The notes under the pieces are model-generated. The model was not told the origin of the DNA. It searched no databases and saw nothing but the letters and a program-made list of their open reading frames with translations. From Pseudomonadota bacterium (GTDB taxonomy: Bacteria > Pseudomonadota > Gammaproteobacteria > Burkholderiales > Burkholderiaceae_C), in contig JAKBNS010000005.1 of NCBI GenBank assembly GCA_021830925.1, forward strand, positions 1-45,803: a DNA stretch of 45,803 nt. The letters are read 5' to 3'. This document shows positions 1 to 45,803 of the stretch, one piece after another. Made by a program: the position numbers and the translations under genes. Position 1 is the stretch's first letter, and the number at the start of each line of letters is the position of its first letter.

Positions 1-662
1 GGCTCGCGCAACGCGCGCCCGCCCAGCAGCAGCGCGGCGCGCCGGCCCGCGCCGAGCGCGCGGGCCGCTTCCCGCACCAGGTCCTCGGACACCGCGGGTG
101 CGGGAGCCGGCGCGGGCGCGCGCGGACGCCCCGCCTCGGCCGCGTCGGCCGCCTCGACCACTTCGCCCCACGACACGTCCGCCGGCAGGATCAGCGTGGC
201 CACCTGGCCCGGCGCCGAGCGCGCGGCTGCCAGCGCCTCCAGCGCGTCGTCGCACAGCCTGGCACTGGAGGCGCTGCGGCGCAACCACCCGGACACGTTG
301 CGCGCGACGGTCTCGATGTCCGACTGCAGCGGCGTGTCGTACTGCGCGTGGCCGGCGGCGTGGTCCCCGACGATGTTGAGCAGCGGCACCCGCGCCTTGC
401 GCGCGTTGTGCAGGTTGGCCAGGCCGTTGCCCAGGCCGCAGCCCAGGTGCAGCAGCGTGGCCGCCGGGCGACCGCTCATGCGGGCGTAGCCGTCGGCGGC
501 TCCGGTGGCGACGCCCTCGAACAACGTGAGCACCGCGCGCATGCGGGGCTCGGCGTCCAGCGCGGCGACGAAGTGCATCTCCGAGGTGCCGGGATTGGTG
601 AAACACACCTCGACCCCCGCGTCGACGAGGGTGCGCAGAAGGGCCCGGGCGGCTGCGGGCAT
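1..662 (-). CDS. Thiamine-diphosphate-dependent enzyme, acetolactate synthase/benzoylformate decarboxylase type (N-terminal part)
   Basis: The gene runs off the left edge, so only about 220 N-terminal residues are seen. They form the TPP-binding PYR domain of the acetolactate synthase/2-oxoacid decarboxylase superfamily. FTNPGTSE lies near residue 21, and FEGVATGAADGYAR near residue 48 contains the glutamate (E49) expected to activate the cofactor. A linker rich in Ala and Pro follows near residue 175, before the middle domain begins. ATG at 662 is the natural start because the family's first helix begins directly after it. It is the last visible gene of the amide-transporter operon, 4 nt after the NTF2-like gene. 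The substrate cannot be assigned without the C-terminal half; benzoylformate-like or other 2-oxoacid substrates are as likely as acetolactate. Confidence 0.8.
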   Translation of the reverse strand, partial: MPAAARALLRTLVDAGVEVCFTNPGTSEMHFVAALDAEPRMRAVLTLFEGVATGAADGYARMSGRPAATLLHLGCGLGNGLANLHNARKARVPLLNIVGDHAAGHAQYDTPLQSDIETVARNVSGWLRRSASSARLCDDALEALAAARSAPGQVATLILPADVSWGEVVEAADAAEAGRPRAPAPAPAPAVSEDLVREAARALGAGRRAALLLGGRALRE

Positions 663-666
663 GGCC

Positions 667-1134
667 TCAGAGGCCGAGCTCCGACAGCCCCGGATGATCG
701 TCGGGGCGGCGCCCGAGGGGCCAGAAGTACTTGCGCTCGGCCTCGGCGATGGGCAGGTCGTTGATGCTGGCGTGGCGCACCGCCATCAGTCCGTGCGCAT
801 CGAACTGCCAGTTCTCGTTGCCGTAGCTGCGATACCACTGGCCCGAGTCGTCGTGCCATTCGTAGGCGAAGCGCACCGCGATGCGGTCCTCGCCGAAGGC
901 CCACAGCTCCTTGATCAGGCGATAGTCGAGCTCGCGCGCCCACTTGCGCTCCAGGAAGCCTCGCACCTGCTCGCGACCCTGCGGGAATTCGGCGCGGTTG
1001 CGCCAGCGCGTGTCGAGCGTGTAGGCCAGCACCACCCGCGCCGGGTCGCGGGTGTTCCAGGCGTCCTCGGCCATGCGGACTTTCTGGATGGCGGTCTCGC
1101 GGGTGAAGGGCGGCAGCGGCGGTCGGCTTTCCAT
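667..1134 (-). CDS. NTF2-like (DUF1348-type) protein
   Basis: This 155-residue protein has the SnoaL/NTF2 cone-fold pattern of the DUF1348 family: an N-terminal helix with [18 protein letters not shown], then [33 protein letters not shown] and [13 protein letters not shown]. Family members are small cytoplasmic proteins of unproven enzymatic role. ATG at 1134 is chosen over an upstream ATG because GGAG lies 7 nt before it and the family's N-terminus begins here. The gene follows livF by about 100 nt on the same strand and precedes the TPP enzyme by 4 nt, so it is probably part of the amide operon. Its job there is unknown. Confidence 0.82.
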
Positions 1135-1232
1135 GGCGGACTCCAGGCAGGGGGCGGCGCGGGCGGCGCCATCCATGCGTAGAGTCTATTGCGGACCCGC
1201 TGGACATGCCGACGGCCCGCGCCGTGGGCGCC

Positions 1233-1931
1233 CTACACCACCAGGTGCCGCTCGACGTCGGCGCGCGACAGCTCGGCGGTGGCGCCGCGCAGCACGACCT
1301 CGCCGTGATCCAGCACCAGCAGGGTGTCGGCGATGGACATCACCCACTCCAGGTGTTGCTCGACGATGACGAACGCGGCCCCCCGCGCGCAGCGCTCGCG
1401 CACCAGACGCCCCATGCGCTCGACGTTCTCCGGCTGCACCCCCTCGGTAGGCTCGTCCAGCAAGGTCAGCGGCGCTTCCAGCGCCAGCGCGCGCGCGAAG
1501 GAAAGCAGCTTGCGCTCGCCCCCGCTGAGCGTGCCCGCGCGTTGCGACTGGCGCTGCGCGAGCAGCGGGAAAGCCTGCTGCAGCCCGGCGTAGCGCGCTG
1601 GATTGCGGCTCTCCAGATGCAGGTACAGGTTGTCGGCCACGCTGAGTTCGCCGAACACGATGTCGTCCTGCGGCGTGTAGCTGATGCCGCGCCCGCGGCG
1701 CCGCTGCAGCGCCACGCGCGTCACGTCGGCGCCGTCCCAGAGCACGCGACCGGCGCTGGGCACGAGGACTCCGCCCAGCATCTTGAGCAGGGTGCTCTTG
1801 CCCACGCCGTTGCGCCCGAGCACGCCCAGCACCTGGCCCGGCGCGAGCGTGCCGGACACGCCCCGCACCACCGTGGTGTCGGCGTAGCCGCCATGCAGCC
1901 CGTCGAACGCCAGGCCGTCCGCGCCGCTCAT
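1233..1931 (-). CDS. livF: Branched-chain/urea-type ABC transporter ATPase LivF
   Basis: The 232-residue protein is one of the two ATPases of a Liv/Urt-type importer. Walker A is GRNGVGKST near residue 39, the ABC signature is LSGGERK near 136, and Walker B is LTLLDEPTEG. The switch histidine follows in VIVEQHLEW, and the length matches LivF/UrtE. Its ATG overlaps the stop of the livMG fusion by 4 nt (ATGA), so translation is probably coupled. With LivH and LivMG it would energise uptake of the ligand bound by the periplasmic protein encoded at 4498-5649. The family assignment is secure; the substrate is inferred from the binding protein and the nearby amidase. Confidence 0.93.
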   Translation of the reverse strand: MSGADGLAFDGLHGGYADTTVVRGVSGTLAPGQVLGVLGRNGVGKSTLLKMLGGVLVPSAGRVLWDGADVTRVALQRRRGRGISYTPQDDIVFGELSVADNLYLHLESRNPARYAGLQQAFPLLAQRQSQRAGTLSGGERKLLSFARALALEAPLTLLDEPTEGVQPENVERMGRLVRERCARGAAFVIVEQHLEWVMSIADTLLVLDHGEVVLRGATAELSRADVERHLVV

Positions 1932-3658
1932 TTGCGCCCTCCCGCGTAGACGGCGCGCACGGCCGGGTCGGCCTGCACCTGCGCCAGCTCGCCACGCGCC
2001 AGCAGCGCCCCCTGGTGCAGCACGAAGACCTCGCCGCCCATGGCCGCCACCGCGGCGATGTCGTGCTCGATGAGCAGCGCCGCGGCTCCGATGCGCGCCA
2101 CCACCGCGCGAATCGCCTGCGCCATGTGCGCGGTCTCGGCCGGCGACAGTCCGGCGCAGGGCTCGTCGAGCAGCACCAGGCGAGGCTCGGGGAGGACGGT
2201 CATCGCGAACTCCAGGGCCTGGCGCTGGCCCTGCGAGAGCTCGCCGGCGCGCGCCTGCGCCTGCGACGCCAGCACCGGGAAGCGCTGTTGCAGGTCCTCC
2301 AGCAGCGGGCTGCGCCAGCGCAGGGGCCGGCGGCTCAACCAGCCCGCCCCGTGCAGACGCCCGGCCCACAGGGCCAGGCGCAGGTTGTCGGCCACGCCGA
2401 GCTGCGCGAACACCGTCGGGACCTGGAACTTGCGCCCGACCCCGCGACGCGCCACGCGCCACGGCTCCAGGCCGGCGAGGTCGCGGCCGTCCAGCACGAT
2501 GGCCCCGCCACGCAAGGGCAACTGGCCGACGATGGCGTGAAAGGTCGAGGTCTTGCCGGCCCCGTTGGGCCCGATGACACTGCGGATCCCCGGCCCGTCC
2601 AGCGACAGGCTGAGTCCGTCCAGAATGCGCACGCCCCCCTGCGCGGCGCGCAGATCGCGCAATTCGAGGCGCAAGGGCCGGGTGGGCGCGGGTACTCCGG
2701 GCGCGTCCAGATCGTCCGGCGCGCGCGGCCGGCCGGCGCGGCGGGGCAGCAGGCCGGCCAGTCCCTGGGGCAGGAACAGCACCACCGCGATGAACACGGC
2801 CCCCAGCACGACCTCCCACTGGCTGAAATGCTGGCGCAGCAGCATCGACGCGTAGCCGATGCCCACGGCACCCAGCAAGGAGCCCAGGGGACTCGCCTTG
2901 CCGCCCACCGCGGCCCAGATGACCAGGTCGGTGGACAGCCCGAAGCCGATCGACTGGGGGGTCACCAGGCCCTGCTGCCACGCGAACAGGCAACCCGCCA
3001 GCGCGGCCAGCAGCGCCGACAGCGCGAAGGCCCAGGCCTTGATGCGGTCGGTCGCGTAGCCGTACAGCTGCATGCGCGCCTCGTGCTGTTCGATGCCGCT
3101 CCAGAGCACCCCCAGCGGCCTGCGCAGCAAGGTACCGAGCAGCCAGGTCGAGGCCACCGCCACGACGACGATCACGCCGTACAGGTCGCCGTAGCGATCG
3201 AAACCCGGCAAGCCGGGGATGCCCAGCATGCCGTTGTAGCCCCCGGTGACCGAAGTCCACTGCTGGGCCACCAGATAGCCGAGCATGCACAGGGCCAGCG
3301 TGACCAGCGCGAAGTACGGACCGCTGCGCGCGACCCTGGCGAACAACGCACGCGCGACCAGGTAGGCCAGCGCGGCCGGCAGCAGCAGCGCCAGCGGCAG
3401 CGCCGCGTACCAGGCAGGGTGCGCGACCGCGGCCTTCATCACCCCGCCGCACAGGTAGGCGCCCATGCCGAAGAACAGCGCATTGCCCAGGGACAGGAAT
3501 CCCAGGCGCCCCCAGCACAGCGCCACCCCCTGCGTGGCGATGCCGTAGATCACATACAGGCCGAGCTCGTAGGAGGAAAAGCCGCCGGCGATCCAGCCGA
3601 AGGCCGCGAGCGCCAGGGCGAGTACGGCAGCGGGCCTAGCGTCGCGCAAAGAGTCCAT
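1928..3658 (-). CDS. Fused LivM permease-LivG ATPase of the amide/urea-type ABC transporter
   Basis: This single 576-residue reading frame joins two usually separate subunits. Residues 1 to about 310 are a LivM/UrtC-type permease with around eight to ten hydrophobic segments, including LGNALFFGMGAYLCGG and VGGKASPLGSLLGAVGIG. A charged linker rich in Arg and Pro follows near 315-335. Residues 335-576 form a LivG-type ATPase with Walker A GPNGAGKTS, signature LSQGQRQ and Walker B LVLLDEPCAGL. ATG at 3658 was chosen because the hydrophobic domain begins there; it overlaps the 3' end of livH by 23 nt. Fused LivM-LivG proteins occur elsewhere in Proteobacteria, so the fusion is likely functional. 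Confidence 0.93.
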   Translation of the reverse strand: MDSLRDARPAAVLALALAAFGWIAGGFSSYELGLYVIYGIATQGVALCWGRLGFLSLGNALFFGMGAYLCGGVMKAAVAHPAWYAALPLALLLPAALAYLVARALFARVARSGPYFALVTLALCMLGYLVAQQWTSVTGGYNGMLGIPGLPGFDRYGDLYGVIVVVAVASTWLLGTLLRRPLGVLWSGIEQHEARMQLYGYATDRIKAWAFALSALLAALAGCLFAWQQGLVTPQSIGFGLSTDLVIWAAVGGKASPLGSLLGAVGIGYASMLLRQHFSQWEVVLGAVFIAVVLFLPQGLAGLLPRRAGRPRAPDDLDAPGVPAPTRPLRLELRDLRAAQGGVRILDGLSLSLDGPGIRSVIGPNGAGKTSTFHAIVGQLPLRGGAIVLDGRDLAGLEPWRVARRGVGRKFQVPTVFAQLGVADNLRLALWAGRLHGAGWLSRRPLRWRSPLLEDLQQRFPVLASQAQARAGELSQGQRQALEFAMTVLPEPRLVLLDEPCAGLSPAETAHMAQAIRAVVARIGAAALLIEHDIAAVAAMGGEVFVLHQGALLARGELAQVQADPAVRAVYAGGRK

Positions 3659-4496
3659 CGGGTTTGAGCCAGAGAAAGAGGACCGAGACGACCAGCACCG
3701 CGGCGTAGCCCACGGTGCTGCTGAACATGCCGCTGAGCACCGACTGCGCGGAGCCGACCACCGTGACCCCGCCGGCGAAGGCCCCGAAGCTCCCAAGGCC
3801 TCCCACCACCAGGGCGAAAAAGGCGTTCAGCAGGAAGTTCACGCCCATGCCGGGCTCCACCGGCACCAGCGGCGCAAGCAGCACGCCGGCCAGACCGGCC
3901 AGCACCACGCCGACCACGAAGCTGAGACAGGCCAGGCGCTGGGTGTCGATGCCCAGGGCGCGCGCGAGCAGCGGATTCGACACCATGGCGCGCACGCGCA
4001 GGCCCGCCGTGCTGCGCCGGTACCACAGGTACAGCACGAGCAGCAGGCTCAGCACCACTGCCATGAGCACCACGCGGTAGGCGGGGTAGTCGACGCCCAG
4101 CAGGCGCAGCGGCCCGCCAAGGGGGGCGCGCACGTTGTAGTAACCGCGCCCGAATACGGCTTCCACCAGCTTGCGCAGCAGCAGGGCCAGGCCCCAGGTG
4201 GCGAGCAGGGTGTCGAAGGGCCGCGCGTACAACGGGCGCACCAGCCAGCGTTCGACCACGTAGCCGATCGCCGCGCAGGCCACGACGCTCAGCGCGAGCG
4301 CCGCGGGCAGCGGCCAGCCCGCGCGCTGCGCGCTCACCGCCGCGTAGGCGCCGAGCATGACGAACTCGCCGTGGGCCATGTTCATCACACCCAGCAGCCC
4401 GAACACGATCGCCAGGCCCAGCGAGACCAGCGCCAGGCTGGTCAGCGCATAGGCGAGGTCGAGGGCGTGCAGCAGCAGCGCCTGGCCGACGGACAT
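3636..4496 (-). CDS. livH: Branched-chain/urea-type ABC transporter permease LivH
   Basis: The 286-residue inner-membrane protein has about eight hydrophobic segments. Near residue 38 it carries GLLGVMNMAHGEFVMLGAY, the hallmark of LivH/UrtB permeases. A second conserved block near residue 230 reads LVVGGLGSFGAFAGG. ATG at 4496 lies 1 nt after the stop of the binding-protein gene, consistent with translational coupling. It forms the channel together with the LivM half of the fused downstream gene. Confidence 0.94.
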   Translation of the reverse strand: MSVGQALLLHALDLAYALTSLALVSLGLAIVFGLLGVMNMAHGEFVMLGAYAAVSAQRAGWPLPAALALSVVACAAIGYVVERWLVRPLYARPFDTLLATWGLALLLRKLVEAVFGRGYYNVRAPLGGPLRLLGVDYPAYRVVLMAVVLSLLLVLYLWYRRSTAGLRVRAMVSNPLLARALGIDTQRLACLSFVVGVVLAGLAGVLLAPLVPVEPGMGVNFLLNAFFALVVGGLGSFGAFAGGVTVVGSAQSVLSGMFSSTVGYAAVLVVSVLFLWLKPDGLFARR

Positions 4497-4497
4497 G

Positions 4498-5649
4498 TCA
4501 GGCCTTGCAGGTCTGGCCGGAGGCCACCGAATCGAAGGTCTTGACCACCCGGAATCCGGCGTGGCCGACGTCGGCCACGTAGACGTTCTGCTGCAGGTGA
4601 CGCGCATGCATGGTCACCGGCCCGCGCGGCCCGACGTAGTGGGCGCCCTCGCTGGCGGGATCCATGCGCGCCACCTGCAGCGAGCCCGCCCGCGCGGCCA
4701 CGGCCGCCAGCAGCAAGAAGCCCTCGTACACCGATTCGGCGAGTCCGTTGAGCAGGGGCGCGTGGGCGCCGAAGCGCTTGGCGTAGGCCGCCGCGAAGGC
4801 GCGCGCGCTCGGCGTGTCGAGATTGGCGAAATAGCCCGCGCTCGAATACAGGTTGCGCGCGTCGGCCTGACCGATCCCGGCCAGGGTGTTCTCCTCGATG
4901 AGGGTACCCAGGCGCAGCGCCCGATCGCTCAGTCCGAAGCTGGCGAAGGCCTTGTTGAAACCCACCGAGGCCCCGCCCACGAGCGTGACCAACACCGCAT
5001 CGGCACCGCTGCCGCGGATGCGCGCGAGGTTCGCATCGAAGTTGTCCACGCCGAAGGGAACGTACTCCTCGCCGACCACCCGCGCGCCCGCCTGCTGGAT
5101 GTAGCCGCGCGCCACGGCGTTGGTCTTTCTCGGCCAGACGTAGTCGTTGCCGATCAGGTACCACGACCCGGCCTTGCGCGTGGCCTTCAGCCAGGGAATC
5201 ACGGGCCGCAGCTGCTGCTCGGGCGTCTCGCCGGTCATGTAGGTGCCCGGGGCGCATTCGCCGCCTTCGTACACGGGGGTGTAGACGTACGGGACATGGG
5301 CGTCGAACAGTTGCACGAGGGCGTCGCGCACCGCGCTGTCGTGCATGCCGATGACGGCCTCGGCGCCCTCCCCACGCCACAGGCGCAGCGCCGTCTGCGC
5401 CGCCTCGGCCGGCGCCACGCCGGCGTCTCCGAACATCAGCTCCACGCGGCGGCCGAGCACGCCGCCGGCGGCGTTCAGCGCGTCCGCGGCCATCAGCGCG
5501 CAGTTCTTGCTGGATGGGCCGAACAGGGCCGCCGGACCGCTCATCGGGATCATCACCGCCACCTTCAGCGGCGCGGCCGCGCGCGCGGCGGGGCCGGTCG
5601 CGGCCCCGGCCACGGCGGCGGCGGACAACAGGAACTCTCGGCGTCGCAT
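4498..5649 (-). CDS. Periplasmic amide/urea-type substrate-binding protein (Tat-exported)
   Basis: This 383-residue protein belongs to the type I periplasmic binding proteins of the UrtA/AmiC/FmdD branch. The N-terminus reads RRREFLLSAAAVAGAA, a twin-arginine signal, with cleavage probably after ARAAA near residue 27. The mature part begins with VAVMIPMSGPAALFGPSSKN and contains VYTPVYEGGECAPGTYMTG and YLIGNDYVWPRKTN, typical of short-chain amide and urea binders. AGGAG about 7 nt before ATG 5649 fixes the start; longer readings upstream lack a signal sequence. It is the first gene of the transporter operon and has a LuxR-box-like promoter about 110 nt upstream. An amide or urea-like ligand is inferred from the family and from the co-regulated amidase. 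Confidence 0.9.
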   Translation of the reverse strand: MRRREFLLSAAAVAGAATGPAARAAAPLKVAVMIPMSGPAALFGPSSKNCALMAADALNAAGGVLGRRVELMFGDAGVAPAEAAQTALRLWRGEGAEAVIGMHDSAVRDALVQLFDAHVPYVYTPVYEGGECAPGTYMTGETPEQQLRPVIPWLKATRKAGSWYLIGNDYVWPRKTNAVARGYIQQAGARVVGEEYVPFGVDNFDANLARIRGSGADAVLVTLVGGASVGFNKAFASFGLSDRALRLGTLIEENTLAGIGQADARNLYSSAGYFANLDTPSARAFAAAYAKRFGAHAPLLNGLAESVYEGFLLLAAVAARAGSLQVARMDPASEGAHYVGPRGPVTMHARHLQQNVYVADVGHAGFRVVKTFDSVASGQTCKA

Positions 5650-5728
5650 GATCGTCTCCTTCGCGTGCGTGGACCGCGTCGAGCCGGGCGCGCCCCGACG
5701 GGGCGGCGGCGATGCGGCATCTGGCCGG

Positions 5729-5774
5729 AGTCTAGGAAGGCGCTCGCGGCGCGGCACCTAGCAGGATCGCTAGG
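5729..5774 (-). promoter_or_regulatory. Predicted LuxR-type promoter of the amide transporter operon
   Basis: On the minus strand an 18-bp dyad, CCTAGCGATCCTGCTAGG, occupies 5774-5757. Exactly 20 nt later comes CCTAGACT (5736-5729), in which TAGACT can serve as -10. This places the dyad centre near -43, the class II position used by many LuxR-family activators. The same elements at the same spacing precede the amidase at 6752-6797. Position and symmetry are seen in the sequence; binding by the neighbouring LuxR protein is inferred. Confidence 0.65.
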
Positions 5775-5864
5775 GACACCAGGAGTCCGGGCGGCACAGG
5801 AAGGCGTCGCGAAATTCGCCAGGGGCGAGCACAGCCCAGGCGCGTTCCCGGCACGCGGGCGCGC

Positions 5865-6662
5865 TCAGTTCGCGCGCGAGACGGCGTCGCCGTCGGCCTG
5901 GATCAGCGCGCGCACCCTGGCCGCCAGCATGGCTCGGTTGTGCGCGTGGAGTTTGCGGTACACGTTGCCGAGATGAAACCGCACCGTCGGGTAGCTGATG
6001 CCCAGGCGGCGCGCGATTTCCTTGTCCGGACAGCCGCAGGCGACCAGCCAGGCCGCCTGCGCCTCGCGCCGGCTCAGGTGTGCGCGGCGCTCCAGCAGTT
6101 CCTCCGCGCACAGCGTCTGGGCCTCCTGAGGCGCGGCGGAGCCGGCCCAGTGCAATCGGCTCAGTGCCGAGGTGATCCCCGGCTCCAGCAGGCGCAGCAC
6201 CTCGAGCTCGTGGCTGCCGAACTGCCCGCGCTCGCGGCTGCGCCAGATGCGAAAGTCGCCGACGCAGGTGCGCGCGTCGTGGAAGTAGATGTTGACCCCC
6301 CAGTGCATGCCCTCGCGGCGCAGGAAGTCGTTGAAGAACTCGCTTTTCATCAGCTCCGGCTGGCTCATGATCTGCGTGGCCAGCGTGGGGCCGCGGCGCA
6401 GCATCAGGCGGAAGGTCAGCGGGTCGACGAAACGGAAATAGGCGTCCCAGTCGCGCAGGCTGTCGGGCGACACGTTGAGCGCGGTGAAGCGCTCGAAACG
6501 ATGTGTCTGCTCGTTCCACGCCATGGACGTGTAATGGTCCGCGCCCAGCAGGTCGAGCATGGGCGCGGCCAGCGCGGCGCGCAGCGCGTCCGCGTCGTTG
6601 GCATCGGCGAGCAGGCCGATCGCCGAGGCAAGTGCACGGGACTGGTTGGATGACAGATGCAT
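5865..6662 (-). CDS. LuxR-family transcriptional regulator
   Basis: The 265-residue protein ends in a LuxR/GerE helix-turn-helix at about residues 195-255: LSRREAQAAWLVACG, then DKEIARRLGISYPTVRFHLG and VYRKL. The N-terminal 180 residues form a sensor-like domain containing DAYFRFVDPLTFRLM and GMHWGVNIYFHD. I do not recognise this domain as a classical acyl-homoserine-lactone pocket, so an amide or a related effector is equally possible. ATG at 6662 has GGAG 8 nt upstream. The gene lies between the transporter operon and the divergent amidase, and matching dyads precede both. I infer that it controls them. A TAACAT at 6702-6707 (minus strand) may be its own -10. Confidence 0.9.
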   Translation of the reverse strand: MHLSSNQSRALASAIGLLADANDADALRAALAAPMLDLLGADHYTSMAWNEQTHRFERFTALNVSPDSLRDWDAYFRFVDPLTFRLMLRRGPTLATQIMSQPELMKSEFFNDFLRREGMHWGVNIYFHDARTCVGDFRIWRSRERGQFGSHELEVLRLLEPGITSALSRLHWAGSAAPQEAQTLCAEELLERRAHLSRREAQAAWLVACGCPDKEIARRLGISYPTVRFHLGNVYRKLHAHNRAMLAARVRALIQADGDAVSRAN

Positions 6663-6751
6663 GGCTGGCGCTCCGCGCGGCGCGCATCGACTGCGGCCAC
6701 CGATGTTAGGAGAAGGGCGCCGCGGCGTCTCGTCGGGGCAAACCCCCACCC

Positions 6752-6797
6752 CCTATCGGTCCCGCTAGGTGCGCGCGCCGGGCGCCGTGCCTACGCT
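6752..6797 (+). promoter_or_regulatory. Predicted LuxR-type promoter of the amidase gene
   Basis: The dyad CCTATCGGTCCCGCTAGG (6752-6769) matches the transporter-operon dyad at 15 of 18 positions, and the following TGC is also shared. After exactly 20 nt comes CCTACGCT (6790-6797), giving TACGCT as a weak -10. A poor -10 with a dyad over the -35 region fits an activator-dependent promoter. It is 26 nt upstream of the amidase start. Confidence 0.65.
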
Positions 6798-6822
6798 GAA
6801 GTCTTTCGCCAGGGAGATGCGC

Positions 6823-8235
6823 ATGAAACCGACCGACCTCACCGCCAGCCAGCTCGCGACGGCGCTCGCGCGGCGCGAGCTTTCCTGCGTCGAGCTTGCC
6901 GGAGCCTGGATTCGCCGCACCGAGGCGGCGGCCGCCCTGAACTGCTACGTCGAGTTCGACGCCGAGGGCTGGCTCGCCCAGGCTCGCCGGGCCGATGCAC
7001 GGCTCGCCGCCGGCGAGCGCCTGCCCCTGCTCGGCGTGCCCATCGCCCTGAAGGACAACATCGGCGCCGCGGGGCTGGGCTGCGCCAACGGCACTTCGGC
7101 GCTGCAAGGCTGGCGCTGCGAGCGCGACGCCCGGCTGGTCGCCCGGCTGCGCGCCGCCGGGGCCGTCGTCACGGGCAAGCTTGGCATGCACGAACTGGCC
7201 TTCGGAATCACCTCGAACAACGCCTGCACCGGCGCGGTGCACAATCCCTGGGACACGGCGCGCTCGCCCGGCGGCAGCAGCGGCGGCGCCGGCGCGGCGG
7301 TCGCCGCGCGCCTGGTACCGGCCGCCATCGGTACCGACACCGGCGGCTCGGTGCGCGTGCCGGCGGCATTTTGCGGGGTGCAGGGCCTGCGCCCCAGCGT
7401 GGGTCGCGTGAGCGCCGACGGCATCGCGCCCATCTCGGCCACGCGCGACACCGCGGGCCCGCTGGCGCGCAGCGTGGAGGACCTGGCGCTGCTCGATTCC
7501 GTGCTCGGCGACGAGCGCGAGCCGCTGGCGCGCATCTCCCTGCGCGGCCTGCGCCTGGGCATCCCGGACGGATTGTTCTGGCAGGATCTGGCTCCCGGCG
7601 TGCGGGCCTGCGCCGACCGGGCGCTGGACGCCCTGCGCGCGCAGGGTGCCGAGTGCGTGCCGGTCTCGCTGCACGGGCTGGAGCAGCTCAACGCCCAGAT
7701 CAGCTTCGTCGTGGCGCTGTACGAATTCGTGCGTGACATGACACGCTACCTGCACGACGAAGGCCGCGGCATCGATCTGGCCGCGCTGGTGGCCGGCGTG
7801 CGCAGCGCCGACGTGAAGGCCATCGTGGAGCCGCTGCTCGGCGCCGGCGCGGTGCCCGAGTCCGCCTATCGGGACGCGCTGGCGGCGCGGCAGCGCCTGC
7901 AGGACGTCTACCGAGAGGCCTTCGCCGCCGCCGGAGTGGACGCGCTGGTGTTCCCCACCACGCCGTGCACGGCGCCCCGCATCGGCGAGGACCAGAGCTT
8001 CGCGCACAACGGCAGGGACTGCCCGACCTTCCCGACCGTGATCCGCAACACCGATCCCGGCAGCAACGCCGGCCTGCCCGGCATCTCTCTCGCCATGGGC
8101 CTGGCCGACGGCCTGCCGGTGGGCCTGGAGCTGGACGGCCCGGTCGGCGGCGACCGCAGGCTGCTGGCCGTGGCGGCGGCGGTGGAAGCCGCGTTGCCGG
8201 CGATGCCCGCGCCCCCGACGGTGCCCGCCGCGTAG
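6823..8235 (+). CDS. Amidase (amidase-signature family)
   Basis: The 470-residue cytoplasmic enzyme has the complete Ser-cisSer-Lys triad of the amidase-signature family. K77 is in GVPIALKDN, S152 is in SPGGSSGGAG, and nucleophile S176 is in GTDTGGSVRVP. Such enzymes hydrolyse carboxamides to acid and ammonia. AGGGAG at 6811-6816 is well placed for ATG 6823, so the earlier in-frame ATGs at 6769 and 6817 are less likely. The gene is divergent from the LuxR regulator and shares its promoter layout with the amide transporter operon, so it probably cleaves the imported compound. Related enzymes include indoleacetamide and mandelamide hydrolases, but the substrate cannot be read from sequence alone. 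Confidence 0.92.
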   Translation: MKPTDLTASQLATALARRELSCVELAGAWIRRTEAAAALNCYVEFDAEGWLAQARRADARLAAGERLPLLGVPIALKDNIGAAGLGCANGTSALQGWRCERDARLVARLRAAGAVVTGKLGMHELAFGITSNNACTGAVHNPWDTARSPGGSSGGAGAAVAARLVPAAIGTDTGGSVRVPAAFCGVQGLRPSVGRVSADGIAPISATRDTAGPLARSVEDLALLDSVLGDEREPLARISLRGLRLGIPDGLFWQDLAPGVRACADRALDALRAQGAECVPVSLHGLEQLNAQISFVVALYEFVRDMTRYLHDEGRGIDLAALVAGVRSADVKAIVEPLLGAGAVPESAYRDALAARQRLQDVYREAFAAAGVDALVFPTTPCTAPRIGEDQSFAHNGRDCPTFPTVIRNTDPGSNAGLPGISLAMGLADGLPVGLELDGPVGGDRRLLAVAAAVEAALPAMPAPPTVPAA

Positions 8236-8325
8236 GCGCGGCAAGCGGGCCGCCGACGAGCCTGCCGACAGACTGGTAACCTTGGCGACCCGGCTTTCCC
8301 GGCGGATTCTCCCCCGCGTTGCACC

Positions 8326-8994
8326 ATGGAACTCCATTCCGACTTTTCCGCGCGCGTGCTGATCGACACGCGCGACGCGCCCTGGGTGGCGTCGCCCCAA
8401 CCCGGCGTCGAGCGACGCATGCTCGACCGCGTCGGAGACGAGGTGGCGCGCGCCACCAGCATCGTGCGCTATGCGCCCGACAGCGTGTTCGCCGAACACG
8501 AGCACGCGCTGGGCGAGGAGATCCTCGTGCTGTCCGGCGTGTTCGCCGACGAGCACGGCGAGTACCCGGCGGGCACCTACCTGCGCAACCCGCCCGGCAC
8601 GCGCCACGCGCCGCGCTCCAGCGCGGGCTGCGAGCTGTTCGTCAAGCTGCGCCAGTTCCAACCCGGGGACGACCGCCAGCTATGCGTCGACACGCGCGCG
8701 GCGGCCTTCCTGCCGGGGCTCGTCCCCGGCCTGCAGGTGCTGCCGCTGCACGAATTCGGCGGCGAGCATGTCGCGTTGGTGCGCTGGGCGCCCGGCACGC
8801 GCTTCCAGGCCCACACGCACTGGGGCGGCGAGGAGATCCTGGTGCTCGAGGGCGTGTTCAGCGACGAACACGGGCATTACCCGGCGGGCAGCTGGCTGCG
8901 CAGCCCGCACCTCAGCCGGCATCAGCCCTTCAGCGACCCGGGCTGCCTGATCTACGTGAAGGTGGGGCACCTGCAGCAAGATTCCGCGCGCTGA
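8326..8994 (+). CDS. Double-cupin (ChrR-like) protein
   Basis: This 222-residue protein consists of two consecutive ChrR-type cupin domains, about 30-115 and 135-215. The halves are clearly an internal duplication: EEILVLSGVFADEHGEYPAG in the first corresponds to EEILVLEGVFSDEHGHYPAG in the second. Each half carries the cupin metal-ligand pattern, with AEHEH or QAHTH, then EE and a later histidine (PGTRH, LSRH). ChrR is the anti-sigma factor of singlet-oxygen responses, but this protein lacks the N-terminal anti-sigma zinc domain and has no sigma gene beside it. A cytoplasmic metal-binding or enzymatic role is therefore more likely. Its last 65 nt overlap the convergent MocR gene. Confidence 0.85.
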   Translation: MELHSDFSARVLIDTRDAPWVASPQPGVERRMLDRVGDEVARATSIVRYAPDSVFAEHEHALGEEILVLSGVFADEHGEYPAGTYLRNPPGTRHAPRSSAGCELFVKLRQFQPGDDRQLCVDTRAAAFLPGLVPGLQVLPLHEFGGEHVALVRWAPGTRFQAHTHWGGEEILVLEGVFSDEHGHYPAGSWLRSPHLSRHQPFSDPGCLIYVKVGHLQQDSAR

Positions 8995-10423
8995 TCCCGG
9001 CGCCGGCGTCGCCCGCCCGCGCGCAATCCTCCAGCGCCTGCTCCAGGCGCTCGAACACCTCCGGGCGCTGGCACTGCGAGACGTTCACGCGCACATGGCC
9101 CGCGCAGCCCTGGGATGCGCTGAACACATTGCCCGGCGCCAGCAGCAGGCCGCGCGCCAGCGCGCGGCGCGCCAGCTCGGCCGAGTCGATGCCCGACGGC
9201 AGGGCGCACCACAGGAACAGGCCCCCGGCCGGCGGCGCGGCGCAGCTCAGGCCCAGGCCCCGCAGGCGCCGCAGCGTCTGGCCGGTGGCCAGCGCGAGGC
9301 GCTCGCGCAGGCCCTCCAGGTGGCGCCGGTAGCCGCCGTCGGCCAGCACGCCGTGCACCAGCGCCGCGGCGATGCGGTCGTCGCCGAAGCTGGTGGCCAC
9401 CTTCAGGTCCAGCAGCGGCTCGACCCAGTCCTCGCGCAGCGCGATGAAACCGCAGCGCGCGGCGGCGCTGACCGTCTTGGAGAATCCTCCCACGTAGACC
9501 ACGCGGCGCAGCCCGTCGAAAGCGGCCAGGCGCGGCACGGCCGTGGCATCGAGGTCGGCGTAGATGTCGTCCTCGATGATGGTCAGGCCGGTCTGCTCGG
9601 CCAGTTGCAGCAGCCGATGCGCCAGCGGCGCCGACAGGCTGCCTCCGGTGGGGTTGTGCAGCGCCGACTGGGTCAGGTACAGGCGCGGCCGATGCTCGCG
9701 CAGCGCGGACTCGAAGGCGCTCAGGTCGGGGCCGGCGGCATCGCGCGGCAGGCTCACGACACGCACCCGGTGCGCGCGCAGCAGGGCGAGGAAATTGAAA
9801 TAGCAGGGGTCGTCGACCAGCACCACGTCGCCCGGCTCCAGCAGCAGGCGGCACAGCAGATCCACCGCCTGGGTGACACCGCGGCTGAGCACGATGCGCG
9901 CCGGCGGCGCGTCGATCCCGCGCTCGGCCAGGCGCCGGGCGAGCAGGGCGCGCAGCGCGGGCGAGCCCTGCGGCGTGGCATAGTCGGCGAGTTCCTCGGC
10001 GGATGCGCGGGCGATGCCGCGCAGGCCGCGGCGCAGCGCCTGTTGCGGCAACCAGTCGGCGGGCAGCCAGCCGCAGCCGGGGCTTCCCACGCTGGCGGCG
10101 CCGTCGAGTGCCTGGCGCGACACCCACAGCGGGTCCACCGCGCGCTCCAGCCGGGGCGCGATGCCCGCCAGGTCCAGCGGCGGCGCATGCGCTGCCACGT
10201 AGAAGCCGGCGCCGCGGCGCGCACGGATCACCCCGTCGGCGGCAAGGCGGTCGTAGGCCTCCACCACGGTGGACTTGGACACCCCCATGGCCCGCGCGCA
10301 GGCACGGATGGACGGCAGACGGGTGCCCTGGACGAGCGCGCGCGACGCGATGCGCGCGCGCACCGCGTCCATCACGCCATCGACCTTGCGACCGGCAGAG
10401 GGCGACTGTTCCGGTGGGTGCAT
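8930..10423 (-). CDS. MocR-type regulator (GntR helix-turn-helix plus aminotransferase domain)
   Basis: The 497-residue protein joins an N-terminal winged helix to a fold-type I aminotransferase-like domain. The winged helix, about residues 15-80, contains GTRLPSIRACARAMGVSKST and VVEAYDRLAADGVI. In the second domain, from about residue 115, GGFSKTVSAAARCGFI contains the PLP-binding lysine, and LHNPTGGSLS is the substrate-loop region. MocR proteins usually respond to PLP or amino compounds and control a divergent neighbour. Here that neighbour is a DMT exporter, and a 33-bp inverted repeat lies directly before the start codon. ATG at 10423 has no strong Shine-Dalgarno sequence, so a few residues are uncertain. 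Confidence 0.92.
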   Translation of the reverse strand: MHPPEQSPSAGRKVDGVMDAVRARIASRALVQGTRLPSIRACARAMGVSKSTVVEAYDRLAADGVIRARRGAGFYVAAHAPPLDLAGIAPRLERAVDPLWVSRQALDGAASVGSPGCGWLPADWLPQQALRRGLRGIARASAEELADYATPQGSPALRALLARRLAERGIDAPPARIVLSRGVTQAVDLLCRLLLEPGDVVLVDDPCYFNFLALLRAHRVRVVSLPRDAAGPDLSAFESALREHRPRLYLTQSALHNPTGGSLSAPLAHRLLQLAEQTGLTIIEDDIYADLDATAVPRLAAFDGLRRVVYVGGFSKTVSAAARCGFIALREDWVEPLLDLKVATSFGDDRIAAALVHGVLADGGYRRHLEGLRERLALATGQTLRRLRGLGLSCAAPPAGGLFLWCALPSGIDSAELARRALARGLLLAPGNVFSASQGCAGHVRVNVSQCQRPEVFERLEQALEDCARAGDAGAGISARNLAAGAPPSRRSGSPGR

Positions 10424-10425
10424 CA

Positions 10426-10458
10426 GTACAGTTTGCTGGAATTGTCCGCAAAGCGTAC
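10426..10458. promoter_or_regulatory. Inverted-repeat operator between the MocR and EamA genes
   Basis: GTACAGTTTGC (10426-10436) and GCAAAGCGTAC (10448-10458) form an imperfect inverted repeat, 9 of 11 positions, with an 11-nt spacer. It starts 3 nt from the MocR start codon and ends 28 nt before the exporter gene. The MocR protein is the obvious candidate binder. Confidence 0.6.
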
Positions 10459-10486
10459 CTGGGCGTGCTCGGCCGGGCAAGGCACC

Positions 10487-11356
10487 ATGCGAGGCATGAA
10501 CGACCAACGCAAGGGCTGGTGGCTGGGGCTGGCCGGCATGCTGATCTTCAGCGGATCCCTGCCCGCCACGCGCGTGGCGGTGCAGGGTTTCTCGCCCCTG
10601 TGCCTGACGGCGGTGCGTGCCAGCGCGGCCGCCGCGCTGGCCGCGCTGGCCCTGCTGGCCTGGGATCGCCGGCGCCCGCGCGGACGCGAGTGGCTGCATC
10701 TGCTGGCGGTGGCCGGCGGCGTGGTGGTGGGCTTCCCCTTGCTCAGTGCGATGGCGCTGCGCCACATCACGGCGGCCGACGCGCTGGTGCTGGTGGCGCT
10801 GTTGCCGCTGTGCACGGCGAGCTTCGCCGTGCTGCGCGCCGGCGAGCGCCCGCGCCGGGCCTTCTGGGTCTACTCGGCTCTGGGGGCGGCGCTGGTGTGC
10901 GCATTCGCGCTGTCGCAGGGAGCGCGCGCGGCGTGGCTGGGAGACGCCTTGATGGTGGCCGCCGTGGTGGTGTGCGGCTACGGCTACGCCGAGGGCGCGC
11001 GCCTGGCGCGCAAGCTCGGCGGCTGGCAGGTGATCTGCTGGGCGCTGCTGCTGGCGCTGCCGCTGACCCTGCCGCTGGCGGGCGCCGAACTGGCGCGACA
11101 GGCGCTACCCCATGCAAGCGCGCCGTGGATCGGGCTGGGCTACGTGAGCGTGTTCAGCATGCTCGTGGGCTTCGTGTTCTGGTATCGCGGGCTGGCGCTG
11201 GGAGGCATCGCCGCGGTGGGCCAGTTGCAGCTGCTGCAACCCTTCGTGGGCCTGCTGCTGGCCGCCGTGCTGCTCGGCGAGACGGTCGCGCCGGGCATGC
11301 TGGTCACCGCGGTGGCGGTTGCCGGCTGCGTGGCGGCGGCCCGCCGTCACGGCTGA
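10487..11356 (+). CDS. EamA/DMT-family exporter
   Basis: The 289-residue protein has ten predicted hydrophobic helices arranged as two EamA repeats of about 140 residues. Repeat one includes GFPLLSAMALRHITAADAL and repeat two includes VFWYRGLALGGIAAVGQLQL. Family members export amino acids and other metabolites across the inner membrane. AAGG before ATG 10487 makes it a better start than the ATG nine bases later. Divergence from a MocR regulator is a common arrangement for exporters induced by amino compounds. Confidence 0.88.
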   Translation: MRGMNDQRKGWWLGLAGMLIFSGSLPATRVAVQGFSPLCLTAVRASAAAALAALALLAWDRRRPRGREWLHLLAVAGGVVVGFPLLSAMALRHITAADALVLVALLPLCTASFAVLRAGERPRRAFWVYSALGAALVCAFALSQGARAAWLGDALMVAAVVVCGYGYAEGARLARKLGGWQVICWALLLALPLTLPLAGAELARQALPHASAPWIGLGYVSVFSMLVGFVFWYRGLALGGIAAVGQLQLLQPFVGLLLAAVLLGETVAPGMLVTAVAVAGCVAAARRHG

Positions 11357-11380
11357 GCCGCGACCGACCCGCGGGGTCCG

Positions 11381-11803
11381 CTACAGCTTGTGGGTGGTCA
11401 GCAGGATGCTGGTCTCGGTGTTGGAGATGCCTTCGATGGTGCGAATGGCCCCGAGCACGCGATCGAAGCTCTCCAGGTTGTCCGCGCGCAACTCGGCCAT
11501 CAGGTCCCAGCGTCCGTTGGTGGTGTGCAGCGCGGCGACCGCCGCGTGGCCGCGCAGGCGCCGCAGCACCTCCTGCGCCTGGTTGCCCTCCACCTCGATG
11601 CCCATGATGGCGCGGATGCGATGCGCCTCGGCATGGGGTTTCAGGCGCAGCGTGTAACCGACGATCACGCCGTCGCGCTCCAGGCGGGCGATGCGGTTCT
11701 GCACCGTGGCACGCGCCACGCGCAGTCTTTTCGCCAACGCACTCACCGGCATGCGCGCGTCGTCGCGCAGCAGGGCGATGAGTTCGGCATCGAGGTCGTC
11801 CAC
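11381..11803 (-). CDS. Lrp/AsnC-family transcriptional regulator (first copy)
   Basis: The 140-residue protein has the Lrp layout. An N-terminal winged helix contains LDAELIALLRDDARMPVSAL and RVARATVQNRIARLERDGVI; a RAM effector domain with an alpha-beta sandwich follows. I chose GTG at 11803 because the family usually begins directly at the (V/M)DDLD segment and a GAGAG lies just upstream. An in-frame TTG at 11836 would add 11 residues. The gene is divergent from ornithine cyclodeaminase, so it probably controls ornithine/citrulline catabolism. Confidence 0.87.
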   Translation of the reverse strand: MDDLDAELIALLRDDARMPVSALAKRLRVARATVQNRIARLERDGVIVGYTLRLKPHAEAHRIRAIMGIEVEGNQAQEVLRRLRGHAAVAALHTTNGRWDLMAELRADNLESFDRVLGAIRTIEGISNTETSILLTTHKL

Positions 11804-11832
11804 GGGGCTCTCACTATGCTTGATCGATCTGC

Positions 11833-11843
11833 GCAAAGTGTAC
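11833..11843. promoter_or_regulatory. Candidate Lrp operator upstream of ornithine cyclodeaminase
   Basis: GCAAAGTGTAC lies in the Lrp-ocd intergenic region, and a second GCAAA follows at 11852. It differs at one base from the right arm of the inverted repeat in front of the exporter gene 1.4 kb away. The whole 11804-11964 interval is relatively AT-rich and presumably holds both divergent promoters; I cannot place -35/-10 elements confidently. Confidence 0.35.
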
Positions 11844-11964
11844 GGTTTCCTGCAAAACCTTCCAGCTAGCGCTCTTCAATCTGGCAGGCGCCGAGGCAAG
11901 AATGTCTGCATTGCCGCCAGCGCGATGCGCGCGGCGGTCCCTCCCCTCATGCAGGAGCCTCGGC

Positions 11965-13014
11965 ATGACACGCTTCATCGACCTACCCTCGATGTCGCGC
12001 CTGGTCCGTTCGATCGGCGCGGCGCGCTTTCTCGGCGAACTCGCCGATTCCCTCCACGAAGACTTCCTGCGCTGGCCGGAGTTCGACAAATCGGCCCGCG
12101 TGGCCAGCCATTCGGAACGCGGGGTCATCGAGCTCATGCCGGTGGCCGACGCGCGGCGCTACGCCTTCAAGTACGTCAACGGTCACCCATCCAACACCGC
12201 GCACCAGCTGTGCACGGTGATGGCCTTCGGCGCACTGGCCGAGGTGGACAGCGGCTACCCGCTGCTGCTGTCCGAACTGACCCTGGCCACGGCGCTGCGC
12301 ACCGCGGCGACCTCGCTGATGGCCGCGCGCGCGCTGGCCCGGCCGGACTGCCGGCGCATGGCCCTGATCGGCAACGGCGCGCAGGCGGAATTCCAGGCCC
12401 TGGCCTTCCACGCGCACCTGGGCATCGAGGAAATCGCCGTGTTCGACGTCGACCCGGCCGCCACCGACAAACTGGTGCGCAACCTGGCCGACTGCCCGGG
12501 CCTGCGCCTGCGGCGCGCCGCCAGCGCGGCCGAGGCCGCGCGCGGCTGCGACATCCTCACCACCATCACCGCCGACAAGGCCCGCGCCACCATCGTCACG
12601 CCAGCCATGATCGAGCCGGGCATGCACCTCAACGCGGTGGGCGGCGACTGTCCCGGCAAGACCGAGCTGCACCCCGAGGTGCTGCTGGCCCATCGCGTGT
12701 TCGTCGAATACGAGGCACAGACCCGCGTGGAGGGGGACATCCAGCAACTGCCCGCGAACTTCCCGGTGACCGAGCTGTGGCGGGTGCTGCGCGACGAACT
12801 GCCCGGGCGCGAGAGTCCGGCGCAGGTGACGGTGTTCGACTCCGTGGGCTTCGCGCTCGAGGACTTCACCACCCTGCGCTACGTGCTCGAACAGGCCGAG
12901 CGCCACGACATCGGCTCGGACATCGAACTCGTGCCCCCGGGGGAACAGCCGAAGGACCTGTTCCGCTACGCGCGCGGCGCGCGCGCCGAAGGCGCCGCCC
13001 GCCGCGCGGCCTGA
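11965..13014 (+). CDS. Ornithine cyclodeaminase
   Basis: The 349-residue enzyme converts L-ornithine to L-proline plus ammonia, using bound NAD. K69 in RRYAFKYVNGHPSN and D228 in LNAVGGDCPGKTEL fall at the same numbers as the catalytic Lys69 and Asp228 of the Pseudomonas putida enzyme. The nucleotide-binding region is MALIGNGAQAEFQ near residue 132. AGGAG 7 nt before ATG 11965 supports the start. It is followed after 5 nt by the CtlX-like gene. The pair could take citrulline to ornithine and then proline, under the divergent Lrp regulator. Confidence 0.94.
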   Translation: MTRFIDLPSMSRLVRSIGAARFLGELADSLHEDFLRWPEFDKSARVASHSERGVIELMPVADARRYAFKYVNGHPSNTAHQLCTVMAFGALAEVDSGYPLLLSELTLATALRTAATSLMAARALARPDCRRMALIGNGAQAEFQALAFHAHLGIEEIAVFDVDPAATDKLVRNLADCPGLRLRRAASAAEAARGCDILTTITADKARATIVTPAMIEPGMHLNAVGGDCPGKTELHPEVLLAHRVFVEYEAQTRVEGDIQQLPANFPVTELWRVLRDELPGRESPAQVTVFDSVGFALEDFTTLRYVLEQAERHDIGSDIELVPPGEQPKDLFRYARGARAEGAARRAA

Positions 13015-13019
13015 CGGTC

Positions 13020-14087
13020 ATGGCCCCCCAGCTCGCGCTCCGACCGCGCCCACTGTCGGTGCAGGCGCCGGCGGCGGTGGTGATGATCCGCCCCCATCGC
13101 TTCCACCCCAATCCGCAGACGGCCGCCGACAACGCCTTCCAGCTCGAGCCCCGCGCGCCCGCGCGGGCGCTGGCGGTGGCGGCCTACCGCGAGGTGTCGG
13201 CGGCGGCCGAGCGCCTGCAGGCCGAAGGCGTGCGCGTGCACCTGTTCGACGACACCGGGGAGCAGGACACGCCCGATTCGGTGTTCCCCAACAACTGGTT
13301 CTCCACCCATCCCGGCGGCCATGTGGCGCTGTACCCGATGTACGCGCCCAACCGCAGGCGCGAGCGTCGCGTCGACGTCATCGAACTGCTCAAGGCGCGC
13401 TACCGCGTGCAGGACGTGATCGACTATTCGGGGCTGGAGCAGGATGGACTGTTCCTCGAGGGCACGGGAGCCATGGTGCTTGACCACCTCGCGCGCGTGG
13501 CCTACGTGGCACGCTCGCGGCGTGCCGACCCGGTGGCGCTGGAGCGCTTTTGCACCCATTTCAACTACGAGCCGATGGTGTTCGATGCCCTCGACCCCTC
13601 GGGCCGTCCGATCTTTCACACCAACGTGCTGATGAGCATCGCCAGCGAGTTCGCGATGGTCGGGCTGCGCGACTTCGTGGAACCCGTGCGTGCCGCCGAG
13701 CTGCGCGCCAGGCTGAGCGAATGCGGTCGCGAGCTGATCGAGCTGGGCGCGCGCCAGGTGGCGGGATTCGCGGGCAACGCCATCGAGCTCAGCGGCCGCG
13801 GCGGCGAGCCCCTGCTGGCACTTTCACGCCGTGCGCTGGACACCCTGGAGCCGGCGCAGCGCAGGCTGATCGAGCGCTCGGCGCGCCTGCTCCCGCTGGA
13901 CATCCCCACCGTCGAGCTGGCGGGAGGCTCGGTGCGCTGCATGCTGGCCGGGGTGCACCTGCAGCCGCGCTGCACCGCGCCGCGGGACACCAGGAGCGCA
14001 CCGGGCGATCAGCCGGCCTCGCACAGCGCCTGCAGCAGCGCGCGGCCCTCGGGCCAGTCCCCCAGGCCGCTTTCGGCGTTGATGTGA
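13020..14087 (+). CDS. ctlX: CtlX-type citrulline/arginine hydrolase (arginine deiminase-like fold)
   Basis: This 355-residue protein belongs to the guanidino-group-modifying enzyme superfamily, in the branch called citrulline utilisation hydrolase CtlX. It begins with VVMIRPHRFHPNPQTAADN and contains DSVFPNNWFSTH, an acidic residue in FLEGTGA (E147), H200 in IFHTNVLM, and the nucleophile C307 in GGSVRCMLA. The likely reaction is citrulline hydrolysis to ornithine, feeding the ornithine cyclodeaminase encoded 5 nt upstream. The last roughly 35 residues are low-complexity and extend past the family's usual end, overlapping the convergent hydrolase gene by 79 nt. Confidence 0.87.
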   Translation: MAPQLALRPRPLSVQAPAAVVMIRPHRFHPNPQTAADNAFQLEPRAPARALAVAAYREVSAAAERLQAEGVRVHLFDDTGEQDTPDSVFPNNWFSTHPGGHVALYPMYAPNRRRERRVDVIELLKARYRVQDVIDYSGLEQDGLFLEGTGAMVLDHLARVAYVARSRRADPVALERFCTHFNYEPMVFDALDPSGRPIFHTNVLMSIASEFAMVGLRDFVEPVRAAELRARLSECGRELIELGARQVAGFAGNAIELSGRGGEPLLALSRRALDTLEPAQRRLIERSARLLPLDIPTVELAGGSVRCMLAGVHLQPRCTAPRDTRSAPGDQPASHSACSSARPSGQSPRPLSALM

Positions 14088-14602
14088 CCGCGCTCGCCCA
14101 GGTCCACCAGTTCGCCGCCCCAGACGGCTGCCTGGCGCCGCGCGTAGTCCATGCTGCCATAGGGATCGTCGCGGCTGGCGACCACCACGCTGGGGAAGGG
14201 CAGCGGCCGCTCGGGCACCGGCACGAAGCTCGCCGCGGCCGCCGGAAACGCCGGCCCGTCGGGGTCGGGCGGCGCCACCAGCAGGGCGCCGCGCACCGTG
14301 CGCCAGGTGCGCGCGGCCCAGTGGGCGCCGAGCAGGCAGCCCAGGCTGTGGGCGGCCAGCACCACCGGGCCGCCCGCGTCCGCCGCCGCGGCCTCCAGCG
14401 CCTGCAGCCAGTCCTCCAGCCGCGGCGCATTCCAGTCGCGCTGCTGCACCCGGCGCACGCGCGGGTCCTGGCGCTCCCACAGGCTCTGCCAGTGTCCGGG
14501 GCCCGAGCCCTGGATGCCCGGCAGGATCAGCACGGTGGCGCTTCGGGTGGCTTCGGGCATGGGAGATTCGGTGGTCGCGAACATCCGACGCGGGGCCGTC
14601 AT
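14009..14602 (-). CDS. RBBP9/YdeN-type alpha/beta hydrolase
   Basis: The 197-residue protein is a small serine hydrolase. It has the family opening TVLILPGIQGSGPGHWQSLW, nucleophile S86 in LAAHSLGC, an aspartate in ASRDDPYGS and the catalytic histidine in GERGHINAES. The ATG at 14602 overlaps the stop of the HglS-like gene (ATGA). The first 20 residues are not family-like, so MPEATR at 14560 is an alternative start. The substrate is unknown. Confidence 0.85.
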   Translation of the reverse strand: MTAPRRMFATTESPMPEATRSATVLILPGIQGSGPGHWQSLWERQDPRVRRVQQRDWNAPRLEDWLQALEAAAADAGGPVVLAAHSLGCLLGAHWAARTWRTVRGALLVAPPDPDGPAFPAAAASFVPVPERPLPFPSVVVASRDDPYGSMDYARRQAAVWGGELVDLGERGHINAESGLGDWPEGRALLQALCEAG

Positions 14603-16011
14603 CGCAGCTGCCGCGCTTCGTCGCGTGCCGCGGCAGGCCCTCGCAGGCAGCGCTCGATGGAGGCGCTCTGCTGCGCCTCGTACAGCGCGAATTCGTCGAG
14701 CGCGGCGCAGCCCAGCGCCCGTTCGAAGGCGGCGCGGGCATCGGCCGCCTGGAAGGCCCGGCGCGCCGCGTCGCCCAGGTTGGACTGGAAGATGCCGGCC
14801 GCGCTCACGGGCAGGAAGTCCTCGTACACGATGGGCCTGGCGCGCACGGCTCCGGCCGCCATCAGGGCCTCCAGATCGCCGGCGTCCACGCCGGCGGGAA
14901 TCGACTCGGCGGTGCGCGCATAGTCGAAGTAGCCGAGCCCCTGCCGGCGGATCGCATCCAGGTCGTCGGGGAAGGCCTGGAACACCCGTTCCAGCCGGGC
15001 CTCGTAGTCCTCGGGCCCGGACTGCGCGCCGCCGGCATTCGCCTCGCGCAACAACTCGTCGTACAGCGCCCGCCCCTTGGGGGTCAACGCGATGCCACGC
15101 TGCTCGACTTCGCCGAAGCGGGCGGTGTGCGCGCCCATCCCCCCGGCGCCGTCACCGAAGCGGACTGGCTCGGCCAGGGCCTTGAAGCTGGTCTGGCGCA
15201 GCAGGATGGGCACCTGGCGCCGCGGCGGACCTTCGATGATCTCCTTGGCGGAGATGCCGCGCCGTGGCATCTCCTGCTGCACCGCGTCGATGTCCAGGGT
15301 GCGCGGGGTCAGGTGATTGATGTGCGGCCCGCGGAAGCACACGACATCGGCCACCAGCCGGTGCGCGTCGTGCAGGCGCCGGTAGAGCTCCAGCGGGACG
15401 GTCGCCTGGGCGTGCCACCGGAAGGTGTGCAGCAGCTCGCCCACGAAGTCCTGCGCCTGCCGTTCGTCGAAGCCTCCGCGGGCCTCGAACTCCTCGGTCA
15501 GGCGCAGGGCCCCCGGCGTGAAGATCTCGCGCGCGTCGAGACGTTGCGCGGCCAGCGCCCGCAGCCCCGGGTCCTCGATCAGATCCAGGCGCAGCAGCGA
15601 GGTGAAGATGCGAAAGGGGTTGCGCGCCAGTGCATCGGGATCGGCCGGGCGAAAGGCCGTCGAATGCACCGGTACGCCGGCGACGCTGAGGTCGTAATAC
15701 CCGACGGGTTGCATGCCCATGGTGGCGAACATGCGCCGCAGCATGCCGAGTTCGCGGGCAGTGCCCAGCCGGATGGCCCCGTGACGCTCCACGCCGAGAC
15801 GCACGCGCTCGGCCTCGGGCATGGGCGCGGAGTCCTCCGCGGCGCGCAGAACGCGGGCGTTCACGTCCGCCACGATGTCCAGCAGCGCGCCGTATTGCGG
15901 AACCTCGTCGCGGTACATGGCCGACATGGCCTGCGCGAAACGATCGCGGATGGCGTCCGGGGAAACGAAATCGGCGGCCGGATCGGCCGCGGGCGCGGAA
16001 GCGGAGCTCAT
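14599..16011 (-). CDS. hglS: 2-oxoadipate dioxygenase/decarboxylase (HglS/YdcJ, DUF1338)
   Basis: The 470-residue protein belongs to the DUF1338 family, shown in Pseudomonas putida to convert 2-oxoadipate to D-2-hydroxyglutarate in lysine catabolism with an Fe(II) centre. The expected metal ligands are H77 in ERHGAIRLGTA, H233 in HINHLTPRTLD and E301 in ARFGEVEQRG. They are offset by a constant seven residues from His70, His226 and Glu294 of the studied enzyme. R81 corresponds to its substrate arginine. The start at 16011 gives the family length; an ATG at 16047 is possible. No other lysine-catabolic gene is in the window. Confidence 0.92.
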   Translation of the reverse strand: MSSASAPAADPAADFVSPDAIRDRFAQAMSAMYRDEVPQYGALLDIVADVNARVLRAAEDSAPMPEAERVRLGVERHGAIRLGTARELGMLRRMFATMGMQPVGYYDLSVAGVPVHSTAFRPADPDALARNPFRIFTSLLRLDLIEDPGLRALAAQRLDAREIFTPGALRLTEEFEARGGFDERQAQDFVGELLHTFRWHAQATVPLELYRRLHDAHRLVADVVCFRGPHINHLTPRTLDIDAVQQEMPRRGISAKEIIEGPPRRQVPILLRQTSFKALAEPVRFGDGAGGMGAHTARFGEVEQRGIALTPKGRALYDELLREANAGGAQSGPEDYEARLERVFQAFPDDLDAIRRQGLGYFDYARTAESIPAGVDAGDLEALMAAGAVRARPIVYEDFLPVSAAGIFQSNLGDAARRAFQAADARAAFERALGCAALDEFALYEAQQSASIERCLRGPAAARDEARQLR

Positions 16012-16072
16012 GGACACGGGGGTTGCGGAAAGCCTGACTGCATGCATTGTGCCGCCGCCGCGCCGCAGGGGG

Positions 16073-16114
16073 AACCCGTCGGGTTTGCTTACGCCGAAAT
16101 ACCGCTGCTAGCAT
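16073..16114 (+). promoter_or_regulatory. Predicted promoter and palindromic operator of the APE-like operon
   Basis: AACCCG-T-CGGGTT at 16073-16085 is a perfect 13-nt palindrome. It abuts TTGCTT (16085-16090), which is followed after 18 nt by TAGCAT (16109-16114), a plausible sigma-70 promoter about 55 nt before the first ACP gene. The palindrome on the -35 suggests repression. The same interval separates the divergent hglS gene. No regulator gene is adjacent. Confidence 0.45.
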
Positions 16115-16169
16115 TTCAGCGCGTCGACGGCAGCCGCGCGTCGCCCCACGAACCGAGCCCTTGATCAGC

Positions 16170-16457
16170 ATGCTGGAGCCCTTCATCCGGAACCATCTCA
16201 TCCGGCACGCGCGTGTCGATGCCTCCAAGTTCGACAACCCCGACCTGCTGGTGGCCGAGCTCGCGCTCGATTCCCTCGGCCTGGTGGAGATGCTGTTCGA
16301 GATCGAGGAGCGCTTCGGCTTCCAGTTGTCCGACCCGATGCGCTATCAGTCGATGCGCTTCGACCAGATGGTCGGCGCCATCGAGGCCGAATTGCGCGCG
16401 CACAACGGCGGCGAGCTGCCGCAGGCGGACGCGCTTCGCGCCTCCGCCCATTCTTGA
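16170..16457 (+). CDS. Acyl carrier protein (first of the APE-like cluster)
   Basis: The 95-residue acidic protein has the ACP four-helix pattern. The phosphopantetheine attachment serine is S35 in LALDSLGLVEMLFEIEERFG. It carries growing acyl chains as thioesters. It is the first gene of the operon, and its TGA overlaps the ATG of the ketosynthase gene (TGATG). About ten residues at each end lie outside the domain. It corresponds to the ApeE/ApeF class by position and neighbours, but which one is not clear. Confidence 0.88.
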   Translation: MLEPFIRNHLIRHARVDASKFDNPDLLVAELALDSLGLVEMLFEIEERFGFQLSDPMRYQSMRFDQMVGAIEAELRAHNGGELPQADALRASAHS

Positions 16458-17788
16458 TGGGCGATCCGCCGGCACCTCGCACGGCACATGTCCCGGCGCG
16501 CGCCCGCTGCGCGCGCGTCGTGGTGACCGGCATGGGCATGGTGTCGCCCCTCGGGCCGGACGTCGCGCGAAGCTTCGCCGCCGCCCTCGCCGGACGCAGC
16601 GCGGTGCGCCCCGCTCCCGGTCACCTGGCGGCCGGCCTGCCGGGCATGCTGGCGGCGCCCGCCGCGATCGAGCCGGCAGGGCTGCTCGATGCGGCCGACG
16701 CCGGGCTGGACCGCGCCACCCAGCTCGCACTGGCGGCCGCGGCGCAGGCGCTGGGCGAGGCGGGCGTCGAGTCCGCCCCGGACGACGCCGAACGCTTCGG
16801 CGTGTTCTCCGGAATCGGCTTCGGCGGGGCCTGCACGCTCGACGCGATGTACACGCGCTACGTCGGCCACCTGCTGGGCGACGCGGCCGAGCGCCGGCGC
16901 GCCACCGTGATGCACCCGCTGACGGTACCGCGCCTGATGGCCAACGCGGCGCAGGGCCTGGTGTCCATGCGCTACGGACTGCGCGGCATGGGCAACACCT
17001 ACTGCGTGGCCTGCGCGTCCTCGGCCGTCGCCGCAGGCGAGGCGCTGCGCGCCATACGCGACGGCTACCTGGACGCGGCGGTGGTGCTGGGCAGCGAGGC
17101 CATGCTGACCCCCGGCTCGCTGGTGGCCTGGAACGCGCTGCGCGTGCTGGCCCGCGCCGACGCCGCCGACCCCGCCGCGAGTTGCCGCCCCTTCGACCGG
17201 CGGCGCAGCGGATTCGTGCTGGGCGAGGCCGGCGCGGCCCTGGTGCTGGAATCGGAGACGCGCGCGCGTGCGCGCGGGGCGCGCGAGCTGGCCGAGCTGG
17301 CGGGCTACGGCGCCAGCAGCGACGCCCACCACCTGACCGCGCCTTCGGTGCCGGGCCAGGTCGCGGCGATGCGCCAGGCGCTGGCACACGCGGACCTGGC
17401 GCCCGGGGACGTGGGCTACCTCAACGCCCACGGCACCGCCACCGAACTCGGCGACCTGAGCGAGGCCCAGGCCATCGTCGATGTGTTCGGCCCGCGGGGG
17501 CCGGCGGTGAGTTCCACCAAGGCCGTGCACGGCCACCTGATCGGCGCCGGCGGCGCGGTGGAACTCATCCTGGCCATCCAGGCGCTGCGCACCGGCAGGC
17601 TGCCGCCCGGCGCACATCTGGAGCAGCCCGACCCCCGCTGCGCCGGGGTGGACCTGATCGCGGGAGCCGCGCGCGACGCCGCCGGGATCCACGCGGTGAT
17701 GTCGAACTCCTTCGCCTTCGGCGGCAGCAACGCCTGCCTGGTCGCGCGCCGTGCCACCACGCAGGCGCTGGCGGCGGACCCGCCGTGA
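16457..17788 (+). CDS. Beta-ketoacyl-ACP synthase, FabF type (first ketosynthase)
   Basis: The 443-residue condensing enzyme has a complete Cys-His-His triad: C186 in YCVACASSAVA, H325 in YLNAHGTATELGD and H360 in VHGHLIGAGG. The typical end NSFAFGGSNACL is also present. It would extend an ACP-bound acyl chain with malonyl-ACP. ATG 16457 lies in TGATG with the ACP stop; the first 18 residues are extra to the fold. Together with KS2 and the chain-length factor further down, the locus has the three-ketosynthase-fold set typical of aryl-polyene clusters. Confidence 0.93.
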   Translation: MGDPPAPRTAHVPARARCARVVVTGMGMVSPLGPDVARSFAAALAGRSAVRPAPGHLAAGLPGMLAAPAAIEPAGLLDAADAGLDRATQLALAAAAQALGEAGVESAPDDAERFGVFSGIGFGGACTLDAMYTRYVGHLLGDAAERRRATVMHPLTVPRLMANAAQGLVSMRYGLRGMGNTYCVACASSAVAAGEALRAIRDGYLDAAVVLGSEAMLTPGSLVAWNALRVLARADAADPAASCRPFDRRRSGFVLGEAGAALVLESETRARARGARELAELAGYGASSDAHHLTAPSVPGQVAAMRQALAHADLAPGDVGYLNAHGTATELGDLSEAQAIVDVFGPRGPAVSSTKAVHGHLIGAGGAVELILAIQALRTGRLPPGAHLEQPDPRCAGVDLIAGAARDAAGIHAVMSNSFAFGGSNACLVARRATTQALAADPP

Positions 17789-18471
17789 AGCGCAACGCGC
17801 CGCCGCGGTACGGCACGGCACGGCGCATCGGGCGCCGGCTGCTGGCGCACTTCTGGCTCAAGAGCCTGGGCACGACGGCGATCATGACGGGCTTTTTCAT
17901 CGTCTACTTCCAGCTGCTGCGCCATCCCTGGGGCCACGTGAGCACCATCCCTCTCACCGCGGTGGATCGCTGGATCGGCTTCCAGCCCTGGGCGCTGCCG
18001 CTGTACCTGTCGCTGTGGGTCTACGTGTGCGCGCCGGCCATGCTGCTGGACTGCCGGCGCGAGCTGCTGCGCTACGCCGCGGGCATCGGCGGGGTATGCG
18101 CGGTCGGCCTGGGCATCTTCGCCCTGTGGCCGACGCGGATTCCGCCGATGCAGGCAGACTACGCGGGCCATGCTGGCTTCGCGCTGCTGCGCGGCATCGA
18201 CGCCTCCGGTAACGCCTGTCCGTCGCTGCACGTGGCCTCCGCGGTGTTCGCCGCGCTGGCGCTGGAGCGCGTGCTGCCGGGCATCGGCCTGGGCCGGCGC
18301 TGGCGCTGGCTGAGCTGGGCCTGGTGCGCGCTGATCGTCTACTCCACCATGGCGGTCAAGCAGCACGTGCTGATCGACGTGGCCTGCGGAGCCCTGCTGG
18401 GAGCCGCAGGCGCCCTGGCTGCTCGCCGGATTTCGGGTGCTCCGGGCTATGATTCCGCCTTGAACGATTGA
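17785..18471 (+). CDS. PAP2-superfamily membrane phosphatase/transferase
   Basis: The 228-residue protein has about six hydrophobic helices. It carries the PAP2 catalytic segments NACPSLHVASAVFAA, near residue 147, and KQHVLIDVACG, near residue 192. The C-P-S-L-H form resembles the PAP2_3 branch, which includes inositol-phosphorylceramide-synthase-like enzymes, rather than soluble acid phosphatases. The GTG at 17785 overlaps the ketosynthase stop (GTGA). It probably handles a lipid-linked phosphate or head group at the inner membrane. I know of no PAP2 member in the standard E. coli ape gene set, so it may indicate a modified lipid anchor here. Confidence 0.87.
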   Translation: MKRNAPPRYGTARRIGRRLLAHFWLKSLGTTAIMTGFFIVYFQLLRHPWGHVSTIPLTAVDRWIGFQPWALPLYLSLWVYVCAPAMLLDCRRELLRYAAGIGGVCAVGLGIFALWPTRIPPMQADYAGHAGFALLRGIDASGNACPSLHVASAVFAALALERVLPGIGLGRRWRWLSWAWCALIVYSTMAVKQHVLIDVACGALLGAAGALAARRISGAPGYDSALND

Positions 18472-18491
18472 TGTTTTGTACCCTAGCACCC

Positions 18492-18782
18492 ATGTCCACG
18501 CCATCCGCAACCCCGTCCCGGGTCGATCCGCAATTCCTGCTGGAAGTCGGTGACCTCATCGCCGAGTCCCTGGAACTGGACGTGGCCGGGGCCGACATCG
18601 ACCCCGACGCCCCGCTGTACGGCGACGGACTCGGGCTGGACTCCATCGACATCCTCGAAGTGGCGCTGGTGATCTCCAAGAAGTACGGCGTGCAGTTGCG
18701 CGCCGACGACGCCGACAACCATCGCATCTTCAGCTCGCTGCGCCAACTCGCCGGCCACGTCGCGAGGCTGCGCACGACGTGA
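18492..18782 (+). CDS. Acyl carrier protein (second of the APE-like cluster)
   Basis: This is a 96-residue ACP with attachment serine S51 in GDGLGLDSIDILEVAL, matching the GDGLGLDS signature of aryl-polyene ACPs. I chose ATG 18492, which gives MSTPSATPSRVDPQFL. The ATG at 18471 lies in TGATG with the PAP2 stop and would add seven residues, following the junction style of this operon. Neither has a clear Shine-Dalgarno sequence. Confidence 0.9.
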   Translation: MSTPSATPSRVDPQFLLEVGDLIAESLELDVAGADIDPDAPLYGDGLGLDSIDILEVALVISKKYGVQLRADDADNHRIFSSLRQLAGHVARLRTT

Positions 18783-18793
18783 GGAGCCCGGGC

Positions 18794-19282
18794 ATGCGAC
18801 GAATCCTGCGCGGCCTCGTGGCTCTGGGATGCGTCGCGTATCCGCTGGTGGCGCTATGGGCAGGGCGTCACGGTCAACCGCGCTTCGCCGACCTCGCGCT
18901 GGCCGAGCATCTGGGCAGCATGCTGGTGCTCGGCGCGTTGTTCGGCAACACCCTGCGCCCGGGGCGCACGGCGCTGGTCACGCGCTTCGCGGCCGCGCGT
19001 CAGCCCGCGATGTCGCCGCGCCTGCGGCGCTACACGCGCGGCGTGACGGCGGCCTGGACCCTGTTCTTCGCGGCCATGGCCGCGGTTTCGGTGCTGCTGT
19101 TCGTGCTGGGCCCGCTGCGCGACTGGGCCTGGTTCGCCAGCGTGGGCACGCCCTTGCTGGTGGGGTCGATGTTCGTGCTCGAGTACCTGGCCCGTCGGGC
19201 ATGGCTCGACGCGCACGAGCAGGCCGGCCCCTTCGAGGCCATCCGCGCCTACATGGCCTACCGCATGGGGGCCGGGCGATGA
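18794..19282 (+). CDS. ApeG-like inner-membrane protein (COG4648 type)
   Basis: The 162-residue protein has four predicted membrane helices, at about residues 4-22, 38-54, 86-106 and 113-131, with a basic loop RLRRYTRG. Small membrane proteins of this kind sit between the ACP and the ligase genes in aryl-polyene clusters. Its function is not established. GAGGAG 7 nt before ATG 18794 fixes the start; a GTG at 18779 overlapping the ACP2 stop is the alternative. Confidence 0.8.
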   Translation: MRRILRGLVALGCVAYPLVALWAGRHGQPRFADLALAEHLGSMLVLGALFGNTLRPGRTALVTRFAAARQPAMSPRLRRYTRGVTAAWTLFFAAMAAVSVLLFVLGPLRDWAWFASVGTPLLVGSMFVLEYLARRAWLDAHEQAGPFEAIRAYMAYRMGAGR

Positions 19283-19304
19283 GCGCAGCGAGGAGGGTGG
19301 TTCC
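19281..19304 (+). repeat. Leader repeat copy 1 (24 nt)
   Basis: This copy starts GAGCGCAGCGAGGAGGGT and ends GGTTCC. It overlaps the stop of the ApeG-like gene. Unlike the other three copies it is not followed by a start codon of a recognisable gene. The copy at 19359 begins 78 nt later. Confidence 0.75.
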
Positions 19305-19306
19305 CA

Positions 19307-19357
19307 GGAGCGCCGCGCACGGCCGCTCCGAAGCGGCGCTCCACTCCCTCGGGGAGT
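19307..19357 (+). repeat. Two consecutive hairpins in the ApeG-ligase spacer
   Basis: GGAGCGCCGC (19307-19316) pairs with GCGGCGCTCC (19333-19342) around a 16-nt loop. Immediately after, ACTCCC (19343-19348) pairs with GGGAGT (19352-19357) around TCG. Both arms are perfect. The 100-nt spacer 19283-19382 is the longest gap in the otherwise overlapping operon. The hairpins may tune translation or mRNA processing between the halves of the operon. Confidence 0.6.
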
Positions 19358-19358
19358 C

Positions 19359-19382
19359 GAGCGCAGCGAGGAGGGTAGTTCC
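19359..19382 (+). repeat. Leader repeat copy 2 (24 nt), ribosome-binding site of the acyl-AMP ligase gene
   Basis: The element begins GAGCGCAGCGAGGAGGGT, ends AGTTCC and abuts ATG 19383. It provides GGAGG about 8 nt before the start codon. Confidence 0.8.
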
Positions 19383-20750
19383 ATGACCGACACGCTGCCC
19401 CTGCTGTCGCGCGACGACCCGGAGGCCGTCGTCGCCTGGCGCGCGGGGCGGCCGATCCGCGTGGCCGAGTTCCTGGCCGACACGGCGCGCGTGGCGCATG
19501 CCCTGCCCGACGGAGCCCACGTGCTCAACGCCTGCCAGGACCGCTACCACGTGGCCGTGGGCTTCGCCGCGGCCGCGGTGCGCGACAAGATCACCGTGCT
19601 GCCGTCCACGCGCACCCCCGACGCCGTGCGCCGGCTGCGCGAGACCATGCCCGACCTGTTCGCGCTGGTCGACGGCGCCGGCGGCACGGAACTGGATCTG
19701 CCGCGCCTGGACTACCCCGAGGCGCCCGCGCGGGGCGGGACGGCGGCGCCGATGCCCATGCCGCGCATTCCCGCGCGGCGGGTGGTCGCCAAGGTCTGCA
19801 CCTCCGGCTCCACCGGCGCGCCGCTGCCCCACGACAAGACCTGGGGCGCGCTGGTGGCCTGCATCCGCGCGGGTCGCGACCGCCTGGGCCTGCCGCCGCG
19901 CACCACGCTGGTGGGCACGGTGCCGGCGCAGCACATGTACGGTTTCGAGTCCACGCTGCTGATGGCCCTGCACGGCGAGCTGGCGCTGAGCTCGGCGCAC
20001 CCCTTCTACCCCGCCGACATCGTCGAGGAGCTCGCCCGCGTGCCGGCACCGCGCCTGCTGGTGACCACCCCGGTGCACCTGCGGGCGCTGCTGGCCTGCG
20101 GCCTGGACATCCCGCCGCTGGCCCTGGTGCTGTGCGCCACGGCCCCGCTGGCCACGGACCTGGCGCACGAGGTCGAGGCGCGCACCGGCGCCCCGCTGGT
20201 CGAGATCTACGGTTCCACCGAAACCGGGCAGATCGCCACTCGCCGCACCTCGCGCGGCGACGCCTTCACGCTGCTGGACGGGGTCGCGCTGGTGCCGCAG
20301 GCGCAAGGCCTGGCGATGGCCTCGGGCGGGCACCTCGCCGTGCCGACGCCGATGCACGACGTCATCGAACCCCTGGGTGGCGGGGATTTCCGGCTGCACG
20401 GACGCGGCGCGGACATGGTCAACGTGGCCGGCAAGCGCAGCTCGCTGGCGCATCTGAACCACCAGCTGTGCAGCATTCCCGGCGTGCTGGACGGCGCCTT
20501 CTTCGCCCCCGACCGCGGCCCCGGGCAGGGCGTGGACCGGCTCATGGCCTTCGTGGTCGCGCCGGGGCTGAGCGCGCGCTCGCTGCGCCAGGCGCTGCGC
20601 GAGCGCATCGACCCCGCCTTCCTGCCCCGCCCGCTGGCGCTGCTGCGGGAACTGCCGCGCAACGCCACCGGCAAGCTGCCGCGCGCGGAACTGGCCGCGC
20701 TGGCGCTGCGGCACGGCGCATCCGCCGAGGCCTGCGACGATGACGACTGA
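19383..20750 (+). CDS. Acyl-AMP ligase (ApeH-like)
   Basis: This 455-residue member of the adenylate-forming superfamily has the phosphate loop CTSGSTGAPLPHDK near residue 139, EIYGSTETGQIATR near 277, and the C-terminal lysine in NATGKLPRAEL. In aryl-polyene pathways the homologue activates the aromatic or acyl starter acid and loads it on an ACP. The start abuts a leader repeat that supplies the ribosome-binding site. Its 3' end overlaps the dehydratase gene by 11 nt. Confidence 0.9.
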   Translation: MTDTLPLLSRDDPEAVVAWRAGRPIRVAEFLADTARVAHALPDGAHVLNACQDRYHVAVGFAAAAVRDKITVLPSTRTPDAVRRLRETMPDLFALVDGAGGTELDLPRLDYPEAPARGGTAAPMPMPRIPARRVVAKVCTSGSTGAPLPHDKTWGALVACIRAGRDRLGLPPRTTLVGTVPAQHMYGFESTLLMALHGELALSSAHPFYPADIVEELARVPAPRLLVTTPVHLRALLACGLDIPPLALVLCATAPLATDLAHEVEARTGAPLVEIYGSTETGQIATRRTSRGDAFTLLDGVALVPQAQGLAMASGGHLAVPTPMHDVIEPLGGGDFRLHGRGADMVNVAGKRSSLAHLNHQLCSIPGVLDGAFFAPDRGPGQGVDRLMAFVVAPGLSARSLRQALRERIDPAFLPRPLALLRELPRNATGKLPRAELAALALRHGASAEACDDDD

Positions 20751-21054
20751 AACCCCGCTCGGGCCCTACGCGCCGGATCATCCGGCCTTCGCGGGGCACT
20801 TCCCCGGCAACCCCATGGTGCCCGGCGTGCTGCTGCTCGACGCGGCGGTGCACGCCTTGTGCGAGACCATGCCGGCGGGCGCGATCGGGCTGCGCATCGA
20901 CCGTGTCAAGTTCACCGGCACGGTGCGCCCCGGCGAAGCCCTGAGCGTGCACGGCGAACCCGGAGCGCACGCGGCCTTCGACGTGCGCCAGGACACGCGC
21001 GTGGTCGCCAGCGGCTGGTTCGCGCCGGCGCCCGCGTCGGGCGAGCCGCCATGA
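20740..21054 (+). CDS. ApeI-like 3-hydroxyacyl-ACP dehydratase (hotdog fold)
   Basis: The 104-residue protein carries DHPAFAGHFPGNPMVPGV, the FabA/FabZ-like hotdog signature with the catalytic histidine in AGHFPG. It would dehydrate 3-hydroxyacyl-ACP intermediates during polyene chain growth. It overlaps the ligase gene upstream. Its stop lies within the sequence that starts leader repeat copy 3. Confidence 0.88.
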   Translation: MTTETPLGPYAPDHPAFAGHFPGNPMVPGVLLLDAAVHALCETMPAGAIGLRIDRVKFTGTVRPGEALSVHGEPGAHAAFDVRQDTRVVASGWFAPAPASGEPP

Positions 21055-21076
21055 GCGCAGCGAGGAGGGTATTTTC
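21053..21076 (+). repeat. Leader repeat copy 3 (24 nt), ribosome-binding site of the acyltransferase gene
   Basis: GAGCGCAGCGAGGAGGGT followed by ATTTTC abuts ATG 21077. It overlaps the preceding stop codon in the same way as copy 1 (ATGAGCGC). Confidence 0.8.
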
Positions 21077-22009
21077 ATGATCAGCCGGCGCCCGGCCTCG
21101 TGGACCCGGGACCACGAGCGCAGCAGCGTCTCCATGCTGCGTCTGATGACCTGGATCTCGCTGCGCCTGGGCCGCCGCCCGGCGCGCGTGGTGCTGGTGG
21201 GCATCTGCCTGTACTTCCTGGTCTGCGCGCCCAGCGCGCGGCGCGCGTCCGGCGCCTACCTGGAGCGTGCCCTCGGCCGCCGGCCGCGCTGGCACGACCG
21301 CTTCGCGCACATCCACAGCTTCGCCTCGACCATCCACGACCGCGTGTTCCTGCTGCACGAGCGCGCCGACCTGTTCGACATCCGCGCCCGCGGCACCGAG
21401 CACGTCGAGGCGGCTGTCGCGCCGGGACGCGGGGCGCTGCTGCTGGGCGCCCACTTCGGCAGTTTCGAGGTGCTGCGCGCGGTGGGCCAGCTGCGCGGGC
21501 TGTCGGTCTCCCTGCTCATGTATCCGGACAACGCGCGCAAGATCAACGCGGCGCTGCGCGCCATCAACCCGCAAGCGCAACAGGGCATCATCGCGCTGGG
21601 TCAGCCGGACTCCATGCTGCGGGTCAGCGAAGCGCTCGACGCCGGGAACATCGTGGGCATCCTCGCCGACCGCTCGCTGCACGAGGACGCGACCGCGCGC
21701 CGCGAATTCCTGGGCGCCGAGGCCGCGTGGCCCGTCGGGCCCCTGCGCATCGCCGCGCTGCTGCGCCGACCGGTGGTGTTCATGGCCGGCATGTACCGCG
21801 GCGACAACCGCTACGAGGTGGTGTTCGAGCCGCTGGCGGACTTCTCCGAGGTGGAGCGCGGCGCGCGCGCCGCCGCGCTGGACCGTGCCCTCGACACCTA
21901 CGTGGACCTGCTCGAGGGGCACTGCCGCGCCGCGCCCTTCAACTGGTTCAATTTTTTCGATTTCTGGGCCTCGGCGCGGGCCGCGCCGGCCCCGGAGGCG
22001 AGGCCGTGA
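21077..22009 (+). CDS. LpxL/HtrB-type acyltransferase (LPLAT superfamily)
   Basis: The 310-residue protein has an N-terminal hydrophobic anchor near residues 32-54. The HX4E acyltransferase motif is in LLGAHFGSFEVLRAVG, and MYPDNARKI and WPVGPLRIAALLRRPV follow. Enzymes of this group move acyl chains from ACP to lipid acceptors at the inner membrane. In aryl-polyene clusters the homologue is thought to build the lipid anchor. Its translation start is set by leader repeat copy 3. Confidence 0.88.
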   Translation: MISRRPASWTRDHERSSVSMLRLMTWISLRLGRRPARVVLVGICLYFLVCAPSARRASGAYLERALGRRPRWHDRFAHIHSFASTIHDRVFLLHERADLFDIRARGTEHVEAAVAPGRGALLLGAHFGSFEVLRAVGQLRGLSVSLLMYPDNARKINAALRAINPQAQQGIIALGQPDSMLRVSEALDAGNIVGILADRSLHEDATARREFLGAEAAWPVGPLRIAALLRRPVVFMAGMYRGDNRYEVVFEPLADFSEVERGARAAALDRALDTYVDLLEGHCRAAPFNWFNFFDFWASARAAPAPEARP

Positions 22010-22647
22010 GCCGGCACGATCCCCACGGTCTCGACGCTGCACGCCCGGCATGGCGGCCTCGGCGCCGCGGCGTGCTGGGCGTCCTGGCGCTGGCCGCGCT
22101 GGCGGCGCTGGGCGGGACGCAGGCCCTGGCCGCCCCGCCCTGGGACCTGGCCGCCTTGATGCGTCTGATGGCCGCGCGCAAGTCCGGCGAAGCGCGGTTC
22201 CGCGAGACCAAGACCGTGGCCATGCTGGACGCGCCCGTCACGTCCTCCGGCATCCTGCGCTTCGCGGCGCCGGACATGCTGGAAATGCACACCCTCGAAC
22301 CCAGCCCGCAGCGCCTGGTGGTGCGGGGCCGGCAGGTCAGCGTGGAACTCGACGGCCGATCGCGCCAGTTCGACCTCGACCAGGCGCCCGCGGTGGGCGC
22401 GCTGGTCGAGGGCATCCGCGCCACCCTGGTCGGCGACCTCGCCGGGCTGCAGCGGGCCTACCACGCGCGCCTGCAGGGCGAGCGCGCGCGCTGGACCCTG
22501 GTGCTGGTGCCGCGCCTGCCGGCGGCGCGCGCGCGGGTCAGCGAGATCGACGTCAGCGGCTCGGAAGCTTCCGTGCGCGAAATCGCCGTGTTCCAGGCCG
22601 ACGGCGATCGCTCGTGGATGCGCATTCACGAACTGTCCCGGCCGTGA
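22006..22647 (+). CDS. LolA-like outer-membrane carrier (ApeL-like)
   Basis: The 213-residue protein has a basic N-terminus (RPRRRGVLG) followed by a hydrophobic stretch VLALAALAALGGTQALAA, a signal peptide with cleavage near residue 43. The mature part, MAARKSGEARFRETKTV and SGILRFAAPDMLEMHT, resembles LolA-fold proteins of aryl-polyene clusters. It would carry a hydrophobic product across the periplasm. GTG 22006 lies in GTGA with the previous stop, and GGAGG is 7 nt upstream. Confidence 0.85.
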   Translation: MSRHDPHGLDAARPAWRPRRRGVLGVLALAALAALGGTQALAAPPWDLAALMRLMAARKSGEARFRETKTVAMLDAPVTSSGILRFAAPDMLEMHTLEPSPQRLVVRGRQVSVELDGRSRQFDLDQAPAVGALVEGIRATLVGDLAGLQRAYHARLQGERARWTLVLVPRLPAARARVSEIDVSGSEASVREIAVFQADGDRSWMRIHELSRP

Positions 22648-25022
22648 ACCGCAGGCGCGCGGCCATCGTGCTGGCCTGGGTGGCGCTGCTCGGCATCGCG
22701 CTGGGCCTGGCGCTGCGCGCGCGCTTCACGGCCGACATGTCCGCCTTCCTGCCCCACGCACCCGACGCGAGCCAGCGCGTGCTGGTCGACCAGCTGCGCG
22801 ACGGGCTGGTGTCGCGCGTGCTGCTGGTGGGCATCGACGGCGCCACGCCGGGGGTCCGGGCCGAGCTGTCGACCCGCCTGGCGACGCGCCTGCGCGCGCT
22901 GCCGGATTTCGCCTCGGTGAGCAACGGCCGCACGGACCGCGGCGGCGAGGACTTCGCGCTGGCCTTCGCGCATCGCTACCTGCTGAGCCCGGCGACCGAC
23001 GCGCGGGCCTTCAGCGCCGCCGCGCTGCACCGCGCCATCGGCGATTCCATCGCGCAACTGGCCGGCCCGCTGGGCGACGGCCTGAAGTCCCTGCTGCCCG
23101 CGGACCCGACCGGCGCCACGCTACGCTTCCTCGGCGCCGTCCAGCCGCCGGCGCAGCCCCGACGGCTGGACGGCGTGTGGGCCTCGCCGGACGGCGCGCG
23201 CGCGCTGCTGCTGGTGATCACCCGCGCCTCGGGCACGGACATCGATGCCCAGCAGGCCGCGCTGCGCGTGCTGCGCGCCAGCTTTGCCCAGGAGCGCGAG
23301 GCCCTGGGCGCGACGGCCGCCGGGGCCTCGCTGGTGGTCAGCGGGCCGGCGGTGTTCGCCACCTATTCGCGCGGGGTGATCGAGCGCGCGGTGACCCGCG
23401 TGAGCCTGCTCGGGGCGGCCCTGATCGTCGCGCTGCTGCTGCTGGTGTACCGGTCGACGGTTCTGCTGCTGCTCGGGCTGCTGCCGGTGCTCACCGGCAT
23501 CGTCGTCGCCACCGCCGCGGTGGGCGTGGGCTTCGGCGTGGTGCAGGGCATCACGCTGGGCTTCGGCACCGCGCTGATGGGCGAGGCGGTGGACTATTCC
23601 ATCTACCTGTTCGTGCAGTCGGGCCCGGAGGGTGCCGCCGAAGCACCGCCCGACGCACGCGCCGCGCGCCTGGCCTGGGTGCGCCGCTTCTGGCCCACCG
23701 TGCGCCTGGGCATGTTGACCTCGATGATCGGTTTCGCCAGCCTGCTGTTGTCCGACTTCCCCGGGCTGGCGCAGATCGGCGCCTATTCCATGGTCGGGGT
23801 GTTCGCGGCGGCCCTGGTCACTCGCTTCGTGCTGCCCGAGCTGATGCCGCCGGGCCTGGCGGTGCGCGACCTGTCGCGCGCCGGTCTGCGCCTGGAGCGC
23901 GGCGTGCGCGGGCTGCGGCGCCTGCGGCGGCCGCTGGCGCTGCTGGTGCTGGCCTCGGCCGCGCTGCTGCTGGCGCAGCGCCACCATGTGTGGGACGACC
24001 GCCTGGGCGCGCTCAGCCCGATTCCCCAGCCCATGCTCGATGCCGACGCCACGCTGCGCGCCCAGATCGGCGCGTCCGACTCCGGCGACCTGGTGGCCGT
24101 GCGCGGCGCCAGCCAGGAGGCGGTGCTGCAGGCGGCCGAAGCGCTGGCCCCACGCTTGCGGACCCTGCGCGAGCGGGGGCTGATCGGCGGCTTCGACAGC
24201 CCCGCGCGCTACCTGCCCAGCATGCGCACCCAGCGCGCGCGCCAGGCCGCGCTGCCCGACTCCGCCCGTCTCGAGGCCGAACTGCGCGTGGCGGTGAAGG
24301 GACTTCCGGTGAAGGCCGAACGATTCCGGCCCTTCGTGACCGACGTGCAGGCCGCACGCCATGCCCCGCTGCTCACCCGCGCGGACCTGGCCCACAGCTC
24401 CTTCGCGCTGGCGCTGGACGGCATGCTGCTACGCGACCGACACGGCGGCTGGACGGCGCTGCTGCCGCTGCGCGCACCGGCCGGCTCGCCCATCGACCTG
24501 GCGCGAGTGCGCGATGCGCTGCGCGGCAGCGGGGCCATCGTCGTGGACCTGGGCGCGACCAGCAACCAGCTCTACCAGCGCTACCTGCGCACCGCCATCG
24601 GACTGTCGCTGGCCGGGGTGCTCGGCATGGCCGCGTTGCTGCTGCTGGCGCTGCGCTCCGCGCGCCGCGTGGCCCGGGTGCTCGCACCGCTGCTGGCGGC
24701 GGTCGTGGTGGTGGCCGCGGGCCTGGTGCTGCTCGGCCAGCGACTCAACCTGCTGCATCTGGTGGGCATGATGCTGGTCATCGCCGCGGGGTCGAACTAC
24801 GCGCTGTTCTTCGACCGCGGCCAGCGGCACGGGGGCATCACGCCGCGGACCCTGGCCTCGCTGGTGTTCGCCAACCTCGGCACGGTGGCCGGTTTCGGAC
24901 CGCTTTTGCTGTCCGGCGTGCCGGTGCTGGCCTCGCTGGGGGCGACGGTCGCCCCGGGGGCGCTGCTGGCGCTGGTGTTCTCGGCCGCGCTGTCCGAGGA
25001 CGACCATGGGGGACCGGCGTGA
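22644..25022 (+). CDS. MMPL/RND-family exporter (ApeM-like)
   Basis: The 792-residue membrane protein has two homologous halves. Each has one helix (near residues 5-23 and 425-440), a large periplasmic domain, and five clustered helices at about 250-400 and 640-775. Conserved sites include GFGTALMGEAVDYSIYLF in the first half and MMLVIAAGSNYALFFDRG in the second. It would transport the lipid-like product from the inner membrane, handing it to the LolA-like protein encoded just upstream. The start is GTG 22644 inside GTGA. Confidence 0.9.
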   Translation: MNRRRAAIVLAWVALLGIALGLALRARFTADMSAFLPHAPDASQRVLVDQLRDGLVSRVLLVGIDGATPGVRAELSTRLATRLRALPDFASVSNGRTDRGGEDFALAFAHRYLLSPATDARAFSAAALHRAIGDSIAQLAGPLGDGLKSLLPADPTGATLRFLGAVQPPAQPRRLDGVWASPDGARALLLVITRASGTDIDAQQAALRVLRASFAQEREALGATAAGASLVVSGPAVFATYSRGVIERAVTRVSLLGAALIVALLLLVYRSTVLLLLGLLPVLTGIVVATAAVGVGFGVVQGITLGFGTALMGEAVDYSIYLFVQSGPEGAAEAPPDARAARLAWVRRFWPTVRLGMLTSMIGFASLLLSDFPGLAQIGAYSMVGVFAAALVTRFVLPELMPPGLAVRDLSRAGLRLERGVRGLRRLRRPLALLVLASAALLLAQRHHVWDDRLGALSPIPQPMLDADATLRAQIGASDSGDLVAVRGASQEAVLQAAEALAPRLRTLRERGLIGGFDSPARYLPSMRTQRARQAALPDSARLEAELRVAVKGLPVKAERFRPFVTDVQAARHAPLLTRADLAHSSFALALDGMLLRDRHGGWTALLPLRAPAGSPIDLARVRDALRGSGAIVVDLGATSNQLYQRYLRTAIGLSLAGVLGMAALLLLALRSARRVARVLAPLLAAVVVVAAGLVLLGQRLNLLHLVGMMLVIAAGSNYALFFDRGQRHGGITPRTLASLVFANLGTVAGFGPLLLSGVPVLASLGATVAPGALLALVFSAALSEDDHGGPA

Positions 25023-25900
25023 GCAGGCGCGTGCCGCGGGAATCCGGAACCCTCGAGCCGGGCGCGCACGGGGCCGCGACGCAGGCGCCGCGCCGGGGTC
25101 TGGCCGGCGTGCCGCCGATCCTGCTCGGCGTGGGCGGTGTGCACGCGGCCGCGCTGGCCGGCGTGCTGGCGGCGCCGGCGGCGTGGCCGTGGGCGCTGGG
25201 CGCGGCCCTGGGCAGCCACGCGCTGGTCACCGCGCTGAGCCTGACTCCGCGCACCGGGCTGCTGGGTCCGAACCTGACGCGCCTGCCCCCGCCGTGCGCC
25301 GCGCGCGGCGAGATCGGGCTCACGATCGACGACGGCCCCGAGCCTCGCGTGACCCCGGCGGTGCTCGACCTGCTGGACGCCCACGGCGCCAAGGCCAGCT
25401 TCTTCTGCATCGGCGAGCGTGTGGCACGCCACCCCGAACTGGCGCGCGAGATCGTGCGCCGCGGTCACCGCGTGGAAAACCATTCGGCGCGCCACCGCCA
25501 CGACTTCGCGCTGCTCGGCCCGCGAGGCTATCGCGCCGAGCTGGCCGCCGGACAGGCGCTGATCCAGGCGGCCACCGGTGTGGCGCCGAGCTACTTCCGC
25601 GCCCCGGCCGGGTTTCGCAACCCCTGGTGCTGGCCGGCGCTGCGCGATGCGGACCTGCGCCTGGCCTCGTGGACCCGGCGCGGCTTCGACACCCGCGAGC
25701 GCGACCCCGCGCGGGTGCTGGGCCGGCTCACCCGCGGGCTGGCCGCCGGCGACATCCTGCTGCTGCACGACGGGCATGGCGCCGCCGGCAGCCACGACGG
25801 CGCGGTGCTGCTGCGGGTGCTGCCGGACTTGCTGGGGCTGCTGCGCGAGCGCTCGCTGCGCGCGGTGGCGCTTCCGGTGCCGCCCGAGGGCCATGCCTGA
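25019..25900 (+). CDS. Membrane-anchored polysaccharide deacetylase (NodB domain)
   Basis: The 293-residue protein begins with two hydrophobic segments (about 30-52 and 55-75), followed by a NodB deacetylase domain. The metal-site aspartates D104-D105 are in LTIDDGPEP, and H155/H159 are in NHSARHRHDF. FRAPAGFRNP and LLLHDGHG supply the remaining motifs. Such enzymes remove acetyl groups from N-acetylated sugars, usually outside the cytoplasm. GTG 25019 lies in GTGA with the exporter stop, so it is part of the operon. Its presence suggests that the glycan or amino-sugar part of the product is modified. Confidence 0.9.
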   Translation: MSRRVPRESGTLEPGAHGAATQAPRRGLAGVPPILLGVGGVHAAALAGVLAAPAAWPWALGAALGSHALVTALSLTPRTGLLGPNLTRLPPPCAARGEIGLTIDDGPEPRVTPAVLDLLDAHGAKASFFCIGERVARHPELAREIVRRGHRVENHSARHRHDFALLGPRGYRAELAAGQALIQAATGVAPSYFRAPAGFRNPWCWPALRDADLRLASWTRRGFDTRERDPARVLGRLTRGLAAGDILLLHDGHGAAGSHDGAVLLRVLPDLLGLLRERSLRAVALPVPPEGHA

Positions 25901-25935
25901 GCGACGCCGCGGCTTGGTTACAGTTGCAAGGCATC

Positions 25936-27213
25936 ATGGACCGCTCGCCCCTTCCGCTTCCCCCCCTGCGCCTCGCGCACGCCACCGCGACCAGTTGCCT
26001 GGGCCACGGCCTGGCGGCGCACGCGGCCGCGCTGCGCGCCGGGCGCAGCGGGCTCAAGCCCTGCGATTTCGACATCGTCGAGCTGCCCACCTGGATCGGC
26101 GAGGTGCCCGGGGTGGACGCCGTGGACCTGGGCGAGGCCCCGGTGCGCGGACTGGACGGATTCGACTGCCGCAACAACCGGCTGGCCGAACTGGCGCTGC
26201 GCCAGGACGGCTTCGCGCAGGCGGTGGAACAGGCCGCTGCGCGCCACGGCGCGCAGCGCGTGGGCGTGTTCGTCGGCACCAGCACCTCGGGCATCCTGCA
26301 GACCGAGCTGGCCTACCGGCGCCGCGACGCGCGGGGCGCCCTGCCCGCGGATTTCCAGTACGAGGGCACCCAGAGCAACGCCTCGCTGGCCGACTTCGTG
26401 GCGCGGCGCCTGCAGCTGCGGGGCCCGAGCTTCGTGATCTCCTCCGCCTGTTCTTCCAGCGCCAAGGTGTTCGCCACCGCGCAACGCATGATCGCCGCCG
26501 GGCTGATCGACTGCGCGGTGGTGGGCGGCGTGGACTCCCTGTGCCTGACCACGCTGTACGGCTTCCACGCGCTGGAGCTGCTGTCGCAGGAGCCCTGCCG
26601 TCCCTTCGACGCCGCGCGCAAGGGCCTGTCGCTGGGCGAGGCGGGCGCCTTCGCGCTGCTCGAGCGCGTGCCCGCGCGCCCGGCCGACGACGACGTGCTG
26701 CTGCTGGGCTGCGGCGAGTCCAGCGACGCGTACCACATGTCCTCGCCCCACCCGGAAGGCCTCGGCGCGCGCCTGGCCATGCAGCAGGCGCTGCGCCAGG
26801 CGGGCGTGCGCGCGCCCGACATCGACTACATCAACCTGCACGGCACCGCCACGCCCAGCAACGACATGGCCGAGAGCCGCGCCGTGAGCGCGCTGTTCGA
26901 GCCCGGCTCGGTGTGCAACTCCACCAAGGGTGCCACCGGACACACCCTGGGTGCCGCCGGCGGACTGGAGGCGGTGATCTGCCTGCTGGCGTTGCGCCAG
27001 GGCTTCGTGCCCGCCAGCCCGGGCACGCGCGAGCCGGACCCGGCCATCGCCGGCGCGCTGGGCTATCGACTCGACGCGGGCGAGGCCGAACTGGACTTCG
27101 CGATGAGCAATTCCTTCGGCTTCGGCGGCACCAACTGCTCCCTCGTTCTGGGTCGCGGCGACGCGTGGATGGCGCGCGATGCGCGAGCGACGCCCGCGGA
27201 GGTTGTCCCATGA
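25936..27213 (+). CDS. Beta-ketoacyl-ACP synthase (second ketosynthase, ApeO/ApeR-like)
   Basis: The 425-residue condensing enzyme has a complete triad: C172 in ISSACSSSAKVF, H302 in INLHGTATPSND and H336 in KGATGHTLGAAGG. The family end NSFGFGGTNCSL is present. It lies next to a chain-length-factor gene, the usual partner in aryl-polyene ketosynthase heterodimers, and its stop overlaps that gene's ATG. The 35-nt gap upstream contains CAAGG as ribosome-binding site. Confidence 0.93.
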   Translation: MDRSPLPLPPLRLAHATATSCLGHGLAAHAAALRAGRSGLKPCDFDIVELPTWIGEVPGVDAVDLGEAPVRGLDGFDCRNNRLAELALRQDGFAQAVEQAAARHGAQRVGVFVGTSTSGILQTELAYRRRDARGALPADFQYEGTQSNASLADFVARRLQLRGPSFVISSACSSSAKVFATAQRMIAAGLIDCAVVGGVDSLCLTTLYGFHALELLSQEPCRPFDAARKGLSLGEAGAFALLERVPARPADDDVLLLGCGESSDAYHMSSPHPEGLGARLAMQQALRQAGVRAPDIDYINLHGTATPSNDMAESRAVSALFEPGSVCNSTKGATGHTLGAAGGLEAVICLLALRQGFVPASPGTREPDPAIAGALGYRLDAGEAELDFAMSNSFGFGGTNCSLVLGRGDAWMARDARATPAEVVP

Positions 27214-28037
27214 ACGCCCCCCAGGCGCGGGCGCTGCAGGCCTGGATCGGCGGCGTCGGGCTATTGGGGCCGGGCCTGCCCGACTGGCCGGGCGCGGCCG
27301 CGATCCTGCGCGGCGACGCCGCCTACCGGCCGGCGCGCACCGAGTTCCCGCCGCCGCAGGGGCTGCCGCCGGCCGAGCGGCGGCGCGCGACCGCGGCGGT
27401 CAAGCTGGCGCTGGCCACCGGCGCCCAGGCGCTGGCCATGGCCCGGCGCGACGCCGCGGACCTGCGCACGGTGTTCGCGGCCTCCAGCGGCGACGCCGCC
27501 AATTGCCACGCGCTGTGCGAGGCCCTGGCCTCGGAAGACCGCCTGATCTCCCCCACCCGGTTCCACAACTCGGTGCACAACGCGGCCTCGGGCTACTGGG
27601 GCATCGCCACCGGCTCGATGGCCGCCTCGGCGGTGCTGTGCGCGCCGCACGATGCCAGCTTCGCCGCCGGACTGCTGGAGGCCATGGTGCAGATGCACAC
27701 CAGCGGCGGGGACGTGCTGCTGCTGGCCTGCGACACCGAATACCCGGAACCGCTGCGCAGCGTCAGGCCCATCGCGGACGGCTTCGGCGTGGCCCTGCTG
27801 CTGAGCCGGGAGCCCGGCCCGTCGTCGACCGCGCGCATCGCCGTCGACGCGGCCGCCGCCTTCACCGACGAGCCCGCGCACACGCTGGCGCAGCCGGAAC
27901 TCGAGGCGCTGCGCCGCGGCATTCCGACGGCACGCTCGCTGAGCCTCCTGCAGCGCCTGGCGCGCGGCGAGCCGGGCCGCCTGGTGCTGGAGCAGCAGGC
28001 CGGGCAGAACCTGGCGGTCGACGTGCAGCCATGCTGA
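27210..28037 (+). CDS. Beta-ketoacyl synthase chain-length factor (ApeC-like)
   Basis: The 275-residue protein is shorter than a full ketosynthase and lacks the catalytic Cys context. RFHNSVHNAASGYWGIATG and LLLACDTEYPEPLRS mark the chain-length-factor group. It is expected to pair with the adjacent ketosynthase and set polyene length without catalysing condensation. It begins inside ATGA with the ketosynthase stop. Confidence 0.88.
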   Translation: MNAPQARALQAWIGGVGLLGPGLPDWPGAAAILRGDAAYRPARTEFPPPQGLPPAERRRATAAVKLALATGAQALAMARRDAADLRTVFAASSGDAANCHALCEALASEDRLISPTRFHNSVHNAASGYWGIATGSMAASAVLCAPHDASFAAGLLEAMVQMHTSGGDVLLLACDTEYPEPLRSVRPIADGFGVALLLSREPGPSSTARIAVDAAAAFTDEPAHTLAQPELEALRRGIPTARSLSLLQRLARGEPGRLVLEQQAGQNLAVDVQPC

Positions 28038-28543
28038 GCCGGCCCGCGCCCCTGTTCGACCACGCCTGGATCGCCGCGCGCCTGCCCCATGCGGGGGCCA
28101 TGTGCCTGCTCGACGACGTGCTCGCCTGGGACGCCTCGCACGTGGTGTGCAGCGCCGACGACCAGCGCCGGCCCGACCATCCGCTGCGCCAGTTCGGGCG
28201 CCTGGGGGCGGCCTGCGGCATCGAATACGCGGCGCAAGCGATGGCCGTGCACGGCGCGCTGCTCGCGCCGGCGCAAGGCGGCGTGCGCCCCGGCATGCTG
28301 ATCAGCGCGCGCAGCGTGCAACTGCACGTGGACCGGCTGGACGATCTGCCGCAGCCGCTGCAGGTGCGCGCCGAACGCCTGCAGGCGGGCGAGGATCTGC
28401 TGATCTACGGGTTCAGCCTGCACAGCGCCGGGCGCCTGTTGCTGCAGGGCAGGGCCTCGGTGCTGCTCGGCCCCGACACGACAGCGCCCGCGGCGCCGGC
28501 CGCGCCCCGCGTTTCCGATTCCCTTCCCCGAGGTCGCGCATGA
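28031..28543 (+). CDS. ApeP-like 3-hydroxyacyl-ACP dehydratase (hotdog fold)
   Basis: The 170-residue protein has LPHAGAMCLLDDVLAWD at residue 18 and CGIEYAAQAMAVHGAL near 65, the pattern of the ApeP/FabZ-like dehydratases of aryl-polyene clusters. The tail after residue 150 is Ala/Pro-rich. The gene overlaps the chain-length-factor gene by 7 nt. It may act with the ApeI-like subunit as the second dehydratase component. Confidence 0.87.
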   Translation: MLSRPAPLFDHAWIAARLPHAGAMCLLDDVLAWDASHVVCSADDQRRPDHPLRQFGRLGAACGIEYAAQAMAVHGALLAPAQGGVRPGMLISARSVQLHVDRLDDLPQPLQVRAERLQAGEDLLIYGFSLHSAGRLLLQGRASVLLGPDTTAPAAPAAPRVSDSLPRGRA

Positions 28544-29292
28544 GCCCGGCGAGCACCGAACGTTATCGCGGCCCGCGCCGCGCCCTGGTCACCGGGGGCA
28601 GCGGCGGCATCGGCGCCGCCATCTGCGCGGCCCTGGCGCGCGCCGGCCTGCAGGTCATCGTGCACGCCAACTCGCGGCTGGAGCGGGCGCGGGAGCTGGC
28701 CGAGGGCCTGCGCGGGCAGGGTCACGAGGCGCAGGCGGTGGCCTTCGACCTGCGCGACGCCGAGGCCACCGCGCGCGGCGTGGCCGGGCTGCTGGAGCAG
28801 GCCCCCGTGCAGGTGCTGGTGAACAACGCCGGGGTACACGACGACGCGGTGTTTCCGGGCATGAGCGCGCAGCAGTGGGAGCGCGTGATGGACGTCAGCG
28901 TCAACGGCTTCTACCGCGTCACCCAGCCGCTGCTGCTGCCGATGATCCGCAGCCGCTGGGGGCGGGTGATCAGCATCACCTCGGTCGCGGCCATCGCCGG
29001 CAACCGCGGCCAGGTCAACTATGCCGCGGCCAAGGGCGCGCTGCACGCCGCCACGCGCTCGCTGGCGCTGGAGGTGGCCAGCCGCGGCATCACGGTCAAC
29101 GCGGTGGCGCCGGGGATCATCGCCACGCCGATGAGCGAAGGCGCGTTCGACGACGCGGCCATCTCCCGCCTGGTTCCCGCGCAGCGCGCCGGGCGCCCCG
29201 AGGAGGTGGCCGATCTGGTCGCCTTCCTGGCCTCGGACCAGGCCGGCTACATCAACGGCCAGGTGATCTCGATCAACGGCGGGATGATCTGA
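28540..29292 (+). CDS. 3-oxoacyl-ACP reductase, FabG type (ApeQ-like)
   Basis: The 250-residue short-chain dehydrogenase has the cofactor motif TGGSGGIG at residue 18, NNAG at 95, and the S148-Y161-K165 triad (SITSVAAIAG, NYAAAKG). It would reduce the 3-oxo group after each condensation. The start overlaps the dehydratase stop (ATGA). It is the last gene of the plus-strand operon and overlaps the convergent glycosyltransferase gene by 20 nt. Confidence 0.93.
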   Translation: MSPASTERYRGPRRALVTGGSGGIGAAICAALARAGLQVIVHANSRLERARELAEGLRGQGHEAQAVAFDLRDAEATARGVAGLLEQAPVQVLVNNAGVHDDAVFPGMSAQQWERVMDVSVNGFYRVTQPLLLPMIRSRWGRVISITSVAAIAGNRGQVNYAAAKGALHAATRSLALEVASRGITVNAVAPGIIATPMSEGAFDDAAISRLVPAQRAGRPEEVADLVAFLASDQAGYINGQVISINGGMI

Positions 29293-30073
29293 CGATGCGA
29301 CGCGACAGCAGCAGCGGGATGCGCGCCAGGAAGCCGAGCACCAGGCGCAGGTGCATCCAGCTCAGCAGGGTGTTGTCGCGCAGGTAGCGAAAGTGCGAGA
29401 CCCCGCCTTCCTCGGGGCGCAGGTAGCGCACCGGGGCCGGCAGGTTCACCGCGGGCACCCCGGCCCAGCTCAGGCGCACCACGGCCTCCGGGTCGAAGTC
29501 GAAGCGGCGCATCCAGCGTTGCCCGCGCATCACCGCGCGGAGCGCCTCGATGGGGTAGACGCGAAAACCGTACAGGGAGTCGCCGATGCCGGCGCCGAAG
29601 GTCTCCAGGCGCGCCCAGGCGTTGGACACCTTGCGCCCCTGCACGCGCAGTTGCGGCGCATCGGCGGCGAACACCGGGTTGCCCAGGATCATCGCCTCGG
29701 ACCGCCGGCGCGAGCACTCCATGAAGTCGGCGATGCGATCGGCCGGATGCTGGCCGTCCGAGTCCATGGTCAGGGCGTGGGTGAAGCCGGCCGCCGACGC
29801 CGCATCCAGCCCGGCCAGCACCGCGGCGCCCTTGCCCTGGTTGCGCGGCAGCACGATCAGATGCAGTCGCGGGTCGGCTCGCGCCCAGTCGGCCAGGCCC
29901 TCGGCGCTGCCGTCGGTGCTGCCGTCGACCACCACCCAGACCGGGGCCCAGGCCGCGCGTGCCGCGCGCACCGTGTCGAACACGGCGGGGCCGGGATTGA
30001 AGCTGGGAATGAGCACCAGGTGGGTGGTGCTCGGCGCGGGCCCGGCGTCGGGGTCGTAGGGGAGCTCGGACAT
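29273..30073 (-). CDS. Family 2 glycosyltransferase
   Basis: The 266-residue GT-A fold protein has HLVLIPSFNPGPAVFDTV at the start, VVDGSTDGS, and the nucleotide/metal motif DSDGQHP near residue 104. The C-terminal third, including GGVSHFRYLRDNTLLSWM and a hydrophobic tail, resembles polyprenol/dolichol-phosphate-type transferases. In E. coli aryl-polyene clusters a glycosyltransferase and an acyltransferase are fused as ApeJ; here they are separate genes, 5 nt apart, on the opposite strand. It probably adds a sugar to the lipid anchor. Confidence 0.87.
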   Translation of the reverse strand: MSELPYDPDAGPAPSTTHLVLIPSFNPGPAVFDTVRAARAAWAPVWVVVDGSTDGSAEGLADWARADPRLHLIVLPRNQGKGAAVLAGLDAASAAGFTHALTMDSDGQHPADRIADFMECSRRRSEAMILGNPVFAADAPQLRVQGRKVSNAWARLETFGAGIGDSLYGFRVYPIEALRAVMRGQRWMRRFDFDPEAVVRLSWAGVPAVNLPAPVRYLRPEEGGVSHFRYLRDNTLLSWMHLRLVLGFLARIPLLLSRRIVRSSRR

Positions 30074-30078
30074 GGGGT

Positions 30079-30876
30079 TCAGGCGCGGGACGACGGATCG
30101 GGCGGGGCGCCGACCTCGGCCGCGCCTCCGAGGGCTTCGCGAAAGTAGGCGTCGAGTTCCTGCACGAAATCCTGCGCGTGGCGCGGCGGGTCGAAACGCC
30201 GGCCCAGGCGCACACGATAGCGGATGGGCAGGCGCGGAACCTCGCGCAGCGCCCAGCGCTTGCCCAGGAACGGGGAATCGGCCTCGATCAGCACGGTCTG
30301 CACCGGCACCGCGGCCTGCTTGGCGATCAGCGCCACCATGCCGCGGATGGGCCCGATCGGCTCGGCGCTGCTGCGCGTGCCCTCGGGAAACAGCAGCAGG
30401 CTGCTCCCCGCGCGCAGCTCGGCCACGGCCAGCTCGATCATGCGCCGCAGGTCGTCGTTCGGAATGTAGCCCGCCAGCCGGGCACCGGCGCCCAGCACGG
30501 GATTGGCCAGCAGGCCTGCCTTCATCACGCAGGTCGGCCCGGACAGACGCGACAGCACCAGCACGGCGTCGATCAGCGAGGGATGGTTGGGCGCCAGGAT
30601 CATCGGCCCCTGATCGCGCAGCGCGTCCAGCGCGGACAGGTCGAAGCGGCAGGCGCCGATGCGGCGCAACAAGCCGAGGTAGGCGCGAAAGCCGGCATGG
30701 ATCACCGCGCGCCCGGCGGCGTGCGCGGCACGCGGTGGCAGCAGGGCTCCGAGCAGAAGCGCCGGCGGCGTCCACGCCAGACCCATGATCGCGAAGACCG
30801 CCAGCCCCAGGTAGCTGCGCAGGGCGTCGAGCACGGAGGGAAAGCGCACGGGCGATGGGGCGGAAGGAATGGCCAA
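30079..30876 (-). CDS. 1-acyl-glycerol-3-phosphate-type acyltransferase (PlsC family)
   Basis: The 265-residue protein has a hydrophobic N-terminal segment, the HX4D motif in LAPNHPSLIDAVLV, LFPEGTRSS, and the third block VPVQTVLIE. It would acylate a glycerol-phosphate-like or sugar acceptor at the inner membrane. The frame opens with TTG at 30876; GTG at 30849 is an alternative, and neither has a clear ribosome-binding site. It lies 5 nt upstream of the glycosyltransferase gene, and the two resemble the halves of ApeJ. Confidence 0.85.
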   Translation of the reverse strand: MAIPSAPSPVRFPSVLDALRSYLGLAVFAIMGLAWTPPALLLGALLPPRAAHAAGRAVIHAGFRAYLGLLRRIGACRFDLSALDALRDQGPMILAPNHPSLIDAVLVLSRLSGPTCVMKAGLLANPVLGAGARLAGYIPNDDLRRMIELAVAELRAGSSLLLFPEGTRSSAEPIGPIRGMVALIAKQAAVPVQTVLIEADSPFLGKRWALREVPRLPIRYRVRLGRRFDPPRHAQDFVQELDAYFREALGGAAEVGAPPDPSSRA

Positions 30877-30987
30877 GGGAACGAGGGGCTCCGCATCTTA
30901 GGCCCGAGGCGCCGCGCAGGGCGTCGCTCGAGGGCGCTCGCGCGCGACAATGGGGCGCTCACGGCACGAGGGCCGCGAGCCCCGACG

Positions 30988-31011
30988 GAGCGTAGCGAGG
31001 AGGGTTGTTCC
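30988..31011 (+). repeat. Leader repeat copy 4 (24 nt), ribosome-binding site of the second amidase gene
   Basis: GAGCGTAGCGAGGAGGGT followed by TGTTCC abuts ATG 31012. It differs from copy 2 at two positions but lies about 12 kb away, next to an unrelated gene. Confidence 0.75.
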
Positions 31012-32502
31012 ATGAACGTGGTGGATACGCAGTACGGCCGTACCGGTCAACTGACGGCGGCGCTGGCCGGCGGCCAGGTGTCCGCCGCCGAACTCACCGA
31101 GGCGGCCATCGCGCGCATCGAGCGCTTCGAGCCCCTGTTGCATGCCGTGTGCGTGCGCGACTTCGCGCGCGCCCGCGACGCCGCGCGCGAGGCCGACCGG
31201 GCGCTGGCCCGGGGCGAGCGCCGTCCGCTGCTGGGGGTGCCGCTGCTGGTCAAGGAGTCGTTCAACGTGGCGGGCCTGCCCACCACCTGGGGCTTCCCGC
31301 AGCACAGCGACTTCGTGGCCGACCAGGACGCGCTGGTGGTGGCCCGCGCCAAGGCGGCCGGGGCGGTCGTGCTGGGCAAGACCAACGTGCCCGTGGGCCT
31401 GGGCGACTGGCAGAGTTACAACGAGATCTACGGCACCACCAGCAACCCCTGGGATCTCGCCCGCTCTCCGGGCGGCTCCTCGGGCGGGTCGGCGGCCGCG
31501 CTCGCGGCCGGGTACGCGCCGCTCGCGCTGGGCTCCGACATCGGCGGCTCGCTGCGCGTGCCGGCCCACTTCTGCGGCGTGTTCGCGCACAAGCCCAGCC
31601 TGGGCATCGTGCCGGGACGCGGACACCTGCCGCCGCCCTTCGCCGCGCTGCCCGATACGCCCGATCTGGCCGTGGTGGGCCCGATGGCGCGCTGCGCCAC
31701 CGACCTCGAGTTGCTGCTCGACGTGATGGCCGGCCCCGACGAGTGGGACCTGGGCGTGGCCTACCGGCTGGAGCTGCCGCCGCCGCGCCACAGGCGCCTG
31801 GCGCAGCACCGCGTGCTGGTTGTCGACCGCCATCCGCTGGTGCCGACCTCGGACGCCGTGCGACAGGCCATCGACCAGCTCGCCACCCGGCTTGCCGGCA
31901 GCGGCGTGCAGGTGTCCCGGCACAGCGAATTGCTGCCGGATCTGGCCGATTGCGGGCGCCTGTACGGACGCATGCTGCTGTCCTTCTTCGCCGCCAACCT
32001 TCCCGAGCCGGGCTACGCCGAGCTGCGGGAGCAGGCGGCGCGGCTACCCGCCGGCGACACCACGGCGCGGGCCGAGCGCCTGCGCGCCAGCGTGCTCAGC
32101 CATCGCGATTGGATCGCGGCCAGCCAGCAGCGCAACCGTCTGCGCGCGCGATGGCGCGAGTTCTTTCGCGCCTTCGACGCGCTGATCTGCCCGGTTTCGC
32201 CCGTCGTCGCGTTCGCGCACGACCACTCCGACATGGAGGGCCGGCGGCTCGACATCGACGGCGTCGAAGTGCCCTACGGCGACCAGATCGCCTGGTCGGG
32301 CCTGGCCACGCTGCCCGGTCTGCCGGCCACCGCGATACCCATCGCGCGCTCGGAGCAGGGACTGCCCATCGGCGTGCAGATCATCGGGCCCTGGCTGGAA
32401 GATCGCACGCCGCTGCGCCTGGCCCAGCTGCTGGAGGCCGAGTTCGGCGGCTTCACGCCGCCCCCGCTCAGCCCGGATGCACCACCACCAGCAAGGCGCT
32501 AG
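31012..32502 (+). CDS. Amidase (amidase-signature family, second copy)
   Basis: The 496-residue enzyme has K81 in GVPLLVKESFN, S156 in SPGGSSGGSAA and nucleophile S180 in GSDIGGSLRVP, the complete amidase-signature triad with the usual 24-residue Ser-Ser distance. It is clearly different from the first amidase in the window. The start abuts leader repeat copy 4. The 3' end overlaps the convergent XRE-cupin gene by 35 nt. Substrate unknown. Confidence 0.92.
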   Translation: MNVVDTQYGRTGQLTAALAGGQVSAAELTEAAIARIERFEPLLHAVCVRDFARARDAAREADRALARGERRPLLGVPLLVKESFNVAGLPTTWGFPQHSDFVADQDALVVARAKAAGAVVLGKTNVPVGLGDWQSYNEIYGTTSNPWDLARSPGGSSGGSAAALAAGYAPLALGSDIGGSLRVPAHFCGVFAHKPSLGIVPGRGHLPPPFAALPDTPDLAVVGPMARCATDLELLLDVMAGPDEWDLGVAYRLELPPPRHRRLAQHRVLVVDRHPLVPTSDAVRQAIDQLATRLAGSGVQVSRHSELLPDLADCGRLYGRMLLSFFAANLPEPGYAELREQAARLPAGDTTARAERLRASVLSHRDWIAASQQRNRLRARWREFFRAFDALICPVSPVVAFAHDHSDMEGRRLDIDGVEVPYGDQIAWSGLATLPGLPATAIPIARSEQGLPIGVQIIGPWLEDRTPLRLAQLLEAEFGGFTPPPLSPDAPPPARR

Positions 32503-33073
32503 CCGGCGTCTTGCCGACATTGCTGATGGCATGCGCGACGTCGGCCGCGTAGCGCGCGGTCTCTCCATGGCGTACGCGGCGCTCGTCGGAGCCGCTGCGC
32601 ACGGTGAGCGCTCCGCTCAGCACCGACAGGTGTTCCTGCGTGCCGGCCTCGTGCGGCTCGGAGGCGAGCACGCCCCCGGGCTCCACGCTCAGCTCGTACC
32701 ACTCGAAACCCCCGGCCAGGTCGATGGGGCCCAGGATGCGCAGCGCGCAATGCCCGTCCGGGCTCCTCAGCGCCGGAATCGCATGCGGGGCCACCAGGGT
32801 GATGCCGGTGTCGGGTCGCGCCGGGGCGCCGCCTGCCAGCAGCTCGCCCAGCGGCACGCCCAGCGCATTGGCCAGACGCCACAGCACCGCCACCGTGGGG
32901 TTGGCCAGATTGCGCTCGATCTGCGACAACATCGACTTCGACACCCCGGCGCGGCGCGACAGCTCGTCCAGCGACAGGCGCTGACGCTGGCGCAGGCCCT
33001 GCAGTGCCGCGCCGACCGCCGGCGGACCTTCGCCCGACGCGGATGGGGAATTCTCGACGGATGATTGCGCCAT
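32468..33073 (-). CDS. XRE-family regulator with C-terminal cupin domain
   Basis: The 201-residue protein has an N-terminal HTH at about 28-82: LRQRQRLSLDELSRRAGVSK, then SMLSQIERNLANPTVAVL. A small cupin domain, about 115-198, contains EHLSVLSGALTVRSG. This architecture is typical of repressors or activators of amino-acid and amine catabolism that bind a small ligand in the cupin. ATG 33073 is preferred to the GTG at 33097, because TATACA at 33086-33091 on the minus strand is a plausible -10 lying between them. It is divergent from kbl, and two identical 10-nt boxes lie between the two genes. Confidence 0.9.
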   Translation of the reverse strand: MAQSSVENSPSASGEGPPAVGAALQGLRQRQRLSLDELSRRAGVSKSMLSQIERNLANPTVAVLWRLANALGVPLGELLAGGAPARPDTGITLVAPHAIPALRSPDGHCALRILGPIDLAGGFEWYELSVEPGGVLASEPHEAGTQEHLSVLSGALTVRSGSDERRVRHGETARYAADVAHAISNVGKTPASALLVVVHPG

Positions 33074-33097
33074 GGGCTGACGTTCTGTATAGTGCAC

Positions 33098-33125
33098 AAC
33101 ATGTTCGCTATGGTGAACATGTTCG
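33098..33125. promoter_or_regulatory. Two-copy operator between the XRE-cupin gene and kbl
   Basis: AACATGTTCG occurs at 33098-33107 and again at 33116-33125, 18 nt apart. Each core AACATGTT is self-complementary, and the second copy extends to GAACATGTTC (33115-33124), a perfect 10-bp palindrome. It lies 25 nt from the XRE start and 45 nt from kbl. A dimeric XRE protein is the expected binder, controlling itself and kbl-tdh. Confidence 0.65.
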
Positions 33126-33169
33126 ATTTATCGATCAGATCCTACCACCCGGGCCTCCTCGAGACATCC

Positions 33170-34368
<1,199 letters not shown>

Positions 34369-34372
<4 letters not shown>

Positions 34373-35337
34373 GTACGCCCACGCGCACGCACAGCCCCAG
34401 GATCCTGATCATCGGCGCCAACGGCCAGATCGGCTCCGAACTCAGCCTGGCGCTGGCGCGGCGCCACGGCGACGAGCAGGTGATCACCGCCGACCTCGCC
34501 CCCGTGGGCCGGCGCCCGCAGCTGCGCCATGAAATGCTCGACGCCACCTCGCGCGGCGACCTCGCCGCGGTGGTCGAACGCCACGGCATCACCCAGATCT
34601 ATCTGCTGGCCGCGGCGCTGTCGGCCAGCGGGGAGAAGGCCCCCATGTGGGCCTGGAACCTCAACACCAGCAGCCTGCTCAACGTGCTCGAACTGGCGCG
34701 CCAGGGCGGTATCGAGCGCGTGTTCTGGCCCAGTTCCATAGCCGCCTTCGGCCCCAGCACACCGCGCGAGAACACGCCGCAGCGCACGGTGATGGAGCCC
34801 ACCACGGTGTACGGCATCTCCAAGCTGGCCGGCGAGGGCCTGTGCCGCTGGTACCACGCGCAGCACGGCGTGGACGTGCGCAGCCTGCGCTACCCCGGAC
34901 TGATCTCCTACACCACGCCTCCCGGCGGCGGCACCACCGACTACGCGGTGGACATTTTCCACGCCGCGCTCAAGGGCGAGCCCTACACCTGCTTCCTCGA
35001 GCCCGACGAGGCGCTGCCGATGATGTACATGCCCGACGCCATCCGCGCCACGCTGGAACTGATGGAGGCGCCGGCGACGTGCATCGGCGAACGCGGCAGC
35101 TACAACGTAGGCGCGATGAGTTTCGCGCCGCGCCGGATCGCCGAGGCCATACGCGGCCACCTGCCGGGCTTCGAGGTTCGCTACGCCCCCGACTACCGCC
35201 AGGCCATCGCCCACGCCTGGCCCGACTCCATCGACGACTCGGTGGCACGCGACGACTGGGGCTGGCGTGCCGAATACGACCTGGAAGGCATGGTGGCGGA
35301 CATGATCCGCCACCTGCGCGTGCCCGCCGCGGCCTGA
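34369..35337 (+). CDS. tdh: L-threonine 3-dehydrogenase, short-chain (NAD-dependent epimerase-like) type
   Basis: The 322-residue extended SDR protein has ILIIGANGQIGSEL near residue 12, and the catalytic Tyr148-Lys152 in TTVYGISKLAGE. YPGLISYTTPPGGGTTDYAV and MYMPDAIRATLELME follow, features of SDR-type threonine dehydrogenases rather than the zinc-dependent form. It oxidises threonine to 2-amino-3-oxobutyrate, the substrate of the overlapping kbl product. ATGA coupling joins the two genes. Confidence 0.93.
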
Positions 35338-35410
35338 TAGGGGGCCGGACCGCGCGCCGCCGGATCCGGGTTGACCCTCAAGCGGCGCCCGGTTGCGTCG
35401 TTGTTGTGCC

Positions 35411-35440
35411 TGCAGGGCGTGCAAACCCCGTTGCAGGGCG
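35411..35440. repeat. Direct repeat TGCAGGGCG upstream of the chemoreceptor gene
   Basis: TGCAGGGCG occurs at 35411-35419 and 35432-35440, 21 nt apart, or two helical turns. The 179-nt interval 35338-35516 otherwise shows no gene. It may be an operator; no regulator is adjacent. Confidence 0.3.
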
Positions 35441-35516
35441 CCGAGCGGCGCAAGGCCGCATGGATCGCGGCCTTTCCCTGGCATCGGCGCACAATGCATG
35501 GCCATAGGGCGCAACG

Positions 35517-36734
35517 ATGGAAAGCACGATCCAATCCTGCCTGGAGCAGGCCTTTCACAGCATGGAAACGCTGGAGCTGCTGGCCGAGGCCGGCGGCGGC
35601 TTCGCCGTGTTCCATGCCAACCCCGCGGCGCGCAACACCGTGGCGCGCTTCGCCTCCATGTTCCGCCAGGCCCTGGGCGAGGGATTCGACCCGGGCCGGC
35701 TGCCCGGCCTGCCGCTGGCGCGCCTGCTCGACCCGGCGGCGCGGGACGGACTGCCCAGGCTGGCCGCCGGCGAGGTCGACCACCTGCACGCCCAGATCGA
35801 GGTGGGCAGCTTCCTGTTCTCGGTGACCGTTGCGGTGATCCGCGACCCCGAGGGCCGGCCCATGTGCCTGCACGCAAGCCTGCGCAACATCTCGGCGCGG
35901 CGCGAGGCCGTGGAGGTCAACGATCGGCTCAAGGACATCCTCGGCTCCCTGGTCAAGGCCGAGACCGAGGTCAGCCAGTCCATGGAGGCGGTGGACGGGG
36001 CCATCGGCGTGGTCAAGCACGCCGTCGGGGACAACGCGCAGGCGGTGAAGACCCTGCTCGGCCAGGTGGGCACGATTTCCACCCTGGTGCAGAGCATTCG
36101 CGAAATCTCCTACCAGACCAACCTGCTGGCGCTCAACGCCGCCATCGAGGCGGCGCGCGCCGGGGAAGCCGGGCGCGGCTTCGCGGTCGTGGCCGACGAG
36201 GTGCGCAACCTGGCGCGCCGGGTGCACGACGCCACGGTCAGCATCGAGGGTCACACCGAGCACATCGACGAACAGACCGTGCGCATCTCCCGCACCAGCG
36301 AGAGCACGGGGCGGCAACTCGACGCCGTCGACACCGTGGTGGCGCGCCTGCAGGGGCAGGTACGCGACATGCATCGCCTGGCGACCCGGGCGCTGCTGCG
36401 CTCGGCCGAGGAGGACCACCGAAATTTCGTGATCCAGGTGCTGGCCGAGGTCGACGCCCGCACGCCCAGCCTGCAGGCTTCCCAGGTGCCGGACCATCAT
36501 CAGTGCAGCTTCGGCCAGTGGTACGACGGCCGCGGTCGCGAGGCGCTGTCCGCGCTGCCGGCCTTCCAGGCCCTCGAGGCGCCGCACGCGAGGGTGCACG
36601 CGCTGGCGCGCGAACTGCTGGGCGTCGCCCGCGAGGGGCGGCACGCTCAAGCCGGCGAACTCACCGCGCAACTGCTGCAGGCGCAGACCCAGGTCGCCGC
36701 CGCGTTGCATGCGCTGAACGAAGGGCTGCACTGA
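35517..36734 (+). CDS. Soluble methyl-accepting chemotaxis protein with CZB zinc-binding domain
   Basis: The 405-residue protein has no membrane segment. Residues 1-130 form a PAS-like sensor ([29 protein letters not shown]). The signalling hairpin at about 190-225 carries [18 protein letters not shown] and [15 protein letters not shown], the CheA/CheW-contact tip. The C-terminal CZB domain, about 305-370, has [20 protein letters not shown] and [10 protein letters not shown], giving the His-Cys zinc ligands. Such receptors sense zinc or oxidants in the cytoplasm. No other chemotaxis gene is visible nearby. Confidence 0.92.
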
Positions 36735-36930
36735 CCCACCCGCGAGGGTCGAGCCGGTCTGGCGCCGGCGACGCCGCGGTGCCCCCTGCCGGTCCTGATT
36801 CGCCGACGGAACGCGCTGACAAACCGTCATCAACGGCTCGTTATTGAGGCCAAACACCGGAAAAAAGCACGCATTTGTTCGATACATTGGGGACGCTCCT
36901 GCCCGCCCGCGCTCATCAGGAGGTCCCGCC

Positions 36931-37068
36931 ATGGCAGCCGTCGGTGGCATCGGCCCCATCGGGGGCTTCGCGGCCCTCGCCAGCGTGCAGGCGCTGGCCG
37001 CGGCGCCGGCGGCCGGAGCCACGACTGCCGGAGGGCCGACGGCTCCGGGCATCGACGTCCGGGCTTGA
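36931..37068 (+). CDS. Small protein of unknown function (45 aa)
   Basis: I do not recognise this gene. It encodes 45 residues rich in Ala and Gly, beginning MAAVGGIGPIGGFAALASVQ and ending in a proline- and aspartate-containing tail. A perfect AGGAGG (36918-36923) lies 7 nt before the ATG, the strongest Shine-Dalgarno sequence noticed in the window. The region 36815-36890 upstream is AT-rich for this genome (GTTATTGAGG, GGAAAAAAGC, GATACATTG), as expected of a promoter. It has no convincing signal peptide, although residues 10-30 are hydrophobic. It lies between the chemoreceptor and the convergent sigma-factor gene. Confidence 0.6.
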   Translation: MAAVGGIGPIGGFAALASVQALAAAPAAGATTAGGPTAPGIDVRA

Positions 37069-37080
37069 AGCATCGGCAAC

Positions 37081-37100
37081 TCCGGCCATCCCTTGCCGGA
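37081..37100. terminator. Weak hairpin between the small gene and the sigma-factor gene
   Basis: TCCGGC (37081-37086) and GCCGGA (37095-37100) form a 6-bp stem with an 8-nt loop, 12 nt after the small gene's stop. There is no T-run, so it is at best a weak bidirectional terminator between convergent genes. Confidence 0.25.
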
Positions 37101-37156
37101 CCTTGCCGAGCCGGGCCGGATGACCGCTACCTCCGGGCGGGGAGGGTCGATGGCGC

Positions 37157-38530
37157 TCAGCACGCACCCCGCGGCTGCGACGCCTCGCAATCCGCGGCGC
37201 GCGCCAGCAGCAGCGCCCGCTCGCGCTCGTTGCCCGCGAGCTCGGCGGCGCGCAGGAATTCCGCGCGGGCGGCGCTGCATTCCCCGAGGCGCTGCAGCAG
37301 GTCGCCGCGCACGCTGGGCAGCAGGTGGTAGCGCGCCAGCTCCGGCAACTCGCGCAGGGCGTCGATCAACACCAGGGCTTCGGCCGGCCCGTAGGCCATG
37401 GCCACGGCCACCGCGCGATTGAGCGCCACCACCGGCGAGGGCGCGGCCTGCAGCAGCGCGTCGTACAGCGCCACGATGCGCACCCAGTCGGTATCGGCGA
37501 AGCCGGGGGCGCGCGCATGACAGGCGGCGATCGCCGCCTGCAGGGTGTAGGGGCCGAGCGGCGCGCCCAGTGAGTGCGCCTGCTCCAGGGCGGCCAGGCC
37601 GCGGCGGATCAACAGGTGGTCCCAGCGTGCGCGGTCCTGGTCGGCCAGCAGCACGGGAACGCCGCGCGGGTCCACGCGCGCCGCCAGGCGCGAGGCCTGC
37701 AATTCCATCAGCGCGACCAGCCCGTGCACCTCGGCCTGCGCCGGCATGAGCCCGGCGAGCACGCGCCCCAGGCGCAGCGCCTCCTCGCACAGCGCGGGTC
37801 GCGTCCAGTGGTGGCCCTCGGTGGCCGCGTAGCCTTCGTTGAACATCAGGTACAGCACTTCCAGCACCGCCGGAACGCGCGCCGCCAGTTCGGCCCCGCG
37901 GGGAATCTCGAACGGCACGCGTGCCTCGGCCAGGGTGCGCTTGGCACGCACGATGCGCTGGGCGATGGTGGGCTCCGGGCGCAGGTAGGCGCGCGCGATC
38001 TCGGCCACCGACAGGCCTCCGACCACCTTCAGGGTCAGCGCCGCGCGCGCATCCGGCGCCAGCAGGGGATGCGCGGCGGTGAACACCAGCGCCAGCATGT
38101 CGTCGCCGATGGCGTCGTCCAGCGCGGCGTCGACCGCCTCGGCGAAGTCGGCCTCGCGCACGGCGTGCTGGAGGTCGTGCTCCTCGCCCAGGCGCTGGTG
38201 CAGCGGGGCGACCGTCGCGGCGTGACGCAAGCGGTCCAGCGCCTGGCGGCGCGCCGCGGTCAGCAGCCAGGCGCCCGGACGCTCGGGCAGGCCGTCGCGC
38301 TCCCAACTCCGCAGGGCGCTGAGCAGCGCGTCCTGCGCGCAGTCCTCGGCCAGGCCGACGTCGCGGGTGATGCGTGCCACCTGGGCGATGATCCTCGCCG
38401 CCTCGATGCGCCACAGTGCGTCCAGCGCCTGCCGGACCTCGGCCGGCCGGGCGCCGTGCGCGGACGCCACCTCGGCGCTCCCGGCGACGTTGCCGGGTGG
38501 GTCCTTTGGGGCTCGCGGCGTGCGCGCCAT
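37157..38530 (-). CDS. ECF sigma factor with long C-terminal extension (ECF42/SigJ-like)
   Basis: The 457-residue protein starts with an ECF sigma region 2 (LWRIEAARIIAQVARITRDV, then EDCAQDALLSALRSWERDG). Region 4 lies near 140-205 (GGLSVAEIARAYLRPEPTIA, QRIVRAKRTLAEARV). An extension of about 250 residues follows, with repeats such as LAALEQAHSLGAPLGPY and VALNRAVAVAMAYGPAEAL. This extension and the adjacent DGPF-motif gene are the hallmarks of the ECF42 group, which lacks a classical anti-sigma factor. ATG 38530 gives the group's usual N-terminus. The downstream targets are probably the neighbouring DGPF and VOC genes. Confidence 0.9.
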   Translation of the reverse strand: MARTPRAPKDPPGNVAGSAEVASAHGARPAEVRQALDALWRIEAARIIAQVARITRDVGLAEDCAQDALLSALRSWERDGLPERPGAWLLTAARRQALDRLRHAATVAPLHQRLGEEHDLQHAVREADFAEAVDAALDDAIGDDMLALVFTAAHPLLAPDARAALTLKVVGGLSVAEIARAYLRPEPTIAQRIVRAKRTLAEARVPFEIPRGAELAARVPAVLEVLYLMFNEGYAATEGHHWTRPALCEEALRLGRVLAGLMPAQAEVHGLVALMELQASRLAARVDPRGVPVLLADQDRARWDHLLIRRGLAALEQAHSLGAPLGPYTLQAAIAACHARAPGFADTDWVRIVALYDALLQAAPSPVVALNRAVAVAMAYGPAEALVLIDALRELPELARYHLLPSVRGDLLQRLGECSAARAEFLRAAELAGNERERALLLARAADCEASQPRGAC

Positions 38531-38547
38531 GCTGCCGGGACGCTCTC

Positions 38548-38904
38548 TCAGGCCAGGTAGCAGGGCCCGCACTCGCGTACCTCGACGCAGGCGAAGCGCG
38601 CGGCCGGACACTCCTGCGCCAGCGCCACCGCCTCGGCGCGGTCGGCGCACTCGAGCAGGAAAAAGCCGCCCACCATCTCCCGGGTCTCGGCGAAGGGGCC
38701 GTCGCGCAGCTGCGCACGTCCCTGCTCCAGCTGCACGCGCACGGCGTGCCGGTCGGGCAGCAGCGACTCCACCGCGAGCAGCCTGCCCTCGGCCCGCAGG
38801 CGCTCGCCGAAGGCTGTCATCTCCTGGTACAGCGCCCGACCCTGCTCCTCGCCGCGGGTGTCGCGCTCACCGCGCTTCTCGTGGATCATCAGCAGGTAAC
38901 GCAT
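38548..38904 (-). CDS. YCII/DGPF-domain protein
   Basis: The 118-residue protein has the family start MRYLLMIHEKRGERD and the motif DGPFAETREMVGGFFLLE near residue 69. DGPF proteins are small cytoplasmic YCII-fold proteins that accompany ECF42 sigma factors; their biochemical role is unsettled. GGAGG lies 5 nt before ATG 38904. It precedes the sigma-factor gene by 17 nt, so both are probably one transcript. Confidence 0.9.
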   Translation of the reverse strand: MRYLLMIHEKRGERDTRGEEQGRALYQEMTAFGERLRAEGRLLAVESLLPDRHAVRVQLEQGRAQLRDGPFAETREMVGGFFLLECADRAEAVALAQECPAARFACVEVRECGPCYLA

Positions 38905-39033
38905 CGGGGCCTCCGGGGGCGTCGCGCGCGGCGACGGGGCCGGGGCCGGGGATCGGCAGCCGGTGCCGGCCATGGTAGGGCCGCGCGCCGCGCGCGGGCG
39001 GAGCTGGCCTGGCGAAGCGCTCCGCCCCGGCGA

Positions 39034-39501
39034 TCAATCGCATGCCCTGGGCTTGCGCGACGCGTCGAGCAACTGCTCCGGGGGCACGTCGCGCACATGG
39101 GTGGCGAGGGACCAGCGGTGCCCGAAGGGGTCGAGCAGCTGGCCGTAGCGGTCGCCCCAGAACATGTCCGCGGGCTGCATCTTCGGCGTCGCGCCGGCCG
39201 CCACCGCCTGCTGGAACGCGGCGTCGACATCCTCCACGTACAGATGCACGGTCACCGGCGTGCCGCCCAGCGACAGCGGGCCCAGCGCGCCCCATTCGGG
39301 CATTTCATCCACCAGCATCAGGTGCGAGTCGCCGATGCGCAGGGTGGCATGCATGAGCCTGCCGTCCGGCGCGGGCAGGCGCATCAGCTCGACGGCGCCG
39401 AAGGCCCGGGCGTAGAAATCCAGGGCGGAGGCCGCGCCTCGGCAGATGAGATGGGGGGTAAGGCTGTGCATGCCTTCGGGAATGCTACGGACCTGGCTCA
39501 C
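39034..39501 (-). CDS. VOC-family (PhnB/glyoxalase-like) protein
   Basis: The 155-residue protein has two beta-alpha-beta-beta-beta modules: HLICRGAASALDFYARAFGA with MHATLRIGDSHLMLVDE, and VTVHLYVEDVDAAFQQAVAA with FWGDRYGQLLDPFGHRWSLA. This PhnB-like subgroup often accompanies ECF42/DGPF loci. GTG 39501 is chosen because AGGAG is 6 nt upstream. It is 129 nt upstream of the DGPF gene on the same strand. The catalytic function is unknown. Confidence 0.87.
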   Translation of the reverse strand: MSQVRSIPEGMHSLTPHLICRGAASALDFYARAFGAVELMRLPAPDGRLMHATLRIGDSHLMLVDEMPEWGALGPLSLGGTPVTVHLYVEDVDAAFQQAVAAGATPKMQPADMFWGDRYGQLLDPFGHRWSLATHVRDVPPEQLLDASRKPRACD

Positions 39502-39612
39502 GACGGGCTCCTGCGAGGGTGGACAAAGGAACAAACGGGGCGAGCGCCTGGCCTACCCCCCCTCACGACGCGCGAGATCCCGTGGAATCGACAAGCCCCG
39601 GCTCCGTGCGGC

Positions 39613-40080
39613 TCAGCGCTGCGAACCCGGCGCCACCAGCCCGCGACGCGCGATGGGCGTGGAGAACACGATCGAGGTGCGCGTCTCCCCGTAGCCGTTG
39701 ATGGAGGAGAGGAAGCGCTCCAGATCCTCCAGGTCGCGCGCCACCACTGTCATCAGGTAGGAGTCCGCGCCGGCCACGTGGTGGCACTCCAGCACTTCGG
39801 GCGCGCGTCGCAGCTTGTCCAGGAAGGCCTTCTTGCCGGGCTGCTGCACGGTGATGCCGACGACGGCGCGCACCGTGTAGCCGGCCAGCGCCGCATCCAG
39901 CTCGGCGCCCATCGAACGCAGCACCCCGGCTTCCTTCAGGCGCTTGAGCCGTTCCACCGTGGCCGGCACCGACAGCCCCGCGGCGGCGGCCAGGTTTTTC
40001 AGCGGGGCGCGGCTGTCGCGCTGCAGGGCCATGAGCAGGGCCCAGGCCTTCGCGTCCAGGGAAAGGGAGTTTTCGGCCAT
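39613..40080 (-). CDS. Lrp/AsnC-family transcriptional regulator (second copy)
   Basis: The 155-residue protein begins SLSLDAKAWALLMALQRDSR and contains the HTH AAAAGLSVPATVERLKRLKE. A RAM domain follows, with VAGADSYLMTVVARDLEDLE near residue 100. It is divergent from a LysE exporter, so it probably controls amino-acid export. The 93-nt intergenic region is AT-rich and holds ATCGA-AAG-TCGAT (40101-40113), a possible operator. Confidence 0.9.
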   Translation of the reverse strand: MAENSLSLDAKAWALLMALQRDSRAPLKNLAAAAGLSVPATVERLKRLKEAGVLRSMGAELDAALAGYTVRAVVGITVQQPGKKAFLDKLRRAPEVLECHHVAGADSYLMTVVARDLEDLERFLSSINGYGETRTSIVFSTPIARRGLVAPGSQR

Positions 40081-40173
40081 GAGGGGCGTGCTCCTGAAAA
40101 ATCGAAAGTCGATGCGGCATTTTCCTCTCATCTGCGGTTCAACATCCGCCGCCGACCCTCGAAAATACCTTCC

Positions 40174-40806
40174 ATGATTTCCTCCGCGTGGTCCGCATGG
40201 TGGGTGTTGTTCGGCCAGTCGCTGCTGATCGGTCTGTCGATCGCCGCGCCGGTCGGGCAGATCGGCCTGCTCGCCATCCAGCGCACGCTGGACCATGGCC
40301 GCGCGGCGGGGCTGGCCACCGGCCTGGGCGCGGCCTTCGCCGACGCGCTGTACGGCGCCATCGGCGCCTTCGGCGTGAGCGGGCTGATCGCCTGGCTGAT
40401 GCGCGTCAAGCCCTGGCTGAGCCTGTTCGGCGGCCTGTTCCTGCTGGGGCTGGCCTGGCGCATCGCCCGGCGACAGGCCAGCCGCGCCGCGCTCCCCGCG
40501 CCGCCGGCCGGCTCGCTGCTGGGTTACCTGTCGGGCACCTTCGTGCTGACCCTGTCCAACCCCTCCACCATCCTGTCCTTCATCGCGGTGTTCGGCGCGC
40601 TGGCGGGCGGCGCGCGCAGCGCCTCGCCGTGGGCCATGGTGGCCGGCGTGCTGGCCGGCTCGTCGCTGTGGTGGATGCTCCTGTCCGCCACCGTGAACCG
40701 GCTGCGCCGGCGCGTCGACGCGGGCTGGCTGCGCGGGATCAACCTCGGCTCGGCGGCGCTGCTCGCCGGCCTGGGGCTGTGGCAACTCGGCCAGCTCCTG
40801 CCCTGA
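40174..40806 (+). CDS. LysE-family amino-acid exporter
   Basis: The 210-residue membrane protein has about six hydrophobic segments and the RhtB/LysE signature IAAPVGQIGLLAIQRTLDHG, with GLGAAFADALYGAIGAFG and FVLTLSNPSTILSF. It exports amino acids or related compounds and is probably induced through the divergent Lrp regulator. ATG 40174 is the first codon giving the family's N-terminus. Confidence 0.9.
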   Translation: MISSAWSAWWVLFGQSLLIGLSIAAPVGQIGLLAIQRTLDHGRAAGLATGLGAAFADALYGAIGAFGVSGLIAWLMRVKPWLSLFGGLFLLGLAWRIARRQASRAALPAPPAGSLLGYLSGTFVLTLSNPSTILSFIAVFGALAGGARSASPWAMVAGVLAGSSLWWMLLSATVNRLRRRVDAGWLRGINLGSAALLAGLGLWQLGQLLP

Positions 40807-40849
40807 GGTCCACTCTGGAGCCACCATGCGGCGACCTGCGCGCGAGGCC

Positions 40850-41749
40850 TCAATCCTCCTGCGCCCAGTGGCGGCTGGCCAGCGCCGCGGCGGCGGCGCG
40901 GGTCTCGACCCCGAGCTTGGTGAAAATGTGCTCCAGGTGCTTGTTCACGGTGCGCGGGCTCAGGCCGAGGATCTGCCCGATGTCGCGGTTGGTCTTGCCC
41001 TTGGCCACCCACGACAGCACCTCGGTCTCGCGCGCGGTCAGCGCCGCGCGCGCCAGGCGCGACGGCGCCACCGGCCCGGCCGCCGGCTCGATCAGCAGCA
41101 TGGTCTCGCCCAGACCGGAGCTGCCCATGTTGCGCACCGTGTACGACTCGGCCGGCTGCACGCTGGCGCCGACCGCCAGGCGCAGCAGCTGCTCGGGCAC
41201 GCGCGCGCTGCCCTGCAGCAGCCCCTCCAGCCAGGCCGCGGCCTTCGGCGAACACCAGGCCACGCGACCCTGGCGGTCCACCAGCAGCACGCCCAGGTTG
41301 GCCAGGTCCACCGCCTGACGGGCCAGGCGCGCGGCGCGCGCGTTGCGGGCATGGGTGCGCAGGCGCGCCAGCACCTCGGGCTCTCGCACCGGCTTGACCA
41401 CGTAGTCGACCCCGCCGGCGGCGAAACCCTCGACCAGGGAATCGGTGTCGGCCAGGCCAGTCATGAACACCACCGGCACGTGCGCCAGTTCGGCGCGCGC
41501 CTTGATGCGCCGGCACAGCTCGAAGCCGGACAGCCCGGGCATCACCGCGTCGAGCAGGATGGCGTCGGGCACCGCCAGTTCCAGGCGTTCCAGCGCGGTG
41601 TCGGCGTCGCCCGCGACCAGCACGGTGTAACCGGCCGGCTCCAGCATGCGGCACAGCAGGGCCACGCTGTCGGGGTCGTCGTCGACCACCAGAACGACCG
41701 GATGGTCGTCGGCCTCTGGGCGGGCGAAGGGGTCAAGCATCGCATTCAT
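40850..41749 (-). CDS. Response regulator with receiver, PAS-like and LuxR DNA-binding domains
   Basis: The 299-residue protein has a receiver domain at 17-130, with acidic pocket VVDDDPD, phospho-acceptor D67 in ILLDAVMPG and K119 in YVVKPV. A middle PAS-like segment follows (NLGVLLVDRQGRVAWCSPKA). A LuxR helix-turn-helix lies at about 235-290 (LTARETEVLSWVAKGKTN, DIGQILGLSPRTVNKHLEHI). It overlaps the 3' end of the kinase gene by 17 nt, so it is the cognate regulator of that kinase. A second ATG nine bases later is an alternative start. Confidence 0.92.
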   Translation of the reverse strand: MNAMLDPFARPEADDHPVVLVVDDDPDSVALLCRMLEPAGYTVLVAGDADTALERLELAVPDAILLDAVMPGLSGFELCRRIKARAELAHVPVVFMTGLADTDSLVEGFAAGGVDYVVKPVREPEVLARLRTHARNARAARLARQAVDLANLGVLLVDRQGRVAWCSPKAAAWLEGLLQGSARVPEQLLRLAVGASVQPAESYTVRNMGSSGLGETMLLIEPAAGPVAPSRLARAALTARETEVLSWVAKGKTNRDIGQILGLSPRTVNKHLEHIFTKLGVETRAAAAALASRHWAQED

Positions 41750-44700
41750 CGTGCAGGCTCCGGCGCAGACCGTGAAGGTCGTAACGTTGCAGCAGGCCGC
41801 GCAACTGCACCATGCGCGGCGCGAACTCGGGGTGTTCCGCCCCCACGCGGTCGAACAACTCGCGCAGCGCGGCGACGTGGCCGAGGCGCAGCAGGTGCAG
41901 GGCCTGGGCGTGGGCCTCGCCTGGAAGGCGCAGCGCGTCCGGCTCGACCCCGGCCTCGGGCCCGGGCAGCAGCGCCGGCGCGGAGTCCACCCATTCGAGT
42001 TCGAGCAGACGTTGCAGCACCGCGAGCAACTCGGACTCGATCACCGGCTTGCCGACGAAGGCCTGGCAACCAGCCTCGCGCAGGCGCTCCGGCTGGTTCT
42101 CGAACATATTGGCCGACACCATCACCACCGGCAGCGCGTGCCCGGCGCGACGCAGCCGGCGCGCGGTCTCCCAGCCGTCGAGGTCGTCCATGCTGATGTC
42201 CAGCAGCACCGCGTCCGGGCGCCCCTCCTGCAGCCACTGCAGGCATTCGGTGCCGCTGGCCGCCTCGACCATGTCGAATCCCAGCGGCGCGAGCATGCCC
42301 ACCAGCAGCTGGCGCTGCACCGGCTGGTCGTCCACCACCAGCAGCACGCGGCGGCGCCCCAGGTAGCCGCCGACGGCATGCGCCAGCGGCGCCGCCGTGT
42401 CCGGCTGGGCCCCGGCCGGCGCCTCGGGCAGGTACAGGCGGACGCTGAACAGGCTGCCCTGCGCCGAGGTTCGCGCCAGGCTGAGCTCGCCGCCCATCAG
42501 GGAGGCCAGCAGGCCGGTGATGGTCAGGCCCAGTCCGGTGCCGTGGCTGCTGTGCTGGCGCCCTCCGGCCCCGCGCTCGAAGGGCAGGAAGATGCGCTGC
42601 ACGTCCTGCGGCGCGATGCCGATGCCGGTGTCCTCGACGTCGAAGCGCATGACTTCGTGACGACAGTCCACCTGCAGGCTCACCCGCCCCCGGCGGGTGA
42701 AGCGCACCGCGTTGCTCAGCAGGTTGATCAGGATCTGGCGCAGGCACTTGGCGTCGGCCTGCACCCACTGCGGCATGCGTCCGCTGTGGCCGACGACGAA
42801 TTCCAGGCCCTTGGCCATCGCCTGCGGGCGCACCATGCGCTCGAGCTCGTCCAGGAAGCCCGGCAGGTGCAGCGGCGCGGACTCCAGGCGCAGCCGGCCG
42901 GCCTCGATGCGCGCCAGATCCAGCAGCCCGTCGACCAGCGCCAGCATGTGTTCGGCGCTGCGGTGGATGGTGCGCACGGCCTCGTGCGCGTCGGCGTCGG
43001 GCGAGCGCGACTTGAGCAGGATCTGCGAGTAGCCGAGGATGCTGTTGAGCGGGGTGCGAAGCTCGTGGGTCATGCCGGCGACGTATCGCGTCTTGGCCTG
43101 GTTGGCCGCGTCGGCCGACTCCTTCGCCGCCTGCAGTGCGGCGTCCGTGCGCCTGTGCGCCTCGACCTCGCGCATGAGCAGCTGGTTGTGGCGGGTGGAC
43201 TCGTCGCGCGCCATGCGCCGGCTCTCGCCGGCCAGCACGATCCACCAGCTGAACACCGCGGCCGCCAGCAGCAGCATGGCGAAGGCCAGCCCGAAGGCCT
43301 GGGCCATCGCGGCGCGGTCAGCCGCCACGAGCAGCGCGCCCGCATGCTGCATGTAGGCCACGCCCAGGACGGCCCCGAGCATCACCGCCAGGCATGCGAA
43401 CAAGGCCAGGAAGCCCAGCGCGCGCAGCCCGAGCCAGCGCGTGGCCGACGCCGGCAGCAGCCCGCGCAGCAGCGTCTGCGCCTGCTCGTCCACGCGCGAG
43501 CCGCTCTTGCAGGAGTCGTGGCAGCGCGACTCCAGGGTGCAGCACAGGGAGCAGATGGGCGTGCCGCCGTAGGCCGGGCACGAGGCCATGTCCTCGGCCT
43601 CGAATTCGTTCTCGCACACGGTGCAGCGCACCAGGGTGCCGGGCGGCGCCACCGGCACCGGCTGGCGCGCCAGGTAGTAGCGCCCGCGCGTGGCCCAGGC
43701 GATCAGCGGCGCCGCGGCCAGCGACACGATCAAGGCGATGAAGGGGGCGAAGGCGCGCGCGCCGGGCCCGAAGCTGCCGGCATGCGCGCTGACCGCAAGC
43801 GCCGCGGCCAGCAACATGGCGCCCAGGCCGACGGGGTTGATGTCGTACAGGTAGGCGCGCTTGAACTCGATGCCGGGAGGGCTCAGGCCGAGGGGCTTGT
43901 TGATCACCAGGTCGGCCACCAGCGCGCCCACCCAGGCGATGGCCAGGTTGCCGTACAGGCTGAGCACGCCCTCGATGGCATGGAACACCCCCATGGTCAT
44001 GAGCAGCGTGGCGATCAGCACGTTGAACACCAGCCACACCACGCGCCCGGGGTGGCTGTGGGTCAGACGGGCGAAGAAGTTCGACCACGCCAGCGAGCCC
44101 GCGTAGGCGTTGGTGACGTTGATCTTGATCTGCGACACCAGCACCAGCAGCGCCACGGCGGCCAGGCCCCAGGCCGGCGAGGCGAACACCTGCGCATAGC
44201 CCGCCATGTACATCTGCGTCGGCTCGACCGCGTGGTTCCAGGCCACGCCGTTGCGCATGGCCAGGTAGGTGAGGAAGGCGCCGCCGAGCATTTTCAGCAT
44301 GCCGGGCAGGATCCAGCCCGGCCCGGCCAGCACCACCGCCGCCCACCAGCGCCGGCGATTGGCGGGCCCGGGCTCGGGCAGGAAGCGCAGGTAGTCGACC
44401 TGCTCGCCGATCTGCACGATGAGCGAGAACGCCACCGCCGAGGCGGCGCCGAACATCTTCAGGTCGAAGCCGCTGCTGCCGGAGATGCGCCCTGCCATCG
44501 ACGCGAAGGCCGTGAAGGCGTGCGGATCGCGCCATGCCACGGCCAGGTAGGGACACAGCAGCAGCAACGCCCACACCGGCTGGGTGAACAGTTGCAGGCG
44601 CGAGATCAGGGTGATGCCCCGCACCACCAGGGGAATGACCACCAGGGAACTCAGCAGGTAGGCCCACGCCAGGGGCAGGCCGAAATACAGCTGCAGCGCC

Positions 44701-45119
44701 AGCGCCAGGATCGCCGCCTCGAGGGCGAAGAAGATGAAGGTGAAACTGGCGTAGATCAGCGAGGTCAGGGTGGAGCCGAGGTAGCCGAATCCGGCGCCGC
44801 GGGTCAGCAGGTCCATGTCCACCCCGAAGCGCGCCGCGTAATAACTGATGGGCAGGCCGGTCAGAAAGATGATCAGCCCCACCAGCAGAATCGCGGTGAC
44901 CGCGTTGGTGAAGCCGTAGTTCAGCGCGATGGTGCCGCCGATGGCCTCCATCGCCAGGAAGGACACCGCGCCGAAGGCGGTGTTGGCCACGCTCCACTCG
45001 CTCCACTTGCGGAAGCGGCGCGCGGTGAAGCGCAGGGCGTAGTCCTCCATGGACTCGTCCGCGACCCAGGCGTTGTAGTCCCGGCGTATGCGAAGGATTC
45101 TCTGCGTGGCTCCCGACAC
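41733..45119 (-). CDS. Hybrid sensor histidine kinase with NCS1-permease-like sensor domain
   Basis: The 1128-residue protein has five parts. Residues 1-480 resemble the NCS1 purine/cytosine permeases, with about twelve membrane helices. Residues 499-537 hold eight cysteines (C499, C502, C514, C523, C526, C527, C533, C537), which may bind zinc or an Fe-S cluster. Two further helices follow near 562-590 and 608-630. The kinase has H685 in GMTHELRTPLNSILGYS, an N-box INLLSNAVRFT near 800, DTGIGI at 830 and GTGLGL at 860. The receiver (924-1040) has D974 in VLLDISMDD. The tail after 1040 is helical and unassigned. The start is GTG 45119; its Shine-Dalgarno sequence is poor. It presumably senses a nucleobase-like or amine ligand and phosphorylates the LuxR-type regulator encoded next. 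Confidence 0.92.
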   Translation of the reverse strand: MSGATQRILRIRRDYNAWVADESMEDYALRFTARRFRKWSEWSVANTAFGAVSFLAMEAIGGTIALNYGFTNAVTAILLVGLIIFLTGLPISYYAARFGVDMDLLTRGAGFGYLGSTLTSLIYASFTFIFFALEAAILALALQLYFGLPLAWAYLLSSLVVIPLVVRGITLISRLQLFTQPVWALLLLCPYLAVAWRDPHAFTAFASMAGRISGSSGFDLKMFGAASAVAFSLIVQIGEQVDYLRFLPEPGPANRRRWWAAVVLAGPGWILPGMLKMLGGAFLTYLAMRNGVAWNHAVEPTQMYMAGYAQVFASPAWGLAAVALLVLVSQIKINVTNAYAGSLAWSNFFARLTHSHPGRVVWLVFNVLIATLLMTMGVFHAIEGVLSLYGNLAIAWVGALVADLVINKPLGLSPPGIEFKRAYLYDINPVGLGAMLLAAALAVSAHAGSFGPGARAFAPFIALIVSLAAAPLIAWATRGRYYLARQPVPVAPPGTLVRCTVCENEFEAEDMASCPAYGGTPICSLCCTLESRCHDSCKSGSRVDEQAQTLLRGLLPASATRWLGLRALGFLALFACLAVMLGAVLGVAYMQHAGALLVAADRAAMAQAFGLAFAMLLLAAAVFSWWIVLAGESRRMARDESTRHNQLLMREVEAHRRTDAALQAAKESADAANQAKTRYVAGMTHELRTPLNSILGYSQILLKSRSPDADAHEAVRTIHRSAEHMLALVDGLLDLARIEAGRLRLESAPLHLPGFLDELERMVRPQAMAKGLEFVVGHSGRMPQWVQADAKCLRQILINLLSNAVRFTRRGRVSLQVDCRHEVMRFDVEDTGIGIAPQDVQRIFLPFERGAGGRQHSSHGTGLGLTITGLLASLMGGELSLARTSAQGSLFSVRLYLPEAPAGAQPDTAAPLAHAVGGYLGRRRVLLVVDDQPVQRQLLVGMLAPLGFDMVEAASGTECLQWLQEGRPDAVLLDISMDDLDGWETARRLRRAGHALPVVMVSANMFENQPERLREAGCQAFVGKPVIESELLAVLQRLLELEWVDSAPALLPGPEAGVEPDALRLPGEAHAQALHLLRLGHVAALRELFDRVGAEHPEFAPRMVQLRGLLQRYDLHGLRRSLHDECDA

Positions 45120-45138
45120 CTCGACGCCCCGGACCGTG

Positions 45139-45195
45139 CATCCGGCCCCGCGCCGGATGACATTCCGATACTACCCGACACCTCGGGAAACTACC
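45139..45195. promoter_or_regulatory. Hairpin and direct repeats upstream of the hybrid kinase gene
   Basis: CATCCGG (45139-45145) and CCGGATG (45153-45159) form a perfect 7-bp inverted repeat with a 7-nt loop. ACTACC occurs at 45170-45175 and 45190-45195, 20 nt apart. Read on the minus strand this is GGTAGT twice, and TAGTAT (45174-45169) could be the kinase -10. A LuxR-type response-regulator site is possible. Confidence 0.35.
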
Positions 45196-45201
45196 TATGC
45201 G

Positions 45202-45803
45202 TCATTTGACGTAGCCGGGCCAATGCTGTTGCAGCGCGATACCCGCCGCGGCGAGTTCGCGTCGCGCCTGCCGCAGGTCGGCGCGCAGGTAGCGCGGGTC
45301 GTGGACGTCGACGTCGCGCGCCTGGCCGTCGCTGATCAGCAGCAGGCGCCGCGGGCCCCGCGCGGGCGTGCGCAGCAGGCGCCAGGCGCCGTAGCGCAGC
45401 GCCGCGCCGAGACGCGTGGACCATTGCGCCCGCAGCCCGTCCAGACGCTCGGCCAGTTGCGCGGGCCGCGGCCGCTCGCCGAAATCCTGCACCCGCAGCA
45501 CCCGCAGGTGGTGGCGGGTATCGGAGCTGAACCCCGCCAGCGCGCAATTCCAGCCGCGCGCGCGCGCCCGCAACAGCAGCGCCAGCGCGGTGGCGCGAGC
45601 CCGCGCGAAGCGCTCGGCGCCGCCGGGACCGGCGTCCGAGGAGGCCGAGCAGTCCAGCAGTACCAGCAAATGCCCGCCGACGCGTGCGGGCGCGCTGCCG
45701 CGGAACAATCGCGGCTCGGCCGGCGCGCCGGCGGCGCGCGACAAGAGCCAGTCGAACAGCGCCCGCGGCTCGGCATGCTCGCCCTCGGGCTGAGCGCGCG
45801 TGC
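45202..45803 (-). CDS. VWA-domain protein, NorD/CbbO-like (C-terminal part)
   Basis: The frame is open to the right edge, so about 200 C-terminal residues are seen. They form a von Willebrand A domain with MIDAS motif DCSAS, a threonine in STRLGAALRYGA and LLLISDGQARDVDVHDPRY. That ending matches NorD/CbbO proteins, which work with MoxR-type ATPases to activate metalloenzymes such as nitric oxide reductase or Rubisco. The partner would lie outside the window. The frame contains a TTG at 45744, but homology to the family suggests the protein continues upstream. Confidence 0.82.
   Translation of the reverse strand, partial: TRAQPEGEHAEPRALFDWLLSRAAGAPAEPRLFRGSAPARVGGHLLVLLDCSASSDAGPGGAERFARARATALALLLRARARGWNCALAGFSSDTRHHLRVLRVQDFGERPRPAQLAERLDGLRAQWSTRLGAALRYGAWRLLRTPARGPRRLLLISDGQARDVDVHDPRYLRADLRQARRELAAAGIALQQHWPGYVK

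Follow-up and report, generated by a model that had tools for sequence, protein, structure and literature searches.

A candidate operator shared by an importer operon and an indoleacetamide hydrolase-type amidase gene, linked to a LuxR-type regulator with a predicted GAF-like domain

Genes at the locus

The window (the whole stretch of DNA analyzed, 45,803 nt) contains a LuxR-type regulator gene on the minus strand at positions 5865–6662. It encodes a predicted 265 amino acid protein that displays a GerE helix-turn-helix (HTH) DNA-binding domain (PF00196, 53.9 bits against a cut-off of 23.5) and an N-terminal domain that has no Pfam match. Divergent from luxR, on the plus strand at positions 6823–8235, is a gene for an amidase-signature enzyme (PF01425) of the indoleacetamide hydrolase (IaaH) family. 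It passes the NCBIfam cut-off for that enzyme, i.e. 613.6 bits with NF005688 where the cut-off is 532.

The luxR gene lies upstream of, and on the same strand as, an operon for a urea/amide-type ABC importer. The operon encodes a periplasmic substrate-binding protein (positions 4498–5649, PF13458), a UrtB-like permease (3636–4496, PF02653), a UrtC-UrtD-like protein in which a permease and an ATPase are fused in one frame (1928–3658, PF02653 and PF00005) and a UrtE-like ATPase (1233–1931, PF00005), all on the minus strand. Among proteins of solved structure, urea-binding proteins and AmiC are relatives of the binding protein. Models of the UrtABCDE urea transporter are the best NCBIfam matches of the importer subunits; however, all of the subunits fall under the curated cut-offs (binding protein 209.3 against 492.75 bits; UrtB, TIGR03409, 224 against 250.3; UrtC 153.9 against 296.2; UrtD 189.2 against 304.1; UrtE, TIGR03410, 187.7 against 285.8), and unlike UrtABCDE the UrtC- and UrtD-like parts are fused. 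The IaaH and importer labels rest on profile matches, and the naming of the locus in the preliminary description, amide uptake and amidase, fits these families. The regulator gene is located between the amidase gene and the importer operon with matching sites before both, and the three very probably form one unit for sensing, import and digestion.

A full-length match to the UrtC/UrtD-like fusion protein is also found in L001, L002, L003 and L004 (loci from other genomes are numbered with the prefix L). At positions 3–1176 of the window, after the importer and on the same strand, are genes for a TPP-dependent enzyme and a DUF1348 protein, both of which are kept beside the importer in L001. The closest model to the TPP-dependent enzyme is PRK07586, with a score under the cut-off. 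Downstream of the amidase gene, at positions 8326–8994, is a gene for a cupin protein with two ChrR-type stretches. Among the loci compared by tblastn, L001 alone has a match to the cupin.

Two matching dyads

The sequence CCTA-N10-TAGG occurs exactly twice in the window. One dyad, CCTAGCGATCCTGCTAGG in the direction of transcription, is at positions 5757–5774 on the minus strand before the importer operon, and the other, CCTATCGGTCCCGCTAGG, is at positions 6752–6769 on the plus strand before the amidase gene. Each is a candidate operator. In 100 dinucleotide shuffles of the window the mean number of matches is 0.00 and the largest 0, and when spacers of 0 to 24 are tried, 10 is the sole spacer with CCTA/TAGG half-sites.

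The preliminary description had placed the pattern before these two transcription units, and the two exact matches confirm this. Alignment in the direction of transcription also bears out that the boxes and the next three bases are alike at 18 of 21 positions, and that at both promoters a 20-nt gap is followed by another CCTA that overlaps a –10-like hexamer. The dyad, the gap and the second CCTA read CCTAGACT before the binding-protein gene, where the hexamer is TAGACT (minus strand, positions 5734–5729), and CCTACGCT before the amidase gene, where it is TACGCT (plus strand, positions 6792–6797). Both hexamers start 22 nt past the dyad. If TAGACT and TACGCT are the –10 elements, with the first T set at –12, the centre of the dyad is predicted to be at –43.5 at both promoters. 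A class II activator site overlaps the –35 region and is centred near –42.5 from the transcription start, and the predicted assignment of the dyads to this position, near –43, is supported by their conservation across relatives (see below). The lux-box motif is given as CT(N12)AG, a dyad of approximately 20 bp that lies upstream of the regulated gene (PMC4338825). A CT(N12)AG dyad is found upstream of the gene at both promoters of the window.

The second CCTA was considered as a third half-site and rejected. Relatives keep only TAnnnT at this place, with CGTA in L005 and L072 and TCTA in L070, L073 and L074, so that of the second CCTA only NNTANNNT is conserved. It is therefore read as a –10 element rather than as a half-site.

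Conservation of the box in related loci

Nine loci from named genome contigs were compared. Five encode full-length relatives of the regulator, 58%–98% identical over most of the protein, and four match the HTH only. Further loci from genomes of the family encode regulators of 54%–61% identity, and a Variovorax plasmid encodes one of 56%. The 12 box-bearing sequences group as one clade, with a support of 100/100, when 49 regulators are placed in a tree, and this clade contains the closest relatives of the window's regulator. A search of relatives for CCTA-N10-TAGG upstream of orthologous loci, proposed earlier as a check, finds the dyad before the indoleacetamide hydrolase-type amidase gene in 12 of 12 rows of this clade. 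The half-sites are complete, with eight bases, in ten of them; L070 and L075 match at seven. The importer dyad is kept in L001 with all eight half-site bases and in L002 with seven. The boxes of L070 and L075 and the importer box of L002 were accepted partly for their position.

The promoter alignment consists of 16 promoters, 13 of amidase genes and three of binding-protein genes, which are related by descent and not fully independent. In all 16, TAnnnT begins exactly 22 nt past the 18-mer. When L001, L004 and the three binding-protein promoters are removed, 11 of 11 lineages have it at the 22-nt offset, and among offsets of 0 to 44 it occurs nowhere else. The mean information per column is 1.99 bits in the half-sites, 1.08 in the inner ten bases, 0.53 in the 20-nt spacer and 0.26 in the upstream 30 nt. 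The inner ten bases lean to C-R and Y-G in most relatives (L070, L071 and L072 depart), and the operator is therefore better written CCTA-N-CR-N4-YG-N-TAGG.

The number of boxes goes with the arrangement of the genes. In the window, L001 and L002, which represent one lineage, luxR is between the amidase and importer genes and there are two boxes; this split arrangement is limited to that lineage. In L003, L004, L005, L070, L071, L072, L074, L075 and the Variovorax plasmid (L090/L091) the amidase and importer genes form one operon transcribed away from luxR, and the gap between them and luxR holds a single box. L005 comes from Hydrogenophaga borbori LA-38. Thus the separation of the importer from the amidase promoter is accompanied by a second box. 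Overall the comparison strongly supports the reading of the dyad as a LuxR-type operator, and the conservation across relatives supports a shared regulon of importer and amidase, as proposed from the window sequence.

The regulator could bind the dyads as a repressor that is relieved by an amide instead of as a class II activator. Some LuxR-type proteins do repress (PMC4338825), and a dyad in a divergent gap could also affect luxR itself. However, the dyad ends at the place of the –35 region, its distance to the –10 element is constant and the spacer between them is weakly conserved, all of which a class II site predicts, and a repressor site has no need of a fixed spacing. A repressor is therefore considered unlikely, and class II activation is the reading that is followed here.

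The regulator and its N-terminal domain

The preliminary description had stated that the LuxR protein has no recognisable AHL-binding domain. This holds at the level of sequence. The regulator has no match to the autoinducer-binding family PF03472 up to an E-value of 0.1, and a profile of its N-terminal domain aligned with 12 AHL receptors gives an hhalign probability of 0.9%. At the level of structure, however, the N-terminal domain is predicted to have a GAF-like fold, as in AHL receptors. The best Foldseek matches of the full-length model are RhlR, SdiA, CviR and TraR. Phytochrome GAF domains score as high as CepR2 against the model. The assembly that contains the window has no match to PF03472 at an E-value of 1e-10 and none to the LuxI synthase family PF00765; control genomes likewise gave no PF00765 match.

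The N-terminal-domain profile finds a match in 39 of 399 genomes of the family, and in a class-wide draw in two of 369 genomes, the window's own included. The examination covered 38 of the 39, i.e. the window and 37 fetched loci (left out were G162, with a contig that begins at the match, and in G121 a second match that is partial). An amidase-signature gene is within approximately 0.7 kb of the regulator gene in 37 of these 38 genomes, with L111 as the exception.

These data bear on whether the protein is a quorum-sensing receptor for a foreign acyl-homoserine lactone, with amide use under the control of cell density. The Foldseek matches would agree with such a function. The missing PF03472 match, the low hhalign probability, the equal scores of phytochrome domains and the nearly constant linkage to an amidase gene all argue against it, and it appears very unlikely.

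Distribution of the box and the regulator

Two groups of loci separate the regulator from its target. L073 encodes a regulator of 61% identity and has the box, which is about 190 nt upstream of the apparent start codon of a distant amidase gene. This amidase is 40% identical to that of the window, is over the IaaH cut-off and has an export signal; no binding protein was found nearby. In L080, L081 and L110, by comparison, the amidase (57%–59%) and the binding protein (64%–70%) are kept, whereas the regulator is only 38%–42% identical. No exact CTA-N10-TAG is found in these three fetched loci (the L080 contig ends inside a UrtC-like gene). The box thus follows the regulator and not the target.

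The 51 fetched loci (784,111 bases) contain CCTA-N10-TAGG 12 times: L093 has one match, and the other 11 are at regulator-linked promoters. With any other spacer between 4 and 19 there are zero to two matches. Within the genus, three of 28 genomes contain the refined dyad, and all three have the regulator. In G027, a fourth genome with the regulator, a CCTA/TAGG site differs at one base. The remaining 24 genomes have neither the regulator nor the refined dyad. The restriction of the regulator to four of 28 genus genomes and the presence of a relative on a Variovorax plasmid suggest that the locus may move between strains.

The dyads might be operators of another, unlinked regulator, with the neighboring luxR gene incidental. 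Binding of LuxR to the dyad is a prediction, and another protein with the same distribution could in principle bind. However, the box tracks LuxR in every row of the clade and is not found where LuxR is absent or diverged, and L073 keeps both LuxR and the box though its target amidase differs. An unlinked regulator is highly improbable, and the neighboring LuxR protein remains the candidate for binding to the dyads.

The dyad is also rare in the genome. The assembly (3,568,162 bases, about 90% complete) contains CCTA-N10-TAGG in three places, against 32 for a reversed control pattern. The third, on contig C99, is without the inner CR/YG bases and overlaps an unrelated reading frame at its 3′ end; we take this frame to be RlpA/SPOR-like. 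The refined form CCTA-N-CR-N4-YG-N-TAGG is found in exactly two places, and at least six places have one mismatch to it among the matches listed. A scan of the genome for more regulon members with two mismatches to the refined dyad gives 225 places; this is regarded as noise since the reversed control gives more (578). That the dyads are RNA hairpins (terminators or attenuators) or chance palindromes is extremely unlikely. The dyad at 5757–5774 is about 90 bp past the luxR stop codon, which would suit a hairpin, but both dyads are upstream of the –10 elements, and in one-operon relatives the dyad is between divergent genes. Conservation is of the half-site bases as such, with no replacement by compensating pairs, and shuffled sequences predict no chance palindrome.

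Amidase, importer and possible substrate

Partial amidase sequences from nine relatives were compared with the IaaH model. Seven of the nine pass; that of Pantoea is just below the cut-off (522) and that of Thioclava matches another amidase model. Amidase N-termini were judged by eye in 47 rows (L087, L109 and L114 were left out). In the importer-bearing rows 18 of 18 amidase starts are without an export signal. Among the 29 rows without an importer in the fetched stretch, about 23 have a Tat- or Sec-like signal, five have none and one is ambiguous. This pattern fits an importer that would carry the amidase's substrate to a cytosolic enzyme.

No match to PaaA (TIGR02156) is found in the window's own assembly, and use of phenylacetamide by the phenylacetyl-CoA route is therefore unsupported. 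An amide or its acid is a plausible guess for the ligand of the regulator.

Proposed regulation and comparison with known systems

The locus is interpreted as a small catabolic regulon in which a LuxR-type activator would act at two class II promoters, those of the importer and the amidase. We give this reading a probability of roughly 0.8. It draws on the two sites, their rarity, the fixed –10 spacing, the conservation of the box and its co-inheritance with the regulator clade, each of which is seen at the level of sequence. A small molecule would be sensed by the GAF-like domain of the activator (5865–6662). The trigger is probably an amide or the product made from it, and the amide might be an aryl-acetamide such as indole-3-acetamide; the choice of ligand is a guess. 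A dimer of the activator would then occupy the lux-box-like dyad CCTA-N-CR-N4-YG-N-TAGG at about –43.5, next to the –35 region, and would recruit RNA polymerase in the class II manner. The ABC importer and the cytosolic indoleacetamide hydrolase-family amidase would thereby be switched on.

A two-site observation thus becomes a testable regulon with a defined candidate operator, and a LuxR family that has no assigned sensor domain is linked to amide catabolism. If the ligand is indole-3-acetamide or a similar compound, the protein would serve bacteria as a sensor of an auxin precursor and could be used as it stands in a biosensor.

The regulator resembles the quorum-sensing LuxR/TraR proteins and their lux box in its GerE HTH, in the CT(N12)AG geometry, in the predicted position near –43 and in its Foldseek matches. 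It differs in having no autoinducer-binding family match and in being at an amide locus. The half-sites also differ, i.e. CCTA/TAGG in the window and CCTG/CAGG in the Vibrio lux box. The AmiC/AmiR operon of Pseudomonas aeruginosa likewise links an AmiC-related binding protein to an amidase gene. However AmiC/AmiR works by antitermination, whereas the window encodes a DNA-binding LuxR-type protein and a complete importer.

The PipR-type LuxR solos of plant-associated bacteria (class D) are also comparable. They regulate an adjoining hydrolase gene, often with a transporter gene nearby, and PipR responds to a non-AHL small molecule brought in by an ABC transporter (PMC10134790). The window locus has the same combination of LuxR-type gene, hydrolase and transporter. 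The PipR-type genes have a proline iminopeptidase neighbor, and their products are counted as LuxR solos with an autoinducer-type domain (PMC10134790). In contrast, the window regulator has a predicted GAF-like domain, and its neighbors are an amidase-signature gene and a urea/AmiC-type importer, with no adjacent proline iminopeptidase gene. Among the matches listed in a PMC full-text search, judged by titles and the starts of abstracts and with few subscription journals covered, none reports that an indoleacetamide hydrolase and an importer are under the control of a LuxR-type regulator.

A second dyad in distant members of the family

More distant members of the regulator family display a different dyad. 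TCNTC-N6-GANGA is found in 20 of 36 upstream regions (L101 and L105 contribute two each and four are from plasmids); in the rest of these loci its rate is 0.026 per region. The count is descriptive since the pattern had been derived from these loci beforehand. It is missing from the other 16 regions. Other spacers of TCNTC/GANGA (4, 5, 7, 8 and 9) have zero to two matches.

The residue after Arg228 in the recognition helix, read by eye from the alignment, is Phe or Tyr throughout the CCTA clade (12 of 12 regulators), whereas 20 of 20 TCNTC-dyad loci have Thr. Thr is also present at this position in most distant members in which the TCNTC dyad was not found. A sister clade with Tyr after Arg228 (L080, L081, L101b, L105a and L110) shows neither dyad. 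Dyad-like sequences in this sister clade are CCCTCATTCTTGAGAG in L080 and CCGTCAATCTCGACGG in L110. The pattern suggests, at the level of aligned sequences, that operator and recognition helix have changed jointly. Paired divergence of this kind in sister clades would let the evolution of LuxR-type specificity be studied.

A broader and tentative interpretation, which we hold to be possible but on balance doubtful, is that these proteins are an undescribed family of GAF-like LuxR regulators tied to indoleacetamide hydrolase-type amidases in proteobacteria, which would sense aryl-acetamides derived from plants or microbes. In one clade the operator would have gone from TCNTC-N6-GANGA to CTANC-N6-GNTAG along with a Thr to Phe/Tyr change after Arg228, and the surrounding importer and amidase genes would have been rearranged or exchanged. 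If this is true, the family would offer a natural series in which to follow the joint change of a regulator and its DNA site.

On a Rhizobium rhizogenes plasmid (L093, positions 8001–8558) the neighbors of a distant family member are an annotated arginase gene and a peptide ABC transporter; no amidase match is found in this locus. L101 and L105 each have two regulator–amidase pairs of the family side by side, and in L101 one of the amidases has an export signal and the other is without it.
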